Assembly: GCA_910574895.1 (NCBI GenBank)
Contig: CAJTDQ010000001.1
Location: 124,001 to 188,000 of the forward strand
Direction of reading: 5' to 3'
Length of the DNA stretch: 64,000 nt
Source of the DNA: Eubacteriaceae bacterium
GTDB taxonomy: Bacteria; Bacillota; Clostridia; Lachnospirales; Lachnospiraceae
Shown here: piece by piece, positions 1-64,000 of the stretch
Layout of the letters: every line of letters begins with the position of its first letter
How positions within the stretch are numbered: the first letter of the stretch is position 1
The notes under the pieces: generated by a model
Told to the model about the DNA's origin: nothing
The model's input: the letters and a program-made list of their open reading frames with translations, nothing else
Databases searched by the model: none
Program-made: the position numbers and the translations under genes

Positions 1-168
1 CCGGTACAGGTTAATGGTAAGACAAAGGCTGTGGTAGAAGTATCAGCCGATATTTCAAAAGATGATGCAATTGCTGCAGGAAAAGAAGCAATCGCAGATA
101 AATTAACAGGAAATATTGTTAAGGAAATCTATGTGCCGGGAAGAATTATTAATCTGGTAGTAAAATAA
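1..168 (+). CDS. leuS: leucyl-tRNA synthetase, C-terminal end (partial)
   Basis: The window opens inside an ORF whose last 55 residues read VQVNGKTKAVVEVSAD and end with EIYVPGRIINLVVK. This matches the C-terminal editing/anticodon-side tail of bacterial LeuRS, where a VQVNGK strand and a VPGrlvNIVv ending are characteristic. The enzyme charges tRNA-Leu in the cytoplasm. Only the tail is here, so nothing can be said about the catalytic motifs. A terminator-like hairpin follows 10 bases after the stop. Confidence 0.88.
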   Translation, partial: PVQVNGKTKAVVEVSADISKDDAIAAGKEAIADKLTGNIVKEIYVPGRIINLVVK

Positions 169-178
169 GATATGTAAG

Positions 179-228
179 AGGAGATTCCGTAATAAGCGTA
201 TGCTTGTTATGGAATTTCTTATTTTATT
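179..228 (+). terminator. terminator after leuS
   Basis: A 15-bp stem (183-197 with 202-216, including G-U pairs, loop GTAT) is followed by TTTCTTATTTT. It is placed just after the leuS stop. Confidence 0.7.
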
Positions 229-271
229 AATATAGGAAAGTTCGTAAGCGAACTCTTTGTTAAAAGATTTT

Positions 272-297
272 TTGTTATTTTAATAACAATATATAAT
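272..297 (+). promoter_or_regulatory. palindrome next to a -10 box, possible Rex-like operator
   Basis: TTGTTATT-TT-AATAACAA (272-289) is a perfect inverted repeat that ends 2 bases before a TATAAT (292-297). The clostridial Rex operator is usually given as TTGTTAAnnnnTTAACAA; this site differs at two symmetric positions. A Rex gene is present at 16665, but binding is only an inference. It lies upstream of the frameshifted secreted gene at 342. Confidence 0.35.
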
Positions 298-341
298 AAA
301 GCGGGATTATTATATATAAAAGAAAGCCAAGGAGGAGCGTT

Positions 342-1995
342 ATGAGAAGATTATCTGAATTAACAGTATGCATTGTTTTTTTTTATTGTTCGGAGTATTA
401 TCAGGAGGTAATGAAATATATGCAGATGAAAATAGGAATCCTTTACTAGAGGGTGTGTCAATTGTTGGACCGGATTATACGTATGAATATAAGAAAGAAA
501 TCACATTTACGTTGAAAAAAGATGGGGAAGATATCAATTCATATGAAAAAGAGAGTGAATATGAAAAACTTCACTATACGTGGAGTTCTGATAATGAAAA
601 TGTGGCAAAGTTTGTAGGCACAGATACGTATTATTTTTTGGGATGTATTGGGACAAATTATCCGGTTTTAAAACGTCCGAATTATTTTCAAATAAATAGT
701 GGAACAGCAGTTATTTCATGTACCATTTCTGATGATGAGGGAAATAAGGTTATATTATTAAAAAAGTTGATTGTATTAAAGGAAACGCCGATAAAAGAAT
801 TACAGTTCGGAAAGTGTAAGTTAACAAAAGAAGATTTGAATGCAGATAGTGGTACTATCTATACAAATGATATTGCTCAAAATATGAAAGTTCAACTTAA
901 ATTGGAAGAGGGGTGGAAATTGAAATCTGAAAGTCTTATATCTATTGATACAAAAAAAGATTATGTTTTTAATGTGTCTGTAGAAAATAAAAGAACAAAG
1001 CAGGAGTTCTGTTATCGGTTAAATATAAATAGATATATAGTGCATAAAATTTCACTTAAAAATTTAAAACCAGGATGCACTTTTGTTAAAAGAGAAAAAA
1101 TCAGACGGCTTATACCAAGTTATTATGATTTTTATGCATTGACTATTGAATATGATAAGAATTCCCAATTGAATGATGAAAAAACTTTTAAAGATGGTAA
1201 TGATTTAGTAAACAAATTAATAGAGTATTATGGTTATAATAAAAATTTGGTAGAATATAAAAATGGAGAACTCATTTATAAGGAAACGGCGTCCATTGAG
1301 CCATGGGTATATTGTACAACAAAAGAAGAATTGAATAATGCAAAAGAGGATGCTAAGGCGAGAAATGAGTTTTTACGGGGACTTAGAATTGTGGGACCTG
1401 ATTATGTATATGCTATCGAAGGTACTGCAAAATTTTATTTGGATAGGGCAGGAAAATACGGCTTGACAGGGTATACAAAAAAAGACATTGAGGAAACATA
1501 TGATACATTTTCTTATAAATGGAAATCAGGTGATTTGACAGTGGCTGAATTTGGTAAAATAATAGAAAGCAACAGTTCAGCATTGAAAGATATTCATATA
1601 TTAAAAGTTGATTCGGGAACAGTTGTACTTCGCTGTAAAATTACAGATAATCATGGAGAGTCTGTAACACTGATGAAAAAGGTTAGAATTTTAAAGGGGC
1701 GTCCAATAAATAATTTGAAAGTAGGAGCATATAAACTCAAAAAAGCAGAACTTAAGTCAACAAAATGTCAGCATATAATTTATACGAAAAAAATAAAGTG
1801 AAGTTAAAAATGAAATTGTCTAAAGGCTGGAAAGTGAAAGCAATAAAGGTATATCAGGGAAAACGTAGAAAAAATATTACAAAAAAAAAGATGTTTGCTA
1901 TAAAGCCAAAGAAGAAGTATAAAGTATTTATATCTCTGGTTTATGTAAAACGAGGACAGGAATTTAAATACGAGTGTAAAGTTAAAAGAAATTAA
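342..1995 (+). pseudogene. secreted two-repeat protein, interrupted by two frameshifts
   Basis: A gene of unknown function read in three pieces. The start is ATG 342, six bases after an AAGGAGGAG ribosome binding site, giving MRRLSELTVCIVFF; a run of nine T (376-384) then shifts the frame, and adding one T restores LLFGVLSGGNEIYADE, which completes a signal peptide. The main frame runs to a stop at 1799-1801, where a run of seven A (1787-1793) shifts the frame again; one more A joins it to a lysine-rich tail ending at 1995. The mature product would hold two copies of a ~170-residue unit, each starting IVGPDY and ending in a K-GWK-V strand, with WSSD/WKSG motifs resembling bacterial Ig-like folds. 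Both breaks sit in homopolymers, so decay, phase variation or base-calling error are all possible. Confidence 0.7.
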
Positions 1996-2068
1996 TGAAA
2001 GATAAATAATTAATATAAGAGACTGCTTGAGATTGTTTCAGGTCTTTTGCGGACTTAAATATTGAAAT

Positions 2069-2120
2069 CCCTCAAAACAGAAATTTAGATAAAAGTGTCT
2101 GTTTTGAGGGATTGTTTTGC
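2069..2120. terminator. bidirectional terminator between convergent genes
   Basis: A 12-bp perfect stem CCCTCAAAACAG / CTGTTTTGAGGG (2069-2080 with 2099-2110) lies between the plus-strand secreted gene and the minus-strand gene ending at 2127. Confidence 0.7.
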
Positions 2121-2126
2121 AAAAAA

Positions 2127-2423
2127 TTATGTTCGCTTTTTTTTAGATAAAGAATTTACAATCTGCTTAACCATATCTATTCGTTTTATTTCTTCAGGTG
2201 TCATATCTTCTTTCAAAACATTAAGAATCAGGTCTGTCTCAGCATTGGTAAAATTAATTCCTTTTTTACCTGCCATATTTGACTGCTGAATAAAGTATGT
2301 AAACATCTGTTTCGGTTCCATACCTTTTGCATCTTCAATAATTTTTGTTAAAATTTCAAGTTTCTCATTAGAAATACCATTTAGTACCGGATCGTCCATC
2401 CACTTATTATTCGTCATAATCAT
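2127..2423 (-). CDS. small conserved-looking protein of unknown function
   Basis: This 98-residue, lysine-rich cytosolic protein starts MIMTNNKWMDDPVLNG and ends SLSKKKRT. I place the start at 2423 because GAAAGGA lies five bases upstream; an in-frame ATG two codons later is equally possible, and reading further upstream would only give methionine/leucine-rich nonsense from the frame opposite the preceding gene. It overlaps the end of the upstream gene by 17 bases, so the two are probably translationally coupled. No domain is recognised. The neighbouring Gly/Cys-rich gene suggests a sporulation-linked role, which is an inference. Confidence 0.6.
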   Translation of the reverse strand: MIMTNNKWMDDPVLNGISNEKLEILTKIIEDAKGMEPKQMFTYFIQQSNMAGKKGINFTNAETDLILNVLKEDMTPEEIKRIDMVKQIVNSLSKKKRT

Positions 2424-2952
2424 TGAATCCTTTCTCATAGTTGTTATTTGATGAATTTGTCTCGTCATTTTCATCAAACAAATTATTCTCATTTTCATGG
2501 AAAGTATCTTCTTCATTTTCATCTGAAGAAGTATCAGTATTTCCACTAAAAGCAGAAATATCTTCCTCTGTAGATGGAGGTGTATCACCTCCAAAAGCAG
2601 AACCCATAAATGCACTCATCATATCTTCGTTCATATCCATTCCGTTCATTGCTTCCATCATATCCATCATTCCTTTTAAGTTTTCGAAGGTTTCACGTGT
2701 GTCATCGCCTAAAAAGTCAATGATATCCTCTAACATGCCTTCCATTCCCTTATGCTTGTCAGCATTCGTTGCAGCAAGAGAAAGGTTAGAACTTATGTTC
2801 ATAGCATTCTGCAATTCCCTGAATTTGATAAACATTCCGATATATTTTCCCATAGGACTATCAATGTAGGGAATTACAGCCTTGATTATCTGCATTGTCT
2901 GGTTTGTTACCATAGAATCAAATTTTGTTTGTTTCATTTGGTTGTTGTCCAT
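2407..2952 (-). CDS. acidic low-complexity protein, possibly sporulation related
   Basis: About 181 residues from MDNNQMKQTKFDSM. The first ~75 residues form an ordered-looking helical part containing AVIPYIDSPMGKYIGMFIKF; the middle is methionine-rich (MMDMMEAMNGMDMNEDMM) and the last ~60 residues are a Ser/Asn/Asp/Glu-rich disordered tail. The start at 2952 has GGAGG 11 bases upstream; an upstream in-frame ATG at 2976 lacks a ribosome binding site. No signal peptide or membrane segment is seen. The pattern of a folded N-terminus and an acidic tail is common among small spore-associated proteins of Clostridia, but I do not recognise a named family. Confidence 0.6.
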   Translation of the reverse strand: MDNNQMKQTKFDSMVTNQTMQIIKAVIPYIDSPMGKYIGMFIKFRELQNAMNISSNLSLAATNADKHKGMEGMLEDIIDFLGDDTRETFENLKGMMDMMEAMNGMDMNEDMMSAFMGSAFGGDTPPSTEEDISAFSGNTDTSSDENEEDTFHENENNLFDENDETNSSNNNYEKGFNDYDE

Positions 2953-2994
2953 CAGGCTGTAATCCTCCATTAACATTGATGCATCTGTGGTTAA

Positions 2995-3022
2995 TTAAGT
3001 CTATGCCTGAACATAGACTTAA
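2995..3022. other. 11-bp perfect inverted repeat upstream of the 2952 gene
   Basis: TTAAGTCTATG (2995-3005) pairs exactly with CATAGACTTAA (3012-3022), loop CCTGAA. It sits between the Cys-rich gene and the next minus-strand gene, with no T-run on either side, so it may be a terminator without a tail or an operator. Confidence 0.45.
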
Positions 3023-3134
3023 ATGCTAATACATAAAAGTAAAATTAAAAAATTAATATTACTCACATCGTATGAGTACAACATACTGGTCAGCAGACAC
3101 TGTACGTCATATTCATAAAAGTCGTTGTTGTCAA

Positions 3135-3371
3135 CTAGCAACCACAACCGCAGCCGTTACCGTTTCCACCAAAGATTCCGTTTCCACAGCCACAGCAGCT
3201 AAATAAAATGAATAACCAGATTATTGATGAACAGCAGTCGCCGCCACCGAAAAATCCATTTCCATTACCACATCCGCCACAGCAGAATAAAAGAATAAGA
3301 ATTAAGAAGAAACAGTTATTATTTCCTCCATCACAACCGCATCCGCAGTTTGTTGCTGCTAAATCACTCAT
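3135..3371 (-). CDS. Gly/Cys-rich spore-coat-type protein (high-cysteine HCB family-like)
   Basis: A 78-residue protein starting MSDLAATNCGCGCDGG. It alternates Cys/Gly/Asn-rich blocks (GCGCDGG, CCGGCGNGNG, CCGCGNGIFGG, ending CGCGC) with two short hydrophobic stretches (CFFLILILLF and SIIWLFILFS). This is the pattern of short proteins annotated in Clostridia as chorion-class high-cysteine proteins, probably cross-linked into the spore surface. The start at 3371 has AAGGAG seven bases upstream; longer readings lack a binding site. A sigma-K-like promoter lies just upstream. A spore role is inferred from composition and promoter, not demonstrated. Confidence 0.7.
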   Translation of the reverse strand: MSDLAATNCGCGCDGGNNNCFFLILILLFCCGGCGNGNGFFGGGDCCSSIIWLFILFSCCGCGNGIFGGNGNGCGCGC

Positions 3372-3402
3372 ATTTAATCTCCTTAAATATTTACTTACAC
3401 TA

Positions 3403-3429
3403 AATAATATGAGATACAGCATGTCTTGT
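3403..3429 (-). promoter_or_regulatory. sigma-K-like promoter of the Cys-rich gene
   Basis: On the minus strand AC (3429-3428) is followed after 16 bases by CATATTATT (3411-3403), close to the Bacillus sigma-K consensus AC-N16/17-CATAnnnTA. It is about 32 bases upstream of the start codon. AT-rich DNA gives such matches by chance, so this is a suggestion. Confidence 0.4.
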
Positions 3430-3442
3430 TTACAATTTTTTT

Positions 3443-3688
3443 AACAGTTCAGCCAGCAGCTCGAATCCACTTCGTTGATTCTCGCTGATTTGGCTCGTAT
3501 ATTTCCAACAGTTCAGCCAGCAGCTCGAATCCACTTCGCTACTTCTCGCTGATATGGCTCGTATATTTCCAACAGTTCAGCCAGCAGCTCGAATCCACTT
3601 CGCTGCTTCTCGCTGATATGGCTCGTATATTTCCAACAGTTCAGCCAGCAGCTCGAATCCGCTTCGCTGCTTCTCGCTGATTTGGCTC
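3443..3688. repeat. tandem direct repeat, four 64-bp units
   Basis: Units begin at 3443, 3507, 3571 and 3635 with AACAGTTCAGCCAGCAGC; the spacing is exactly 64 bases each time. The last unit is cut at about base 54. Units are nearly identical, with changes clustered in the CGCTGCTTC part. Each can fold on itself: AGCC pairs with GGCT and AGCAG..CGAA with TTCG-CTGCT around a TCCAC loop. Its GC content is well above the flanks. There is no ORF that uses it convincingly. Confidence 0.9.
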
Positions 3689-3689
3689 A

Positions 3690-3772
3690 CCATATGATAC
3701 AGAATAAATATAGCAAATTGCCTGCAAGCAGTCATTTGCTATATTTATTCTGTATCGCATGGCTGAACTGTT
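3690..3772. repeat. long perfect hairpin closing the 64-bp repeat array
   Basis: Bases 3696-3718 and 3734-3756 are a 23-bp perfect inverted repeat (GATACAGAATAAATATAG...). Pairing continues outward with G-U-like differences (ACCATAT against GCATGGC). At 3761-3772 GGCTGAACTGTT is the exact reverse complement of the AACAGTTCAGCC that opens every 64-bp unit, so the whole block 3443-3772 has 12-bp terminal inverted repeats. Confidence 0.85.
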
Positions 3773-3861
3773 GGCATATATTAAATTAGAAATCGAAAGA
3801 AATGACGAATAAATCAAATAGAGATTTAAAGATTTCTATTTAAAATATCAGGAGGCAGGAT

Positions 3862-4761
3862 ATGAGAAAAGTGAGAATGGACTTGGGAATAGATAGAATA
3901 CACATGGAAGGAATAACAGGGGATGGTGTGGTAGTAGCCGTTTTGGACAGTGGTATTAGTACACATCCTGATTTTGGAGACAGGATTATATATTTTAAAG
4001 ATTTTATCAATGGAAGACAATCGCCTTATGATGATGAAGGACATGGCACTCATGTGACAGGCATTATTTGTGGAAATGGAAAATTATCAAGGGGGATGAT
4101 GAAGGGAATTGCTCCCCAAACAAAAATCGTGGCATTGAAAGTTTTAAATGAGAAAGGAATGGGAAAAGAACGTGATGTGATAGAAGGACTGCATTGGATT
4201 GTAGATAATGGAAGGGATTATGGAATTAATGTTGTAAATATCTCTTTTGGAACGCTGGGAAATGATAAAGAAGAAAATAAAAGACTATTAGATGAAGTAG
4301 AACTGCTTTGGGATTTAGGATATGTAGTAGTGGCAGCGGCAGGAAATAACGGTCCGGGACCAAGTTCCATATCTACTCCAGGAGATTGTAAAAAGATTAT
4401 AACAGTAGGAGCTGATAATGACAATTTAAAGATGATTGTAAACGGTAAAGTCACATATCATTATTCAGGGAGAGGACCGACAAAGCAATGTATTTTAAAA
4501 CCGGATATTGTAGCTCCGGCTAATGGAATTTTCAGTTGTTGTAATCTTTGGGAAAAAAGATATTTGTATGTGGCAAAGAGTGGTACTTCCATGGCTACAC
4601 CAATTGTTACAGGAGGAGCCTGCCTTATGTTAGAGAAAAATAAGAATTTATCAAATGCTGAATGTAAAAAAATCATAAAAGCTACAGCGGATGATATGAA
4701 AATGGACAGAAACAGACAAGGCTGGGGAAAGATAAATATTATGAAAGCGCTTAACACTTAA
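3862..4761 (+). CDS. subtilisin-like serine protease, intracellular/AprX type
   Basis: A 299-residue S8 peptidase with a complete catalytic triad: Asp29 in AVLDSGI, His61 in GHGTHV and Ser243 in SGTSMATP, plus the oxyanion asparagine Asn162 in AAAGNNGPG. There is no signal peptide or propeptide; the mature domain begins almost at once (MRKVRMDLGIDRIHMEGITG), as in AprX-like and intracellular subtilases. It should act in the cytoplasm or in the mother cell. The start is supported by AGGAGG about seven bases upstream. A small hairpin (3816-3841) sits just before that site. The gene stands alone between the repeat array and icd. Confidence 0.9.
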   Translation: MRKVRMDLGIDRIHMEGITGDGVVVAVLDSGISTHPDFGDRIIYFKDFINGRQSPYDDEGHGTHVTGIICGNGKLSRGMMKGIAPQTKIVALKVLNEKGMGKERDVIEGLHWIVDNGRDYGINVVNISFGTLGNDKEENKRLLDEVELLWDLGYVVVAAAGNNGPGPSSISTPGDCKKIITVGADNDNLKMIVNGKVTYHYSGRGPTKQCILKPDIVAPANGIFSCCNLWEKRYLYVAKSGTSMATPIVTGGACLMLEKNKNLSNAECKKIIKATADDMKMDRNRQGWGKINIMKALNT

Positions 4762-4786
4762 AAATAAAAAAAATAAATCGATTTTA

Positions 4787-4815
4787 TTTACTTTATGCCT
4801 GATTTGGCTTATAAT
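4787..4815 (+). promoter_or_regulatory. promoter of icd
   Basis: TTTACT (4787-4792), 17-base spacer, TATAAT (4810-4815), about 40 bases before the icd start. Confidence 0.6.
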
Positions 4816-4856
4816 TTACGAGGATACTACAGGCTTAATTTTTAGGAGGAAACAAC

Positions 4857-6065
4857 ATGGAAAAGATTAAAATGACAACTCCATTGGTAGAGATGGACGG
4901 AGATGAGATGACAAGAATTCTTTGGAAACTTATCAAAGATGAACTGTTATTACCATTCGTAGATTTAAAGACAGAATACTATGATTTAGGATTAGATTAC
5001 AGAAACGAAACAAATGATCAGGTTACATTTGACTCAGCTGAGGCTACAAAGAAATATGGTGTAGCTGTAAAATGTGCTACAATCACACCAAATGCTGCAA
5101 GAATGCCTGAATATAACCTAAAAGAAATGTGGAAGAGCCCTAATGGAACTATCAGAGCAATTCTTGATGGTACTGTATTTAGAGCACCAATTATTGTAAA
5201 AGGTATTGAGCCATATGTAAAGAATTGGACAAAGCCGATTACAATTGCAAGACATGCTTATGGTGATGTATACAAGGGAGTTGAAATGAAGATTCCTGCA
5301 GCGGGAAAGGCTGAATTAGTATATACAAATGAAGCAGGAGAAGAAACAAGAGAAACAATTCATGACTTTGATGGAGCCGGTATCATTCAGGGAATGCATA
5401 ACTTAAACGGTTCTATTGAAAGTTTTGCCAGAAGCTGCTTTAATTTTGCACTTGATACAAAGCAGGATTTATGGTTTGCAACAAAAGATACGATTTCAAA
5501 GAAATACGACCATACATTTAAGGATATTTTCCAGGAAATTTTTGATGCAGAGTATAAAGAAAAGTTTGATGCTGCAGGTATTGAATATTTCTATACATTG
5601 ATTGATGACGCAGTAGCAAGAGTTATGCGTTCAGAAGGTGGATATATCTGGGCATGTAAGAACTATGATGGAGATGTTATGTCTGATATGGTTGCTACAG
5701 CTTTTGGTTCACTTTCTATGATGACATCTGTTCTTGCATCACCAAATGGCTATTATGAGTACGAAGCAGCTCATGGTACAGTGCAGAGACATTATTATAA
5801 GCATTTAAAGGGAGAAGAGACATCCACAAATCCAATTGCAACAATTTTTGCATGGTCAGGAGCTCTCAGAAAGAGAGGAGAACTTGATAATCTTCCGGAA
5901 CTTATGGCATTTGCGGATAAGTTAGAGAAGGCTTGTATTAATACAATTGAAAATGGAGAGATGACAGGAGATTTATATCTCATCTCAACATTGGAAAATA
6001 AAAAGAAATTAAATACACACGACTTTATTATGGCGATTAGAAAGACACTAGAAAGTCTTATGTAA
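4857..6065 (+). CDS. icd: isocitrate dehydrogenase (NADP+), IDH1/2-like class
   Basis: A 402-residue enzyme that oxidatively decarboxylates isocitrate to 2-oxoglutarate, supplying NADPH and the carbon skeleton for glutamate. Sequence landmarks are [10 protein letters not shown] and the substrate loop KSPNGTIR (residues 93-100), IIKGIEPYV-like segments, [29 protein letters not shown] for metal and substrate, and [30 protein letters not shown] for NADP. These identify the homodimeric class related to eukaryotic IDH1/2, not the E. coli-type enzyme. Length is normal. The start follows AGGAGGAAACAAC and its own promoter is seen. In a strict anaerobe it likely belongs to an incomplete TCA pathway. 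Confidence 0.95.
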
Positions 6066-6100
6066 TTTAAAATTATTAATAATAAAAAGGAGAAAATGAT

Positions 6101-7321
6101 ATGAAGAAGATGATGAAAACTTTATTATCTGCCGGAATTTTAGCAGTTATGGTTTTTGCTATGGGGGTTATGGTTTCAGCAGCAAGTCAGGTGCCGGGAA
6201 AGGTAACTGGTGTGAAGCAGACAAATGCAGGCAATTACAGTGTAAGCTTTTCTTGGGATGCACAGTTAACGGACTGTCAATATGACACACAGATAAGCGA
6301 AGATGGTAAGAATTGGTATAATGTAGATGATCAGTTTTATACTGCTGGTACAACAGAATATGTTAATAGTCTGTCAGCAGGAAAGACATATTATGTAAGA
6401 GTAAGCGCTGTAAATAAAACAGATGAAACACATGGTCCATGGTCTGACACAGTTGCAGTTGTTACACGGCCATTAGACCTGAAGGATTTGTATCAGACAA
6501 ATGCTACAAAAACCAGTATTACATTTGGATGGTCAAAGGTTGAGGGAGCAACAGCTTACCAGATATATCAATATATTAATGGTGAATATATCCTAAAAGG
6601 TGAGACTGCGAATACCTCTTTTACGATTTCAGGTTTAAAAAATTCAGGAGCATTACCTTTTACTGCTATTAGAGTAAATCCAATCAGAAGTGCAGGTACA
6701 TATAAAGCTATAGGATATGGAAAGATGTTGTATAGCTCATCATTAAGGCTAATTTCTGATAAGGTAAAAAATGTGAGTATTAAGTATTACTGGAGTTCAT
6801 TAAAAGAGATTAATTTTGGTTTTAATCCTGTCATATATGCAGACGGATATCAGTATCAGCTTTATGATTTGAACGGAAAGAAACCGGTTTCAACGGGTAC
6901 TACATTATCTTATTATAGTACAACTGTTAACAATATTAAGGCAAACAGATTTTATAAATTAAGAGTAAGAGCATATGTAACAGTAAACGGTAAGAAATTA
7001 TACGGAGATTGGTCAGATTTTAATGGATTTGCTTTCCAGCCAAAAGTAACGATTAAAGCTTCAGGAAAAAATGGTTTCAAATTGTCATGGAAAAAAGTAA
7101 AAAATGCAAAAAACTATACAGTTTACATGTCAACATCAAAAGATACAGGTTATAAGAAAATTAAAACATTGAAAAAGACTTCTTTAAAAGTAACAAAGTT
7201 TAAAAAGAAGAAACTTAAAAAAAGAAAACAATATTGGTTTTATGTAGTTGCTAATACAAAAATGGGTAAAAAGACAGTAAAATCAAAAGGTACATTGCGT
7301 TATTGGGCAACAAGATATTAA
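6101..7321 (+). CDS. secreted fibronectin type III repeat protein
   Basis: A 406-residue exported protein. Residues 1-28 form a signal peptide ending VMVSAASQ. At least three Fn3-like units follow: PGKVTGVKQTNAGNYSVSFSW with YYVRVSAVN, a second with TSITFGWSKVEGATAYQIYQ, a third with YGDWSDF, and a last lysine-rich unit FKLSWKKVKNAKNYTVYMS ending KSKGTLRYWATRY. The very basic C-terminal Fn3 is a style shared with the proteins at 44268 and 59021 and may bind wall polymers or be held at the surface by charge. No catalytic domain is seen. It follows icd by 35 bases with an AAAGGAG site and is closed by a terminator. Confidence 0.8.
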   Translation: MKKMMKTLLSAGILAVMVFAMGVMVSAASQVPGKVTGVKQTNAGNYSVSFSWDAQLTDCQYDTQISEDGKNWYNVDDQFYTAGTTEYVNSLSAGKTYYVRVSAVNKTDETHGPWSDTVAVVTRPLDLKDLYQTNATKTSITFGWSKVEGATAYQIYQYINGEYILKGETANTSFTISGLKNSGALPFTAIRVNPIRSAGTYKAIGYGKMLYSSSLRLISDKVKNVSIKYYWSSLKEINFGFNPVIYADGYQYQLYDLNGKKPVSTGTTLSYYSTTVNNIKANRFYKLRVRAYVTVNGKKLYGDWSDFNGFAFQPKVTIKASGKNGFKLSWKKVKNAKNYTVYMSTSKDTGYKKIKTLKKTSLKVTKFKKKKLKKRKQYWFYVVANTKMGKKTVKSKGTLRYWATRY

Positions 7322-7341
7322 TACAATAAAGTTAGATAAAG

Positions 7342-7372
7342 ATGGAAGCGTATTCTTGACGCTTCCATTTTA
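7342..7372 (+). terminator. terminator after the Fn3 gene
   Basis: Stem ATGGAAGCGT / ACGCTTCCAT (7342-7351 with 7359-7368) followed by TTTTAT. Confidence 0.85.
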
Positions 7373-7420
7373 TATGTATAAAATAATGAGGAAAAATAAA
7401 TTACCATAATGGAGTGAACA

Positions 7421-9154
7421 ATGAGAGATAATTTAAAAAAGATGATATCATATTATAAACCATATAAAGGCGTATTTTTTGCAGACATGTTTTTGGCTAT
7501 TATGGCATCAGCCATAGCATTAGTAATTCCTTTGGTTGTAAGATATGTAACATCTACCGTAATCTATATGGATACAGATAAGGCAATTGAATGTTTGATA
7601 ATGATAGCCATTATCGTAACGGTTCTTATTTTGTTTCAATGTTATTGTAACTATTATATTTCCAACTATGGTCATGTAATGGGAGCGAAAATCGAATATG
7701 ATATGAGAGCAGAGATTTTTGCGCATTTTCAGAAAATGTCTTTTTCTTTTTATGATGACCAAAAGGTGGGACAGTTAATGTCAAGAATTACATCAGATTT
7801 ATTTGATATTACAGAGTTACTGCATCATGGTCCGGAAAATCTGATAATTTCTTTTATTAAAATTATTGGTGCATTAGTCATATTGTTGAGTATTAATGTA
7901 AAACTGGCGATTGCGGCATTTATTTTGATACCGATTATGATTGTCTATGCATACTTTTTTAATCGGAAAATGAAGCAGACTTTTCGAATGAATCGTGTAA
8001 AGATTGCAGAGATTAATGAACAGATAGAAGATAATCTGTCGGGAATCCGTGTCGTAAAATCATTTGCAAATGAAGCAATTGAAAATCAAAAATTTAAAGC
8101 GGGGAATGATGGGTTTTTAACAGCAAAAAAAAATAATTATAAATACATGGGAGGTTATCATTCAGGACTGACTGCATTTACAACAATGATTAATCTTATT
8201 GTAATTATTTCAGGTGGTGTGATGATTACGCAGAATATGGTAAGTATCACAGATATGCTTACATTTCTTTTATATATCAATATTTTTACGGACCCGGTCA
8301 GAACTTTAATTGATTTTACAGAGCAGTTTCAAAATGGATATTCCGGATATGAAAGATTTAGACAGATTCTTATGTTAGAGCCGGAAATTCAAGATAATGA
8401 AAATGCAAAAGACATTGGACAAGTAAAAGGAGATATTGTTTTTGATGATGTTTCTTTTCGATATAATGACAATGCCCATAGAGTTTTAAAACATATTGAT
8501 TTGAAAATTGATGCCGGCTCTTACATTGCTTTGGTTGGTTCATCAGGAGCAGGAAAGACGACATTGTGTAATCTGATTCCTAGATTTTATGAGGTGTCTG
8601 GTGGAAAAATTTTAATTGACGGACAGGATATCAGAGATGTACAATTAAAATCTCTTAGGAATAATATCGGTATGGTACAGCAGGATGTATACCTTTTTGC
8701 AGGAACAATTTATGATAATATTAAATATGGAAGACCGAATGCTACGGAAGAAGAAGTAATCGAGGCAGCAAAAGAAGCCAATGCTTATGAATTTATTATG
8801 TCTCTTCCAAATGGATTTGACACAGATATTGGACAGCGTGGTATTAAATTGTCCGGTGGACAGAAGCAGAGATTATCTATCGCAAGAGTATTTTTGAAGA
8901 ATCCGCCGATTTTAATTTTTGATGAAGCCACATCAGCACTGGATAATGAAAGTGAAAAGATTGTGCAGGAATCAATGGAAAAGCTGGCAAAGAATCGTAC
9001 CACATTGGTAATAGCCCACCGTTTGTCAACCATTCGAAACGCAGAAAAGATAATTGTTCTTACGGATAAGGGCATTGAGGAAGAGGGCACACATGCAGAA
9101 CTGATGGAGAAACATGGAATATATTATGATTTGTATAAAATGACAGAAGTGTAG
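7421..9154 (+). CDS. ABC half-exporter, fused membrane and ATPase domains
   Basis: A 577-residue type IV ABC exporter of the BmrA/MsbA kind, acting as a dimer in the membrane. The N-terminal ~310 residues hold six transmembrane helices (first MFLAIMASAIALVIPLVV). The ATPase domain has Walker A GSSGAGKTT, Q-loop MVQQDVYLFAGT, signature LSGGQKQR, Walker B ILIFDEATSALD and the switch histidine in IAHRLSTIRNA. The substrate cannot be told from sequence. The gene stands alone; no partner half-transporter lies next to it, so a homodimer is most likely. It is preceded by GGAGTGAAC and followed immediately by the structured region at 9155. Confidence 0.9.
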   Translation: MRDNLKKMISYYKPYKGVFFADMFLAIMASAIALVIPLVVRYVTSTVIYMDTDKAIECLIMIAIIVTVLILFQCYCNYYISNYGHVMGAKIEYDMRAEIFAHFQKMSFSFYDDQKVGQLMSRITSDLFDITELLHHGPENLIISFIKIIGALVILLSINVKLAIAAFILIPIMIVYAYFFNRKMKQTFRMNRVKIAEINEQIEDNLSGIRVVKSFANEAIENQKFKAGNDGFLTAKKNNYKYMGGYHSGLTAFTTMINLIVIISGGVMITQNMVSITDMLTFLLYINIFTDPVRTLIDFTEQFQNGYSGYERFRQILMLEPEIQDNENAKDIGQVKGDIVFDDVSFRYNDNAHRVLKHIDLKIDAGSYIALVGSSGAGKTTLCNLIPRFYEVSGGKILIDGQDIRDVQLKSLRNNIGMVQQDVYLFAGTIYDNIKYGRPNATEEEVIEAAKEANAYEFIMSLPNGFDTDIGQRGIKLSGGQKQRLSIARVFLKNPPILIFDEATSALDNESEKIVQESMEKLAKNRTTLVIAHRLSTIRNAEKIIVLTDKGIEEEGTHAELMEKHGIYYDLYKMTEV

Positions 9155-9155
9155 A

Positions 9156-9467
9156 AATTTCGGTTTGTAGGGGAGTGACTTTCCTGCTGAAGAAATACAG
9201 ACAGCGAATATCTTCACCTCGATTCTTGAACATTTATAGAAAATAAAAACAATATTGAATATTTTAAGCACCGACTTCATCTTCGAAAAAATCCTGATGA
9301 TTTTTTCTCAGGTAAGTCTGGACATTTGATTTTGTGAATCAAATGTCCGCTTAATATTCAATATTATTTTTATTTTATAAATGTATTCAAGACTCTCAAG
9401 TTCCTATATTCGCTGTCCGTATTATTTCAGCAGTGAAATGTCTCAACCTCTACAAAACTAAATTTAT
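9156..9467 (+). repeat. long imperfect hairpin element, copy A (candidate structured RNA)
   Basis: Roughly 9156-9267 and 9350-9467 are inverted copies of each other at about three-quarters identity, giving a ~310-base hairpin that starts right after the ABC exporter stop. The tip is a compact fold: ACCGACTTCATCTTC (9270-9284), a 9-bp hairpin GAAAAAATC/GATTTTTTC (9285-9307), TCAGGTAAGTCT (9308-9319), then a 12-bp hairpin (9320-9348). GACTT and AAGTC can also pair, making a three-way junction. The 15-base and 12-base tip motifs recur exactly in copy B at 10126-10176 on the other strand, while the stems between them differ. No coding potential is seen. Confidence 0.6.
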
Positions 9468-9477
9468 CAAATGAGAT

Positions 9478-9616
9478 AGTATGGGCTGTCTGTCCATGCT
9501 TTTTCGTCTAACAAATTTAATTTTGTGTGAATGAAGCCCTGGCATATATGTGGGAATATTTAAAATTCAGGTCGAATAAAATCTATTCTGAGGATTTTGC
9601 ACCAAAATCCGGGCTT
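9478..9616. other. gene-free segment with small nested hairpins
   Basis: AGTATGG/CCATGCT (9478-9484 with 9494-9500, one G-U pair) is followed by an outer AAGCCC/GGGCTT pair (9534-9539 with 9611-9616) that encloses GGATTTTG-CAC-CAAAATCC (9592-9610). This resembles a second small junction fold between the long hairpin and the tandem repeat. No ORF is present. Confidence 0.35.
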
Positions 9617-9635
9617 GGCTGATTAATAAAAGTAT

Positions 9636-9935
9636 ATTACATATATTTTTTTATCAAACCGGAAAACATATATGTAAAAAATGTTTGAAAAATGTGGCAG
9701 GTGAAAACATATTACATATTTATCTTTACCTAACAACCAGATATATATGTAAAAAGTGTTTGAAATTTATAGCAGATGAATATATATTACATATCTACTA
9801 CGAAAAAATAAGAATTAATATATGTAATTTCGTATAATAAAGCGGAAAAAACAATTGAAAATACATCGGAAAACTAAAGAATCAATACTTTATATATGTA
9901 AATCTTAAATATGTTTTGTGGCAAGATGATGCATT
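9636..9935. repeat. degenerate 75-bp tandem repeat, four units
   Basis: Units begin at 9636, 9711, 9786 and about 9861, each 75 bases. The first three begin ATTACATAT, and all carry ATATATGTAA (or a close variant) at unit bases 31-41, so each unit can form a hairpin. Units 1 and 2 also share TGTTTGAAA and GCAG-TGAA; units 3 and 4 are more diverged in the second half. Confidence 0.7.
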
Positions 9936-9983
9936 CTCTGTACACATCACTCTGGCAACGAAATGCCGCCGTCACAACAATTA

Positions 9984-10280
9984 AAATTTATAAGTTTGCG
10001 ATTTGTGGTGGTGGGAAGAGATATAAAAGGAATACACTTGAAAACATTGAATTTCATAAATAGATTTGTATATAAAAAGAATCTGATGAATTAAAGTTAA
10101 AAACTGATTTTCAAAATCAGTTTTTAAGACTTACCTGAAGCGAATTTCTTCAGAAATTCGGTGAAGATGAAGTCGGTACTTTAATTTTCAGACTCTTTTT
10201 ATATCTACAAATGTTTATGAAATTCAGTTTTCAAGTGTATTCCTTTTATACTCAAACCACCTCGACAAACCGGAATTTGA
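9984..10280 (-). repeat. long imperfect hairpin element, copy B, inverted relative to copy A
   Basis: About 9984-10095 and 10176-10280 are inverted copies of each other with long exact blocks such as TATAAAAGGAATACACTTGA. On the minus strand the tip reads ACCGACTTCATCTTC (10176-10162), a hairpin built on GAATTTC/GAAATTC, TCAGGTAAGTCT (10137-10126) and a hairpin at 10098-10124. The outer end on this strand, CGGTTTGTCGAGG, matches copy A's CGGTTTGTAGGGG. It ends about 100 bases before the pfk start, so the pfk promoter probably lies at or beyond its edge. Confidence 0.6.
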
Positions 10281-10377
10281 AGTGAGATTATGCATTATAA
10301 TTTATAAATTTATAATTAATGGAAATAATAAAGATATATTTTTTATAAATAATCGTTTAGATATGGGAGAAAGAATA

Positions 10378-11451
10378 ATGAAAATAGGAATTTTAACAAG
10401 TGGTGGAGATTGTCAGGCGCTGAATGCTGCAATGTATGGCGTTGTAACGGGATTATATGAAAGATATGGAAAGAAAGCAGAAATCTACGGAATTAAAGAT
10501 GGTTACACAGGTCTCATTGACGGCAAATATGAGAAAATGAAGTATTCTGATTTTGAAAATATATTAAAATTGGGAGGAACGATTTTAGGGTCATCCAGAC
10601 AACCTTTTAAGAAAATCAATGAGGAATATAAAGACGGCAAAACAAAAGTGCAATGTATGATGGAAAATTATGAAAATATGGGATTAGAATGTCTTGTTAT
10701 TTTAGGTGGAAATGGCTCGCACAAAACAGCAAATTTGTTAAGCGAAAATGGCTTAAATATTATTACATTGCCAAAAACCATAGACAATGATATTTATGGA
10801 ACGGATATGACCTTTGGGTTTGCCTCCGCCATAGACAGAGCAACAGAATATATGGATAATTTAAAATCAACGGCTGTATCGCATAATAGAGTTTTTATTG
10901 TTGAAGTTATGGGAAATAAAGCAGGATGGCTTACAATAAACGCAGGAATAGCAACAGGTGCTGATGTTATTTTAATACCGGAGATTCCTTATGATATCAA
11001 AGTGGTGAAAGAACATATTCATAAAAAAATCAGTCAGGGTAAAAGGGGAATAATTGTTGCTGTGGCAGAAGGAATATTGACATTAGAGGAGAGCAAATTA
11101 TCAAAAAAACAATTTAAAGAAAAACGTGCAAAGGAAGAAATATCAGATTCTGCACAAAATCTTGAAAAACAATTACAGAATGAAATTGATGCCGAAGTCA
11201 GACGTTCGGTTATTGGACATATACAAAGGGGCGGACAGCCAAGTGCTTATGATAGAGTTTTGGCGTCGAGGCTTGGAGCAGAAGCAGCACAGTTAATTGC
11301 TAAAAAGCAGTTTGGATACATGGTAGCAATAAAGAATGGCGTCATAGAAAAATGTCTGTTAAAAGAGATTGCCGGTAAGAAAAAGACAATAAGTGTGGAT
11401 GAAGAAATATTAGTTCAGGCAGAAATGCTTGATATCTGTTTGGGTAGGTAA
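10378..11451 (+). CDS. 6-phosphofructokinase family protein with an atypical metal/nucleotide motif
   Basis: A 357-residue phosphofructokinase-fold enzyme expected to phosphorylate fructose 6-phosphate. It starts MKIGILTSGGDCQALN; GGGAGA lies upstream of ATG 10378, and an in-frame ATG at 10282 would add residues from the hairpin element. The usual GGDGS loop is GGNGS (residues 110-114), so the Asp that binds Mg-ATP in E. coli PfkA is Asn112. The active loop PKTIDND (132-138) keeps catalytic Asp136 and has Lys where classical ATP enzymes have Gly. MGNKAGW and GHIQRGGQPSAYDR are intact. It is probably a second, specialised PFK or a regulatory paralogue. It lies 5 bases upstream of ppk, suggesting an operon. 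Confidence 0.85.
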   Translation: MKIGILTSGGDCQALNAAMYGVVTGLYERYGKKAEIYGIKDGYTGLIDGKYEKMKYSDFENILKLGGTILGSSRQPFKKINEEYKDGKTKVQCMMENYENMGLECLVILGGNGSHKTANLLSENGLNIITLPKTIDNDIYGTDMTFGFASAIDRATEYMDNLKSTAVSHNRVFIVEVMGNKAGWLTINAGIATGADVILIPEIPYDIKVVKEHIHKKISQGKRGIIVAVAEGILTLEESKLSKKQFKEKRAKEEISDSAQNLEKQLQNEIDAEVRRSVIGHIQRGGQPSAYDRVLASRLGAEAAQLIAKKQFGYMVAIKNGVIEKCLLKEIAGKKKTISVDEEILVQAEMLDICLGR

Positions 11452-11456
11452 GATAG

Positions 11457-13469
11457 GTGAAAAGTAATTGTTACGATAATAGGGAATTATCCTGGCTCAA
11501 ATTTAATAAAAGAGTTTTGCAGTTAGCGGGAAATAAAAATATACCATTATGTGAGAGAATGTCATTTGCCGGTATTTTCGAAAGTAATTTAGATGAATTT
11601 TATAGAGTTCGGGTTGGTTCTCTTTATGATCAGACTTTTTTAAAGAAGATGAAAAAAGATAACAAGACAGGAATGACTGCCAAGGAACAGCTATCGTATA
11701 TTTTTGCAGAAACGAAAACACTTCAAAAAGTGAAAGATAAAATATATAAAAATCTTATGAATGAAGTGAAGAATGAAGGGGTTCAGATTATTACATTTCA
11801 GGATATCAGCAAAGAAGACTGTCGTTATCTTGAAAAGTATTATAAACGCTCTATAAAACCGTTATTATCACCACAGGTTATTGGGAAAAAAAGTCCGTTT
11901 CCTTTTTTAAGTAATCAGCAGATATATGCCGTAGCAGTCCTACAAACAAAGAATACAGAAAAATTATGTATCGTACCATGTAGTAATGGTGTTTTCGAGC
12001 GGTTGATTTCCATACCTTCAGATAAACAGAAATATATGCTGGTGGAAGAATTGATATTGCATTTTATGTCAGATATTTTTGAAAAATATACGATTAAAAG
12101 CAAATCTCTTATTAGAATAATAAGAAATGCAGATATAGATATTGATGAAGACTTCTATGATAATGGTGGAAGTTACAGAGAATCTATGGAAACACTTTTA
12201 AAAGTAAGAAAAAAATTGTGTCCGGTCAAAATGGATTATTACAGACCAATGGACGAAAAGGTTATAAAATCTTTGTGTAGAGAGTTAGATTTAAAGAAGG
12301 AGCAGGTATTTTATTCGGAATCACCTTTAGAATTGTCTTTTTTATATAAGTTAAAAGATGGATTAAGAAGTAAAAAAGAATTATTTTATTCACGAATGAT
12401 TCCGAAAGTACCAAGGGACATCAATGAAAATACCTCTATGATTCAGAGAATAGAACAAGGTGATATGCTTCTTCAATATCCATATGAGAGTATTTATCCA
12501 TTCATGAAACTGTTGGAAGAAGCAGTATATGACAGCAGAGTCGTATCTATAAAAATTACGTTGTATCGGGTGGCTAAAAATTCAAGAATTGTTGAAACAT
12601 TGATAGAAGCGGCGGAAAATGGAAAAGAAGTTGTAGTCATGATAGAACTTCGGGCAAGATTTGATGAGAAAAACAATTTAGAATGGTCCAGGCGAATGGA
12701 AGAAGCAGGATGTAGAATTGTTTATGGAATTGATTTTGTAAAAGTTCATTCAAAAATATGTCTTATCACATATAGCGAAGATGGTGTCGTGAAACATATC
12801 AGTCAGATTGGAACAGGCAATTATAATGAACATACAGCAAAAATTTATACGGATTTGTCACTAATTACAGCAGACAATGAAATTGCACAGGAAGTGGCAA
12901 TGACATTTAATAAAATCTGTATGGGACAGTTTGTTGAAAATACAAAACATTTGTTAGTTGCACCAAAATCAATGCAGGATAAAGTTTTGGAAATGATTGA
13001 TACTGAGATTATAAAAGTTCAAAAAGGAAAGACGGGGTATATTGGACTAAAAATGAATTCACTGACAGACAAAAAAATTATTGATAAACTGATAGAAGCA
13101 TCAAAGGCAGGAGTAAAAATAGATATGGTCGTTCGTGGCATATGCTGTCTGATTGCAGGTGTAAAGGGTGAGACAGAAAATATAACTGTGAGAAGTATTG
13201 TAGGAAGGTTTTTAGAACATTCAAGAATTTATATTTTCGGAGAAAGAGATGACGAGCGAATATACATTTCGTCGGCCGACTTTATGACAAGAAATATGCT
13301 GCGGAGAATAGAAGTGGCAGTTCCGATTTATGATAACAAGATAAAAGGACGTATATGGGAAATGTTTCACAAATTGTTAAATGACAATGTAAATGCTCTG
13401 GAAATGAAGGCTGATGGATCATATGAAAAAGTGGTGTGTCATGGAGAAGAAGTTAATAGCCAGCAATAA
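11457..13469 (+). CDS. ppk: polyphosphate kinase 1
   Basis: A 670-residue enzyme that reversibly transfers the gamma phosphate of ATP to polyphosphate at the membrane. It uses a GTG start five bases after the pfk stop. The N-terminal domain (YDNRELSWLKFNKRVL), the head domain and two phospholipase-D-like C-terminal domains are all present. The phospho-histidine is His431 in KVHSKICLI and the second active histidine is His588 in FLEHSRIYIF, close to E. coli His435 and His592. SADFMTRNM near the end is also conserved. Pairing with a phosphofructokinase may link polyphosphate and sugar phosphate metabolism. A terminator closes the unit. Confidence 0.93.
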   Translation: MKSNCYDNRELSWLKFNKRVLQLAGNKNIPLCERMSFAGIFESNLDEFYRVRVGSLYDQTFLKKMKKDNKTGMTAKEQLSYIFAETKTLQKVKDKIYKNLMNEVKNEGVQIITFQDISKEDCRYLEKYYKRSIKPLLSPQVIGKKSPFPFLSNQQIYAVAVLQTKNTEKLCIVPCSNGVFERLISIPSDKQKYMLVEELILHFMSDIFEKYTIKSKSLIRIIRNADIDIDEDFYDNGGSYRESMETLLKVRKKLCPVKMDYYRPMDEKVIKSLCRELDLKKEQVFYSESPLELSFLYKLKDGLRSKKELFYSRMIPKVPRDINENTSMIQRIEQGDMLLQYPYESIYPFMKLLEEAVYDSRVVSIKITLYRVAKNSRIVETLIEAAENGKEVVVMIELRARFDEKNNLEWSRRMEEAGCRIVYGIDFVKVHSKICLITYSEDGVVKHISQIGTGNYNEHTAKIYTDLSLITADNEIAQEVAMTFNKICMGQFVENTKHLLVAPKSMQDKVLEMIDTEIIKVQKGKTGYIGLKMNSLTDKKIIDKLIEASKAGVKIDMVVRGICCLIAGVKGETENITVRSIVGRFLEHSRIYIFGERDDERIYISSADFMTRNMLRRIEVAVPIYDNKIKGRIWEMFHKLLNDNVNALEMKADGSYEKVVCHGEEVNSQQ

Positions 13470-13491
13470 CTACAAGTTAAAAGTAAAGAAG

Positions 13492-13520
13492 GGGGGCAGA
13501 TAAGTGCCCCCTTAATAAGT
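13492..13520. terminator. terminator between ppk and arcC
   Basis: GGGGGCA / TGCCCCC (13492-13498 with 13505-13511), loop GATAAG, between two convergent genes. Confidence 0.8.
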
Positions 13521-13537
13521 AATAAAATAAATTATTT

Positions 13538-14470
13538 TTATCTGATAATTGTTCCAATTTTTCCTTTAATACCGTCTTTTGCTTTATCAAGGTTTGTAAT
13601 GATTGCAGTTCTGTCTTTACCTGCAAGTACAAAAGATAATGAAGCATCGATTTTCGGAAGAGAGGTGACAGGGTCGAAATAACCGTCTGCGATTAACTTT
13701 TCTGCATCAGCTGTTCCAAGTTCTTTTAATTCTTCTTTAATACCATCTTTCTCAATTGTGAGGTAGTCATTGGATGTAAGAATCATAAGAGTAGAAGCAT
13801 CCAGCATATCAGCGAGTTTTGCGGCTGTATAATCTTTTTCAATAATACCACTGGCGCCTTTTAAACCTGTGCGTTGTTCCAGTACCGGAATACCACCACC
13901 GCCGGCAGCAATCACTAACTGGTGAGCATCAACTAATGCTTTGATAGCATCTATCTCGTATATATCAATTGGTTTTGGACTGGCAATAATTCTTCGATAA
14001 CCATCTTCACCTTCTTCATATTCTACATAGTTTCCTTTTTTCTTTTCGTTTTCAGCTTCTTCCTTTGTCATCAGACGGCCGATAACCTTAGAAGGTGAAT
14101 TAAAGGCTCTGTCAAATGGATCAACCCTTACCTGAGTGATAATTGTGCTGACCGGTTTGTAAATACCACGGGATAGAAGTTCTGTTCGGATAGCATTTTG
14201 TAAATCAAATCCAATATATCCCTGACTCATAGCTCCACAAATAGACATTGGTGCAACAGTTCGCTCTTCATCAAGACGGGAGTACTCTGTCATTGCTGTC
14301 TGAATCATTCCAACCTGAGGTCCATTACTGTGTGTAATGATGACTTCGTATTTTTCTTCTACTAAATCTGCAATAGCTTTTGCAGCTGCTTTTACACGTT
14401 CCTGCTGCTTTGGAAAAGATTCACTAAAAGCATTTCTTCCAAGTGCAACAACTACTTTTTTATTGTTCAT
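13538..14470 (-). CDS. arcC: carbamate kinase
   Basis: A 310-residue cytoplasmic kinase interconverting carbamoyl phosphate plus ADP with carbamate/ammonia plus ATP. It begins MNNKKVVVALGRNAF and shows the family motifs ITHSNGPQVG, IAAGGGGIPVL and EKDYTAAKLADMLDA. Length is typical. It is alone, without arcA, arcB or allantoin/agmatine genes next to it, so the source of carbamoyl phosphate must be encoded elsewhere. AAGGAGAC lies just before the start. Confidence 0.95.
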   Translation of the reverse strand: MNNKKVVVALGRNAFSESFPKQQERVKAAAKAIADLVEEKYEVIITHSNGPQVGMIQTAMTEYSRLDEERTVAPMSICGAMSQGYIGFDLQNAIRTELLSRGIYKPVSTIITQVRVDPFDRAFNSPSKVIGRLMTKEEAENEKKKGNYVEYEEGEDGYRRIIASPKPIDIYEIDAIKALVDAHQLVIAAGGGGIPVLEQRTGLKGASGIIEKDYTAAKLADMLDASTLMILTSNDYLTIEKDGIKEELKELGTADAEKLIADGYFDPVTSLPKIDASLSFVLAGKDRTAIITNLDKAKDGIKGKIGTIIR

Positions 14471-14543
14471 ATTTCTGTCTCCTTATGCGTAAAAATAGAT
14501 ATATTAAGTATAAGATAAATCTGTATAAAATACAATGAATCTA

Positions 14544-16457
14544 TTACAATTGGTCTGATAATACTTCCCATTCCTGCATTAAATCATCCAATTTTTCGCT
14601 GATTTCATTTTGTTCTTTGCTGATTTCATTCAGTTTTGCAGAGTTTGTGGCAACCGCCTCATCTGCTACTAATTCATCTAATTCATTTAGCCTGTCTTCA
14701 TATTTTTTGATTTGTTCTTCAACATTAGATATGTCATTTTTCAATTTTCTAATCCTTGCGGCTTCCGCCTTCCTTTCTAAATAATCCTGTTTATTAGCAG
14801 AAACTGTTTTTGTTTCTTTTTCTTTTATGATTTCAGGAGCAAAAACAGCCGTCAGTTCCTCTTTTTTCTCCTCATAATAATCGTAGTTACCAAGATAATT
14901 AATCAATTTGGTATTGGTTAATTCCAATATTCTGTGGGCAGTCTGATTGATAAAATATCTGTCGTGGGAAACATATAGTACAGTTCCTGTATAGTTATTT
15001 ACGGCATTTTCTAAGATTTCTTTTGATGTCATATCCAGATGGTTGGTAGGTTCGTCCAAAATAATAAGATTTGCTTCCGACAACATTAATTTGGCAAGGG
15101 ATAATCTTCCCTTTTCCCCACCGCTTAAATCAGATACACGTTTAAAAACATCATCACCCGTAAACATAAAAGCAGCGAGAGTATTGCGAATTTTGGTGTT
15201 GGTCATATTAGGATAGGCATCTGCAATTTCTTCAAAAAGAGTATTTTCATCCGACAGATTATGGTGTTCCTGATCATAGTAGCCAATATGTACATTTGTA
15301 CCCAGTTTGATTGTACCGGCATCAGCTTCTACTAGATCATTAATAATTTTTAAAATTGTTGTTTTTCCGGTTCCGTTGTCACCAATTAAAGCAACATGTT
15401 CACCACGTTTTATTTCGAAGTTTAAGTTCGTAAAAAGTGTTGTATTGTAAGATTTACTTAAATCGCTCACAGATAGAACATCATTACCACTGACAATGTC
15501 CGGTTCAAGAGTGATTGCCATATTATCCTGAATGTCCGTTGGCTTTTCCATGAAATCCATTTTGTCCAGTTTTTTTTCACGGCTTTCAGCACGTTTATAA
15601 AATTTTTCCTGCTTATAAGAGCGGAGTTTTGCAATAACTTCTTCCTGATGTTTGATTTCGCTTTGCTGTTTCAGGTACAGATTCATCTGTGCTTCACGCA
15701 GTTCTTTTTTCTTTACAGCAAAAGCGGAGTAGTTGCCGGCATATACATGACATTTATGATTTTCAATTTCAATAATTTTTGTGACGATTTTATCAAGAAA
15801 ATATCTGTCATGGGCAATAATCAGTACAGCACCGTTATAGTTTAAAAGATATGTTTCTAACCATTTGATAGAATTTAAATCGAGATGATTTGTAGGCTCG
15901 TCAAGCATAATGATGTCGGGTTTTTCCAGCAGTAATTTGCAGAGAGCTACACGCGTTTTTTGTCCTCCGGACAAAGTACCTACCTGTTTATGAAAATCTT
16001 CCTCAGTAAATCCAAGACCTTTGATAACACCTTCGATTTCACTCTTATAAGAGTAGCCGTTTTGCAGTTGAAAACGATGCTCTAAGTTCGTGTATGTTTC
16101 CATGAGTCTGGATAGCTCATCACCTTCTACATGAGACATCTGATTTTCATAATCTACGAGACGGGCTTCCATATCAATAAGATTCTGTTTTACAGATTTT
16201 ACTTCATCATAAATAGAGTTGTGGGAACTAAGATCCTGATATTGTGCAAGATAACCAATCGTTTTATCTTTTCCTAAAGTAACCGTTCCCTCATCAGCTG
16301 AAAGTTCGCCCATAATGATTTTCATCATGGTAGATTTGCCGGCACCGTTGTTTCCGACAATAGCAGCTTTTTCATTATCATTCACAAAAAAAGAACAATC
16401 ATCAAGTATTGTGTCTATTCCGTATGATTTACTAATATGATTACATGAGAGTATCAT
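14544..16457 (-). CDS. ABC-F family ATPase, ribosome-associated
   Basis: A 637-residue protein with two ATPase domains and no membrane segment, typical of ABC-F factors that act at the ribosomal E site. Walker A motifs are GNNGAGKST and GDNGTGKTT, signatures LSGGQKTR and LSGGEKGR, and Walker B motifs IIMLDEPTNHLD and LIILDEPTNHLD. A charged inter-domain linker and a C-terminal coiled coil (ERKAEAARIRKLKND onward) fit the YdiF/Uup-like groups. I start it at 16457 (MILSCNHISKSYG), which has GGAGGA eight bases upstream; the longer reading has none. An antibiotic-protection role is possible but a housekeeping role is more likely. Confidence 0.88.
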   Translation of the reverse strand: MILSCNHISKSYGIDTILDDCSFFVNDNEKAAIVGNNGAGKSTMMKIIMGELSADEGTVTLGKDKTIGYLAQYQDLSSHNSIYDEVKSVKQNLIDMEARLVDYENQMSHVEGDELSRLMETYTNLEHRFQLQNGYSYKSEIEGVIKGLGFTEEDFHKQVGTLSGGQKTRVALCKLLLEKPDIIMLDEPTNHLDLNSIKWLETYLLNYNGAVLIIAHDRYFLDKIVTKIIEIENHKCHVYAGNYSAFAVKKKELREAQMNLYLKQQSEIKHQEEVIAKLRSYKQEKFYKRAESREKKLDKMDFMEKPTDIQDNMAITLEPDIVSGNDVLSVSDLSKSYNTTLFTNLNFEIKRGEHVALIGDNGTGKTTILKIINDLVEADAGTIKLGTNVHIGYYDQEHHNLSDENTLFEEIADAYPNMTNTKIRNTLAAFMFTGDDVFKRVSDLSGGEKGRLSLAKLMLSEANLIILDEPTNHLDMTSKEILENAVNNYTGTVLYVSHDRYFINQTAHRILELTNTKLINYLGNYDYYEEKKEELTAVFAPEIIKEKETKTVSANKQDYLERKAEAARIRKLKNDISNVEEQIKKYEDRLNELDELVADEAVATNSAKLNEISKEQNEISEKLDDLMQEWEVLSDQL

Positions 16458-16606
16458 GAAACGTTTCCTCCGTATTTTTTGTGATAAGGGTCTGAATAGA
16501 ATATTGTTCAAATGACCCGTTTCAGGAACAAATTGTAATAAATTGTCCGTTCATAAGTCTATCATAAATTCACGAATTTTGAAACAATATATAGTTTGAC
16601 AAATAT

Positions 16607-16634
16607 TTGACAATCTAAGAATTTGTACTATAAT
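16607..16634 (+). promoter_or_regulatory. promoter of rex
   Basis: TTGACA (16607-16612), 16-base spacer, TATAAT (16629-16634). Both boxes are consensus. The spacer is one base short of ideal. Confidence 0.75.
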
Positions 16635-16664
16635 GAAGTTAGTATTATAAAGCAGGAGTAAACA

Positions 16665-17300
16665 ATGAATAAGATTTCAAAAGCAGTAATATCAAGACTG
16701 CCAAGATATTATAGATATTTGGATGAACTTAGAGCACAGAAAATAGAACGGATTTCATCAAAGGAATTAAGTAAAATGATGAACGTTACCGCATCACAGA
16801 TTCGTCAGGATTTGAATAATTTTGGAGGGTTTGGACAACAGGGATATGGATATAATGTTCAGTATCTTTATGATGAAATCAGTAAACTTTTAGGCTTAGA
16901 TGTTCCCCATAAGATGGTTATTGTAGGAGCCGGCAATTTGGGACAGGCGATTGCCAATTATGGAAACTTTAAAAACAGAGGATTTGAAATTACAGCTCTG
17001 TTTGATAAAAATCCCGAATTAATCGGAAAGAAAACTGTGGATGCAGAAATTTTAGATATTGAATATTTATATGATTATGTGAAAGAAAACAATGTAGAAA
17101 TTGTGGCATTGACACTGCCAAAAGAGCCAGCCAGAAAAGTGGCTGAAAAATTAGTGGAATGTGGAGTAAAAGCATTTTGGAATTTTGCCCATACGGATTT
17201 AAGATTTTCCGGTGACATTATTGTAGAGAATGTACATCTGTCAGAAAGTCTTATGAAGTTAACTTATAGAATTTCTGATAAAGATAAGAGCGAAAAATAG
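16665..17300 (+). CDS. rex: redox-sensing transcriptional repressor Rex
   Basis: A 211-residue NADH-responsive repressor. The N-terminal winged helix (ISKAVISRLPRYYRYL, then MMNVTASQIRQDLNNFGGFG) binds operators; the C-terminal Rossmann domain (VIVGAGNLGQAIANYGNF) senses the NADH/NAD+ ratio, and a swapped C-terminal helix closes the dimer. In Clostridia it controls fermentation genes. It heads a run of same-strand genes starting with nnr 13 bases on. A consensus promoter is just upstream. I do not see a clear Rex operator in its own promoter, but a near match lies at 272-289. Confidence 0.95.
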   Translation: MNKISKAVISRLPRYYRYLDELRAQKIERISSKELSKMMNVTASQIRQDLNNFGGFGQQGYGYNVQYLYDEISKLLGLDVPHKMVIVGAGNLGQAIANYGNFKNRGFEITALFDKNPELIGKKTVDAEILDIEYLYDYVKENNVEIVALTLPKEPARKVAEKLVECGVKAFWNFAHTDLRFSGDIIVENVHLSESLMKLTYRISDKDKSEK

Positions 17301-17313
17301 ATAGGAGCTGCCA

Positions 17314-18783
17314 ATGAAACAGATTTTTACAGGAAAACAGATGAAAACTGTAGATGATTACACAATAAAAAACATTGGAATTCCGGGAATTGTATTGATG
17401 GAAAGAGCAGCACTTTGTGTGGCTTCTCTTATTATGGAAAATGAATCAAAAAGTAAGTCAGTTCTTGTAGTCTGCGGAACAGGAAATAATGGGGCTGACG
17501 GTTTGGCAGTATGCAGGATGTTGCACCTGAATGGGTATAACACCTGTATTTGTGTTTTAGGGGATGTAAAAAAGGCTACAGATGATTTTAAAACTCAGTA
17601 TAAAATTGTAAACAATCTTGGGATAAGTATTACTGACAGTGTTGTGCCAGCTGATGTAATTGTGGATGCTGTATTTGGTGTTGGTCTGTCAAGAGAAGTT
17701 GCAGGAAGATATAAAAGTGCAATAGAACAGATGAATCAAATGAGAGCAAATATATATTCTGTAGATATTCCTTCAGGGATTGATGCGGATACAGGAAAGG
17801 TACTCGGTGTTGCTGTAAAAGCACAATATACAGTTACTTTTGGCTGTCATAAAGTAGGGACAGTTTTATATCCGGGAGCAGACTATTGTGGAAGAGTGAC
17901 GGTGGCGGATATTGGTTTTGCATGCCAGGAGGTTTTAGAAAATACAATAAAGCATGTAGAAAAAGAAGATTTATATAATATTCCGACAAGAAAGAATTAT
18001 TCAAACAAAGGAACTTACGGGAAAGTATTGATTATTGCAGGAAGTAAAGAAATTTCGGGTGCGGCGATATTATCAACATTAGCTGCATTTAAGACCGGTG
18101 CAGGAATGGTAAGAGTATTTACCCATGAAAATAACAGAAATATTATTGGGAAATTAATTCCCGAAGCTATGATAAATACATATGATACAGAAAAGTTCGA
18201 TATGAAATCGTTAGAAGCATGCATTCACTGGTGTAATGTGATTGCCATTGGACCTGGAATTGGTACAGGGGAACTTCAGACAAAGATGGTGGAAAAAGTT
18301 TTAGAGGCAAAATTACCTACTGTATTAGATGCAGATGCAATTAATACAATCTCCAGAAGAAATGATATAAAAATTAAATTACATAAGAATGTTATTATAA
18401 CGCCTCATTTGGGTGAGATGAGCAGATTTATGGCTGTCTCTGTAGAAGAAATTGCAGGGAATCTCATAAAATATGCAAATCAGGCAAATTATCAATATGG
18501 AGTTTCTGTTGTATTAAAGGATGCCAGAACTGTCATTGTAAATCAGCAGGGAACATATATTAATCTGACAGGAAACAGTGGTATGGCTACGGCTGGCAGT
18601 GGTGATGTTCTGACAGGAATTATTGCAGCACTGCTTGGAATCGGGGCAGGTCAGGATAATGCAGCAGTACTTGGACCATATGTTCATGGATGTGCAGGAG
18701 ATGTGGCAGCACAATGTCAGACGAAAGAAAGTATGATGGCAGGAGATATCATAAAGAAGATTGCAGAAGTGATGAAGAGATAG
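17314..18783 (+). CDS. nnr: bifunctional NAD(P)H-hydrate epimerase / ADP-dependent dehydratase
   Basis: A 489-residue fusion that repairs damaged NAD(P)H hydrates. The N-terminal YjeF_N domain (residues 1 to ~210; VVCGTGNNGADGLAVCRML, VDIPSGIDADTG) epimerises the R form to the S form. The C-terminal ribokinase-like domain (from ~225; NKGTYGKVLIIAGS, AIGPGIG, VLDADAIN, ITPHLGEMSR, TAGSGDVLTGIIAALL) dehydrates the S form using ADP. Both halves appear complete. GGAGCTGCC precedes the ATG. Its position next to rex fits a theme of nicotinamide cofactor balance. Confidence 0.93.
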   Translation: MKQIFTGKQMKTVDDYTIKNIGIPGIVLMERAALCVASLIMENESKSKSVLVVCGTGNNGADGLAVCRMLHLNGYNTCICVLGDVKKATDDFKTQYKIVNNLGISITDSVVPADVIVDAVFGVGLSREVAGRYKSAIEQMNQMRANIYSVDIPSGIDADTGKVLGVAVKAQYTVTFGCHKVGTVLYPGADYCGRVTVADIGFACQEVLENTIKHVEKEDLYNIPTRKNYSNKGTYGKVLIIAGSKEISGAAILSTLAAFKTGAGMVRVFTHENNRNIIGKLIPEAMINTYDTEKFDMKSLEACIHWCNVIAIGPGIGTGELQTKMVEKVLEAKLPTVLDADAINTISRRNDIKIKLHKNVIITPHLGEMSRFMAVSVEEIAGNLIKYANQANYQYGVSVVLKDARTVIVNQQGTYINLTGNSGMATAGSGDVLTGIIAALLGIGAGQDNAAVLGPYVHGCAGDVAAQCQTKESMMAGDIIKKIAEVMKR

Positions 18784-18834
18784 AAAAACGAAAGATAAGT
18801 TTTGTAAATGTTTAGAAGAACAGAGGTGGATGAG

Positions 18835-20019
18835 ATGAAGTTGGATAAATATTTTAGAGGATATGCTACAATTGATCTTGATAAAATTTTCAGAAATGTT
18901 ATGAATATGAAAGAAAAAATCAATCAGGAAACAGGAATTATTGCTGTAATTAAAACGGATGGATATGGTCATGGAGCAGTGCCGATTGCAAAAGCAATGG
19001 ACGACATTTTTGCGGGATATGCAGTGGCAACAGCGTATGAAGGACATAATCTCAGAAGACATGGAATTACAAAACCAATTTTTATTTTAGGGTATACATC
19101 TGTTGATACTTATGAAATGGTAATAAAAGAGGAAATGATTCCGGCGATATATAGAAAGGAAGATGCACAGAATCTTTCTGAGGAAGCGAAAAAGTTTAAT
19201 AAAGACGTGGACATTAATATTGCTGTTGATACGGGAATGAGCCGGATAGGGTATATTCCGTGTGAAGCGGCAGTAAAAGAAGTATCAGAGATTGCTAAAT
19301 TATCAAATATTCATATAAAATCCATCTTTACACATTTTGCTAAGGCAGATTATAAAGACAAAACTTTTGCTGAAAAACAGTTTCATGAGTTTAAAGAATT
19401 TATAAGTCAATTGGAAGAGGTGGGGGTGCATATTCCTATTCATCAATGTGCCAACAGTGCAGCAATGATGGAGATGAAAGAAACATCCATGAATCTGGCA
19501 AGAGCAGGAATTTCCATGTATGGGCTTTACCCGTCCGAGGAGATGGATCATGAGGCTATGAAACTGGAGCAGGCAATGAGTATTTACAGCCATGTCGTTC
19601 ATGTAAAAGAAATAAAGGCTGGCAGAGGAATCAGTTACGGACAGACATTTATTGCAGAAAAAAATATGAAAATAGCAACAATTCCTATAGGTTATGGGGA
19701 TGGATATCCGAGAAATCTTAGTAATAAAGGGTATGTTCTTATAGGAGGGCAAAAAGCAGATATTGTAGGCAGGGTCTGTATGGATCAGTTTATGGTGGAT
19801 GTTACAGGCTTGGATGTTCAGGTAGGTGACAAGGTTACACTGGCGGGACGGGATGGAAAAGAAGAAATTTTAATTGACAATCTGGCGGTTCTTGCAGGCA
19901 CATTCAACTATGAGTTTGTATGTGATTTAGGTAAGAGAATACCAAGAGTTTATCTGAAAAACGGGCAGATTGTGGGAATGAAAGATTATTATGATGATGA
20001 CTACGAGATAAATATTTAG
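18835..20019 (+). CDS. alr: alanine racemase
   Basis: A 394-residue PLP enzyme making D-alanine for peptidoglycan. The PLP lysine is Lys40 in [12 protein letters not shown]; the C-terminal domain carries ISYGQTF with the second catalytic tyrosine, and [13 protein letters not shown] and [13 protein letters not shown] choose ATG 18835 ([16 protein letters not shown]) because GAGGTGG lies five bases upstream; an ATG nine codons earlier has no binding site. It lies 52 bases after nnr and 68 bases before the MazF-like gene, matching the alr-mazF gene order seen in Bacillus and many Clostridia. Confidence 0.95.
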
Positions 20020-20087
20020 AAGAAGTGAATACACATTCCAAAATGTGGAATAATATAGTTATTAGAAAACAATTTGGAGTGTTGAAA

Positions 20088-20435
20088 ATGGTTATTAGAC
20101 GAGGGGATATTTATTATGCTGATTTAAGACCGGTTATCGGCTCGGAACAGGGCGGAATCAGACCGGTACTGATTATACAAAATGATACAGGAAACAGGCA
20201 CAGTCCTACGGTGATTGTGGCGGCAATTACTAGCCGTATGACGAAGGCTAAACTGCCAACCCATATAAAGATTGATAAAGAAAAGTGTGATATCATTAAA
20301 GATTCAGTAATATTATTAGAACAGCTTAGAACGATAGATAAGCAGAGATTAAAAGATAAAGTGTGTCATCTGGATGATGAAATGTTAAAAACTGTCGATA
20401 AGGCGCTTTGCATAAGCTTGGAACTAAATACATAA
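20088..20435 (+). CDS. MazF/PemK-family mRNA endoribonuclease, no adjacent antitoxin
   Basis: A 115-residue protein of the EndoA/MazF family, which cuts mRNA at short sequences. It begins [33 protein letters not shown] and contains [19 protein letters not shown] and [17 protein letters not shown], all typical and uninterrupted, with catalytic-region Arg and Thr retained. TTTGGAG eight bases upstream sets the start at 20088. In Bacillus the antitoxin gene lies between alr and the toxin; here the 68-base gap is too short and no antitoxin ORF precedes or follows. Either the antitoxin is elsewhere or the protein is kept in check in another way. Confidence 0.9.
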
Positions 20436-20519
20436 GGCATGTGAAGTTGACTATTGAAATATAAAATGATACACTTGAGATTGCGTAAATTAGAAGAAAT
20501 TACAAAGGAGTGAAATTTT

Positions 20520-21248
20520 ATGTCAGGACATTCAAAATTTGCAAATATTAAACATAAAAAGGAGAAAAATGATGCCGCAAAAGGAAAATTATTTACAATT
20601 ATTGGTAAAGAAATTGCGGTAGCAGTCAAAGAAGGAGGGGCAGACCCGGACAATAACAGCAAACTTCGTGATGTAATTGCTAAGGCAAAAGCAAACAATA
20701 TGCCGAATGATACGATTGAAAGAGGAATCAAAAAGGCAGCAGGGAATGCCAGTGCAATTAATTATGAAACTGTCAGATATGAGGGATACGGTCCAAATGG
20801 AACAGCTATCATTGTTGATGCGTTAACAGATAACAGAAATAGAACAGCGGCCAATGTGCGAAACTGTTTTACAAAGGGAAATGGAAATGTTGGAGCGCAG
20901 GGATGCGTTTCATATATGTTTGATGAAAAAGGACAGATAATTATTGCAAAAGAAGAGTGTGAGATGGATTCAGATGAATTGATGATGATTGCACTTGATG
21001 CAGGTGCTGAAGATTTTTCAGAGGAAGAAGACAGTTTCGAGGTTGTAACAGATCCGGCAGATTTCAGCAAAGTTCGTCAGACGCTGGAAGATGCAGGGGT
21101 TAAGATGGCACAGGCAGAAGTGACAATGATTCCGCAGAATTATGTGACACTGACAGATGAAGAATCCATCAAGAGAATGAATATTATTATTGACAGATTA
21201 GATGAAGATGAGGATGTACAGCAGGTTTATCATAACTGGGATGAATAG
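20520..21248 (+). CDS. YebC/PmpR family protein
   Basis: A 242-residue protein beginning MSGHSKFANIKHKKEKNDAAKGK, the family hallmark, followed by AKANNMPNDTIERGIKKA and the three-domain YebC fold to the end. Members act as transcription regulators and, in some Firmicutes, help ribosomes pass proline-rich stretches. No specific target can be inferred here. AAAGGAG lies upstream. The HAD gene begins five bases after it, so the two are likely co-transcribed. Confidence 0.93.
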   Translation: MSGHSKFANIKHKKEKNDAAKGKLFTIIGKEIAVAVKEGGADPDNNSKLRDVIAKAKANNMPNDTIERGIKKAAGNASAINYETVRYEGYGPNGTAIIVDALTDNRNRTAANVRNCFTKGNGNVGAQGCVSYMFDEKGQIIIAKEECEMDSDELMMIALDAGAEDFSEEEDSFEVVTDPADFSKVRQTLEDAGVKMAQAEVTMIPQNYVTLTDEESIKRMNIIIDRLDEDEDVQQVYHNWDE

Positions 21249-21253
21249 GACGA

Positions 21254-21991
21254 ATGAACACAGTATTATTTGATTTAGACGGAACATTGCTTCCGATGGA
21301 CTTAAAAGAATTTACAGATACATATATATGCCTGTTAAGCAGCAGGATGGAATCCGCAGGATACGATGCAAAAAAAGTAATTGCAGGTATCTGGATTGGG
21401 CTGAAAGCATTGGCTGAAAATAATGGAATGATTACGAATGAAGAGTGTTTTTGGAAGGCCTTTGAGAATTTCATGACTGATGGCAACGGCAAAATGGAAA
21501 GCAAAGTCAGACGAAAACTGGAAAAAGAAATTAACAGATTTTATAAAGAGGACTTTGGCGTGGCAAGGTATGTTACGCATCCATTAGATACGGTAAGTGA
21601 GTGCGTAGCGATATTAAAAGATAAAGGTTATCAGTTAGTTGTTGCTACAAACCCGATTTTCCCGGAAGTGGCTACATTGGAGCGTATTTCCTGGGCGGGA
21701 CTTAATCCGGAGGATTTTTCGCTAATTACTACCTATGAAAATTCATGCTATACGAAGCCGAATTTAGAATATTATAAGTATCTGTTAAAGATTCTCGATA
21801 AAGATCCGGAAGACTGTCTGATGGTTGGAAATGATGTTCGGGAAGATATGTGTGCAAAAAAATTAGGCATTGATGTATTTCTTATGGAAGGAAATATTAT
21901 CAATGATATTGATGTTGATATTTCGGAATTAAAAAGAGGGAATTGGAATGTATTTCGGGAATATGTATCCAATTTACCTGTGATTAAATAA
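21254..21991 (+). CDS. HAD-superfamily phosphatase-like hydrolase
   Basis: A 245-residue protein with HAD motif I VLFDLDGTLLP, motif II VVATNP, a conserved lysine (YTKPNLEYYKYLL) and motif IV MVGNDVREDMCAKKLG. The insertion between motifs I and II is a helical cap. The substrate is unknown; phosphoglycolate or nucleotide-like small molecules are usual for this subgroup. It closes a same-strand block and is followed by a strong hairpin. Confidence 0.85.
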   Translation: MNTVLFDLDGTLLPMDLKEFTDTYICLLSSRMESAGYDAKKVIAGIWIGLKALAENNGMITNEECFWKAFENFMTDGNGKMESKVRRKLEKEINRFYKEDFGVARYVTHPLDTVSECVAILKDKGYQLVVATNPIFPEVATLERISWAGLNPEDFSLITTYENSCYTKPNLEYYKYLLKILDKDPEDCLMVGNDVREDMCAKKLGIDVFLMEGNIINDIDVDISELKRGNWNVFREYVSNLPVIK

Positions 21992-21997
21992 AAACAG

Positions 21998-22036
21998 CCC
22001 ATATATATTTTAATTAAAATATATATGGGTATTATT
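21998..22036 (+). terminator. terminator after the HAD gene
   Basis: A 14-bp perfect stem CCCATATATATTTT (21998-22011) with its complement at 22016-22029, loop AATT, followed by TATTATT. The T-run is weak. Confidence 0.65.
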
Positions 22037-22153
22037 ATGCCCTGAACGCATATGAGAATATAAGGGATAAGTATTTGAAATATAACAAAATATCTATTAA
22101 GATATAAAGAGTGGATTAAACCGAATATAAAAAATAGGAATGTGAGATAACCT

Positions 22154-22960
22154 ATGGTAAATGATAAATTAGTAGATTTAAGAAATTATATAAAATCACT
22201 AGAAAGCGTTGCAGTAGCTTTTTCCGGTGGAGCAGATTCTGCTTTTCTTTTAAAGGTTGCTCATGATGTTTTAGGTGAACATGCAATAGCAATAACTCTT
22301 AGTGCAAAAACATTTCTAAAAGATGAGACAAAGGAGACGAAAAGTTTTTGTGAGAAAGAGGGAATCAGACATTTTATTTGCGAAATTAGTCCGCTTGAGA
22401 TAAAAGGATTTTCTGAAAATCCACCAGAAAGATGTTATATTTGCAAAAAAGAGATATTTTCACAGATAATAAGGCTGGCAAAGGAAAATGGAATAAATAA
22501 TATTTTAGAAGGCTCGAATATTGATGATATTGGGGATTACAGACCGGGATTAAAGGCCATAAAAGAGTTAGAAGTACTCAGTCCTCTGCAGACTGTCGGT
22601 TTAACGAAAACAGAGATTAGAATTTTATCAAAAGAATTAGGCTTGAATACATGGGATAAGCCAAGCAAGGCATGTCTGGCATCAAGATTTGTATATGGAG
22701 AAGAGATTACAGTGGAAAAATTAGAGATGATTGAACAGGCAGAACAACTTTTGACAGATTTGGGATATGTACAGTCAAGAGTCAGAATTCATGGAAATAT
22801 TGCAAGGATTGAGGTTTTAGAGGAGCAGATAGAAAGATTTGTACAGAAACATAAAGAAGTTGTTAGCAAAAAATTTAAGGATTTAGGTTTTTTATATGTT
22901 GTTTTGGATTTAGAAGGATATCGGACAGGAAGTATGAACGAAGTCTTAAAGAACAAATAA
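22154..22960 (+). CDS. larE: LarE, ATP-dependent sacrificial sulfur transferase
   Basis: A 268-residue enzyme that sulfurates the carboxylates of the pyridinium nucleotide precursor of the nickel-pincer cofactor. The N-terminal PP-loop SVAVAFSGGADSAFLL binds ATP. The sulfur donor cysteine is Cys174 in SKACLASRF, equivalent to Lactobacillus Cys176. There are no extra C-terminal cysteines, so it should be the sacrificial type that loses its own sulfur and not the iron-sulfur type. CYICKK is another conserved patch. It begins the larE-larB-larC operon. Confidence 0.93.
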   Translation: MVNDKLVDLRNYIKSLESVAVAFSGGADSAFLLKVAHDVLGEHAIAITLSAKTFLKDETKETKSFCEKEGIRHFICEISPLEIKGFSENPPERCYICKKEIFSQIIRLAKENGINNILEGSNIDDIGDYRPGLKAIKELEVLSPLQTVGLTKTEIRILSKELGLNTWDKPSKACLASRFVYGEEITVEKLEMIEQAEQLLTDLGYVQSRVRIHGNIARIEVLEEQIERFVQKHKEVVSKKFKDLGFLYVVLDLEGYRTGSMNEVLKNK

Positions 22961-22990
22961 ATGTAGTATTCAATTGGCATGGAGGAAAAC

Positions 22991-23746
22991 ATGGATATCA
23001 GGAATTTATTGAGAGATGTGGCTGAGGGAACGGTGAGTGTAGATGAAGCTGTATTAAAATTAAAAAAAGCACCTTTTGAAGATTTGGGATTTGCAAAATT
23101 AGATTATCACAGGGCATTAAGACAAGGTGTTGCAGAAGTGATTTATGGTGCAGGAAAGACATCAGAACAAATTGTAAAAATTGTAAACAACTTTTGGAAA
23201 AATGGACAAAAAAACGTGTTGATTACAAGAATGAGTGAAGATGCTGCAAAGTTTGTTGTAAAGGAATTGCGTTCCGATAAAATTAAAATCACTTATGATG
23301 CAATGAGTAAAATAGGAATTGTAGGAGAGATTCCACAAAGTGATGGATTGGGAAAAGTTGTTGTGGCGACAGGAGGAACCAGTGATATGCCTGTTGCAGA
23401 GGAAGCAGCACTTACAGCAGAGGTTTTAGGGAATGAAGTCGTCAGATTATATGATGTTGGTGTTGCCGGACTTCACAGATTATTGTCTCATGCAGATGAA
23501 TTGATGAGTGCAAAAGTAGTAATTGCCATTGCAGGAATGGAAGGAGCATTGGCAAGTGTGATTGGAGGTCTGGTTGACTGTCCGGTAATCGCTGTTCCTA
23601 CCAGTGTCGGATATGGTGCAGCATTTGAAGGGCTGTCAGCACTCTTGTCAATGTTGAATTCCTGTGCCAGTGGTGTGAGTGTTGTAAATATTGATAATGG
23701 GTTTGGTGCAGGATATATGGCACATATGATTAATCATATGCGTTAA
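22991..23746 (+). CDS. larB: LarB, nicotinate mononucleotide adenylate carboxylase/hydrolase
   Basis: A 251-residue enzyme that carboxylates and hydrolyses nicotinic acid adenine dinucleotide to start nickel-pincer cofactor synthesis. The C-terminal half is PurE-like: VVVATGGTSDMPVAEEAALTAE, VYDVGVAGLHRLL-type and VPTSVGYGAAFEGLSALLSMLNSC. The start at 22991 (MDIRNLLRDVAEG) has GGAGG five bases upstream; an ATG four codons earlier overlaps that site. It lies 30 bases after larE and 14 bases before larC. Confidence 0.93.
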   Translation: MDIRNLLRDVAEGTVSVDEAVLKLKKAPFEDLGFAKLDYHRALRQGVAEVIYGAGKTSEQIVKIVNNFWKNGQKNVLITRMSEDAAKFVVKELRSDKIKITYDAMSKIGIVGEIPQSDGLGKVVVATGGTSDMPVAEEAALTAEVLGNEVVRLYDVGVAGLHRLLSHADELMSAKVVIAIAGMEGALASVIGGLVDCPVIAVPTSVGYGAAFEGLSALLSMLNSCASGVSVVNIDNGFGAGYMAHMINHMR

Positions 23747-23760
23747 TAAATGGAGGTTAT

Positions 23761-24945
23761 ATGAGAACATTATATTTAGAATGTAATATGGGAGCAGCGG
23801 GGGATATGCTGATGTCAGCGCTGATTGAATTACATAATACCCCGGAAGATTTTGTTGAAAGATTTAATCATTTAGGTATACCAAAAGTAAAATTAATAAA
23901 AGAGAAAAGTGTGAAATGTGGAATTGTCGGAACTCATATGAAAGTGTTGGTAGATGGTGTGGAGGAAATCAGTCAGGATGTTCATACGCATAATGATATT
24001 CATAGTCATACCAGCCTAAAAGATATTGAGAACCTTATTCAGCATTTAGATATAGACGAACAGGTTAAAAAAGATGCAATAGGTGTATATACTTTGATTG
24101 CGGAAGCGGAAAGCCATTCCCATGGAAAGACGATATCGGACATTCATTTTCATGAAGTAGGAACAATGGATGCAGTGGCTGATGTAGTGGGGGCATGTAT
24201 GCTCTTTTATGAAATAGATCCGGATAGGATTATTGCGTCCCCTGTAAATGTAGGCAGAGGACAGATAAAGTGTGCCCATGGGACTCTTCCGGTTCCGGCA
24301 CCGGCGACAGCATTTATTCTTAAAGATGTACCAATTTACAGTAATGAAATAAACGGAGAACTTTGTACTCCAACAGGAGCAGCTATTTTGAAATATTTTG
24401 CGGATTCATTTGAACAAATGCCGCTAATGATGGTTGAGTCTATTGGATATGGTATGGGAAACAAAGATTTTTCATCAGCTAACTGTGTCAGAGCAATGCT
24501 TGGAACAACAGAAGATTCAATGGATGAAATTATAGAACTATGCTGCAATTTGGATGATATTACATCAGAGAATATCGGATATGCAACAGAAATGATGATG
24601 AAAGAGGGAGCGTTGGATGTTTATACCACACCTGTTGTTATGAAGAAAAACCGTCCTGGATTCGTGTTGACATGTATGTGCAAAAAAGAGGATAAAGAGA
24701 AGCTTTTAAATTTGTTATTTAAGCATACCACTACATTGGGAGTACGGGAATATACTTGTAAGCGGTATGGATTAGAGAGAAATATCAAACAAGTTGAAAC
24801 AAGTTATGGCATTGTCAGAGTGAAAGAGTCAAAAGGATATGGTGTTGTAAATACAAAAATAGAATATGAGGATTTAGTTGAAATCGCGAAAAAGAACGAG
24901 GCATCATTAGAAGAAGTTAGAAAGAAAATTCAGCGGGAAATTTAA
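23761..24945 (+). CDS. larC: LarC, nickel insertion enzyme, unsplit
   Basis: A 394-residue CTP-dependent cyclometallase that inserts nickel to finish the pincer cofactor. It begins MRTLYLECNMGAAGDMLMSAL, has a His-rich stretch (DVHTHNDIHSHT), FHEVGTMDAVADVVG and CTPTGAAILKYF, then the C-terminal domain MKKNRPGFVLTCMCK. In Lactobacillus the gene is read through a programmed frameshift; here it is one continuous frame. No larA racemase lies next to it, so the cofactor must serve an enzyme coded elsewhere. Confidence 0.93.
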   Translation: MRTLYLECNMGAAGDMLMSALIELHNTPEDFVERFNHLGIPKVKLIKEKSVKCGIVGTHMKVLVDGVEEISQDVHTHNDIHSHTSLKDIENLIQHLDIDEQVKKDAIGVYTLIAEAESHSHGKTISDIHFHEVGTMDAVADVVGACMLFYEIDPDRIIASPVNVGRGQIKCAHGTLPVPAPATAFILKDVPIYSNEINGELCTPTGAAILKYFADSFEQMPLMMVESIGYGMGNKDFSSANCVRAMLGTTEDSMDEIIELCCNLDDITSENIGYATEMMMKEGALDVYTTPVVMKKNRPGFVLTCMCKKEDKEKLLNLLFKHTTTLGVREYTCKRYGLERNIKQVETSYGIVRVKESKGYGVVNTKIEYEDLVEIAKKNEASLEEVRKKIQREI

Positions 24946-24947
24946 AT

Positions 24948-24975
24948 AAAGGGACTTTTGACAGTCCCTTTCAAA
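24948..24975. terminator. bidirectional terminator between larC and the 24989 gene
   Basis: AAAGGGACT / AGTCCCTTT (24948-24956 with 24963-24971), loop TTTGAC. The stem core AAAGGGAC is reused in the terminator at 44234. Confidence 0.85.
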
Positions 24976-24988
24976 TAATTATAAAGTT

Positions 24989-25570
24989 TTATTTGTCAGA
25001 TTCATATATGTTTTGATAAATCTGCTCCGTATACTCATAAATAAGAGCCTCATCTGCATTTTCAAATTGATGCATTAATTTATCCTTTATTTTATCAGCA
25101 CGGTTAAAATACAAAAGTTCTTCCGGTTGAGTCAGGTCTAAACTTTCATCTAACATTTCTTTTGAAATATTGATATCAGCCCAGGTAAGAAGTTCTTCGA
25201 TTAATTTATCTTCTTCATCTGCATCAATTTTGACTTGTTTTGCATGCATGAAAGAAATGATACCAGATATGATAAATATAATAAAAATGCCTCCCATAAC
25301 AGAATCAAAAAGCCATGCTGTAGATGAATTCAGTGGCAAAGGAATAATATCTGCCAGTACTAAAATCATAAATAAGATACCAATAATTCCAACTAGAAGC
25401 ATGGTTGATGCAGAAGAGGTAATATCCTGATATTTGTCGGATAACCGTACAAAAGAAGAAACTTTATTGTCAGTAAATTCATATAAACTTTCTTCTGGAA
25501 TATCTGGGGTGTCTACCATTGGATTATTGTCAATTGGCTGATCTGTTATTGTCATTTTTTTATCTTCCAT
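24989..25570 (-). CDS. membrane protein of unknown function, two helices
   Basis: A 193-residue protein. The N-terminal ~55 residues are soluble and acidic (MEDKKMTITDQPIDNNP). Two membrane helices follow: TMLLVGIIGILFMILVLAD (about 57-75) and a second GGIFIIFIISGIISFM (about 90-108). The C-terminal ~85 residues are cytosolic and charged (DADEEDKLIEELLTWADINIS). AAAGGAG lies upstream of the ATG. No family is recognised. It is convergent with larC and divergent from rlmH. Confidence 0.75.
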   Translation of the reverse strand: MEDKKMTITDQPIDNNPMVDTPDIPEESLYEFTDNKVSSFVRLSDKYQDITSSASTMLLVGIIGILFMILVLADIIPLPLNSSTAWLFDSVMGGIFIIFIISGIISFMHAKQVKIDADEEDKLIEELLTWADINISKEMLDESLDLTQPEELLYFNRADKIKDKLMHQFENADEALIYEYTEQIYQNIYESDK

Positions 25571-25710
25571 AAGCAGTCTCCTTTGTTAAATATAATTAAT
25601 TTTATTATATACTATTAAAGAATCTTTAACAAGGTAATACATATTTATTTTTTTAGCGAAAGACAGTATAATTGAAAAGAGAAAATATGGTTCAAAAGAG
25701 GAGTTATAAA

Positions 25711-26190
25711 GTGAAAATTACAGTTTTAGCAGTTGGGAAAATAAAAGAAAAATTTTATATAGATGCGGTTCAGGAGTATGCAAAAAGATTGTCTAGATAT
25801 TGTAAATTGGAAATTATTCAGGTGGCAGATGAAAAGACAGCAGAAAATTGTACAGAGACAGAAATAGATATTATAAAAAAGAAAGAAGCAGATAGAATTT
25901 TTAAATATATTCCGGAACAGGCATATGTAGTTACATTAGAAATATTAGGAAAACAATTAGATTCAGTAGAAATGGCAGATAAGATAAATCAGTTAGGAAT
26001 CGGGGGGACAAGCCATATTGTTTTTATTATAGGAGGCTCGCTTGGACTACATCAGTCTGTTTCTGACAGGTCTGATTTCAAGTTGAGTTTTTCAAAGATG
26101 ACATTTCCGCACCAGCTGATGCGGGTAGTATTGTTAGAGCAGATATATAGAAGTTATAGAATAATTAATAACGAACCGTATCATAAATAA
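25711..26190 (+). CDS. rlmH: 23S rRNA pseudouridine-1915 N3-methyltransferase
   Basis: With a GTG start at 25711 (VKITVLAVGKIKEKF) preceded by GAGGAG seven bases upstream, the protein is 159 residues, exactly the usual length of this SPOUT methyltransferase. Longer readings only add residues without similarity. IVFIIGGSLGLHQSV is the SAM-binding knot and the C-terminus RSYRIINNEPYHK is the family signature. It modifies helix 69 of mature 70S ribosomes. Confidence 0.95.
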   Translation: MKITVLAVGKIKEKFYIDAVQEYAKRLSRYCKLEIIQVADEKTAENCTETEIDIIKKKEADRIFKYIPEQAYVVTLEILGKQLDSVEMADKINQLGIGGTSHIVFIIGGSLGLHQSVSDRSDFKLSFSKMTFPHQLMRVVLLEQIYRSYRIINNEPYHK

Positions 26191-26207
26191 ATGAGGTTTT
26201 TCATTGT

Positions 26208-26273
26208 TTGATATCTATAATAGTAATAGCAGTAGTAATATTTCTTGTAGTGCTTTTTTCATCAATTTTTTAA
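26208..26273 (+). CDS. possible 21-residue hydrophobic peptide
   Basis: A TTG codon at 26208, with GAGG about 12 bases upstream, opens MISIIVIAVVIFLVVLFSSIF and then TAA. Almost every residue is hydrophobic, as in membrane-inserting peptides. It lies 17 bases after rlmH. The TTG start and weak binding site make it uncertain; it could be chance in AT-rich DNA. Confidence 0.25.
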   Translation: MISIIVIAVVIFLVVLFSSIF

Positions 26274-26297
26274 TAAAAAGTTTATAAGTTGAAATAA

Positions 26298-26327
26298 TTG
26301 ACGATTATACTCCTCAAGGAGTATAAT
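26298..26327 (+). promoter_or_regulatory. promoter with a built-in palindromic operator
   Basis: TTGACG (26298-26303), 18-base spacer, TATAAT (26322-26327). ATTATACTCC (26304-26313) and GGAGTATAAT (26318-26327) form a perfect 10-bp inverted repeat around TCAA, filling the spacer and the -10 box. A bound repressor would block RNA polymerase directly. The Xre protein two genes on is the natural candidate for autoregulation. Confidence 0.75.
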
Positions 26328-26364
26328 TGAAATGAGAAAAATGTCCGAATTAAGGAGTATGAGA

Positions 26365-27036
26365 ATGAGATTATTTCATGGTTCTAAAAATATCATAAAG
26401 TTTCCGATATACGGTTATGGAAAAAAATATAACGATTATGGTGTAGGATTTTACTGTACAGAAAATATAGACATGGCAAAAGAATGGGCAGTTTCGTTAG
26501 AAAAAGACGGATATGCAAATCTTTATGAACTGGATGTAGAGGATTTAGATATATTAAATTTAAATGATAAAGAATATTCTACATTACATTGGCTTGCTGT
26601 TCTTTTAGAAAATAGAGAGTTTGAAACAAATTCACCATTAGGTTTTGAGGCAAAGAAATATATAAGGGATAATTTTGGAGTTGATTATCAAAACAAAGAT
26701 ATTATTATAGGGTATCGGGCTGATGATAGTTATTTTTCTTTTGCACAGGATTTTATAAATGGTGGGATATCATATCGGCAATTATGTACTGCCATGCATC
26801 TTGGAGAATTGGGAGAACAAATTGTTTTAAAAAGTAAAAAGTCATTTGATAAAATTAAATTTGTAGGTTATGAAATAGCCTTAAGTGATGAATGGTTTTT
26901 AAAAAGAAATAATCGTGATGCAGAAGCAAGAAGAGAATATTTTGATAACGAGAAGAATAGTAGACAGAAGGGAGATGTTTATATAACCAATATTATAGAT
27001 GAGGAGATGAAGAGTAATGATGAACGCTTACGATAA
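26365..27036 (+). CDS. DUF3990-like protein, probable ADP-ribosyltransferase-fold toxin
   Basis: A 223-residue protein starting MRLFHGSKNIIKFPIYGYGKK. HGS near the N-terminus, DYGVGFYCTENIDMAKEWA and a later GELGEQIVLKS segment follow the HxT/S, Y and E/Q pattern of DUF3990 and other ART-fold toxins. The start at 26365 has AAGGAG seven bases upstream; in-frame ATGs at 26332-26359 are at or too close to the predicted transcript start or binding site. It overlaps the next gene by 20 bases. Toxin function is inferred from family resemblance and the partner gene; no substrate is known. Confidence 0.75.
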   Translation: MRLFHGSKNIIKFPIYGYGKKYNDYGVGFYCTENIDMAKEWAVSLEKDGYANLYELDVEDLDILNLNDKEYSTLHWLAVLLENREFETNSPLGFEAKKYIRDNFGVDYQNKDIIIGYRADDSYFSFAQDFINGGISYRQLCTAMHLGELGEQIVLKSKKSFDKIKFVGYEIALSDEWFLKRNNRDAEARREYFDNEKNSRQKGDVYITNIIDEEMKSNDERLR

Positions 27037-27658
27037 AATTTATTTGGAAAGTTCAAGAAAATCATTAGCACGAATGTGTGATTTTGTGGTATATGATTTG
27101 AAATATGATTTAGAAGATTTTTTTGATATGTTTATAGCATCTTCTTATGCAAAGCGTTTTGAACATGGAGAATCAACTATAGTGGCAGGACAGTCTGGTG
27201 TCGAATTAGCATATGATATTTTGGACGAAAATGGAAAAAGTTCATTAAGAGTTGAACCACAATATACAGTGAATAGAAGTAAGGAATACTGGCTTGGCTG
27301 GGCACTTGCATATTATCAATGGTATACTAGTTTATCTTTTGCAGAAATCATAAAATATGTCCCAATAAAAAAGATTTTAAAATTGTACTCTCCATATCAT
27401 GAAATGGATATCAGACATTTTGTAGATCAAATGAACGAATTATATGTAGGGGCTAAAAAGGAAACGAATTTAAAGATTAGAAGAAAGCGATTAGGGATAA
27501 GTCAGAGTAAACTTGCAGAATTAACAGGGATACCAGTGAGAACAATTCAGCAGTATGAACAAAGACAGAAGAATATCAATAAAGCACAAGTAGAGTATCT
27601 GGTGGTATTAGCAAGAGTACTTTACTGTAGGGTAGAGGATTTGGTTGAGAAAGTTTAG
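27017..27658 (+). CDS. Xre-family protein with N-terminal toxin-partner-like domain, probable antitoxin
   Basis: A 213-residue protein. Residues about 1-75 (LARMCDFVVYDLKYDLEDFFDMFIASSYAKRF... then VAGQSGVELAYDIL) resemble the small helical proteins found beside DUF3990 genes. Residues about 150-205 are a helix-turn-helix: RKRLGISQSKLAELTGIPVRTIQQYEQ. It starts inside the end of the DUF3990 gene, so the two are co-translated. The order toxin first, antitoxin second, and the palindromic operator upstream both fit an autoregulated toxin-antitoxin pair. Confidence 0.7.
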   Translation: MMNAYDKIYLESSRKSLARMCDFVVYDLKYDLEDFFDMFIASSYAKRFEHGESTIVAGQSGVELAYDILDENGKSSLRVEPQYTVNRSKEYWLGWALAYYQWYTSLSFAEIIKYVPIKKILKLYSPYHEMDIRHFVDQMNELYVGAKKETNLKIRRKRLGISQSKLAELTGIPVRTIQQYEQRQKNINKAQVEYLVVLARVLYCRVEDLVEKV

Positions 27659-27659
27659 A

Positions 27660-27688
27660 TTGTTTCATATAGAAAAATATTATATAAT
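27660..27688 (+). promoter_or_regulatory. promoter of the 27719 membrane protein
   Basis: TTGTTT (27660-27665), 17-base spacer, TATAAT (27683-27688), followed by GGGAGGAATTT before the start codon. Confidence 0.6.
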
Positions 27689-27718
27689 TACAAGAACAAA
27701 ACGAAACGGGAGGAATTT

Positions 27719-28270
27719 ATGAATTTGGAAGAAACAAAAGAAAAGGGGATTTATGAAGAACAAAATATTTCAGGCGAAGATGTGATTGTAGCAGATTCAG
27801 AAACTAATATTGAAGAGCAGTATAAAGTTTTAGAACCAGTTGAACCATCCAATGTGATAACAGGGATTGTTGGTGCGTTAATAGGTTCGTTATTAGGTGT
27901 GGCTTTGTGGGTAGCAATTTATCATTTGGGATATATTGCTTCTATTGCAGGAATTGCAATTATATTCTGTGCAATGAAGGGATATGAGATATTAGGACGT
28001 TCTCTTGATAAAAAGGGGGTTATTATTGCAGCCATTATATCTGTAATTATGGTATTTGCAGCCAACCATTTAGCATGGACTACAGAAGTTTATTTAGAAT
28101 TAAAGGAATTTGGCGAGATAAGTTTTTTGAACATCCTAAAAAGAATGTTTGATTTTATATCTGAGGCAGATATTATGAAAGAATATTTGTCTGATTTAGG
28201 AATGGGATATGTATTAACTCTTATTGGTGGTATTTCAATGATTGTAAAGAAGTATAAGCAGGTAAAGTAG
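27719..28270 (+). CDS. membrane protein of unknown function
   Basis: A 183-residue protein with an acidic soluble N-terminus (about 1-45) and about five hydrophobic segments: VITGIVGALIGSLLGVALWV, IASIAGIAIIFCAMKG, VIIAAIISVIMVFAANHLA and MGYVLTLIGGISMIV are the clearest. The GAL-IGSLLG glycine pattern suggests packed helices. I do not recognise a family. It has its own promoter and stands apart from the toxin-antitoxin-like pair, although its position directly after it may matter. Confidence 0.7.
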   Translation: MNLEETKEKGIYEEQNISGEDVIVADSETNIEEQYKVLEPVEPSNVITGIVGALIGSLLGVALWVAIYHLGYIASIAGIAIIFCAMKGYEILGRSLDKKGVIIAAIISVIMVFAANHLAWTTEVYLELKEFGEISFLNILKRMFDFISEADIMKEYLSDLGMGYVLTLIGGISMIVKKYKQVK

Positions 28271-28387
28271 TACATTTTTAAAATGGCAAATGTAATAGAA
28301 CAACCATTAAGTATATGTGAGTTACATTAATAAAATTGTGTATAGATGAATAATTATTCAAAAAAATTTAAAAAGGTGTTTATTTCG

Positions 28388-28416
28388 TTGAAATAAGCAT
28401 CTTTTTCATGTATAAT
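28388..28416 (+). promoter_or_regulatory. promoter of the threonine dehydratase-like gene
   Basis: TTGAAA (28388-28393), 17-base spacer, TATAAT (28411-28416), 35 bases before the start codon. Confidence 0.7.
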
Positions 28417-28451
28417 ATTTGCATATTTGTGTACATAGGATAGGAGAAATA

Positions 28452-29414
28452 ATGTGTACGAAAAAATTAAAGTTTGAAAATATCAAAGACGCAAAAGAGC
28501 GTTTGTCAAAATATATTAAAGATACACCATTAGAGAAATCTATATATTTAAGTGATGATAGAAATGTGTTTTTAAAATTAGAGTGTCAACAGCCGATAAA
28601 AGCTTTTAAAATGCGTGGAGCATTAAATAAAATTCTTTCATTAACAGAAAAAGAAAGAGCAAAGGGTGTTGCTGCCATTTCATCAGGAAATCATGGTATT
28701 GCAGTGTCTTATGTTTCAAAGATGTTGGGAATGAAACCGGCTACTGTGATTGTTCCGGAAAATACTCCGGACAGTAAGATTGAAAAAATGAAGGCATATG
28801 GTGCAAATGTTCTTTTGATGGGAACTTGTTTTGATGAGGCATATGCGAAAGGTATAGAGTATATCCGTAATAATAGTTATATATATATTGATGCATGGGA
28901 TAAAGATGTAGAAGTGTATGCAGGTCAGGGAACTACTGGGTTGGAGATTATAAGCCAAAATCCTGAGATTGATACAATTATCCTTCCAATAGGTGGAGGT
29001 GGATTGTGTACCAGTACAGCACTTGCTGCAAAAAGCATGAATCCGAATGTTAAAATTATAGGAGTTTATTCTGAATGTTGTCCAGCCTGGGGCAGATCCG
29101 TGGAAGAGAAACATTTATATCATGAATATCCGAGTGGAAATTCTATTTGTGAAGCCATGGTAGGCGGGATTGGAGAATTGGCTTTTTCGATGAAAGAATT
29201 GGTCGATATTTCTTTGGAAGTAAAAGAAAGCATGATTAAAAAAGCTATGGCACATGCGGTATTGAATGAAAAAATAGTAGCAGAGGCTGCCGGTGCTGCA
29301 CCGATTGCAGCATTCATGCAGTATGGAAAACAGATTCCCGGAAAAAACATTGCTTTAGTTATTAGTGGAGGTAATGCCAATAATGAAGTTTTGAGGGAAG
29401 TTCTAAATTCGTAA
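28452..29414 (+). CDS. threonine/serine ammonia-lyase family PLP enzyme
   Basis: A 320-residue fold-type II PLP enzyme likely to deaminate threonine or serine to a 2-oxo acid. The PLP lysine is Lys53 in PIKAFKMRGA; SSGNHGIAVSY binds substrate, and PIGGGGLCTSTALAAK and the late VISGGNAN hold the phosphate and ring nitrogen. There is no C-terminal ACT domain, so it is the short, catabolic (TdcB-like) type. The start at 28452 has TAGGAG seven bases upstream and its promoter is clear. An amino acid importer follows, perhaps supplying substrate. Confidence 0.85.
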   Translation: MCTKKLKFENIKDAKERLSKYIKDTPLEKSIYLSDDRNVFLKLECQQPIKAFKMRGALNKILSLTEKERAKGVAAISSGNHGIAVSYVSKMLGMKPATVIVPENTPDSKIEKMKAYGANVLLMGTCFDEAYAKGIEYIRNNSYIYIDAWDKDVEVYAGQGTTGLEIISQNPEIDTIILPIGGGGLCTSTALAAKSMNPNVKIIGVYSECCPAWGRSVEEKHLYHEYPSGNSICEAMVGGIGELAFSMKELVDISLEVKESMIKKAMAHAVLNEKIVAEAAGAAPIAAFMQYGKQIPGKNIALVISGGNANNEVLREVLNS

Positions 29415-29477
29415 ATATGTGTGAAAGCATATTGAAATAAAAAGAAAGGACGTCAATAAAAGACAGAGGTACAAATC

Positions 29478-30296
29478 ATGAAAAAATTATTTGGAAAATT
29501 AGTAGCAGTTGCACTTGTTGCAACCATGATGTGTGGACTTGTTGCTTGTGGCAGCAAAGAAGACACAAAGAAAGAGGATAATAAGAAGTTAGACAAGATT
29601 GTTCTTGGAACATCTGCAGATTACCCTCCATTTGAATTTATTATTTTAGATGAAAACAAAAAACAGCAGTATGCAGGTATTGATATTTCTATGGCAGAAC
29701 AGATTGCAAAGGATATGGATACAAAACTTGAAGTTTCAAATATGAACTTTGACAGTTTAATGGCTGCACTTCAAAAGGGTGAAGTAGATATGGTTATCTC
29801 AGCGGTAGAAAAAGATGGTAAGAGAGAAAAGGTCGTTGATTTTTCAGACCCATATTATACAGATTTACCACCGATGATGCTTGTAAAAGCTGACAAGAAA
29901 GATACATATATAGATGCTGCTTCATTAGCAGGAAAGACAATTGCTGCCCAGACAGGTACAACAAAGGCTGACATTGTAAAAGATAAGTTTAAGGATTCAA
30001 CACTTTTAGCACTTACAAGTGTTAATGATATTGTAAATAACTTAGCTTATGATAAATGTGATGCTGCAATCTTAGACGGTGCTGTTGCAGAGCAGTATGC
30101 ACAGGAAAATGATAATATGGTTATCGCTGATATCAAATTAGGAGAAGCAGCACCTTACCGTGTGGCAGTTCAGAAGGGTGATCCTAAAGGAATCTTAAAG
30201 GCTATCAATGAGTCTATTAAAAATGCGGTTGATAACAAGTTAGTTGACAAGTGGATTAAAGATGCTGATGCGAAAGCAGATAAGGCAGTAGAATAA
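29478..30296 (+). CDS. polar amino acid ABC importer, substrate-binding lipoprotein
   Basis: A 272-residue lipoprotein: signal peptide with lipobox LVAC (Cys26 acylated), a charged linker (KEDTKKEDNKK), then a family 3 solute-binding fold (IVLGTSADYPPFEF, YAGIDISMAEQIAKDM, GEVDMVISAVEKDGKREKVVDFSDPYY, AAQTGTTKADIV). It captures amino acids outside the membrane for the permease and ATPase that follow at 30326 and 31014. The exact ligand cannot be read off; polar residues are typical. Confidence 0.92.
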   Translation: MKKLFGKLVAVALVATMMCGLVACGSKEDTKKEDNKKLDKIVLGTSADYPPFEFIILDENKKQQYAGIDISMAEQIAKDMDTKLEVSNMNFDSLMAALQKGEVDMVISAVEKDGKREKVVDFSDPYYTDLPPMMLVKADKKDTYIDAASLAGKTIAAQTGTTKADIVKDKFKDSTLLALTSVNDIVNNLAYDKCDAAILDGAVAEQYAQENDNMVIADIKLGEAAPYRVAVQKGDPKGILKAINESIKNAVDNKLVDKWIKDADAKADKAVE

Positions 30297-30325
30297 GATA
30301 CAAAGGGAATTAAAGGAGATTAGTT

Positions 30326-31030
30326 ATGGCGCCAACCAGTTTTTTTAACTTTAGTTTTATGCCGGAGTATTACACAATGTTCTTGCAGGGCATAGCATAT
30401 ACGCTGTTACTGTCAGTCTGTGCAGTGTTGATAGCAATTATACCGGCTATGCTTTTGGCAGTACTTCGTTTAAGTAAAATAAGAGTTGTTAAATTTTTAT
30501 CCGGGTTATATATTGATATATTTCGTTCGACACCATTGTTGGTGCAGTTATCATTAATATATTTTGGAATTTTTACTACAATTAAGATTCCTACTACATA
30601 TATCTTTGGATTTGTTAATTTGGCAATGTTTATACCGGGAGTGTTAGCATTGGCGCTTAACAGCTCCGCATATGTGGCAGAGATATTCCGAGCAGGAATA
30701 CTGGCTGTTGATGCAGGACAGACAGAAGCAGCAAGAAGTCTTGGATTATCTTCTTCTGCTGCAATGATTAAAGTAGTATTGCCACAGGCGGTAAAGAATG
30801 TTCTTCCTGCATTGGCAAACGAAATTATTACAATGGTAAAAGAATCTTCTATCTGTTCTATGTTAGGTATGATGGAACTGATGTGGGTGGCAAAAACAGT
30901 AGCTGCAACAACATATATTACAATTGGACCATATGTTGTGGCTGCACTTATTTATTTCTGTATCAATTACCCTGCAAGTAAGGCAATTGAGGCAATAGAA
31001 AGGAGAATGAGACGTGGCGACAAACGATAA
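30326..31030 (+). CDS. polar amino acid ABC importer, permease
   Basis: A 234-residue HisM/GlnP-type membrane protein with about five helices ([26 protein letters not shown] and others). The coupling EAA loop is [22 protein letters not shown], and [18 protein letters not shown] is the usual second-helix motif. It lies 30 bases after the binding protein with AAAGGAG upstream, and its 3' end overlaps the ATPase gene by 17 bases. Confidence 0.93.
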
Positions 31031-31760
31031 CATGATTTCAGTAGTAGATGTTGGAAAAGAATACAATCATGGAGAGGTAAAAGCATTACATCATTGTAGT
31101 CTTGATATAAAAAAAGGAGAAGTTGTTGCGATTATCGGACCTTCCGGTTCTGGAAAATCTACACTTCTTAGAAGTTTGAATATGTTAGAACCGGTAACTT
31201 ATGGTGCTATCTATTTTGAAGGTGTTAATCTAGCAGATAAGAAAGTTGATATTAATCTTCATAGAAGAAAGATGGGAATGGTATTCCAGCATTTTAATCT
31301 GTTTCCGCACAAAACAGTTTTGCAGAACATTACTATGGCACCAATTCACCTGAAACTGAAGACAAAAGAACAGGCAGAAAAGGAAGCCATGGAACTTTTG
31401 GAGCGTATTGGTCTTGCGGATAAGAAAGATGAATACCCGAATATGTTATCCGGTGGTCAGAAGCAGAGAATCGCCATTGTCAGAGCTTTGGCAATGAATC
31501 CGGATGTTATGTTGTTTGACGAACCGACATCGGCTCTTGATCCGGAAATGGTAGGAGAAGTACTTGATTTGATTCGAGATTTGGCAAATGAGGGAATGAC
31601 AATGGTTATTGTAACTCATGAAATGGGATTTGCAAAAGAGGTTGCAAGCAGAGTTGTATTTATGGCAGATGGAGCAATTTTAGAAGATAGTAATCCAAAA
31701 GATTTGTTTGAAAATCCACAGGATAAACGTCTGAAAGAATTTTTATCAAAAGTTTTGTAG
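31014..31760 (+). CDS. polar amino acid ABC importer, ATPase
   Basis: A 248-residue ATPase of the GlnQ/HisP type. Walker [16 protein letters not shown], signature [15 protein letters not shown], Walker [21 protein letters not shown] and the switch His in [11 protein letters not shown] are all intact. A GTG at 31014, inside the permease end, is the likely start; ATG 31032 is an alternative. Its transcript is ended by the strong terminator at 31761. Confidence 0.93.
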
Positions 31761-31796
31761 AAAAAAGATGAACCAAAAATTGGTTCATCTTTTTTC
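31761..31796. terminator. bidirectional terminator
   Basis: A 15-bp perfect stem (31761-31775 with 31781-31795) with GATGAACCA core and T6/A6 flanks, serving the importer on one strand and the deacetylase on the other. Confidence 0.92.
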
Positions 31797-33085
31797 TATC
31801 TGCTGCTGTTTGGTCCGTAGTACATAATGCCTTTTTTTAATTTTTTACCATAGATTTCATATAATTCACTTACAGTTACCAATTCAAAGCCTTTTTTCTT
31901 TAATTTGGGAAGTGCTTTGATAAAGCCATCAACAGAAGTAGAATGAATATCATGTAATAAAATGATTTCTCCATCACGTGCATGATTTAATATGTATTTT
32001 GAAATATATTTAACATTCTTGTGTTTCCAGTCTTCTGTGTCGACAGACCAGTAAATCATTGGTACGCCGGCATTTTTGGAAACAGTTTTATTAAAGTTTC
32101 CATATGGTGGTCTAAGCAGTGTAGGAAATTCGCCAATAATATTTTTAACGGCATCCCTTGCTTTAAATATTTCGCTCTTTACATCATTTTTTGAAATAAC
32201 ATTTAAGTTTTTATGAGCCCATGTATGGCTTCCTACTTCCATACCAAGATTGTATTCACGTTTTAATTGTTTTTTGTATGTATTGACTCTGTTTCCCAAA
32301 ACAAAAAATGTCGCTTTACTATGGTACTTTTCAAGAGCATCTAATAATTTGTCAGTATAATCTCCAGGTCCGTCATCAAAAGTTACAGCGATATATTTTG
32401 TGTTTTTTACGGTTACTTTTAATCGAACAGCTTTGTTTGTGTATTTTGATTTTGCTTTTATGTAGGTTGTGCCGTTTTTCTTTCCTTTAATTACACCATT
32501 TTTTACACTGGCAATTTTATTATTGGAACTGGTCCACATAATAGGTTCTTTTGAGTATTTTGAGTTACCATAATTGATGATAGGTTTTATTTTCCGCTTA
32601 TGGTTTTTCCCCAATTGAATATGTGAAGTATTTAGTTTCATTGATACAACTTTATTATATGGTTCACGTACCATTACTTTACAACGAACTTTAATGTTAC
32701 CGGAGATGCTGGAACAGATAATATATGTTTTACCAGCTTTTTTTGCTTTGATAATACCTTTTTTATTGATGGTAACAATGTCCGTATTTTTGCTTTTCCA
32801 TTCAAAAGGTTCATTTTCTAAATTAGTATTGCTGCCATATCTAAACTCAGCTTTGATGACTCTTTTTTTGCCTTTCGTAATGCTGATAGAGGTATGAGGT
32901 AATGTGATTTTGGTAATTAAGTTATATTGCTCTGAAGCAGTTGATTCAGTTTCCTGCGTTGTTCTTGTTGTAGCATTTTCGCTTGCGTTTAAATTATGGT
33001 TACTTTGTTTGGAAATAATATATCCTGCACCGGCGAATAAAATAAATACAAGAGAAAATACAAAAAATCCTCTTAGTTTTTTCAT
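31796..33085 (-). CDS. secreted Big2 + polysaccharide deacetylase (NodB) protein
   Basis: A 429-residue exported enzyme. Residues 1-25 form a signal anchor (FFVFSLVFILFAGAGYII). Two Big2-type Ig-like domains follow (ISITKGKKRVIKAEFRYG with WKSKNTDIVTINKKGIIKAKKAG, and HIQLGKNHKRKIKPIINYG with WTSSNNKIASVKNGVIKGKK). The C-terminal NodB domain has motif 1 VTFDDGPG, the metal pair in SHTWAHKN, RPPYGNF, and the final LHDIH. It should remove acetyl groups from peptidoglycan or another polysaccharide at the surface. The basic, lysine-rich Ig domains fit wall binding. It is convergent with the importer. Confidence 0.92.
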   Translation of the reverse strand: MKKLRGFFVFSLVFILFAGAGYIISKQSNHNLNASENATTRTTQETESTASEQYNLITKITLPHTSISITKGKKRVIKAEFRYGSNTNLENEPFEWKSKNTDIVTINKKGIIKAKKAGKTYIICSSISGNIKVRCKVMVREPYNKVVSMKLNTSHIQLGKNHKRKIKPIINYGNSKYSKEPIMWTSSNNKIASVKNGVIKGKKNGTTYIKAKSKYTNKAVRLKVTVKNTKYIAVTFDDGPGDYTDKLLDALEKYHSKATFFVLGNRVNTYKKQLKREYNLGMEVGSHTWAHKNLNVISKNDVKSEIFKARDAVKNIIGEFPTLLRPPYGNFNKTVSKNAGVPMIYWSVDTEDWKHKNVKYISKYILNHARDGEIILLHDIHSTSVDGFIKALPKLKKKGFELVTVSELYEIYGKKLKKGIMYYGPNSSR

Positions 33086-33163
33086 AGTACATCCTTTCTT
33101 TTGTTTATAAATTGATTAACATAATTAATTAAATTCTACAGCAGTTTCATTTAAAAGTAAATA

Positions 33164-33191
33164 GAATATATTTTTTTGAGGGGCATATATT
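33164..33191 (+). promoter_or_regulatory. sigma-E-like promoter of the spoIIIA operon
   Basis: GAATATA (33164-33170), 13 bases, then CATATATT (33184-33191), close to Bacillus sigma-E KMATATT-N13/15-CATACAMT, 23 bases before the spoIIIAA start. The operon is known to be sigma-E-dependent in the mother cell. Confidence 0.6.
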
Positions 33192-33214
33192 TTGATAAAG
33201 AGAGGTGGAACAGG

Positions 33215-34054
33215 ATGAAAAATATATATGATTATTTTAATGAAAAAATAAGACAAGCAATATTATTTTACCATGATAATTTTATTTATGAAATACGTTT
33301 GAGAATAAATGCACCGGTGATTTTAAATACATCATCGGGAGAAAAGATTTTAACAGGATGCATCGTTAATGAACAGGATATAAAAGATAGTTTCAACAGG
33401 GTTACAGAGTATTCAGCATACGCGTATGAAGAAAACCTGATTGATGGATATATTACTGTACCGGGAGGACATCGCATTGGTATCGGTGGTTATATGACAT
33501 GGCAGAATGATAAATCAGCAGTGGTTAAAAATATCAGGTTTTTAAATTTCAGAGTGAGACATTTCATTGATGGATGCAGTGTGAGTGTATTAAATCAGTT
33601 CTCAGAAAAAGATTTGGGGAATATTCTTATTATTTCACCTCCTGCTCTTGGAAAAACTACATTGTTAAGAGATATGATTAAAAATATCAGTAATAAAAAA
33701 GAGGGGACAAGCATATGTGTAATAGATGAGCGAAATGAGATAGGAGGGTGTTATAAAGGAACACCGACAATTGATTTGGGAGTGAGGACAGATGTTATTA
33801 GTAATTGTTCCAAAGCAGAAGGAATATTAATGGCAATACGTGCCATGTCTCCTAAAATTATTGCTGTCGATGAGATTGGTGGAGAGTCAGATAAAGAGGC
33901 ACTCGAGTATGCAAATATCAGTGGAGTGAAGATTATAGCTACAATACATGGAAAAGATGTGGAAGATGTAAGAGAAAAGTTAGGCAGCAAAATGTTATCC
34001 ATGTTTACATCGAAAGTTATCATAAAAGGAATAGGTGAATACATATGTTGTTAA
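33215..34054 (+). CDS. spoIIIAA: stage III sporulation protein AA, ATPase
   Basis: A 279-residue secretion-type ATPase of the mother-cell half of the SpoIIIA-SpoIIQ feeding channel. Walker A is ISPPALGKTTLLRD (near residue 145), Walker B IIAVDEIGGESD, and CVIDERNEIGG is typical. The N-terminal part (IRLRINAPVIL, VPGGHRIGIGG) matches the family. I start it at 33215 (MKNIYDYFNEKIRQ), with GGTGG-AACAGG upstream. It overlaps spoIIIAB by 10 bases. Confidence 0.93.
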   Translation: MKNIYDYFNEKIRQAILFYHDNFIYEIRLRINAPVILNTSSGEKILTGCIVNEQDIKDSFNRVTEYSAYAYEENLIDGYITVPGGHRIGIGGYMTWQNDKSAVVKNIRFLNFRVRHFIDGCSVSVLNQFSEKDLGNILIISPPALGKTTLLRDMIKNISNKKEGTSICVIDERNEIGGCYKGTPTIDLGVRTDVISNCSKAEGILMAIRAMSPKIIAVDEIGGESDKEALEYANISGVKIIATIHGKDVEDVREKLGSKMLSMFTSKVIIKGIGEYICC

Positions 34055-34563
34055 AAATAACAGGAATGATTATTGTAATTATTGCTTGTGGAATGCTGGG
34101 ATATTCTTTGTGTGATGATTATATTCAGAGAATCCATTGCGTTGAAGCAATGAAAAAAGCTCTTATCATTCTTAGAGGGGAAATAAAACATAATAATTCC
34201 AGTATTTGTGAGGCTCTTGAAAATATTACAGTGAGAAATAATTACATAATACATTTTTTGAAAACAGTAGTAAAAGAGTATACAGTAAAAGGGATTTCTC
34301 TGTGGGAAGCATGGGAAAACAGTATAATAGATTGTTTCGAGAAAAAATCTCCATTAAGAAAAGAGGAAATAAGAATTATAAAAGACTTTGGAATACATTT
34401 GGGGACGACTGACAGGGAAACGCAGTTAAAAAACATTGATGAGTGTGTAAATGAAATGGAAGTATGTATTCTGAATCTGAAACGTGAAAAAAAAGAGAAG
34501 TGTAAACTATATAAAATGCTGGGAGTATTATCAGGAGTTTTTATTTCTATAATTCTCTTATAG
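34045..34563 (+). CDS. spoIIIAB: stage III sporulation protein AB
   Basis: A 172-residue mother-cell membrane protein with an N-terminal helix (ITGMIIVIIACGMLGYSLCD), a helical middle similar to type II secretion GspF-like proteins (MKKALIILRGEIKHNNSSICEALENI), and a C-terminal helix (MLGVLSGVFISIILL). The order, size and overlap with spoIIIAA establish the assignment. Confidence 0.9.
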   Translation: MLLKITGMIIVIIACGMLGYSLCDDYIQRIHCVEAMKKALIILRGEIKHNNSSICEALENITVRNNYIIHFLKTVVKEYTVKGISLWEAWENSIIDCFEKKSPLRKEEIRIIKDFGIHLGTTDRETQLKNIDECVNEMEVCILNLKREKKEKCKLYKMLGVLSGVFISIILL

Positions 34564-34582
34564 ATATGGAAGGTATATATGA

Positions 34583-34777
34583 ATGGAAGTTAATTTGATA
34601 TTTAAAATTGCGGCAGTAGGGATCATTGTATCCGTTGTGGGGCAGATATTAAGGCATAGTGGAAGAGAAGAGCAGGCATTTCTTACAAGTTTGGCGGGGC
34701 TGATATTAGTATTAATGTGGATTGTTCCATATATATATGATTTGTTCCAAACCATACAAAAACTGTTTGAATTATAG
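34583..34777 (+). CDS. spoIIIAC: stage III sporulation protein AC
   Basis: A 64-residue protein with two helices (LIFKIAAVGIIVSVVGQIL and TSLAGLILVLMWIVPYIYDLF) separated by HSGREEQ, the family hairpin. Length is normal for SpoIIIAC. GGAAGGTATAT precedes the ATG. Confidence 0.92.
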   Translation: MEVNLIFKIAAVGIIVSVVGQILRHSGREEQAFLTSLAGLILVLMWIVPYIYDLFQTIQKLFEL

Positions 34778-34785
34778 AGGTGAAG

Positions 34786-35166
34786 ATGATTTCAATTGGA
34801 ATAGTGAGTATTGCAGTGGTATTGCTGGCAACACAGTTTAAGTCAGTAAAGCCTGAATATGGAATTTTTATATCAGTGGCAGGATGTATATTTATTTTTG
34901 TATTTCTTTTATCAAAATTAAGCGACATTGTTTCATTGGTGGACAAGTTATCAGACCTGACATCAGTAAGTAAGGAATATATAAAAATATTATTAAAAAT
35001 TACCGGAATTACCTTTATATCAGAAATTGCGTCAGATATTTCAAAAGACTGTGGGTATACGGCAGTAGCAAATCAGGTTCAGATTTTTGCAAAAGTATCT
35101 ATTCTGGTTATTAGTCTTCCGGTGTTTACAGAGTTAATTTCTAAGGTTGGAGGGCTGTTATCGTAG
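34786..35166 (+). CDS. spoIIIAD: stage III sporulation protein AD
   Basis: A 126-residue membrane protein (MISIGIVSIAVVLLATQF, then IFISVAGCIFIFVFLLS and a C-terminal helix). VSKEYIKILLKITGITFISEIASDISKDCGY is the conserved middle. I use ATG 34786, with GAGG five bases upstream; a GTG two codons earlier overlaps that site. It overlaps no neighbour and its end lies eight bases before spoIIIAE. Confidence 0.9.
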   Translation: MISIGIVSIAVVLLATQFKSVKPEYGIFISVAGCIFIFVFLLSKLSDIVSLVDKLSDLTSVSKEYIKILLKITGITFISEIASDISKDCGYTAVANQVQIFAKVSILVISLPVFTELISKVGGLLS

Positions 35167-35173
35167 AAGAGAT

Positions 35174-36295
35174 ATGAAAAAAACAATATTAATTTTTATT
35201 TTACTAATATGCTTTTGTCCGATAGTAGATGTTTGTGGAAAAGAAAATAGCGAAATAGTTTCAATTGATGATTTTGATTTTAGAAAAAGCGGACAAGTAT
35301 TAGAAGAAGCAGGTTATAAAGATTTCAATGTAAATAATATTATTCAAAATATTATTACAGGAAATTTTTCCGATGTATTTAAAACTTGTTTCAATATCAT
35401 ATATAATAAAACGATTGGTGATGTAAACTTTATTTATAAACTTTTAGGAAATCTAGTGCTGGTTGTAGTAATGTCAGCTTTCTTCACTAATTTTGCCAGC
35501 GTTTTTTCAAAAGATAATGTTTCTGAAACAGCATTCTATATATGTTATCTGGTAGCGATAACTCTGATGATTTCGCTGTTTGACAGTTTTTGTGTAATCG
35601 CCAGTGATTTTATCAGGCTGCTTATCAGTTTTATGTATGGAATCGTCCCCACATATTTTCTGTCTGTTGCAATTGTTGGACAGGTAAGTGCTGCAGGTTT
35701 TTATCAGTTGACTCTGATAATAATCACTGTTTCTGAGTTTGTTTTTTTACATATTATTATACCGTTAATAAAAATATATGTGGCAGTAAGCATTGTAAAT
35801 AATGTATCCAGAGAAGATTTTCTTTCTAAAACTGCCAATGTAATTAAGAACTTAATAAACTTTCTTACAAAATTATTTGTTGGAATTGTAACCAGTTTAA
35901 ATGTAATTCAGGCTTTAGTACTTCCGTCAATTGACGGAGCAAAAAATACTACGATTAGAAAATTTGTAGGAGCTTTACCGGTGGTAGGGGATGGTACAGA
36001 TGCTATGTCAAGCATATTGCTGGGGTCCTTTAATTTGATGAAGAATACAATCGGTGGATTTGCAATTATCGTTATTATTGTCTTGTGTATCGTTCCATTT
36101 CTAAAGGTTCAGGTGTATTCATTTTCGATGCAGATAGCAGCGGCTTTGGTACAACCTATATCTGATAAGCGTATAACAGACAGTTTTAGCTGTTTATCTG
36201 TGGGGACAAGGATGCTGGCACGGGTTATAATGAGTGGCGGATTGCTGTTTATCATAAGTATTGCAATTATATGTATGGTAACAGGAAAGGGGTAG
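35174..36295 (+). CDS. spoIIIAE: stage III sporulation protein AE
   Basis: A 373-residue polytopic membrane protein with a cleavable-looking signal (ILIFILLICFCPIVDVCG), an extracellular N-terminal segment and about seven helices. ALVLPSIDGAKNTTIRKFVGALPVVGDGTDAMSSILLGS is the family core. ATG 35174 has AGAAGA upstream; an upstream in-frame ATG lies inside spoIIIAD. It overlaps no coding sequence. Confidence 0.92.
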   Translation: MKKTILIFILLICFCPIVDVCGKENSEIVSIDDFDFRKSGQVLEEAGYKDFNVNNIIQNIITGNFSDVFKTCFNIIYNKTIGDVNFIYKLLGNLVLVVVMSAFFTNFASVFSKDNVSETAFYICYLVAITLMISLFDSFCVIASDFIRLLISFMYGIVPTYFLSVAIVGQVSAAGFYQLTLIIITVSEFVFLHIIIPLIKIYVAVSIVNNVSREDFLSKTANVIKNLINFLTKLFVGIVTSLNVIQALVLPSIDGAKNTTIRKFVGALPVVGDGTDAMSSILLGSFNLMKNTIGGFAIIVIIVLCIVPFLKVQVYSFSMQIAAALVQPISDKRITDSFSCLSVGTRMLARVIMSGGLLFIISIAIICMVTGKG

Positions 36296-36300
36296 TAACT

Positions 36301-36627
36301 ATGGAATTTATGTATAATTATGTTAAAAATATTTGTGTGTTTATGCTGGTTATTACGTTAATACTAAATATTTTTCCGGATAGGCAGTACATAAAATATA
36401 TTAAATTGTTTGCCGGACTGTTATTGATTATTTCAGCAATTACACCGATTGTTAATCTGGGAAAACAGCGTATTAATATAACTGATATTATAAATAAATA
36501 TTATTCGAAAGAAATAACAATGGATTCTGATATCAGTGACAGTATACGTGAAATGCAGACAAAAGTTTATGAAAGGGTTAGTGAATTTAATGAGCAGACA
36601 ACCAATAAATCTGAAAAAAATAAGTAG
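36301..36627 (+). CDS. spoIIIAF: stage III sporulation protein AF, short form
   Basis: A 108-residue protein beginning MEFMYNYVKNICVFMLVITLILNIFPDRQYIKYIKLFAGLLLIISAITPI: two helices, then a short soluble tail. Bacillus SpoIIIAF is about twice as long with a C-terminal soluble domain; here only the membrane part and ~45 further residues remain, and the stop lies 38 bases inside spoIIIAG. The reading frame shows no sign of damage, so this is probably a natural short form. Confidence 0.85.
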   Translation: MEFMYNYVKNICVFMLVITLILNIFPDRQYIKYIKLFAGLLLIISAITPIVNLGKQRINITDIINKYYSKEITMDSDISDSIREMQTKVYERVSEFNEQTTNKSEKNK

Positions 36628-37120
36628 TATAAAAAATATTGGAAAAGAAAAGCTGATTCTTTTGGCTTTCGCGGGAATATTATTGATTGGTTCATCATAT
36701 TTTGAAAGTGTAGGACATGATGAGGAAGTAGAGACTACATTAGAAAATAATGAGCCGGGGATTACATATGAAAACACCTTGAAAGATGAAATAAAAAAGA
36801 TGATTGAAAGCATTGATGGAATTTCAGATGTTCAGGTGATGATTACTTTTAAATCAGGAAAAGAAAAAGTAGTGCAGGAAGACAGCGATAGCAGCACGAA
36901 TGAAAAAGGTGATACATCCGTAAAAAAAACGACAGTCATTTTAAATCAAAATGGTGGGGACAGCCCCTATGTTGTTAAAGAAGTTTATCCAAAGATAGAG
37001 GGCGTTGCAATAACAGCCTCAGGATTACAGGTGTCAAATAAAAGCGAAGAGATTATCAATATGATTGCGGCATTATTTGATATTCCTGTTCATAAAATAT
37101 CAGTAATAAAGAATAAGTAG
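36590..37120 (+). CDS. spoIIIAG: stage III sporulation protein AG
   Basis: A 176-residue protein with one N-terminal helix (LILLAFAGILLIGSSYF) and a soluble ring-building domain facing the intermembrane space (LKDEIKKMIESIDGISDVQVMITF, then YPKIEGVAITASGLQVSNKSEEIINMIAALFDIPVHKISV). The second part resembles type III secretion ring (EscJ-like) folds. I start it at MSRQPINLKK, inside spoIIIAF. Confidence 0.92.
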   Translation: MSRQPINLKKISSIKNIGKEKLILLAFAGILLIGSSYFESVGHDEEVETTLENNEPGITYENTLKDEIKKMIESIDGISDVQVMITFKSGKEKVVQEDSDSSTNEKGDTSVKKTTVILNQNGGDSPYVVKEVYPKIEGVAITASGLQVSNKSEEIINMIAALFDIPVHKISVIKNK

Positions 37121-37130
37121 GGGGAGAATA

Positions 37131-37730
37131 ATGAAAAAGTTATTTAAGAAAAATCAGTTTGTAGTTACATTTTTAGCTGTGTTAATTGCAGTAGCAGGTT
37201 ATTTAAACTATACCAGCAATATGGATAAGAAAAAAGAAGTAAAACAAGTAGATAATAATACATACGAATCTGTTTACAGTAAGGATAATCTGTTGACAGG
37301 TAATGAAGACATAGAAAGTCTGGATAATGAAGAAGAGACGAAGGAACCCGGAGAGGCAGTTCTTACGAATGGAACAAGCCTTAACTCTTATATGGTGCAG
37401 GCTAGATTAAACAGAGAACAGACACGTTCTAAAAATAAAGAAACATTGATGGAAGTTATCAATAATAATGATGTCAGCAAAAAGGAAAAAAAGAGTGCTG
37501 TTAAATCTATGGTGAAACTTACAGAAAACAGTGAAATTGAAAATAATATTGAAACATTATTAAAAGCGAAAGGATTTAGTGATATTATTGTAACCATTAA
37601 TGATGAACAGGCAGATGTTGTGCTTTCGAGTGAAGACATCAGTGATGATAAACGGGCTCAGATAGAAAATGTTATTAAAAGAAAAACAAAATTAAATGCA
37701 GATGATATTACAATTACTCCTACAAAATAG
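37131..37730 (+). CDS. spoIIIAH: stage III sporulation protein AH
   Basis: A 199-residue single-pass protein (FVVTFLAVLIAVAGYLNYTS) whose extracytoplasmic domain binds SpoIIQ across the engulfment membranes. The C-terminal half has a long helix (RLNREQTRSKNKETLMEVI) and a compact RBM fold (TLLKAKGFSDIIVTINDEQADVVL). GGGGAGAA precedes the ATG. A terminator follows. Confidence 0.92.
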   Translation: MKKLFKKNQFVVTFLAVLIAVAGYLNYTSNMDKKKEVKQVDNNTYESVYSKDNLLTGNEDIESLDNEEETKEPGEAVLTNGTSLNSYMVQARLNREQTRSKNKETLMEVINNNDVSKKEKKSAVKSMVKLTENSEIENNIETLLKAKGFSDIIVTINDEQADVVLSSEDISDDKRAQIENVIKRKTKLNADDITITPTK

Positions 37731-37749
37731 AGGCAATAAATAAAATTGA

Positions 37750-37785
37750 AAAACCAGAGATAAATTATGTCTCTGGTTTTTTATT
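37750..37785 (+). terminator. terminator of the spoIIIA operon
   Basis: AAAACCAGAGA / TCTCTGGTTTT (37750-37760 with 37770-37780) followed by TTTTATT. Confidence 0.9.
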
Positions 37786-37795
37786 AATATAATTT

Positions 37796-38161
37796 TTACT
37801 TTTTTTTGAGATGTTTCTTTATGGCATCAATACTTTCAGGACTAATAACATGTTCTATGCGGCATGCATCTTTAGAAGCAATATCCGGAGGAACACCTAA
37901 CTTTATAAAACATTCTGTAAGTAACTGATGACGTTCATAAATCATCTCAGCAATTTTTTTTCCATTATCTGTTAAAGATATAAAACCTGAATCAGACACA
38001 GTTATTTGATTTTTCTCCCGAAGTTGTTTCATGGCAATACTGACACTGGATTTTTTAAAACCTAATTCGTTAGCAATATCCACAGCACGAACAACCGGTA
38101 ATTGTTTACTTAAAACAAGTATTGTTTCTAAATACATTTCTGAAGATTCGTTATTTTTCAT
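37796..38161 (-). CDS. DtxR/MntR-family metal-dependent repressor
   Basis: A 121-residue regulator. The winged helix (YLETILVLSKQLPVVRAVDIANELGFKKSSVSIAMKQLREK) is followed by the metal-binding/dimer domain (ERHQLLTECFIKLGVPPDIASKDACRIEHVIS), where the His, Cys and Glu of CRIEHVIS are the usual ligands. It lacks the C-terminal SH3-like domain of full DtxR and resembles MntR/TroR size. It is divergent from the feo operon, whose two 18-bp palindromes are its likely sites. AAGGAG lies upstream. The metal is probably iron, from context. Confidence 0.9.
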   Translation of the reverse strand: MKNNESSEMYLETILVLSKQLPVVRAVDIANELGFKKSSVSIAMKQLREKNQITVSDSGFISLTDNGKKIAEMIYERHQLLTECFIKLGVPPDIASKDACRIEHVISPESIDAIKKHLKKK

Positions 38162-38226
38162 ACGTAAACTCCTTAATTAATAGTAAATAAAGTATATCAA
38201 AAAAGAAAAAAATATTCAATTTATTA

Positions 38227-38259
38227 TTGACAACAAACATTAGTTAGTTTATACTAACT
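38227..38259 (+). promoter_or_regulatory. feo promoter with overlapping palindromic operator
   Basis: TTGACA (38227-38232), 17-base spacer, TATACT (38250-38255). The 18-bp palindrome AGTTAGTTTATACTAACT (38242-38259) covers the -10 box. It matches the second palindrome at 38767. Confidence 0.85.
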
Positions 38260-38298
38260 CGGGATAAAAAGTAAATAATATTAAAAAGGAGATAATAG

Positions 38299-38511
38299 AT
38301 GCCTTTGTCAATGATGGGAATAGGAGAAAAAAGTATTATAAAAAAGGTAGGTGGGAAAGAAGAGACAAAAAGATTTCTTGAGAATCTGGGATTTGTCATA
38401 GGAGGAACAGTGACGGTTGTCTCTTCGATTGGTGGAAGCATTATTGTTAATGTGAAAGATACCAGAGTGGCTATTGGTAAAGATATGGCAAATAAAATTC
38501 TGGTTTCATAA
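38299..38511 (+). CDS. feoA: FeoA-domain protein 1
   Basis: A 70-residue SH3-like FeoA protein (MPLSMMGIGEKSIIKKVGGKEETKRFLENLGFVIGGTVTVVSSIGGSIIVNVKDTRVAIGKDMANKI). FeoA assists FeoB in ferrous iron uptake, probably by contacting its cytosolic part. The ELGF-like LENLGFVIG turn is typical. AAAGGAG lies upstream. A second FeoA follows after 21 bases. Confidence 0.9.
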   Translation: MPLSMMGIGEKSIIKKVGGKEETKRFLENLGFVIGGTVTVVSSIGGSIIVNVKDTRVAIGKDMANKILVS

Positions 38512-38532
38512 ATAAAGGAAAGGAGTTTTATC

Positions 38533-38751
38533 ATGACATTAAAGGAAGCAAAAGTAGGAAGTACTGTTCAGGTGAAAAAACTGAATGGCCAAGGTCCAGT
38601 AAAAAGACGAATCATGGATATGGGGATAACAAAAGGTGTAACAGTCTATATTAGAAAAGTGGCACCATTAGGAGATCCGGTTGAAGTGACGGTGAGGGGA
38701 TATGAGTTGTCATTAAGAAAAGCAGATGCAGAAATGATTGAAGTTATTTAA
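38533..38751 (+). CDS. feoA: FeoA-domain protein 2
   Basis: A 72-residue FeoA protein (MTLKEAKVGSTVQVKKLNGQGPVKRRIMDMGITKGVTVYIRKVAPLGDPVEVTVRGYELSLRKADAEMIEV). The RRIMDMGI turn and the closing GYELSLRKADAE are the best family signals. It is clearly a different paralogue from the first. Two FeoA genes before FeoB is a common arrangement in Clostridia. Confidence 0.93.
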   Translation: MTLKEAKVGSTVQVKKLNGQGPVKRRIMDMGITKGVTVYIRKVAPLGDPVEVTVRGYELSLRKADAEMIEVI

Positions 38752-38766
38752 TTTTTTTTGCCACGT

Positions 38767-38784
38767 GGTTAGTTAAAACTAACC
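38767..38784 (+). promoter_or_regulatory. second 18-bp palindromic operator, before feoB
   Basis: GGTTAGTTAAAACTAACC, an inverted repeat apart from the central two bases, matching the operator at 38242 (shared core GTTAGTTwAwACTAAC). It suggests independent metal control of feoB, or a second repressor foothold. Confidence 0.8.
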
Positions 38785-38825
38785 AATGAAAGCACACACA
38801 AATATATAAAAGAAAGGAAAATAAA

Positions 38826-40946
38826 ATGGAAGTAAAAATTGCATTAGCCGGTAATCCTAACAGTGGAAAAACAACATTATTTAATGCTTTGACAGGATCA
38901 AATCAATTTGTAGGAAATTGGCCGGGAGTTACTGTTGAAAAAAAAGAGGGGAGATTAAAAGGTTATAAGGATGTAAAACTTATTGATTTACCTGGAATTT
39001 ATTCTTTATCTCCATATACATTGGAGGAAGTGGTTGCGAGAAACTATCTGATGCACGAGATGCCGGATGCTGTTATTAATATTGTAGATGGTACGAATAT
39101 CGAAAGAAATTTATATCTGTCAACACAAATTATAGAACTGGGTATTCCGGTTATTATTGCTGTCAATATGATGGATGTTATAGAGAAGAATGGTGATAAA
39201 ATACATATTGAAAATTTAAGTGAAAAGTTAGGCTGTAAGGTTGTTGAAATATCGGCTTTAAAGGGGAATGGAATTAAAGAATTAGTTAAAGAAGCAGTAA
39301 AACTTGCACAGAGTAAAAAGACAAATAAAATAGTGCATCAGTTTTCAGAGAAAGTTGAGGATATAATCAGAGAAACAGAAGGAATGTTAGAAGATGAAAT
39401 TCCAGAGTCACAAAAGCGTTTCATTGCAATTAAGTTGTTAGAAAAAGATAAAAATATTGCAGATAGTTTAAAAGTTATTCCTAATATCATTAAACAGATT
39501 GAAACCTTGGAAAATACTTTTGATGATGATACGGAGAGCATTATCACAAATGAGAGATATGAATATATTTCATCGATTATAAAAGAATGTTATACAAAGA
39601 AAAACAGTGAAAAATTGACAATATCAGATAAAATTGACAGAGTTGTAACAAATAGATGGCTGGCGCTTCCAATTTTTGCAGCGATTATGTTTGTTGTATA
39701 TTATGTTTCTGTAACAACGGTTGGAACAATTGTAACAGATTGGACCAATGATGTACTGTTCGGAGAAATTATTCCACCGGCTGTTGAGAAAGTTCTTGTG
39801 GCACTGAATTGTACAGGCTGGCTGCAAAGTTTGATATTGGACGGTATTGTGGCTGGTGTCGGTGCTGTTTTAGGATTTGTTCCTCAGATACTTATTCTGT
39901 TTATATTTCTTGCCTTTTTGGAAGCATGTGGATATATGGCAAGAGTGGCGTTTATTATGGACAGAATTTTTAGAAAGTTTGGTCTTTCAGGAAAATCGTT
40001 TATTCCGATGCTGATCGGAAGTGGTTGCGGTATACCGGGAATTATGGCATCACGAACGATTGAAAATGACAGGGATAGAAAGATGACAATTATCACAACA
40101 ACATTTGTGCCTTGCGGAGCAAAATTGCCGATTATCGCTTTGATTGCCGGAGCATTGTTTGATGGAGCATGGTGGGTTGGACCAAGTGCTTATTTTGTCG
40201 GTATTGCAGCGATTATCGTTTCAGGTGTTATTTTAAAGAAGACGAAAATGTTCGCAGGAGATCCGGCACCTTTTGTAATGGAACTTCCGGCGTATCATCT
40301 GCCTACAGTCGAAAATATTTTGAGAAGTATGTGGGAGAGAGGCTGGTCATTTATTAAAAAGGCTGGTACAATAATTTTACTTTCAACTATCGTACTTTGG
40401 TTCTTGATGAACTTTGGCTGGGCAGATGGAAGATTTGGAATGCTCGATATGGAAACACAGTTGGATAACAGCATCTTAGCAAAGGCAGGTAGTGTGATTG
40501 CACCAATATTTAAACCTCTCGGATGGGGAGACTGGAAGATGGCGGTTGCAGCAGTAACAGGTCTTATTGCAAAAGAAAATGTTGTCAGTACCTTTGGTAT
40601 GTTATTTGGATTCGGTTCTGAAATCGCAGAAGATGGCGCACAAGTTTGGGGGAGCCTTGCAGGAAGTTTATCAGCAGTTGCAGCGTACTCATTCTTAGTA
40701 TTTAATTTATTATGCGCTCCGTGTTTTGCAGCGATGGGGGCAATTAAGAGGGAGATGAATAATGCGAAGTGGTTCGGGTTCGCTATCGGATATCAATGCT
40801 TATTAGCATATGTCATTGGTATGATTATTTATCAGACTGGCATGCTTGTAATCGGAGCAGTATTTGGTGTATGGACTGTAATCGCATTATTATTAGTGCT
40901 TGGATTGCTATATTTACTGTTCAGACCGGCAGGAAATGTGAAATAA
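38826..40946 (+). CDS. feoB: ferrous iron transporter FeoB
   Basis: A 706-residue Fe2+ transporter. The N-terminal G domain has G1 GNPNSGKTT, G3 DLPGIYSLSPY and G4 NMMD. A helical bundle follows, and then the membrane domain from about residue 280 with two gate repeats; CGYMARVAFIMDRIF and GCGIPGIMASRTI / PCGAKLPIIALIAG carry the conserved Cys residues. Length is normal. AAGGAAAATAAA precedes the start. Confidence 0.96.
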   Translation: MEVKIALAGNPNSGKTTLFNALTGSNQFVGNWPGVTVEKKEGRLKGYKDVKLIDLPGIYSLSPYTLEEVVARNYLMHEMPDAVINIVDGTNIERNLYLSTQIIELGIPVIIAVNMMDVIEKNGDKIHIENLSEKLGCKVVEISALKGNGIKELVKEAVKLAQSKKTNKIVHQFSEKVEDIIRETEGMLEDEIPESQKRFIAIKLLEKDKNIADSLKVIPNIIKQIETLENTFDDDTESIITNERYEYISSIIKECYTKKNSEKLTISDKIDRVVTNRWLALPIFAAIMFVVYYVSVTTVGTIVTDWTNDVLFGEIIPPAVEKVLVALNCTGWLQSLILDGIVAGVGAVLGFVPQILILFIFLAFLEACGYMARVAFIMDRIFRKFGLSGKSFIPMLIGSGCGIPGIMASRTIENDRDRKMTIITTTFVPCGAKLPIIALIAGALFDGAWWVGPSAYFVGIAAIIVSGVILKKTKMFAGDPAPFVMELPAYHLPTVENILRSMWERGWSFIKKAGTIILLSTIVLWFLMNFGWADGRFGMLDMETQLDNSILAKAGSVIAPIFKPLGWGDWKMAVAAVTGLIAKENVVSTFGMLFGFGSEIAEDGAQVWGSLAGSLSAVAAYSFLVFNLLCAPCFAAMGAIKREMNNAKWFGFAIGYQCLLAYVIGMIIYQTGMLVIGAVFGVWTVIALLLVLGLLYLLFRPAGNVK

Positions 40947-41048
40947 ATAATAATTGTAACGAAGTTTTGTAAGTCATTATATATGGCAGGAGTTTAACTG
41001 GGCATTTTATTTCTGTCATATGTTTAAATTGTGTAGAAGGAGATTTTT

Positions 41049-41195
41049 ATGAATGGAGCAGTAGGAACATTTATTGTACTCGTAGTATTGGTGTCGGTTG
41101 TATGTATCGTGGTAAGAAGCATGATAAAGGATAAAAAAAGCGGAAAATCCCTTCAATGTGGTGGGGATTGTGGAAAGTGTAAAGGATGTCATTAA
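41049..41195 (+). CDS. FeoB-associated Cys-rich membrane peptide
   Basis: A 48-residue protein. One membrane helix (GTFIVLVVLVSVVCIVV) is followed by a basic stretch and a cysteine cluster CGGDCGKCKGCH at the C-terminus, the layout of the small Cys-rich proteins that follow feoB in Clostridia. The cluster may bind iron or an iron-sulfur centre next to the transporter. GAAGGAGATTTTT precedes the ATG. It is too short for common ORF cut-offs. Confidence 0.88.
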   Translation: MNGAVGTFIVLVVLVSVVCIVVRSMIKDKKSGKSLQCGGDCGKCKGCH

Positions 41196-41198
41196 ATT

Positions 41199-41223
41199 AA
41201 GGTAAGTTTCTCTTGCCTTTTTG
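41199..41223 (+). terminator. terminator of the feo operon
   Basis: AAGGTAAG / CTTGCCTT (41199-41206 with 41212-41219, one G-U pair), then TTTT. Confidence 0.75.
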
Positions 41224-41240
41224 CTGTTTGGGAGAGTGTT

Positions 41241-41939
41241 ATGTTTTTAGAAATTAAGGGATTAAGAAAAAGTTTTGGTGAAGGAAATAACAAAAACGAA
41301 GTCATTAAAGGTGTGGACTTTGAAGTGGAAAAAGGAGAGATATGCGTGTTTTTAGGTCCTTCCGGTTCGGGAAAAACAACATTATTAAATATTATTGGCG
41401 GGATTGATTGCGCAGATGAAGGTTATGTATGTATTAACGGAGAAAAAGTCGCTAATATGAAGGAAAAAGAATTGACAGAATATAGAAGAAAGCATTTGGG
41501 ATATGTTTTTCAAATGTATAATCTGATTCCAAACTTAAATGTAAGAGAAAATATTGAGGTGGGTGCATATTTAAGTGACAATCCTCTGGAAATCAATGAA
41601 TTATTAAAGATTCTTGGTTTGTATGAGCATAGGAACAAACTTCCAAATCAGTTATCCGGGGGACAGCAGCAAAGAACTGCCATTGGCAGGGCAATTATTA
41701 AAAATCCGGATATTTTATTGTGTGATGAGCCAACGGGGGCGTTGGATTATAATACGTCAAAAGATATTTTGAAATTGATAGAAGATATCAATCAAAAGTA
41801 TGGTAATACAATTATTATCGTCACACATAATGATGCAATCAAAAATATGGCAGACAAAATCATTAAATTAAAAGATGGAAGAATTAAGACGATCTATAGG
41901 AATGAGAATAAAATTGCTGCCAGCCAATTGGATTGGTAA
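41241..41939 (+). CDS. MacB/LolD-type ABC transporter ATPase
   Basis: A 232-residue ATPase. Walker A GPSGSGKTTLLNIIGGID, signature LSGGQQQRTAIGRAI, Walker B ILLCDEPTGALD and the switch His in VTHNDAIKNMA all fit the type VII (MacB, BceA, LolD) group, which drives mechanotransmission through an FtsX-like permease. That permease follows 12 bases later. The two are likely a resistance, export or envelope-sensing system. Confidence 0.92.
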   Translation: MFLEIKGLRKSFGEGNNKNEVIKGVDFEVEKGEICVFLGPSGSGKTTLLNIIGGIDCADEGYVCINGEKVANMKEKELTEYRRKHLGYVFQMYNLIPNLNVRENIEVGAYLSDNPLEINELLKILGLYEHRNKLPNQLSGGQQQRTAIGRAIIKNPDILLCDEPTGALDYNTSKDILKLIEDINQKYGNTIIIVTHNDAIKNMADKIIKLKDGRIKTIYRNENKIAASQLDW

Positions 41940-41951
41940 GGTGGTGATAAA

Positions 41952-44222
41952 ATGAAAAATCCGTTAATGAAAAGGTTGCCACGAGAGTTAAAAGATGATT
42001 TTGTAAAATATTTAGTATTGTTTATGTTTATGACATTGACAATAGGATTTATTTCAGGATTTCTGGTAGCCGGAGGCAGCCTGAAAACTGCATATGATGA
42101 GAGCTTTGAAAAATATAGTATAGAAAGTGGACATTTTCTTTTGAAAAATGAAGCTGATAACGCTTTGATTAAGAAGATTGAAAAAGAAAAGGTAACTGTT
42201 TATAAAAATTATTATATGGATATTGATACCGATTCTAATTTGGATGGAAAAACGAATAGTACTCTTAGAATTTTTAAAAATAGAGAAAGAATAAATAAAG
42301 TTTGTATAATGGAAGGTAAACTTCCAGTCTCAGACAAGGAAATTGCCGTTGATAGAATGTATGCTGATAATAATCATATTTCAGTGGGAGATTCGATAAA
42401 AGCAGGTGAAAAGAGATTAGAAGTAACAGGATTAGTTGCATTATCTGATTATAGTGCCATGTTTTCAAATAATACAGATTTAATGTTTGATGCGGTATTA
42501 TTTGGTGTTGCCGTTGTGAGTGATGATTTGTTTAAAAACTATAATCATAATATAAATTACTGTTATTCATGGTTGTATGATATGGTGCCACAAAGTGATG
42601 AGGAAGAAAAGAAAGTATCAGATGCTTTTTTGAAGACATTATATAAAAATGTATATATGTCTGGAAATGAAATAGAAGCCTATGTACCAAGATATCAAAA
42701 TTCTGCAATTAACTTTACAGGAAATGATATTGGCGGTGATCAGGGGATGATGTTAATATTGTTATATATTCTGATTGCACTACTTGCATTTGTATTTGCA
42801 GTAACAATAAATCATACGATTGTAAGAGAGTCTGCTGTAATAGGAACATTAAGGGCAATGGGATATTCAAAAATAGAATTGGTAAGACATTATTTGATGT
42901 CTCCAATATTAGTATCTGTTGCATCAGCTGTTATTGGTAATGTTTTAGGGTATACAGTTTTTAAATCAATGGTGGTATCTTTATATTATGAAAGTTACAG
43001 TCTGCCTACATATGAAACAATCTGGAATGGCAATGCCTTCGTTTTAACAACAGTAATACCGATGGCAATTATATTGGTAATTAATTTATATTCTCTAACA
43101 AATAAGATGTCATTAAGTCCATTAAAGTTTATCAGGAAAGATTTTAATAAGAGTAAGAAAAAGAAAGCATTCCGCTTAAATTCAAAAATAAAATTTATAA
43201 CTCGTTTTAGAATAAGAATTATTTTTCAAAATAAATCCAGTTATATTACGTTGTTTATTGGAATTGTTTTTGCCAATATCATATTACTATTTGGTATGAT
43301 GCTGCCTCCATTGTTGAAACATTATCAGGATAGCATTATTGATAATATGATAGCGAGGTACCAATATGTTTTAAAAAAGCCGGTAGAAGTAAAAGCAAAA
43401 GATGCTGAGAAATATGCCATGACTGTACTTCAGATGAATAAAGAATCAATCAGTGAACAAGTCAGTATTTATGGAATTGAAGAAAACAGCCGGTATATAA
43501 AAGATACACCTATAGATGGTTACTATATTTCAAGTTCAATGTCAGAAAAGTACAAAATAGAGAGAGGAGAAACAATTGTCTTAAAAGAAAAATATAATGA
43601 TAAGCAGTATCAGTTTAAGGTGAAAGGAATTATTAATTATCCGGGAAGTCTTGCTGTATTTATGAATAAAAATGAATTTTGTAAAGTATTCAATCAGGAA
43701 CAAAATTATTATACAGGTTATTTTTCTGATACAAAATTAAATATAGTAGAGAAAAATATAGCCAGCGTAATAACAGAAGAAGATTTGACAAAAACTTCCC
43801 GCCAATTAAATGTTTCCATGGGAAATATGTTCTATCTGGTGGAGGGATTTGCGATTGTTTTATTTGTTATGTTAATTTACTTGTTGACGAAACTAATTAT
43901 TGAAAAAAATACAAATGCAATTTCAATGGTAAAAATTTTAGGATATAACGATAAAGAAATTGGAAGACTTTATATAATTGCTACGACATGGGTTGTTCTG
44001 ATATCTGTATTTTTTAGTTTATTTATAGCATCGGGTTTAATTCATGTGATTTATTTTGAAATGATGAAAGGATATTCGGGATGGCTGACGCTATATATTG
44101 CACCGAGTATTTATATACAAATGTTTATGATAGGGATTGGATGCTATGTCTTAATGTTGTTCATACAGTTTAGAAAAATTAAGAAAATACCAATGGGTGC
44201 AGTACTAAAAAATGTTGAATAG
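41952..44222 (+). CDS. FtsX-like ABC transporter permease
   Basis: A 756-residue permease. A first helix (LVLFMFMTLTIGFISGFLVAGG) leads to a large extracytoplasmic domain, then helices around residues 265-390 (MLILLYILIALLAFVFAVTI; ESAVIGTLRAMGYSKIELVRHYLMSP is the FtsX loop), a second extracytoplasmic domain, and the last three helices (LVEGFAIVLFVMLIYLLTKL, then ISMVKILGYNDKEIG). It carries two FtsX cores, as in long single-chain permeases of Firmicutes. No adjacent two-component genes are seen, unlike Bce systems. GGTGGTGATAAA precedes the ATG. Confidence 0.88.
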   Translation: MKNPLMKRLPRELKDDFVKYLVLFMFMTLTIGFISGFLVAGGSLKTAYDESFEKYSIESGHFLLKNEADNALIKKIEKEKVTVYKNYYMDIDTDSNLDGKTNSTLRIFKNRERINKVCIMEGKLPVSDKEIAVDRMYADNNHISVGDSIKAGEKRLEVTGLVALSDYSAMFSNNTDLMFDAVLFGVAVVSDDLFKNYNHNINYCYSWLYDMVPQSDEEEKKVSDAFLKTLYKNVYMSGNEIEAYVPRYQNSAINFTGNDIGGDQGMMLILLYILIALLAFVFAVTINHTIVRESAVIGTLRAMGYSKIELVRHYLMSPILVSVASAVIGNVLGYTVFKSMVVSLYYESYSLPTYETIWNGNAFVLTTVIPMAIILVINLYSLTNKMSLSPLKFIRKDFNKSKKKKAFRLNSKIKFITRFRIRIIFQNKSSYITLFIGIVFANIILLFGMMLPPLLKHYQDSIIDNMIARYQYVLKKPVEVKAKDAEKYAMTVLQMNKESISEQVSIYGIEENSRYIKDTPIDGYYISSSMSEKYKIERGETIVLKEKYNDKQYQFKVKGIINYPGSLAVFMNKNEFCKVFNQEQNYYTGYFSDTKLNIVEKNIASVITEEDLTKTSRQLNVSMGNMFYLVEGFAIVLFVMLIYLLTKLIIEKNTNAISMVKILGYNDKEIGRLYIIATTWVVLISVFFSLFIASGLIHVIYFEMMKGYSGWLTLYIAPSIYIQMFMIGIGCYVLMLFIQFRKIKKIPMGAVLKNVE

Positions 44223-44233
44223 ATGTTATGATA

Positions 44234-44264
44234 AAAGGGACCGTTTTGAACAGTCCCTTTCTAT
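44234..44264. terminator. bidirectional terminator
   Basis: AAAGGGAC / GTCCCTTT (44234-44241 with 44253-44260) between convergent genes. Confidence 0.82.
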
Positions 44265-44267
44265 TAT

Positions 44268-45851
44268 TTATTTTACTGAAATTTTGGTTGCTTTGGAGCG
44301 ATAACTATTGCATTTTGTATTTGAGTATATAGATTTAATTTTGTAATAGTATTTTTTTCCTTTCTTTTTGTTTTTATCTGTATATTTCGCAGCCGTGGTA
44401 GTTGCAATATGTGTATAAGAAGATTTTCCAACCATTCTTCGATACACATAATATTTTACGGCATTCGTGTTTTTCTTCCATGTTATTTTTACATTAGCAT
44501 ATTTTTTACCTTTTGTTTTACCACCTGTTTTCTTAATTTTAATATTTGTAGGTGTTACTAATTTCACACGGACACTTCTTGTCAATTTAATACCACTGTC
44601 TGTTGTTGCAGTAATCGTTGCAACACCGACTTTTTTTGCGGTAATTGTTCCATTTTCATCTACTGAGACGATGGAAGGCATACTGCTGGTCCAGGAAATT
44701 TTGTCAGTTGTGTCTTCAGGCGAAAGAATCATATTATAAGTATGGGTATCTTTGCGATGAAGTGATAAAGTACCTTCTGTAATGGTGAAACCAATAGAAG
44801 GTTGAATAACATTAACGGTACATAATGCCATTAATCCACTTTCTGTAGATGCCATTACCATGGAGGTTCCGGTGGAAATACCGGTAATTGTTCCGGTTTT
44901 TCTATTAATACCTACCTTATCATCGTTAAGGCTGGAATATGTAATCGTGTCTGTGGAAGCTGCCATCACAGGATTTTCTTCGTTATATTTTAAGTTTGCG
45001 TGAATAGATGCAGATTCTCCTTTTTTCAATTCAATAGAATAGTCTGTTAAATTTAATGCAGCATCAGCAATGTACTGCAGTTTCACAGCCGTCTCGTTTT
45101 CTAAAGATGTAATTACTTTGTTGGAATCATAGTCGCTTTCCGGCAAATATTGATTGTTGTAGGCAGATTTATTAAAAATTGTCTGATACAAAACACATGC
45201 AGCTAGATAACTTCCTTCTACAGAAGGATGAATCATGTCCGTGTTGTAAAGGCTGATTTCAGGATATATATTCATGCATCGGGTGTAATAAAGACCGGCA
45301 GGTGCCAGAGAACAATCCAGTACTCCACTTAAATAGTAATAATTTTTGTTCATATAATACTGTAGAGTGTTATGGTCAAAATAAATGGAAGAGCCGTTAA
45401 TCGTAAAATCACGCCCTATGCAATCGGCCTGTGTTTCATATAGAACTGTTCTGGCACCGGAATCTTCAATTGCTTTTTTCAATGTTGTTAAGGCTGTTTG
45501 TGTTTTTTCGAGATTTTGCATAATAGGCTCTCTGTGTTCCTGAAGAACAACAAAATCCCATTTATCCATAGATAAAGCGTTCATTATTTCTGTATTATAA
45601 GAATTACCTGAGGTTGCAAATTGTGTAAGTTTATAATTAGAAGCTGTTATGCTTCTGATTTGACAATCAATATTATCGGCTTTTGCGAGTCCCTCGACCA
45701 TGGATGGCATGTTATTGTAATATGTAGAACTGTTTCCAATAAATAAAATTTTAACAGGTGTTGTCTCGTCAGCCTGAGTGACTGTATTCATCTGATAAAT
45801 ACTGATAAAAACAAAAAAAGTAAGTAAAAATAATTTCTGTAAATGTTTCAT
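44268..45851 (-). CDS. secreted SGNH-type hydrolase with Big2 and Fn3 domains
   Basis: A 527-residue exported protein starting MKHLQKLFLLTFFVFISIYQ; AAGGAG lies seven bases upstream of 45851. The N-terminal ~240 residues are SGNH-like: KILFIGNSSTYYNNMP is the GDS-equivalent block and DMIHPSVEGSYLAACV carries the catalytic Asp-x-x-His. Next come two Big2-like Ig domains (YSIELKKGESASI; FTITEGTLSLHRKDTHTYN with WTSSMPSIVSVDENGTITAKKVG) and a lysine-rich Fn3 (NVKITWKKNTNAVKYYVYRR) as C-terminal wall/surface module. Likely an esterase on cell-surface or dietary polysaccharide. Confidence 0.85.
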   Translation of the reverse strand: MKHLQKLFLLTFFVFISIYQMNTVTQADETTPVKILFIGNSSTYYNNMPSMVEGLAKADNIDCQIRSITASNYKLTQFATSGNSYNTEIMNALSMDKWDFVVLQEHREPIMQNLEKTQTALTTLKKAIEDSGARTVLYETQADCIGRDFTINGSSIYFDHNTLQYYMNKNYYYLSGVLDCSLAPAGLYYTRCMNIYPEISLYNTDMIHPSVEGSYLAACVLYQTIFNKSAYNNQYLPESDYDSNKVITSLENETAVKLQYIADAALNLTDYSIELKKGESASIHANLKYNEENPVMAASTDTITYSSLNDDKVGINRKTGTITGISTGTSMVMASTESGLMALCTVNVIQPSIGFTITEGTLSLHRKDTHTYNMILSPEDTTDKISWTSSMPSIVSVDENGTITAKKVGVATITATTDSGIKLTRSVRVKLVTPTNIKIKKTGGKTKGKKYANVKITWKKNTNAVKYYVYRRMVGKSSYTHIATTTAAKYTDKNKKKGKKYYYKIKSIYSNTKCNSYRSKATKISVK

Positions 45852-46051
45852 TTTAAATTCTCCTTGCAAATTTTAAATTAATTAAGTATTATAATAGTAA
45901 ATTTTTTTGATGAAAAAAAGAAAAAAAAGTGAAATTTTGTATCAATTTTGTATCGCTTTTGATTGATAGAGTGTTCACTGTTATTTGAAATAGTTTTTTC
46001 AGAAGAAAAAATGAAAATTCGGGAGTAGAAAATTAATAAAGAAAGGATGAA

Positions 46052-46116
46052 ATGCAAACAAAGTTTTTTTACTCTTAATGTTTGCGTCTTTCAAATACAA
46101 AATGTGGATGAAAGAC
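46052..46116 (+). promoter_or_regulatory. leader with mini-ORF and two hairpins before the importer
   Basis: AAAGGA precedes ATG 46052, which opens an eight-codon frame MQTKFFYS ending TAA 46076-46078; that stop overlaps the next ATG. ATGCAAACA (46052-46060) pairs with TGTTTGCGT (46079-46087) and GTCTTTCA (46086-46093) pairs with TGAAAGAC (46109-46116). The hairpins compete at two bases. This looks like an attenuation or translational-coupling leader. Confidence 0.4.
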
Positions 46117-46128
46117 TTGGTACAGATT

Positions 46129-47118
46129 ATGAGAATTATGAAAAAAATCATGTCACTGACAATGGTCGCAGTGATGGCAGTAACAATGACAGCCTGTGGA
46201 GGCGGCAGCAGCGAGAAGGAAGATGATAATAAACTGGTTATCAGATATCAGAAGAGTATAGCATATGCACCGGTTATGGTAATGGCAGAAAAGAATATGA
46301 TTGCCAAATACTATGACAAAGAGTTAGAAGTAGATTGCCAGGTTGAAAAAGATGGAAATACAATTAAAGAAGGTGTATCCAGTGGAAACATTGATATAGG
46401 AACAGTAGGATTGCCACCGGCTGCAGTAGGTATTCTGTCAGGAAGTAAGTACAAAATTTTTACAGGTATCTCCGCACAGCCATATTCAATTGTAACAAAT
46501 CAGAAAGATATACAAACACTAAAAGATTTAAAAGATAAAAATATTCAGGTGGGAGTGCTTAGTACAAACAGCCAGGGACATATTTTATTAGGAATGGCTG
46601 CAAAAGCAGAATTAGGCGATGCACATGCATTTGACAATGTTTTAAATCCTGTAGATAATGCATCAGGGTTTGATGGAATCAAGAGTGGTTCAATCAAAGT
46701 ACATGTTGTTATTTCCCCATATAACTTTAAAGAGTTAGGTGTTAAAGGAACACACGAGATTCCGGTAAGTGAAGAGGCATGGGTACCGGGTGATACATCT
46801 ATCGTAGGTATTGCTTCTAATGACTTATATGAAAAGAATAAAGATTTATACAATGCAGTATGTAAAGCTTTAGAAGAAGCAATGACATATGTAAAAGAAA
46901 ATCCGGAAGAGACTGCAAAGCTTGTAAAAGAAAAGTTAGAATTAGATGATAGTGTGGAAGATATTGTTACATGGATGACAGATTCAAGATCACAGTATTC
47001 TACAGAATTACAGGGTGTTGGTAACTTTATGAATTTCATGAAAGATGAAGGATTCTTGGAAAACGAATATTCAGGAAATCTTAGTGATCTTATCTATGAT
47101 GGGGTAAAAGGAAACTAA
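46129..47118 (+). CDS. NMT1/SsuA-type ABC importer, substrate-binding lipoprotein
   Basis: About 329 residues from MRIMKKIMSLTMVAVMAVTM with lipobox MTAC followed by GGGSSEK. The rest is a periplasmic-binding-fold protein of the taurine/nitrate/thiamine-precursor group (IRYQKSIAYAPVMVMAEKNMIAKYY, VSSGNIDIGTVGLPPAAVGIL, VGVLSTNSQGHILLGMAAK). No strong binding site marks the start; ATG 46138 or coupled starts from 46078 are possible. The ligand is unknown: sulfonate, pyrimidine or small acids are all used by this group. Permease and ATPase follow. Confidence 0.85.
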   Translation: MRIMKKIMSLTMVAVMAVTMTACGGGSSEKEDDNKLVIRYQKSIAYAPVMVMAEKNMIAKYYDKELEVDCQVEKDGNTIKEGVSSGNIDIGTVGLPPAAVGILSGSKYKIFTGISAQPYSIVTNQKDIQTLKDLKDKNIQVGVLSTNSQGHILLGMAAKAELGDAHAFDNVLNPVDNASGFDGIKSGSIKVHVVISPYNFKELGVKGTHEIPVSEEAWVPGDTSIVGIASNDLYEKNKDLYNAVCKALEEAMTYVKENPEETAKLVKEKLELDDSVEDIVTWMTDSRSQYSTELQGVGNFMNFMKDEGFLENEYSGNLSDLIYDGVKGN

Positions 47119-47129
47119 ATAGGAAGACT

Positions 47130-47198
47130 TATAGCAAAAAACATAGCACAGTTGTTAATTTACTTTTAGCATTTGGTTGTTATGTTTTTTGCTGTATA
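47130..47198 (+). other. intercistronic hairpin after the binding-protein gene
   Basis: TATAGCAAAAAACATA (47130-47145) pairs with TATGTTTTTTGCTGTATA (47181-47198) around a ~35-base loop. It lies between the binding-protein gene and its permease, a usual place for hairpins that limit downstream expression or stabilise the upstream message. Confidence 0.5.
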
Positions 47199-47246
47199 TA
47201 GAAACTATTACTAAGAATATATAATTGTTATTAAGGAGACATAATA

Positions 47247-48032
47247 TTGAAAAAGAAAACAAAAGGATTATTAGCACAGATTATATTTGTTGTTTTCATA
47301 GTAGCTTTATGGGAAATTGTGGCATATAACTTTGCTAAAGAGGGAAATTCTAATTTATTTCCGTCATTTAAAACAATCTTTGAGAGAATGGCATGGGGAT
47401 TTACAGAAAAAGGATTTGGAAGCATTATGGGACATTCGTTGTTATTAATGCTGGAAGGTCTTGGTATTGGAATCGGACTGGCAATCATATTATCGGGATT
47501 ATCTGTGATATCAGATACGTTTGCTGCTGTATATAATATGATTGTTTCTATGTTTGATTTGATACCGGGTATTGCTTTGATTTCAGCAATTATCATTTTC
47601 TTATATGGACAGAATGACATTGCAATTATTTTATTAGTTGTTCATTCGGTTGTATGGCCTATGTCGCGTAGTATTATTGATGGTTTTAATGCTGTACCAA
47701 AGTTATATTTGGAAGTAGGTCAGAATATCGGACTGTCGCCGGTTAAATTGTTATTTGGTGTTTTCATTCCGGCTGCAATGCCTAGAATTTTTTCGGGTAT
47801 AAAAGTAGGCTGGGCGAGAGCATGGAGAGGTCTGATTAGTGCAGAGATGGTTTTTGGAGGAGCAGGAACCATAGGAATGGGATATTATATAACACAGAGA
47901 CGTGACAATAGTGATTTGGCCAGTATCTATGCAACAATTATTATTATAATTATTATTGGACTTATTGTGGAATATGGTATTTTCAGAACAGTCGAGAATA
48001 GAACATTTAAGAAATGGGGTATGACACGATGA
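47247..48032 (+). CDS. NMT1/SsuA-type ABC importer, permease
   Basis: A 261-residue SsuC/TauC-like permease with about six helices (IIFVVFIVALWEIVAYNF first). The coupling loop is EVGQNIGLSPVKLLFGVFIPAAMPRI. It uses a TTG start at 47247 with AAGGAG eight bases upstream. The gene ends in an ATGA overlap with the ATPase gene, indicating coupled translation. Confidence 0.92.
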   Translation: MKKKTKGLLAQIIFVVFIVALWEIVAYNFAKEGNSNLFPSFKTIFERMAWGFTEKGFGSIMGHSLLLMLEGLGIGIGLAIILSGLSVISDTFAAVYNMIVSMFDLIPGIALISAIIIFLYGQNDIAIILLVVHSVVWPMSRSIIDGFNAVPKLYLEVGQNIGLSPVKLLFGVFIPAAMPRIFSGIKVGWARAWRGLISAEMVFGGAGTIGMGYYITQRRDNSDLASIYATIIIIIIIGLIVEYGIFRTVENRTFKKWGMTR

Positions 48033-48796
48033 GCGATAGAAAAGAAATATTAAAAATAGAAAATTTGCAAAAACAATATAAAAATGCAAATAATCTTGTT
48101 TTGAATGGTATTGATTTAACAATTCATGAAGAGGATTTTTTATGCGTGTTAGGACCATCCGGTTGTGGTAAATCTACGATGATTCGCTGTATTGCCGGTT
48201 TTGAAGATTATCAGGGAACCATTGAAGTCAGTGGGAAGACTGTAAAAGGTCCGGGAACAGACAGAATCATGGTTTTTCAGGATTTTAATCAGTTGTTTCC
48301 ATGGAAAACAGTTCTTGGAAATATTACTTTTCCACTGAAAGTTGGTGGAATGAAAAATAAGAAAGAACGTATCCAGAGAGCGGAAGAATATCTTGATAAA
48401 GTAAATTTGTTACAGTATAAAGATTATTATCCACACCAGTTAAGTGGTGGTATGAAACAGCGTGTTGCCATTGCAAAAGGAATGGCTCTTGGTTCTAAAA
48501 TTATTATGATGGACGAGCCTTTCGCAGCACTTGATGCAATGACACGAAATCAGATGCAGTCAGAGCTTATGCATATTAAAGAAAAAGAAAAAATGACTGT
48601 ATTATTTATTACCCATAATATTCAGGAAGCAATTGCTCTTGGAAACAGAATTATGGTTATGTCAAAAGATGGCCAGATTAAAGAGCATATGTATAATACC
48701 ATTGAAAAACCGGTTACTCCGGCAAGTGATGGCTATGGAGAATTATGGGAGCATTTGAATAACTTATTGACAGAAGAAAATTCAAAAAAGAATTAG
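48029..48796 (+). CDS. NMT1/SsuA-type ABC importer, ATPase
   Basis: A 255-residue ATPase of the SsuB/TauB group. Walker A GPSGCGKSTMIRCIAGFE, Q-loop VFQDFNQLFPWKTV, signature LSGGMKQRVAIAKGMA, Walker B IIMMDEPFAALD and the switch His in ITHNIQEAIAL. The start at 48029 overlaps the permease stop (ATGA). It lies only 18 bases before the SGNH gene of the Dlt-like cassette, so importer and cassette may form one operon. Confidence 0.93.
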   Translation: MSDRKEILKIENLQKQYKNANNLVLNGIDLTIHEEDFLCVLGPSGCGKSTMIRCIAGFEDYQGTIEVSGKTVKGPGTDRIMVFQDFNQLFPWKTVLGNITFPLKVGGMKNKKERIQRAEEYLDKVNLLQYKDYYPHQLSGGMKQRVAIAKGMALGSKIIMMDEPFAALDAMTRNQMQSELMHIKEKEKMTVLFITHNIQEAIALGNRIMVMSKDGQIKEHMYNTIEKPVTPASDGYGELWEHLNNLLTEENSKKN

Positions 48797-48814
48797 ATTT
48801 GGAGTTTAAGTTAC

Positions 48815-50392
48815 ATGAAAAGAAAAGTTAAAATAACAATAAAAATTATATCTTTTGTCCTTGTGTTTACACTTTTACTTGGATGTGTTAATAGTTTATT
48901 TAAACCGAAATGGTTAGAAGACAGATGGCAGTCCTCAAAGACAGATGTAAGTTTTTATGAATTAGAAAAAAACAGTACCGATGTTTTGTTTTATGGCTCC
49001 AGTGTTATGGCAGCGGCAATCGATCCATTTCAGTTATACAATGAACATGGAATTTCTTCCTATAATCTGGGAGTGATTTCTCAGACTATGAGTGGAACAT
49101 TTTTCTGGGTGAAAGAGTCTTTAAAGACACAGAAGCCAAAAGTAATTGTGGTAGAAGTGAAAACATTAGGAAGAATGAGTGACAAGTTAGAAACAAAGGT
49201 AAGAAAGTCTTATGATTATATGCATCTGGGATTAAATAAGCTGCAGTATGCTGTAGAGACTGTAAATTCCAGCAAATATTCAGAAGATGTAGAAGAAACA
49301 GATTTGTGGGAATACCTGTTCCCGTTATCTCTCTATCACACAAGATGGTCAGAACTGGATTATGATGACTATAACTTTGTTTTAGGAAAAAATAAATCTG
49401 AGACAAAAGGATATGCTGCGTTAGCAGATACATTCAGATATAGTTCAACTTATGATCAGGCTGCAGATGCTGAAGGAGATTATGATGGTTTTGATAAAAA
49501 AGTTGTAGAAACCAGTGAATACAATGCCACCAACAAATCATATGTTAAGAGAATTGCAGAATTTGCAAAAGAAAATAACATAGAGCTTGTTCTGCTTCGA
49601 ACTCCTGATACAACATGGAGTGTTAAAAAATATAATTATGTCAATAACATTGCAAAAGAAGCCGGTGTGAAGTATCTGGATATGAATCTGAAATCAGTTC
49701 GCGATAAAATGGGACTAGACTTTTCAGAAGATGGTGCTGATTCCATTCATATGAATATTATCGGTGCGAAAAAAGTTACATCATATCTTGGCGATTATCT
49801 TAACAAAAATTATAAACTGACAAACTATAAAAATGGTGAGTCAGCGATAAAAGCACACTTTGAAAGTGAAATGGACAAATATCATTTAGAGATTAAGAGT
49901 TCCGAACTTTCTATGAACAGAAATCTGGATAATTATTTAGAAGCAATTAATGATAAAGATTATTCAGTGATTTTGACAGCAGGTTCTGAGTGCGGAAAAA
50001 TGAATTTTTCAGAAAATCAAGTTAAGCTGCTGAAAAAATTAAATGTTAATACGGATATGTTGTTCCATGAATCAGAATATGGAAATAACATCACATTTGT
50101 GTCCGATAATTTAGAAGGTGATAAGATTATCAACACATTGGTTGAACAGGACAGATACACTACAAAGACGATTCATGAAGGTGGACGATTCAGTGATGGA
50201 ACATCTTATGCGGTTGACGTGGCAGGGGGAGTGTGTTCTGTAAGAATCAATAATAATAACTGTGGTGATGTGTATGAAGACTTGATGAATATTGTAGTTT
50301 ACAATAAAAAGAGTAAAAAAGTGGTTGATACTGTTTGTCTGAAAAATAATTCATATGGCAGTGTCAGTATAGGTAGAAAGGGTAAAGGATGA
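48815..50392 (+). CDS. membrane-anchored SGNH-like protein of a Dlt-like cassette
   Basis: A 525-residue protein with an N-terminal membrane anchor (ITIKIISFVLVFTLLLGCV) and an extracytoplasmic SGNH-type domain: DVLFYGSSVMAAAIDPFQLY opens it, as in DltD and AlgX-like acyltransfer partners, and a later DSIHMNIIGAKKVTSYL is the Asp-x-x-His block. The C-terminal ~180 residues are an extra domain that I do not recognise. It overlaps the MBOAT gene by four bases. It likely accepts or transfers an acyl group at the cell surface. Confidence 0.82.
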   Translation: MKRKVKITIKIISFVLVFTLLLGCVNSLFKPKWLEDRWQSSKTDVSFYELEKNSTDVLFYGSSVMAAAIDPFQLYNEHGISSYNLGVISQTMSGTFFWVKESLKTQKPKVIVVEVKTLGRMSDKLETKVRKSYDYMHLGLNKLQYAVETVNSSKYSEDVEETDLWEYLFPLSLYHTRWSELDYDDYNFVLGKNKSETKGYAALADTFRYSSTYDQAADAEGDYDGFDKKVVETSEYNATNKSYVKRIAEFAKENNIELVLLRTPDTTWSVKKYNYVNNIAKEAGVKYLDMNLKSVRDKMGLDFSEDGADSIHMNIIGAKKVTSYLGDYLNKNYKLTNYKNGESAIKAHFESEMDKYHLEIKSSELSMNRNLDNYLEAINDKDYSVILTAGSECGKMNFSENQVKLLKKLNVNTDMLFHESEYGNNITFVSDNLEGDKIINTLVEQDRYTTKTIHEGGRFSDGTSYAVDVAGGVCSVRINNNNCGDVYEDLMNIVVYNKKSKKVVDTVCLKNNSYGSVSIGRKGKG

Positions 50393-51999
50393 CATTTACA
50401 AGTTTAAGTTTTTTAGCATTTGTATTTTTGGTTGCAGCATTATACTTTACTCTGTTTAGAAAATGTCAGTGGGTATTGTTATTGCTGGCAAGTATTGTGT
50501 TTTACCTGTTTTCAGGACCAAAATATATTGTTTTTATAATTATAACATCTTTAACGACATATCTTTTTGCGAGAAGAATTCAGGCTCTGCATGACAATGA
50601 AAAGAAATTTATTGCAGAAAATGAGTTGTCAAAAGATGAGAAAAAGTTAATAAAAAAGAAATATACCAAAAGAAGAAAACGTTGGCTGTTACTTGATTTT
50701 ATTATCAATATAGGTATGCTGTGTGTTATTAAATACGCAGATTTTGCTTTGAGCGGCGTATCAGGCGTATTAGCAAGATTTGGTGTCAACTGGTCAAAGA
50801 CATTTGATTTTGTTTTACCACTTGGTATATCATTTTATACTTTTATGGCAGTTGGTTATATTCTGGATATTTATTGGAAGCGATACAGAGCAGAAAAGAA
50901 TCTGTTAAAGTTTGCGTTATTTACTTCTTATTTTCCACATATTATTCAGGGACCGATTGGAAGATACAATAAACTGGCAGCACAATTTTCAGAAAGACAT
51001 AGATTTGACTATGACAGAGTAAAAAAAGGTTTGCTGTTAATGCTTTGGGGATATTTTCAGAAGATGGTTATTGCAGACCGGCTGGCTATTTTTGCAAATG
51101 GTGTTTATTCCAAATGGGATGAGGTGACAGGATTACCATTAGTTCTCGCAATTATATTCTTCTCTATGCAGTTATATTTAGACTGGACAGGTTGTATGGA
51201 TATTGCACGTGGTGTGTCACAGATTTTTGGAATTGAATTGGAAAGAAATTTCTGGCATCCATATTTTTCAAAAGATATGCCGGAGTTTTGGAGAAGATGG
51301 CATATTACACTTGGTGCATGGTTCAAAGATTATCTGCTTTATCCGGTGTCAATGTCCAGACTATGTAAATCAATTAACAGATTTACACGAAAGAAATGGG
51401 GCAATCAGGCATCCAGAGCTTTTTCAACAGTGATACCTGCGGCATGTGTCTGGCTGGTAACCGGAACATGGCACGGAGCAGCGATGTGTTATATTTTCTG
51501 GGGAATTTACCACGGAATATTGATTATATTAGGTGCAGTTTTTGAAGTGCCGATTCAGAAGTTAAATAAGGCATTGCATATTAATACAGAATGTTTCTCA
51601 TTTAATTTGTTTAGAATGATACGAACCTTTTTCCTGTCTGCAATTGGCAGAATCTTCTTCGTATCTACAGCAGGATTTACACAGGCAGTTATAATTATCA
51701 AGAGAACATTCGATATTAGAAACTTTGGACTTCATACTCTTTGGGATGAAAGTTTATATTCTTTTGGACTTGACAGACATGGATTTACATTGTCGCTGAT
51801 ATTAATTGCACTTGTCTGGGCAGTTAGTATGTTACAGGAAAAGTTTGCAAAAGAAGATAAAGGTATCAGAGATGTTGTTTGTGAACAGAATCTTATTTTC
51901 AGATGGATTTTGTATTTTGGATTAATTTTTGGAATTATTATATTTGGTATATATGGTGCAGGCTATAATGCAGGAGCCTTTGTATATGGTCAGTTCTAA
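50389..51999 (+). CDS. MBOAT-family acyltransferase (DltB/AlgI-like)
   Basis: A 536-residue polytopic enzyme that carries acyl groups across the membrane. TSYFPHIIQGPIGRYNKL, DMPEFWRRWHITLGAWFKDYLLYPV and VWLVTGTWHGAAMCYIFWGIYHG are hallmark segments, with the conserved histidine His362 in GTWHGA. About 11 helices are expected. Compared with Bacillus DltB (~395 residues) it is long, closer to AlgI/PatA-size proteins. It shares an ATGA overlap with the SGNH gene and is followed 13 bases later by the ligase. Confidence 0.92.
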   Translation: MTFTSLSFLAFVFLVAALYFTLFRKCQWVLLLLASIVFYLFSGPKYIVFIIITSLTTYLFARRIQALHDNEKKFIAENELSKDEKKLIKKKYTKRRKRWLLLDFIINIGMLCVIKYADFALSGVSGVLARFGVNWSKTFDFVLPLGISFYTFMAVGYILDIYWKRYRAEKNLLKFALFTSYFPHIIQGPIGRYNKLAAQFSERHRFDYDRVKKGLLLMLWGYFQKMVIADRLAIFANGVYSKWDEVTGLPLVLAIIFFSMQLYLDWTGCMDIARGVSQIFGIELERNFWHPYFSKDMPEFWRRWHITLGAWFKDYLLYPVSMSRLCKSINRFTRKKWGNQASRAFSTVIPAACVWLVTGTWHGAAMCYIFWGIYHGILIILGAVFEVPIQKLNKALHINTECFSFNLFRMIRTFFLSAIGRIFFVSTAGFTQAVIIIKRTFDIRNFGLHTLWDESLYSFGLDRHGFTLSLILIALVWAVSMLQEKFAKEDKGIRDVVCEQNLIFRWILYFGLIFGIIIFGIYGAGYNAGAFVYGQF

Positions 52000-52012
52000 T
52001 TAGGAGGATATT

Positions 52013-53515
52013 ATGGATAAAAGTGTAGTCTCAATTGTTGAAGCATTAAAGTTGAATGCAGAGATAACACCGGATAAACTGTGTGTAGGAGATAAAAAGA
52101 ATAAAGCGACTTATCGTGAGTTCTGGACGATGGTACAAAGAGCAGCCGCATTTCTTAAGGATAAAGGTGTGAAAAAGGGTGACATGGTTGTTATCAGAGG
52201 AGCCCAGAAAATAGAATTTCTGTTAGGTGTATTTGGTGTACAGCTGGCAGGCGGTGCTGTGTGTCCTTTAGAAAAAGCAATTAAGGATGACAGAATTTTA
52301 GAGATTATGGATTTTGTTGATTCGAATATATATTTAGCTGATAAAGCTGTAAAGAATGAATCAGTGAACAATATCAGTCTAAAGGAATTGTTTAAAGCCG
52401 TTCAGGATGAAGAACAGCCAATAGAACTGGTTAATTTTGATTTTCCAAAGGAAGACGAACTGTCAGAGATTTTATTTACTACAGGAACAACGGGCAAGTC
52501 CAAAGGTATTGAAGTGACATACGGATGTGATATTTTTATCGCACAGAATGTTATGGACAGCGTAGAAATGGGAAAGGATGAAGTAGAATTAATTACAACA
52601 CCAATTAATCATTCCTTAGCGATAAGAAGAACTTATGGAGCTATATACAACGGAAGTTCTGTAGTGTTAACAGATGGAATTAAGTTTGTAGAAGATTTCT
52701 TTAAATTACTGGACAATTATAAAATCACTGCGATAACTTTTGTTCCTGCAATATTAGAACAGGTTTTAAAGTTTGCCAAAGACAGATTTGCCACTTATGA
52801 TCATCAGTTCCATTACATTCAGTTGGGTTCTGCACCATTGTCAGAAACAAATAAGGAGATTTTGACAAAGATGTTTCCGACAACGAGGTTATATAATACC
52901 TATGGAGCGACAGAATCGGGATGTACTGTTATTTTAGAATTCAGCAAATATGGTGACAAAAAGAAATGTATTGGAAGAACAACTGTTAATACAGAAATTT
53001 TATTTGTAGATGATAACAGAAATCGTGTAGATGCTTCTTTAGAAAATCCGGGAATTCTGGCATTTCAGGGGGGGATGAACATGAGAGGCTACTATAAAGA
53101 GCCGGAAATTACTGCAGAAGTTATGGACGAACAGGGTGTTGTATATACTAATGACTTAGGATATTTAGGCGAAGATGGGTTAGTATATCTTTTAGGCAGA
53201 CAGGGTGATGTTATCAATATGGGTGGAATTAAAATTGCACCAACAGAGATTGAAGAAGTGGTAATGAAACATGAGATGGTTAAGGATTGTGCGTGCATTC
53301 CAATCCCGGATGAGATTACCGGTGAAGCACCGAAACTTTTTGTTGCATTAAATGAAGGTTATGAATTTAATCAAAAAGAACTGTCAAAATATATGTTATC
53401 TAAGTTAGAGTCCTTGAAAGTTCCGAAAACTTTTGAGATAATAGATGAGATTCCAAGAACATTTAATGGAAAGATTATTAGAAAAGAATTAAAAGCATTA
53501 AATGATGAAAAATAA
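52013..53515 (+). CDS. AMP-forming acyl/aminoacyl-carrier protein ligase, DltA-like
   Basis: A 500-residue adenylating enzyme. The P-loop is LFTTGTTGKSKGIEVTY, followed by YNTYGATESGCTV, YTNDLGYLGEDGLVYLLGRQGDVINMGGIKIAPTEIEEVV, and the C-terminal RTFNGKIIRKELK with the catalytic lysine. Length matches DltA, which loads D-alanine on its carrier protein; context with MBOAT, SGNH and ACP supports that kind of role. The substrate could be D-Ala, another amino acid or a short acyl group; the sequence alone does not settle it. Confidence 0.88.
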   Translation: MDKSVVSIVEALKLNAEITPDKLCVGDKKNKATYREFWTMVQRAAAFLKDKGVKKGDMVVIRGAQKIEFLLGVFGVQLAGGAVCPLEKAIKDDRILEIMDFVDSNIYLADKAVKNESVNNISLKELFKAVQDEEQPIELVNFDFPKEDELSEILFTTGTTGKSKGIEVTYGCDIFIAQNVMDSVEMGKDEVELITTPINHSLAIRRTYGAIYNGSSVVLTDGIKFVEDFFKLLDNYKITAITFVPAILEQVLKFAKDRFATYDHQFHYIQLGSAPLSETNKEILTKMFPTTRLYNTYGATESGCTVILEFSKYGDKKKCIGRTTVNTEILFVDDNRNRVDASLENPGILAFQGGMNMRGYYKEPEITAEVMDEQGVVYTNDLGYLGEDGLVYLLGRQGDVINMGGIKIAPTEIEEVVMKHEMVKDCACIPIPDEITGEAPKLFVALNEGYEFNQKELSKYMLSKLESLKVPKTFEIIDEIPRTFNGKIIRKELKALNDEK

Positions 53516-53615
53516 AACGATACAAGAAAATTTAAGTCTGAAAAACTTATGGTAAATAATCAGTAATTATATGGTAAACATATAAAAATAAATATGAAAA
53601 AGAAAGAGGCTAATT

Positions 53616-53837
53616 ATGAGAGATGAAGTAATTGAAATTTTAGAGATGATTGTTCCGGATATTGATGTAGAAGATGAAGATATGAATCTTCCTGAAGATT
53701 TAGATTCTATGGATATCATTGCACTTATTGCTGAATTAGAAGATAAGTTTGATATCGAAATCACAATGGAAGAAAAGACAGAAGAAAATTTCGAAAACAT
53801 CGACACATTAGTAGAAATGATTGAACGTCTTCAGTAA
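53616..53837 (+). CDS. acyl carrier protein, DltC-like
   Basis: A 73-residue acidic carrier protein. Ser31 in EDLDSMDIIALIAELEDKFDIEI is the phosphopantetheine site. It sits 100 bases after the ligase and is closed by a terminator. It should carry the activated group from the ligase to the MBOAT enzyme. GAAAGAGG lies upstream of the ATG. Confidence 0.92.
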   Translation: MRDEVIEILEMIVPDIDVEDEDMNLPEDLDSMDIIALIAELEDKFDIEITMEEKTEENFENIDTLVEMIERLQ

Positions 53838-53865
53838 GAGGATATAGTAGTTTAGTCATATAAAG

Positions 53866-53906
53866 AGGTTCAAAGGACTATAGGCAGTTCTTTGAATCTT
53901 TTTTAT
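53866..53906 (+). terminator. terminator after the Dlt-like cassette
   Basis: A 14-bp stem (53866-53879 with 53886-53899, two G-U pairs), loop ATAGGC, then TTTTTT. Confidence 0.9.
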
Positions 53907-54130
53907 TCTATATGAAAGTTCTCTGAACTTCCTTTATTCTATTATGCGGACGAATCTCATCGATTATTAAAATATAACTATTTGTTATGAAAAAAGAAAA
54001 ATTACATACCATTTGTTATAAATTTGTATAAATAAGTAGAAAATTCTTGAAAAAAATCCGAGAAAATAATAGACTGAAGATAGATATCGGGCGGACGGAA
54101 AAGGATGAAAAATACATAATTAGAAAGCAT

Positions 54131-54180
54131 AACGCATCAAACTTCTGAAGCAGGAATAGAAGTTTGGTGCGTTTGTTTTA
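54131..54180 (+). other. strong hairpin in the RHS gene leader
   Basis: AACGCATCAAACTTCT (54131-54146) pairs with AGAAGTTTGGTGCGTT (54158-54173, one G-U pair), then TGTTTTA. It lies ~45 bases before the RHS start and could be an attenuator. The rest of 53907-54130 is AT-rich, with only a possible short frame after GGAAAAGG at 54105 and no clear promoter. Confidence 0.6.
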
Positions 54181-54219
54181 TAGAACGAGAATAAATAATT
54201 AAATGAGAGGAGAAAATCT

Positions 54220-57200
54220 ATGAAACACAAAGTAAACAAAAAAGTATTCAGAAGGACATTGTCATTAATTCTTGTGATGACAATGTTGGTAACAGGACTC
54301 AACTTGGACGTGATGGCAGATTCCGTTTATGCGACACAGAAAACAGAACCAACAGAAGAAAACGAAAAGAAAGAACTGACGATTGTAAAAGAGCTGGCAG
54401 ATGAAAGGACGGAAAATTCAAATACTTTTTTGATGAGTGATGGCTCAAAACAATTGGAAATTTTTAGTGAAGATATTCGGTATAAAAAGAACGGAAAAAT
54501 GCTGGAATATGACAGTTCACTAATTGAAAATAAGGACGATATTATTGTAAAAAAGAAAAGTTTTGCAAAAGCAGATGAATATGCATATGTAAATGCTGCA
54601 GGGGATTGTAAGCAGTATATTCCAAAGGAGTTGGATGCTGATACACCGGTAGTGCTTACCAAAGGTGGTAATGTAATAAGTTTTACACCTGTTTATAATA
54701 CAGCAAATGAGGAAATAAAAACAGATGACATAAATGAGGAAACAAAAGAAACGCAAAAGGAGAAACTGTCGGATAAAGAAAATAATGCTAAAGCAGAACA
54801 GATTGCAGAAACTGCTCCGGACGTAAAACTCACGAAAGCAGATGGCGTCAGATATAAAAAAGAAAATATAGTGTATGAATTTATTTCAAGCAATAATGGA
54901 ATAAAAGAAAACGTCATATTTGACAGAAAACCAGAAAAATATGATATTTCATATGAGTTTAAACTGCCGAATTTATATCTTGAGTATTCAAAAGATACAA
55001 ATCAGGTTTATGTTAAAAGTGGAACTAGCGATGAAATAGTTGCTTATATTAGTTCGCCATTTTTAAATGATAATACAGGCATTAATCTTAATTATGATAT
55101 AACAACAAATGTAGAGCAAAGAGATGAAAAATGGATTGTAACATATGAGTTGCCAAAGAAATATTTTGAAAATAAAAAGATAGAATACCCTGTTGTATTA
55201 GACCCATCTGTATGGTGGGACAGTGAGAATAATATAGATATCAGAGAGACATTAAATGTAGGGGGGGCCAAGAACAGTGTTATTGAAAGTTCAAGCAGAT
55301 TTATGCTGGCCAATCTTTATACAGGTGCAGGTACAGGAACAGGTGGATATGGATCGCAGGTAAATGTTCGTTTTAAAAATCTGCATAATATATTAAAAGG
55401 TAAATATATTTCCTATTCATACTTTAACATGGTTAAGGAGTCAAAATCAGGAACTCCTAAATTTTCGATTTATCCTATTATGGAAGATTGGAATTATTAC
55501 ACTACAAACTGGAATAATAAACCGAGTGTTTCTGATAAGTCAGTATATGATATGAACATTACTTATGATTCAGATACGATTCAGCCTTGGCTTACTAACT
55601 GGGTAAGAAAGCTGTCATCAGGAGAGATAAATAATGATTATGGAATTGCATTCTATCCTCAGGAAAATTCAGAATATTTTTATTTATGGTTTTATGGATT
55701 GTCGGCAACAAATAGTGCTGATGGGTCAGGAAGAAAACCGACACTAATTGTCAATTATAAAGATGTAGAAGATATCAATGCTGTATATGACGGAACATTC
55801 CAAATTGAGGGAAGTTACGATGATGAAAATAAAAAAATAGAATTGTCGTGGGAATCTTATAATGATGATATCGACTGGTACGATTTGTATATAAGAAAAA
55901 ATGACAATAATCATTTTGAGTATGCAGGCTGTACAGCAGAAACAAATATTTCATATGATGTTGGGGTGGGGATAGAAACATATGATTTCAGGGTAGTTGC
56001 AGTAAATGAAGGTCAAATAGCCCAGTATGGGGAATATGATACCCAGTATTTAAGTAATATTTGCTCTTTTAAGAAAGATGTTGATGAAACAATTCAAAGT
56101 GATGAAAGCAATAGTATAGTCGAAGTGTATAACTTAAATGTGAAAGATACAGATGGTGATGGTCTAGAAGACGGATATGAAATCTGGGATTTTAAAACTT
56201 TGTGGAATACAGAAACAGGCACAGATGAAGAGGGAAATAAGATATATAATTTAGATACTGATAATGATGGATTTCCTGATTCATATGAAGTATTTACACT
56301 GGGAACTAATCCCGCTGTGGCAAATGAGGAAGATATGGATAGTGATGAGGATGGCTGGAGTGACCTGATAGAGTATCAGCAAGGAACGGACCCGTATTTG
56401 AAAGATTCAGATTTTGATGGAAATAGTGATAAAAGCGATCCTTATCCTAGATATACAAGTGGAAACACAAGAATTTCTTTGGCAAATCAAGCAGAGGTGT
56501 ATCAGGGATTATATGAAGTAACGAGACGGGTTATAGATGGTGATAAAATTTGTGAATATATCGTTAATATTTATTCGGAGCAAATAAAACAAGCAAAATT
56601 TACAGATTGTAGTACTAATGAAATTGTAACAAAACAATATTATTATGATACTAAAAGAAATAATACAGCTATTATAGAAAAATATAGTGTAGACTCTTCA
56701 CAAACAACTTGTACTACATATACTTATAATAATGATAAGCAAATAATTTTTGTATGTTCAAAAAATACAAGATATAGTTTGGATTATAAAGATGAGGAAT
56801 TATCTAGTTTTAGAGTAGGAAACGGGGAAATAATAAAACATACAAAAAAATGTTTACTAGATAATGAAGAAATTATAAATAATCTTCAAAATGGAGAAAC
56901 GATTAATATAAATCAAGAAATTACGGAATATAGCAATGGTCAAAAAATTAAAAATATAATAACTGAATATAAAGTTGAAACTGGAAATAAATTGGCCAAG
57001 ACTTTAGAAGTATATTTTGATGATAGTAATACAGTATCATATAGGGCTGAATATGATACAGATGGCAATTTAACGAAATTTTTTGATTATACAGTAAGCG
57101 ATGAAGCATTAGTTTCTATTGGAAATAAAGAAAATGGTATTTTAACTGTATGCAGAAACGATGGTTTCATTAAAGAACAAAGCGAAATATCAGATGATGA

Positions 57201-58998
57201 TGGAAATCAGACATCCGAGATATTGTACACGTTTAAGAATATAAAAAATATTGAAACAAAATATTCATATAAGGTTGAGATAGGGTTAGACAATGATGGG
57301 AAACTAACTAATACGACTTTGTATAATCAGGATATAGTACATACTGAAAGCTCAGCAGAAGAAGGAAAGAGTTGTAATACTTTATATTCTAAAATATATG
57401 ATAGAATTATTTTAAATACACAAAGAGAAGATAAAGAGAATAAAACCTCTTATAACATAGATATTTATGCAGAAGAAAAAAATATTGATTATGTTTATGA
57501 TAATAATGGAAATATTATTAAATGTTCTGTTAATGGAAAATTGACAAATGAATACTCATATGACATAAAAAATAGACTAATAGGTGAAAAAGAATATCAT
57601 ACAAAAAAATATTATGAATATGTGTATGACTTAGATGGTAATTTAAGTGCGTGCTATGATTATAATATGACCTCAGAGGGCAAAAAAATTTCAAATACAA
57701 GTAATGTAGTGTATTTAGAATACGGAAATAGTACGTGGAATGGTCAAATTACTAAATATAATGGAAATGAAATTAAGTATGATAATGTAGGTAACCCTGT
57801 AACATATAAAAATGGGGAGATTTTGAGATGGGAACGAGGAAATAAACTTGCTTTCTGGAAGAAAGATAATGAAAATATATATTATAAGTATAATGAAAAC
57901 GGGCTTAGAACAGTTAAAGACACATCTGCCTTAAATTGCAAATACGAATGGGATGGGAGCAGGCTTATTCGAGAAAAGGTAACCTATAAAGCTACAGATA
58001 CCACATATGATATATGGTATTTTTACGATGGAATGAATGACATAGTAGGTTATGAATATAGTTATATCAATGCGAATGGAGAACTATCAAAAAATAGAAT
58101 ATATTATGAAAAAGATTTACAAGGTAATGTAATAGCACTGTTAGATTCTCGTGGTGCTGAAATAGCAATATATAATTATGATGCATGGGGAAATATATTA
58201 AATACTTATTGTTATGAAGGTAATGAAACGGCATATAATTTAAATAATATAAAATATAGAAGTTATTATCATGATAATGATACCGGATTTTATTATTTGC
58301 AAAATAGATATTATGATTCAGAGACAGGAAGATTTTTGAATAGTGATAACCCAGAAATGATTAATGAAAATGTTATTGATTTTTATTGTTATTGTGATAA
58401 CAATCCAGTTATGTATATTGACCCAAGTGGTATGTCAGGTTCATATGTTTTTACAATTAAGGAGTTTTATAATGAATCAAGAGCTATTAGAGATACATTA
58501 AATATATATTTCTTGTACATAAGAACAAAAGTTATTGAATTCAAAAATGAAAAACAGTTTATTGAAAATTGGAATAGAATTAAGGAAGCAGATACCATTG
58601 TAATAAACAGCCATGCTTCATATTTGGGCTTAGGAACAGCTTTTAAATATATTGTTGATTCAGGAACAGTAAAAAAACTAAAAAAAATAAAATGCAAGGC
58701 ATTAATTGTATTGGGGTGCGAAGCAGGAGATTATACAAAAATATGGAGAAATATAGCATATAACTTATCCTCAAAAATTAATGGAATTGTGGTAGCTAGT
58801 GATGGTCCAGTTACATCTGGTGGAATATATGTTATAAATCCTAAATTTACCTCAATAATAAACAAAAGGCATAAATGGGGTTGGATATTGTACAAATCTG
58901 GCAAAGTATATGATACTTGGTATTCTACTAATTTAGTAGAGATAACTATGCCACAAATATTGTCGTATTTAAAGAAATGTAAATTAATCAGTTTTTAA
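54220..58998 (+). CDS. large secreted RHS/YD-repeat protein with a variable, CHAT/caspase-like C-terminus
   Basis: A 1592-residue protein. Signal peptide (about 1-35, LSLILVMTMLVTGLNLDVMA). A WapA-like N-terminal region holds a DNRLRE-type domain (DIRETLNVGGAKNSVIESS, about 345-520), then an Fn3-like part. Residues ~643-740 have thrombospondin type 3/EF-like calcium repeats (DTDGDGLEDGYE, DTDNDGFPDSYE, DSDEDGWSDLIE). RHS/YD repeats (YDNNGNI, YDLDGNLSACYDY) lead to the RHS core KDLQGNVIALLD and NRYYDSETGRFLNSDN, closing at NNPVMYIDPSG (~1405). The last ~185 residues carry His1465 in VINSHAS and Cys1500 in IVLGCEAGD, a clan-CD-like His/Cys pair. It is likely a polymorphic toxin or surface effector. 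Confidence 0.85.
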   Translation: MKHKVNKKVFRRTLSLILVMTMLVTGLNLDVMADSVYATQKTEPTEENEKKELTIVKELADERTENSNTFLMSDGSKQLEIFSEDIRYKKNGKMLEYDSSLIENKDDIIVKKKSFAKADEYAYVNAAGDCKQYIPKELDADTPVVLTKGGNVISFTPVYNTANEEIKTDDINEETKETQKEKLSDKENNAKAEQIAETAPDVKLTKADGVRYKKENIVYEFISSNNGIKENVIFDRKPEKYDISYEFKLPNLYLEYSKDTNQVYVKSGTSDEIVAYISSPFLNDNTGINLNYDITTNVEQRDEKWIVTYELPKKYFENKKIEYPVVLDPSVWWDSENNIDIRETLNVGGAKNSVIESSSRFMLANLYTGAGTGTGGYGSQVNVRFKNLHNILKGKYISYSYFNMVKESKSGTPKFSIYPIMEDWNYYTTNWNNKPSVSDKSVYDMNITYDSDTIQPWLTNWVRKLSSGEINNDYGIAFYPQENSEYFYLWFYGLSATNSADGSGRKPTLIVNYKDVEDINAVYDGTFQIEGSYDDENKKIELSWESYNDDIDWYDLYIRKNDNNHFEYAGCTAETNISYDVGVGIETYDFRVVAVNEGQIAQYGEYDTQYLSNICSFKKDVDETIQSDESNSIVEVYNLNVKDTDGDGLEDGYEIWDFKTLWNTETGTDEEGNKIYNLDTDNDGFPDSYEVFTLGTNPAVANEEDMDSDEDGWSDLIEYQQGTDPYLKDSDFDGNSDKSDPYPRYTSGNTRISLANQAEVYQGLYEVTRRVIDGDKICEYIVNIYSEQIKQAKFTDCSTNEIVTKQYYYDTKRNNTAIIEKYSVDSSQTTCTTYTYNNDKQIIFVCSKNTRYSLDYKDEELSSFRVGNGEIIKHTKKCLLDNEEIINNLQNGETININQEITEYSNGQKIKNIITEYKVETGNKLAKTLEVYFDDSNTVSYRAEYDTDGNLTKFFDYTVSDEALVSIGNKENGILTVCRNDGFIKEQSEISDDDGNQTSEILYTFKNIKNIETKYSYKVEIGLDNDGKLTNTTLYNQDIVHTESSAEEGKSCNTLYSKIYDRIILNTQREDKENKTSYNIDIYAEEKNIDYVYDNNGNIIKCSVNGKLTNEYSYDIKNRLIGEKEYHTKKYYEYVYDLDGNLSACYDYNMTSEGKKISNTSNVVYLEYGNSTWNGQITKYNGNEIKYDNVGNPVTYKNGEILRWERGNKLAFWKKDNENIYYKYNENGLRTVKDTSALNCKYEWDGSRLIREKVTYKATDTTYDIWYFYDGMNDIVGYEYSYINANGELSKNRIYYEKDLQGNVIALLDSRGAEIAIYNYDAWGNILNTYCYEGNETAYNLNNIKYRSYYHDNDTGFYYLQNRYYDSETGRFLNSDNPEMINENVIDFYCYCDNNPVMYIDPSGMSGSYVFTIKEFYNESRAIRDTLNIYFLYIRTKVIEFKNEKQFIENWNRIKEADTIVINSHASYLGLGTAFKYIVDSGTVKKLKKIKCKALIVLGCEAGDYTKIWRNIAYNLSSKINGIVVASDGPVTSGGIYVINPKFTSIINKRHKWGWILYKSGKVYDTWYSTNLVEITMPQILSYLKKCKLISF

Positions 58999-59020
58999 TA
59001 TGAGATAGGAGAAATGAAAC

Positions 59021-59800
59021 ATGAAAAAGAAAAATATAATTATGTTAAGTATAATAATACTTTTTTCAAATGTGGTATTATGTCATGCAAAAGTGGAAAA
59101 TAAAGTACCAAAAGTAAAAATACACTACGTAAAAATTTTAGATGAGAATTCAATTAAGATAGGATGGAAAAAAATAAATAAAATTAAAAAATATCAAATA
59201 CAATATTCTTCAAATAAGAATATGAGAAATTCAATAAGTAAAGTAATAAAAAAACGTAAAAATTGTAAAGTATATCAATTAAAAAATAAGAAAAATTATT
59301 ATTTTAGGATAAGAGGAGTGAAGGGCAAAATGAAAGGAAAATGGAGTAAGATAAAAAAAGTAACCTTAGATTCTGCTAGTATAGATATTGTAAAGCTTAT
59401 TAATTCAAAATACAATTTAAAACTGTCCTTAAATGCAAAAGTTATAAACCATAAAGTTTGTGAAGAAAGATATGAGGTTAGTGGGAAGAATTATAAAGGG
59501 TGTAAGATTTTTACAAAAATGCAGTTAAGTAATTCAGATTTTGAGGTTACGGATAAACTTATACAGAAATCAAAAAATATTAGTTATAGTATTTATGATA
59601 CGGCCGTAGAAGATGTAGATTGGTGGGATTTGAATAAAAAAAATATAATAAAAGGTCAAGACTTTTTTAACACAATAAAGGTATTCGAAAATAAAGAAGA
59701 TAATCAGGGAATAGTGATAAGGGGACATATGGAAATATATGTAGCGAGAAGTATTAAGCAAAAATATAGATTGGTATATGTTTGTTATGAGGGGGGATGA
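59021..59800 (+). CDS. secreted Fn3-like protein downstream of the RHS gene
   Basis: A 259-residue protein with a signal peptide (IIMLSIIILFSNVVLCHA), one lysine-rich Fn3-like domain (SIKIGWKKINKIKKYQIQYSS to YYFRIRGVKGKMKGKW, about 45-110) and a ~140-residue C-terminal domain of unknown type (VKLINSKYNLKLSLNAKVIN, then VDWWDLNKKNIIKG). It starts 22 bases after the RHS stop with TAGGAG, so the two are co-transcribed. Position is that of an immunity gene, but export is unusual for protection against a toxin acting inside cells. It could be a partner, a wall anchor or an immunity protein acting outside. Confidence 0.75.
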   Translation: MKKKNIIMLSIIILFSNVVLCHAKVENKVPKVKIHYVKILDENSIKIGWKKINKIKKYQIQYSSNKNMRNSISKVIKKRKNCKVYQLKNKKNYYFRIRGVKGKMKGKWSKIKKVTLDSASIDIVKLINSKYNLKLSLNAKVINHKVCEERYEVSGKNYKGCKIFTKMQLSNSDFEVTDKLIQKSKNISYSIYDTAVEDVDWWDLNKKNIIKGQDFFNTIKVFENKEDNQGIVIRGHMEIYVARSIKQKYRLVYVCYEGG

Positions 59801-59895
59801 TAAAGTAATTGAAAATTTGTTACGGACTAAAGTGACAGCAAGTTTTACAACTTGAATTCACAGTTTGAAATTGGAAATAATTTCATAAAATCTTA

Positions 59896-59943
59896 AGAAT
59901 ATCCTTTGTTTCCGTTAAGAAATCAAGGATATTCTATTTTATT
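59896..59943 (+). terminator. terminator after the RHS block
   Basis: AGAATATCCTT / AAGGATATTCT (59896-59906 with 59925-59935), then ATTTTATT. The remaining 59944-60110 is AT-rich without a gene. Confidence 0.75.
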
Positions 59944-60110
59944 CTATAGACTAACTATGTCAAGTTAGAAAATAATAATAGTTGTTTTATTATACTTTGA
60001 ACAATTGCATGGATTATTTTTATAGGAAAAATAAATGATTATTTGTAATTAAGAAATGTATAGTTTAATAGACAGAAAGGAGTTTGTTTACAAGGAGACA
60101 AATGAATATG

Positions 60111-60139
60111 TTGTAAAACCTCCCCAATAATGGTATACT
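60111..60139 (+). promoter_or_regulatory. promoter of the asp23 gene
   Basis: TTGTAA (60111-60116), 17-base spacer, TATACT (60134-60139). The transcript leader holds GCCC/GGGC (60154-60167) next to the AGGAGG binding site. Confidence 0.7.
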
Positions 60140-60182
60140 ACTGTTAGTTTAATGCCCATTCAGGGGCAGTAGGAGGTATAGA

Positions 60183-60554
60183 ATGGACAGTGTGAGAAAT
60201 ACTTATAAAATATATGATAATTCAGAACTGGGCGAGGTAAATATTAGTGATGATGTATTAGCTGTGATTTCAGCCATGGCAGCCTTAGAGGTTGACGGGG
60301 TTGTGGGGATGGCAGGAAACATCACATCAGAAATTGTTGAGAAACTCGGAATGAAGAAATTATCAAAAGGCGTTCATGTAGATGTAGCAGAAAATAGTGT
60401 AATGATTGATGTTGCGATTATTCTTAGAATGAACGAAAATATTATTAATATTTCTAAAAGAGTTCAGGACAAAATTAAGACTACAGTAGAAAACATGACT
60501 GGTCTTGAAGTTGCAAATGTCAATGTCAACATCTCAAATGTTTTATCAAAATAA
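60183..60554 (+). CDS. Asp23/Gls24 family envelope stress protein
   Basis: A 123-residue protein (GEVNISDDVLAVISAMAALEVDGVVGMAG... KGVHVDVAENSVMIDVAIILRMNENI... MTGLEVANVNVNISNVLS), a full-length Asp23 domain. Such proteins attach to the inner face of the membrane through AmaP-type partners and are linked to envelope stress. It starts a conserved gene order with nusB. A terminator-like hairpin separates it from nusB. Confidence 0.93.
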   Translation: MDSVRNTYKIYDNSELGEVNISDDVLAVISAMAALEVDGVVGMAGNITSEIVEKLGMKKLSKGVHVDVAENSVMIDVAIILRMNENIINISKRVQDKIKTTVENMTGLEVANVNVNISNVLSK

Positions 60555-60566
60555 ATTAATAAAGTC

Positions 60567-60594
60567 AGGGGTGTCTGTTAAAGACACCCTTTTT
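60567..60594 (+). terminator. terminator between asp23 and nusB
   Basis: GGGTGTC / GACACCC (60569-60575 with 60583-60589), loop TGTTAAA, then TTTTTT. The distance to nusB is short, so partial read-through is likely. Confidence 0.85.
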
Positions 60595-60622
60595 GAGCAT
60601 AATAGGATACGTGGAGGAAAAG

Positions 60623-61018
60623 ATGAAGAGAGCAGAAATTAGAGAGTGTGTGTTTAAACTTTTGTTTTGTAATGAATTTCATAATAAAGAGGACATGCCT
60701 GAACAGTATAGATTATTTTTAGACAATATACAGGAAGCCGGCGAAGAAGACAGTGCGTATATATCATCTAAGGTTACAGATATAGCCACGCAATTAGAAG
60801 ATATTGATAAGAAAATCAATGAGGTCTCAGTTGGCTGGAGTACAGATAGAATGTCTAAAACGGATTTGACGATTATCAGACTGGCATATTATGAAATGAA
60901 TATGGATGAAGATGTGCCAAAAAAAGTTGCAGTAGATCAGGCAGTAGAACTGGCAAAGAAGTATGGCAGTGATGATTCACCGGCTTTTATTAATGGAATA
61001 TTGGCAAAGTTGTTTTAG
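60623..61018 (+). CDS. nusB: transcription antitermination factor NusB
   Basis: A 131-residue all-helical RNA-binding factor that joins the rRNA antitermination complex. It begins MKRAEIRECVFKLLFCNEF and ends DDSPAFINGILAKL, both diagnostic, with DLTIIRLAYYEMN in between. GGAGG five bases before ATG 60623 fixes the start; an upstream TTG frame is not needed. Confidence 0.95.
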   Translation: MKRAEIRECVFKLLFCNEFHNKEDMPEQYRLFLDNIQEAGEEDSAYISSKVTDIATQLEDIDKKINEVSVGWSTDRMSKTDLTIIRLAYYEMNMDEDVPKKVAVDQAVELAKKYGSDDSPAFINGILAKLF

Positions 61019-61027
61019 GAGAGAATT

Positions 61028-62254
61028 ATGGCATCGGTATATACGGTTGGTCAGGTAAATACATATATCAAGCAGATGTTCAGCCAGGATTTTATGCTGG
61101 CTAATATTTGCGTGAAGGGTGAAATCAGTAATTGCACATATCACTCATCAGGGCATATATATTTCACATTGAAAGATAAGACCGGCGTGATAGCCGCGGT
61201 AATGTTTAAGGGAAACAGAGGTGGATTGAATTTTACATTAGAAGAGGGACAGAAAGTTCTGGTAACCGGTTCGGTAAACGTGTTTGAAAGAGACGGCAAG
61301 TATCAGTTGTATGCAAGGGAAATTTCTCTGGAAGGGGCAGGATTATTGTATCAACGTTTCGAACAGTTAAAGACTGAACTTGAGGAAATGGGACTCTTTG
61401 ATGCCATGTATAAAAAGCCTATACCAAAGTATTCTCTGAAAATAGGAATATGTACCGCAAAGACTGGAGCAGCAATTCAGGATATTATCAATATCACAAA
61501 AAGGAGAAATCCTTATGTGCAGTTATATCTATATTCCAGTCTGGTGCAGGGAGCAGAGGCGGCAGTTGATATCGTAAATGGTATCCGTTATCTGGATTGT
61601 ATGAATCTGGATGTAATTATTGTTGGCAGAGGTGGCGGCTCGATTGAAGATTTGTGGGCTTTTAATGAAGAAATTGTAGCAAAAGCCATTTTTGATTGTA
61701 ATACACCTGTTATTTCAGCAGTGGGGCATGAAGTAGATACTACCATTGCTGATTTTGTGGCAGATATGAGAGCACCGACACCATCGGCTGCAGCGGAACT
61801 GGCAGTTTTTGATTATAACGAATATCTAATAAATATTTCTCATTATCATCAGATACTTTTATCAGAGATGAAAAAGAATATTGACAGGAAAAGAGATAAG
61901 ACAAAGTATTATGAGGCGAGACTTAATGTATTTCATCCAAGCAATCAATTACAGAGTAAGAAGCAGTATACAGATGACTTATATACAAGACTGCAGGAGG
62001 TATTTGGTAATCTGTTGAGAGACAGAAAACATTCTCTGGCAATTTATTCGGAAAAGCTAAATGGATTATCTCCTCTGCACAGAATATCAAAAGGATTTGC
62101 CTATGTGACAGATGATATGGGAAAACCATTAAATACAGTGGAACAGGTAAATGAAAATGAGCATATCTCGATGATTGTCAGGGATGGTCAGATAAAAGCA
62201 AAGATAGATACCATAACAAAAGGAGGTTATCATGGAAGAGAAGAAAACCATTGA
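61028..62254 (+). CDS. xseA: exodeoxyribonuclease VII large subunit
   Basis: A 408-residue nuclease subunit that degrades single-stranded DNA with XseB. The N-terminal OB fold (YTVGQVNTYIKQMFSQDFMLANICVKGEISN, HIYFTLKD) is followed by the catalytic domain (GICTAKTGAAIQDIINITKRRNP, IIVGRGGGSIEDLWAFNEE, VISAVGHEVDTTIADFVADMRAPTPSAAAELA). A coiled coil and short C-terminal segment complete it. It overlaps xseB by 23 bases. Confidence 0.96.
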   Translation: MASVYTVGQVNTYIKQMFSQDFMLANICVKGEISNCTYHSSGHIYFTLKDKTGVIAAVMFKGNRGGLNFTLEEGQKVLVTGSVNVFERDGKYQLYAREISLEGAGLLYQRFEQLKTELEEMGLFDAMYKKPIPKYSLKIGICTAKTGAAIQDIINITKRRNPYVQLYLYSSLVQGAEAAVDIVNGIRYLDCMNLDVIIVGRGGGSIEDLWAFNEEIVAKAIFDCNTPVISAVGHEVDTTIADFVADMRAPTPSAAAELAVFDYNEYLINISHYHQILLSEMKKNIDRKRDKTKYYEARLNVFHPSNQLQSKKQYTDDLYTRLQEVFGNLLRDRKHSLAIYSEKLNGLSPLHRISKGFAYVTDDMGKPLNTVEQVNENEHISMIVRDGQIKAKIDTITKGGYHGREENH

Positions 62255-62429
62255 GCAGAATTTTGAAGAAATAGAAAGTATTATTCAAAATATGCAGGAG
62301 GAAGATGTTACACTTGATAAATCTTTTGAATTATATAATAAAGGCTTAAATTTAGTAAAGGACTGCAATGCCCAGATAGATAAGATTGAAAAACAGATAC
62401 AAATAATCAATGAGGAACAGTCATGTTAG
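62232..62429 (+). CDS. xseB: exodeoxyribonuclease VII small subunit
   Basis: A 65-residue two-helix protein (IEQNFEEIESIIQNMQEEDVTLDKSFELYNKGLNLVKDC), the accessory subunit that wraps the XseA coiled coil. AGGAGG lies inside the end of xseA, so translation is coupled; it overlaps ispA by seven bases. Confidence 0.93.
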   Translation: MEEKKTIEQNFEEIESIIQNMQEEDVTLDKSFELYNKGLNLVKDCNAQIDKIEKQIQIINEEQSC

Positions 62430-63313
62430 AATTTAATAAAGAATTAGACAGTAAAACAAAATATGTAGAAGAAAAGGTGTATAATTTTCTTCCAAAAGAA
62501 GAAGGAAAACAGAAAATAATATTAGAGGCAATGAATTATAGTGTAAAAGCCGGTGGGAAGAGGTTAAGACCATTACTGATGCTTGAGACAGCGAAACTTT
62601 TTTGTGAGAAGATAGAGAGTATTTTTCCATTTATGGCGGCTATTGAAATGATTCATACCTATTCGCTGGTTCATGATGATTTACCGGCAATGGATAATGA
62701 TGAATATAGAAGAGGAAAGAAAACAACTCATGCCAAATATGGTGAAGATTTGGGAATTTTAGCAGGAGACGGATTGTTAAATCTGGCATATGAAGTGATG
62801 AGTGATGCAATTATAGAAGAAGACGATTCGACCAAAGCGGCAAAAGCATTTCAGATTATTGCAAAAAAAGCAGGTGTTTTCGGCATGGTAGGTGGACAGA
62901 CTGTAGATATTATCAGTGAAGGTAAAGAGATTGATTTGGACACGATCATGTATATCCATAACTTAAAGACCGCTGCATTAATTGAGGCATCTATGATGGC
63001 TGGAGCTGTATTAGGCGGTGCAGACAATGAAGAAATAGGCATTGTGGAGAAGATTGCAAAGAATATAGGTATTGCATTCCAGATTCAGGATGATATTCTG
63101 GATATAACAAGTACAACAGAAGTACTTGGGAAGCCGGTTATGAGTGATGAGAAAAATCATAAAATCACCTATGTATCCATCTGCGGACTTGATAAGTCAA
63201 AGGAAAATGTTGCAAAATATTCAGAAGAGGCAATGAATCTGTTAGATGGACTTCATAGAGAGAATTTGTTCTTAAAACAATTAATTATAAAATTAATCAA
63301 TAGAGAAAAATAA
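62423..63313 (+). CDS. ispA: polyprenyl diphosphate synthase (farnesyl/geranyl type)
   Basis: A 296-residue prenyltransferase joining IPP to allylic diphosphates. The first Asp-rich motif is LVHDDLPAMDND and the second FQIQDDILDITS; GGKRLRPLL and KKAGVFGMVGGQTVDI are also typical. The spacing of the first motif (DDxxxMD) fits short-chain (C10-C15) bacterial enzymes. It overlaps xseB and is followed by dxs, linking it to the MEP pathway. Confidence 0.94.
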   Translation: MLEFNKELDSKTKYVEEKVYNFLPKEEGKQKIILEAMNYSVKAGGKRLRPLLMLETAKLFCEKIESIFPFMAAIEMIHTYSLVHDDLPAMDNDEYRRGKKTTHAKYGEDLGILAGDGLLNLAYEVMSDAIIEEDDSTKAAKAFQIIAKKAGVFGMVGGQTVDIISEGKEIDLDTIMYIHNLKTAALIEASMMAGAVLGGADNEEIGIVEKIAKNIGIAFQIQDDILDITSTTEVLGKPVMSDEKNHKITYVSICGLDKSKENVAKYSEEAMNLLDGLHRENLFLKQLIIKLINREK

Positions 63314-63330
63314 ATAATTAGAGAGAAACC

Positions 63331-64000
63331 ATGAAGCAGATATTAGATAAGATAAATAAAGAAAACGATATTAAAAATATAGACAGAGCAAAATATCCGG
63401 AACTGGCAGAAGAAATTCGTACATTTTTACTCGAAAAAGTAAGTAAAAATGGCGGACATGCAGCATCGAATCTGGGAATTGTAGAACTGACGATTGCACT
63501 TCACGCAGTTCTGGAATTTCCAAAAGATAAGATTGTCTGGGATGTAGGGCATCAGTCTTATACCCATAAAATTCTCACAGGGCGAAAAGAACAGTTTGAT
63601 AATTTACGCCAACTGGATGGATTAAGCGGATTTCCGAAACGACACGAGAGTCCATGTGACAGCTTTAACACAGGGCACAGTTCTACATCCATATCAGCAG
63701 CTCTAGGTATGGCTATGGCAAATCAGTTGCAGAAAAAGAATGATAAAGTAGTAGCTGTGATTGGCGATGGAGCTTTGACCGGTGGAATGGCATTAGAAGC
63801 ATTGAATAATGTGGCAAGTCTCAAAAGAAATTTTGTTATCATATTAAATGATAATAATATGTCTATTTCTGAAAATGTAGGAAGTATGTCGAATTATTTA
63901 AGTAAACTCCGTGTGGGTGAACATTATAATGACTTTAAAGAAGATGTAGAAACTCATTTGAGTAAAATTCCGAAAATCGGACAGAAACTTGTGAAACGTG
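63331..64000 (+). CDS. dxs: 1-deoxy-D-xylulose-5-phosphate synthase (partial)
   Basis: The first ~223 residues of Dxs, starting MKQILDKINKENDIKNI, cut by the window end. The thiamine diphosphate motif begins GDGALTGGMALEALNN and ends in LNDNNMSISENVG; DVGHQSYTHKILTGRK and FNTGHSSTSISAALGMA are family blocks. The enzyme condenses pyruvate and glyceraldehyde 3-phosphate, the first step of the MEP isoprenoid route. It follows ispA by 17 bases. Confidence 0.96.
   Translation, partial: MKQILDKINKENDIKNIDRAKYPELAEEIRTFLLEKVSKNGGHAASNLGIVELTIALHAVLEFPKDKIVWDVGHQSYTHKILTGRKEQFDNLRQLDGLSGFPKRHESPCDSFNTGHSSTSISAALGMAMANQLQKKNDKVVAVIGDGALTGGMALEALNNVASLKRNFVIILNDNNMSISENVGSMSNYLSKLRVGEHYNDFKEDVETHLSKIPKIGQKLVKR

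Follow-up and report, generated by a model that had tools for sequence, protein, structure and literature searches.

The question raised by this locus is what kind of object is formed by two hairpins of about 300 bases that face each other in the genome of a Eubacteriaceae bacterium (family Lachnospiraceae in GTDB). They lie in a stretch of 64,000 nucleotides, here called the window. The original prediction, made from the letters of the sequence, was that they represent either a structured RNA present in two copies or a palindromic mobile element, possibly moved by a transposase acting in trans.

The element and its copies in the source genome

Both hairpins are present at the predicted places, as a check of the sequence confirmed, and both fold far better than shuffled sequence. 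None of 100 shuffles was as good in either case, with z scores of -13.2 for hairpin A and -16.8 for hairpin B; folded as DNA, hairpin A has a z score of -15.7. The predicted 15 + 12-base core is indeed identical, with ACCGACTTCATCTTC and TCAGGTAAGTCT in both hairpins. It had been described as conserved and unpaired; the conservation holds, but many of the bases pair in the folds (GACTT with AAGTC, ATCT with AGGT). Hairpin A, originally placed at 9156-9467, is a hairpin as claimed, with its coordinates corrected to 9155-9466, right after a stop codon. The outer ends also agree as predicted, in the form of inverted ends with the consensus AAATTYCGGTTTGTnGRGG. A further revision is that these are not two copies of a hairpin but the two ends of one element, at 9155-10278, which recurs almost whole elsewhere in the genome. 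Its features are as follows.

9155-10278, no strand: whole composite element (1.1 kb), consisting of hairpin A, linker and inverted hairpin B; 91%-identical copies elsewhere, outer inverted ends
9155-9173, plus strand: outer terminal inverted repeat AAATTTCGGTTTGTAGGGG, directly after the stop codon TAG at 9152-9154
9155-9466, plus strand: hairpin A, a rod of about 110 bp and a Y-shaped tip, from predicted folds and comparison of 11 A-type copies
9270-9319, plus strand: tip arm P2 of hairpin A, consisting of ACCGACTTCATCTTC, a hairpin and TCAGGTAAGTCT
9270-9284, plus strand: ACCGACTTCATCTTC in hairpin A (in hairpin B, 10177-10163, minus strand)
9308-9319, plus strand: TCAGGTAAGTCT in hairpin A (in hairpin B, 10138-10127, minus strand)
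9320-9348, plus strand: tip arm P3 of hairpin A, itself a hairpin whose sequence varies
9447-9465, minus strand: inner copy of the terminal repeat, in a decayed state
9467-9995, no strand: linker (0.53 kb), with no listed open frame of its own
9629-9703 and 9704-9778: 75-nt tandem repeat inside the linker
9996-10278 (inner boundary approximate), minus strand: hairpin B, with its tip on the minus strand, from predicted folds
10097-10126, minus strand: tip arm P3 of hairpin B
10127-10177, minus strand: tip arm P2 of hairpin B
10260-10278, minus strand: outer terminal inverted repeat AAATTCCGGTTTGTCGAGG

The gene 5' of the element encodes an ABC transporter, and its TAG stop abuts the first base of the element. 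A phosphofructokinase gene lies 3' of the element on the same strand. A simple scan for intrinsic terminators (stem plus T run) over 9000-10500 of the window gave two sites, both on the plus strand, with 0.5 expected.

The two motifs, separated by a variable spacer, were searched for in the whole 2.48-Mb source genome. Further copies were found, as the original prediction had anticipated: the motif pair occurs 18 times, and a reversed control pattern does not occur. A 1.16-kb query gave 87 DNA matches. Some are composites, either near-full or shorter; others are single hairpins (about 310 bp), and two are chimeras. Two near-whole copies, at C2:132795-133917 and C2:94691-95817, are each 91% identical over 1.12 kb. 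Judged by eye, the chimera at C1:397173-397465 has an A-type left arm joined to a B-type right arm, and that at C9:26800-27133 a B-type hairpin joined to an inverted A-type arm. Single units in this and other genomes are about 290-430 bp long, and composites reach 1.2 kb, which exceeds the usual size of MITEs.

The outer ends have a mean of 0.77 mismatches to the consensus (22 ends) and the detected inner ends a mean of 3.0 (n = 13; p = 3e-6), a contrast that is indicative only, because the outer ends supplied the consensus and inner ends too divergent to be detected are missing. Intact outer ends and decayed inner ends are as expected if the composites moved as units.

Two side observations concern inserted or neighbouring repeats. 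A small, unrelated palindromic insert lies within the tip of one hairpin B copy (C4:166785-166938, L047/L049). The 75-nt linker repeat (9629-9778 of the window), with TTACATATATAT...ACATATATGTAAAA, resembles a separate dispersed repeat family; genome G019 has 28 query matches (e.g. L112, L116, L119), all of those listed being in this repeat, and no covariance-model match to the hairpin.

Architecture and spread across genera

The copies share a common plan, which is a long rod followed by a Y-shaped tip made of the arms P2 and P3. The details that follow were read by eye. The outer arms are roughly 20-90 bp long and differ between loci unless the copies are recent. In the genus of the source genome the middle of the rod contains an asymmetric internal loop, with AAACTTCATAACTTAAATATTTGT opposite ACAAATAAATTAAGTTATTCAATGTTT, and then an inner variable arm. 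The Y tip has ACC at its junction; P2 consists of stems around internal loops, with the consensus ATTCAC...GCTCAGG in other genera, and P3 is a hairpin. The identical 15 + 12 bases of the window are the P2 arm of one subfamily, and in other subfamilies its GACTT/AAGTC is replaced by GGAT/ATCC, GGGTT/AACCC or GATGCA/TGCATC. Across genera the three bases of ACC are conserved at 0.90, 0.82 and 0.85, and one loop A and the P3 loop G at 0.97 each.

The exact motif pair is rare. It occurs in two of 23 genomes of the genus, in one of 397 genomes of the family (the source genome itself), and at six places in one Eubacterium MAG within a collection of 84,980 species, which may omit the source genome. 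It was found in no IMG/VR contig, and the element has no match among plasmid or phage records.

Covariance models reach further. Model R1, built from hairpins of the source genome (G000) and its congeners G012 and G017, matches five of the 23 genus genomes, namely these three, G022 and G010. The single match in G010 is weak (E 0.003) and folds differently, and was left out. Model R2, built from 28 hairpins of the genus, matches 15 of 299 family genomes, that is 14 of 298 genera, or 13 genera besides that of the source. Since 12 candidates per genome were scored (all 12 matched in G236), the match counts are lower bounds. From at least 50 matches outside the genus 37 loci were taken, which cover all 13 genomes, and together with three extra neighbours these gave an alignment of 40 hairpins. 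Model R3, built solely from these 40, recovers the copies of the source genome at E 3.5e-19 (nine of the nine scored); the E-values are rough, the calibration having been short, and the cross-test uses independent sequences. Across 398 genomes of the phylum R3 matches one, which is again the source genome. A covariance model run on relatives, as the original prediction had proposed, thus extends the Y-tipped giant hairpin to 13 further genera.

At L197 (G236) and L218 (G170) two hairpins likewise face each other as in the window, separated by about 450-490 nt. At L186 a gene for 6S RNA (85-263) is located close to a hairpin.

The arms differ between copies, and each pairs with its own partner, as originally claimed. 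Two-sided change was seen in 36 of 47 pairs among the 28 genus hairpins and in all 47 modelled pairs among the 40 from other genera. In the genus there are 291 two-sided cells, compared with 89 (sd 7.6) when shuffled and at most 42 when slid; in the other genera there are 683, compared with 182 (sd 11.7) and at most 133. Both alignments (A3 for the genus, A4 for the other genera) were fitted to the structure model, which inflates these pair counts. The two-pair internal helix of P2 is weak, being paired in 82% of the cells in A3 and 44% in A4.

Pairing of the arms and its maintenance

The original prediction took changing stems with conserved motifs as the mark of an RNA fold under selection. 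The covariation is real and huge, but processes at the DNA level are sufficient to produce it. A count of G-U against A-C mismatches separates pairing in one RNA strand, which tolerates G-U and not A-C, from pairing as DNA. The arms of 26 genus hairpins contain 2655 Watson-Crick pairs, 59 G-U, 86 A-C and 225 others, and those of the 40 hairpins from other genera contain 4083, 89, 93 and 311. The excess of A-C over G-U in the genus (p = 0.03), a possible sign of the other strand, is not repeated in the other genera. In the tip, stem P2b has 224 Watson-Crick, no G-U and no A-C pairs in the genus, and 306, 2 and 2 in the other genera. For P3 the corresponding counts are 302/0/0 and 417/4/0 when its two loop-closing pairs are set aside; these closing pairs have 10 and 18 G-U compared with 7 and 1 A-C. 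A comparison set of 23 T5 tRNAs has G-U at 40 of the 478 pairs marked by ARAGORN, which seems to mark standard pairs only, so that this control gives a fraction of G-U and no count of A-C. Because G-U is no commoner than A-C in the arms, complementarity is held as DNA, or on both strands alike, and not in a single RNA strand.

The proposed search of Rfam returned no family that matches the element at gathering score, in the window or at 12 other loci. Permissive matches lay far below that score, many of them to microRNA models, and were taken as chance. With neither an excess of G-U over A-C nor an Rfam match at gathering score, the proposal of a structured RNA class is not supported.

Recent copies indicate how the arms stay matched. 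Two-sided cells are more frequent than expected in G275 (18, with 1.48 expected; five copies), in the sister genomes G068 and G382 together (10, with 0.79 expected; five copies) and in G057 (2, with 0.24 expected; four copies). In the source genome the 11 A-type copies have 30 one-sided and five two-sided Watson-Crick events, the four B copies 47 (a number inflated by one chimera) and two, the five B2 copies eight and none, and the three A2 copies 22 and two. Over all seven sets of recent copies the one-sided changes led to G-U in 55 cases and to A-C in 60.

Template switching at quasipalindromes is reported to homogenise their arms (PMC8794818, PMC7202029). Two copies in the source genome, at C3:204516 and C4:70888, have GAAGG in place of TCAGG, where two adjacent changes complete the palindrome and replace a conserved loop; we read these copies as derived. 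By analogy with the reported cases, such palindrome-completing changes would be what template switching does. The conservation of the tip bases across genera is not accounted for by it, and the simplest reading is that selection acts on them.

Two other ways of making matched arms were considered and rejected. The outer arms are not inverted duplications of the insertion target, since recent copies in G275 and G068 share their arms up to sharp ends while their flanks differ. Nor is one arm wholly primed by the other at each move, since recent copies share arm mismatches.

Mobility, genomic setting and explanation

The clearest evidence for movement comes from G068 and G382, where the elements are about 430 bp long with terminal ends CAGGATAAACTTGTAAACTTACA. 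Eleven loci with such ends were inspected in the two genomes, and six have both ends, one being internally deleted (about 130 bp). All six two-ended elements have a 9-bp target duplication, with nine of nine bases matching in three and eight of nine in the other three, at almost equal offset; the best of 30 mismatched-flank controls matched at seven. In G382, at the place corresponding to site L201 of G068, the right flank (57 bases aligned) is directly preceded by TTTCTTCCCAACTCAAG and has no such element. TTTCTTCCCAACTCAAG comprises 17 bases that resemble the left flank, and the target is present once, although the left match alone was equalled by five of 200 shuffles. From the aligned flanks, of which the right-hand match is solid, the site is apparently empty in this sister genome. 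Another giant hairpin lies a short distance away from it in G382.

The elements of G275 have different ends; one of five has an 8/8-base duplication above the controls, and a second (7/8) equals the best control. The ends TAAATTCMGGTTTGT are common to the elements of the source genome and those of G057, which belongs to a different genus. By eye, seven of 16 source-genome elements have T|A at both flanks, and the copy in the window has no recognisable target duplication. Three tip-less derivatives in G068 and G382 (L232-L234) apparently result from three different deletions, again by eye. As their deletion points differ, there is no sign that any tip-less form has spread, in a sample too small to prove that the tip is needed.

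No transposase gene was found inside the elements inspected in G000, G017, the genus of G057 and the partial copies of G068 and G382 (partly by eye; many copies in G017 run off contig ends), and no autonomous relative with matching terminal repeats was seen in the same set. No coding capacity was seen in the elements, and 34 bases of one terminal repeat had no plasmid match. An open frame beside the G057 elements (L206, L271) was first taken for an Rpn-type nuclease, an assignment that was dropped: it has no Pfam match, and in NCBIfam one copy gave E 0.068 and the other nothing. A gene for an Rpn-family nuclease/putative transposase (NCBIfam E 1.3e-18) is located at 458-1330 of L233 in G068, beside and outside a partial element. 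The part of the original prediction that concerns mobility is therefore supported by the dispersed copies, kept outer ends, duplications, one apparently empty site and non-coding content; movement in trans is suggested by the lack of an enzyme gene in the elements inspected.

Within the genus, 11 of the 13 loci at which both neighbours were seen lie between convergent genes, two contig-end loci being left uncounted; a single orthologous locus accounts for three of the 11, and one (L149) has terminal repeats. In the source genome 9 of 18 terminal-repeat elements lie between convergent genes, as judged from open frames, and other elements sit between tandem or divergent genes. At the orthologous locus the hairpin is kept in G000, G012 and G017. 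Six further members of the genus are readable there, five of them with a short hairpin of terminator type, and in G022 the hairpin is long and of another kind (12 of 24 loci examined, four not parsed). Between the polyphosphate kinase and carbamate kinase genes the window has an ordinary terminator-like hairpin (GGGGGCAGATAAGTGCCCCC, 13470-13537), and G012 has a giant hairpin (L124). Seven gene ends bear elements in both G000 and G017, which implies that many copies are old. In the other genera 20 of 74 candidate neighbour proteins were scanned against Pfam; 18 belong to Pfam families, of metabolic, transport and housekeeping kinds, and none of these is a transposase or integrase.

A puzzle is that element ends coincide with stop codons far beyond what random insertion would give. 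In the source genome a T together with the first two element bases forms the stop codon at eight of 18 left ends and five of 18 right ends, and three more ends on each side lie within 1 nt of a stop codon; the coincidence is also common in G017 and G057. At six places (C2:28085, C2:285697, C3:91585 and C4:69868 in G000, L206 and L263 in G057) the ends supply the stops of both convergent neighbours. One site in G017 (C106, L089/L183) corresponds to a position that is occupied in G000; here a gene of the HIT family is flanked by element-like ends, and TAAATTCCG motifs are repeated.

It is concluded that the family is probably a non-autonomous, non-coding, palindromic, MITE-like mobile DNA element. 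Its members are dispersed, non-coding and multi-copy with terminal inverted repeats, and in G068/G382 there are target duplications and one apparently empty site. A transposase supplied in trans would cut at the terminal repeats and insert the element, and insertions would survive best at the 3' ends of genes, because a long hairpin does little harm there. Where the two arms lie near each other in one strand, replication may stall and switch template, so that a change is copied into the other arm; this would give covariation without G-U intermediates. The tip and the internal loops resist such correction and are therefore probably selected. The tip would most likely be a cis site for mobilisation, read on the folded DNA strand. 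A single transposase system does not explain terminal repeats that differ by lineage around one tip.

Against this reading several others were weighed. A multi-copy class of structured non-coding RNA acting as RNA would account for conserved internal-loop and tip sequences beside covarying stems, but it is very unlikely given that G-U is not in excess of A-C in the arms (in contrast to the G-U content of the tRNAs), that recent one-sided changes to the two are about equal, and that Rfam has no match at gathering score. Co-option by the host as bidirectional terminators or 3'-end stabilisers, with both strands transcribed, both RNAs folded and G-U disfavoured on both, would fit the convergent setting within the genus, the hairpin kept at one orthologous locus, the short terminator-like hairpins of five other members there, and the giant hairpin of G012 where the window has a terminator-like one. 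We consider it unlikely, since termination does not need the conserved Y tip and only half of the terminal-repeat elements in the source genome are convergent. The pneumococcal repeats RUP, BOX and SPRITE are likewise enriched between convergent genes, which in the account given there is read as tolerated insertion, although SPRITE is perhaps co-opted as terminators (PMC3049150).

Template-switch correction alone, with a functionless structure that is maintained as an attractor of mutations, is in keeping with the excess of two-sided changes in recent copies, the palindrome-completing changes that replace a conserved motif, and the arm homogenisation already described by others (PMC8794818, PMC7202029). 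It seems improbable, as the tip bases remain conserved across genera although correction would tend to change them, and three species retain hairpins at one orthologous locus. The hairpin could also be a folded-DNA recombination site, attC-like or ITR-like, extruded from one strand and read at its unpaired bases by an enzyme specific to it. This would suit DNA-level pairing with free stem sequence and fixed unpaired bases, and one tip inside elements with different terminal repeats; it is a doubtful reading all the same, as no enzyme was found and ordinary double-strand transposition accounts for the target duplications and terminal repeats. A more speculative proposal, to which we would give little weight, is that the Y tip represents a novel type of cis site made of folded DNA, retained in at least 14 genera within elements of unrelated ends and read single-stranded by an enzyme that moves or replicates palindromes, the arms being rewritten by hairpin-templated copying.

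The preferred reading, a MITE-like element, has parallels in known systems. As described for pneumococcus, the MITEs RUP, BOX and SPRITE are also non-coding, multi-copy and strongly folded, with terminal inverted repeats and a bias to convergent genes (PMC3049150). RUP is described as a simple repeat of 107 bp, whereas here arms of about 100 bp or longer vary while the Y tip is kept, and, unlike in these pneumococcal elements, the same tip occurs with several terminal repeats. REP, BIME and ERIC are, by their published descriptions, intergenic palindromes as well, often oppositely oriented; REP (20-40 bp) and ERIC (127 bp) are conserved in sequence, whereas the elements here (250-430 bp) are conserved in architecture. 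Foldback or long-TIR elements of the Mutator-like kind have long inverted arms and a 9-bp target duplication, both of which are seen in G068/G382; the elements differ in the conserved Y tip at their centre and in that no transposase gene was found. Integron attC sites are imperfect palindromes with variable stems in which unpaired bases matter. The giant-hairpin elements are also imperfect palindromes with variable stems, but have no identified integrase, cassettes or core recombination site. 6S RNA is a rod-like structured RNA, and shares with the hairpins a long rod with internal loops; the hairpins differ in having no G-U excess and no Rfam match. Word searches of open-access papers found no description of the family, and palindromic RNA candidates have been reported from microbiomes in work of which these searches gave a partial view (PMC8040213). 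Our verdict is that the family is a widespread variant of the MITE or foldback kind, with a conserved tip and no prior description found.

This repeat family extends over 14 or more genera within a single bacterial family. It provides an example from nature of covariation at all modelled stem pairs that does not require an RNA. Screens that use covariation to look for new RNAs could therefore rank it as a top hit, and the count of G-U against A-C is a cheap filter for such false RNA calls. The dozens of long palindromes found here allow template-switch correction to be measured in nature. They also raise a sharp question, which is why the tip is kept while so much else changes.
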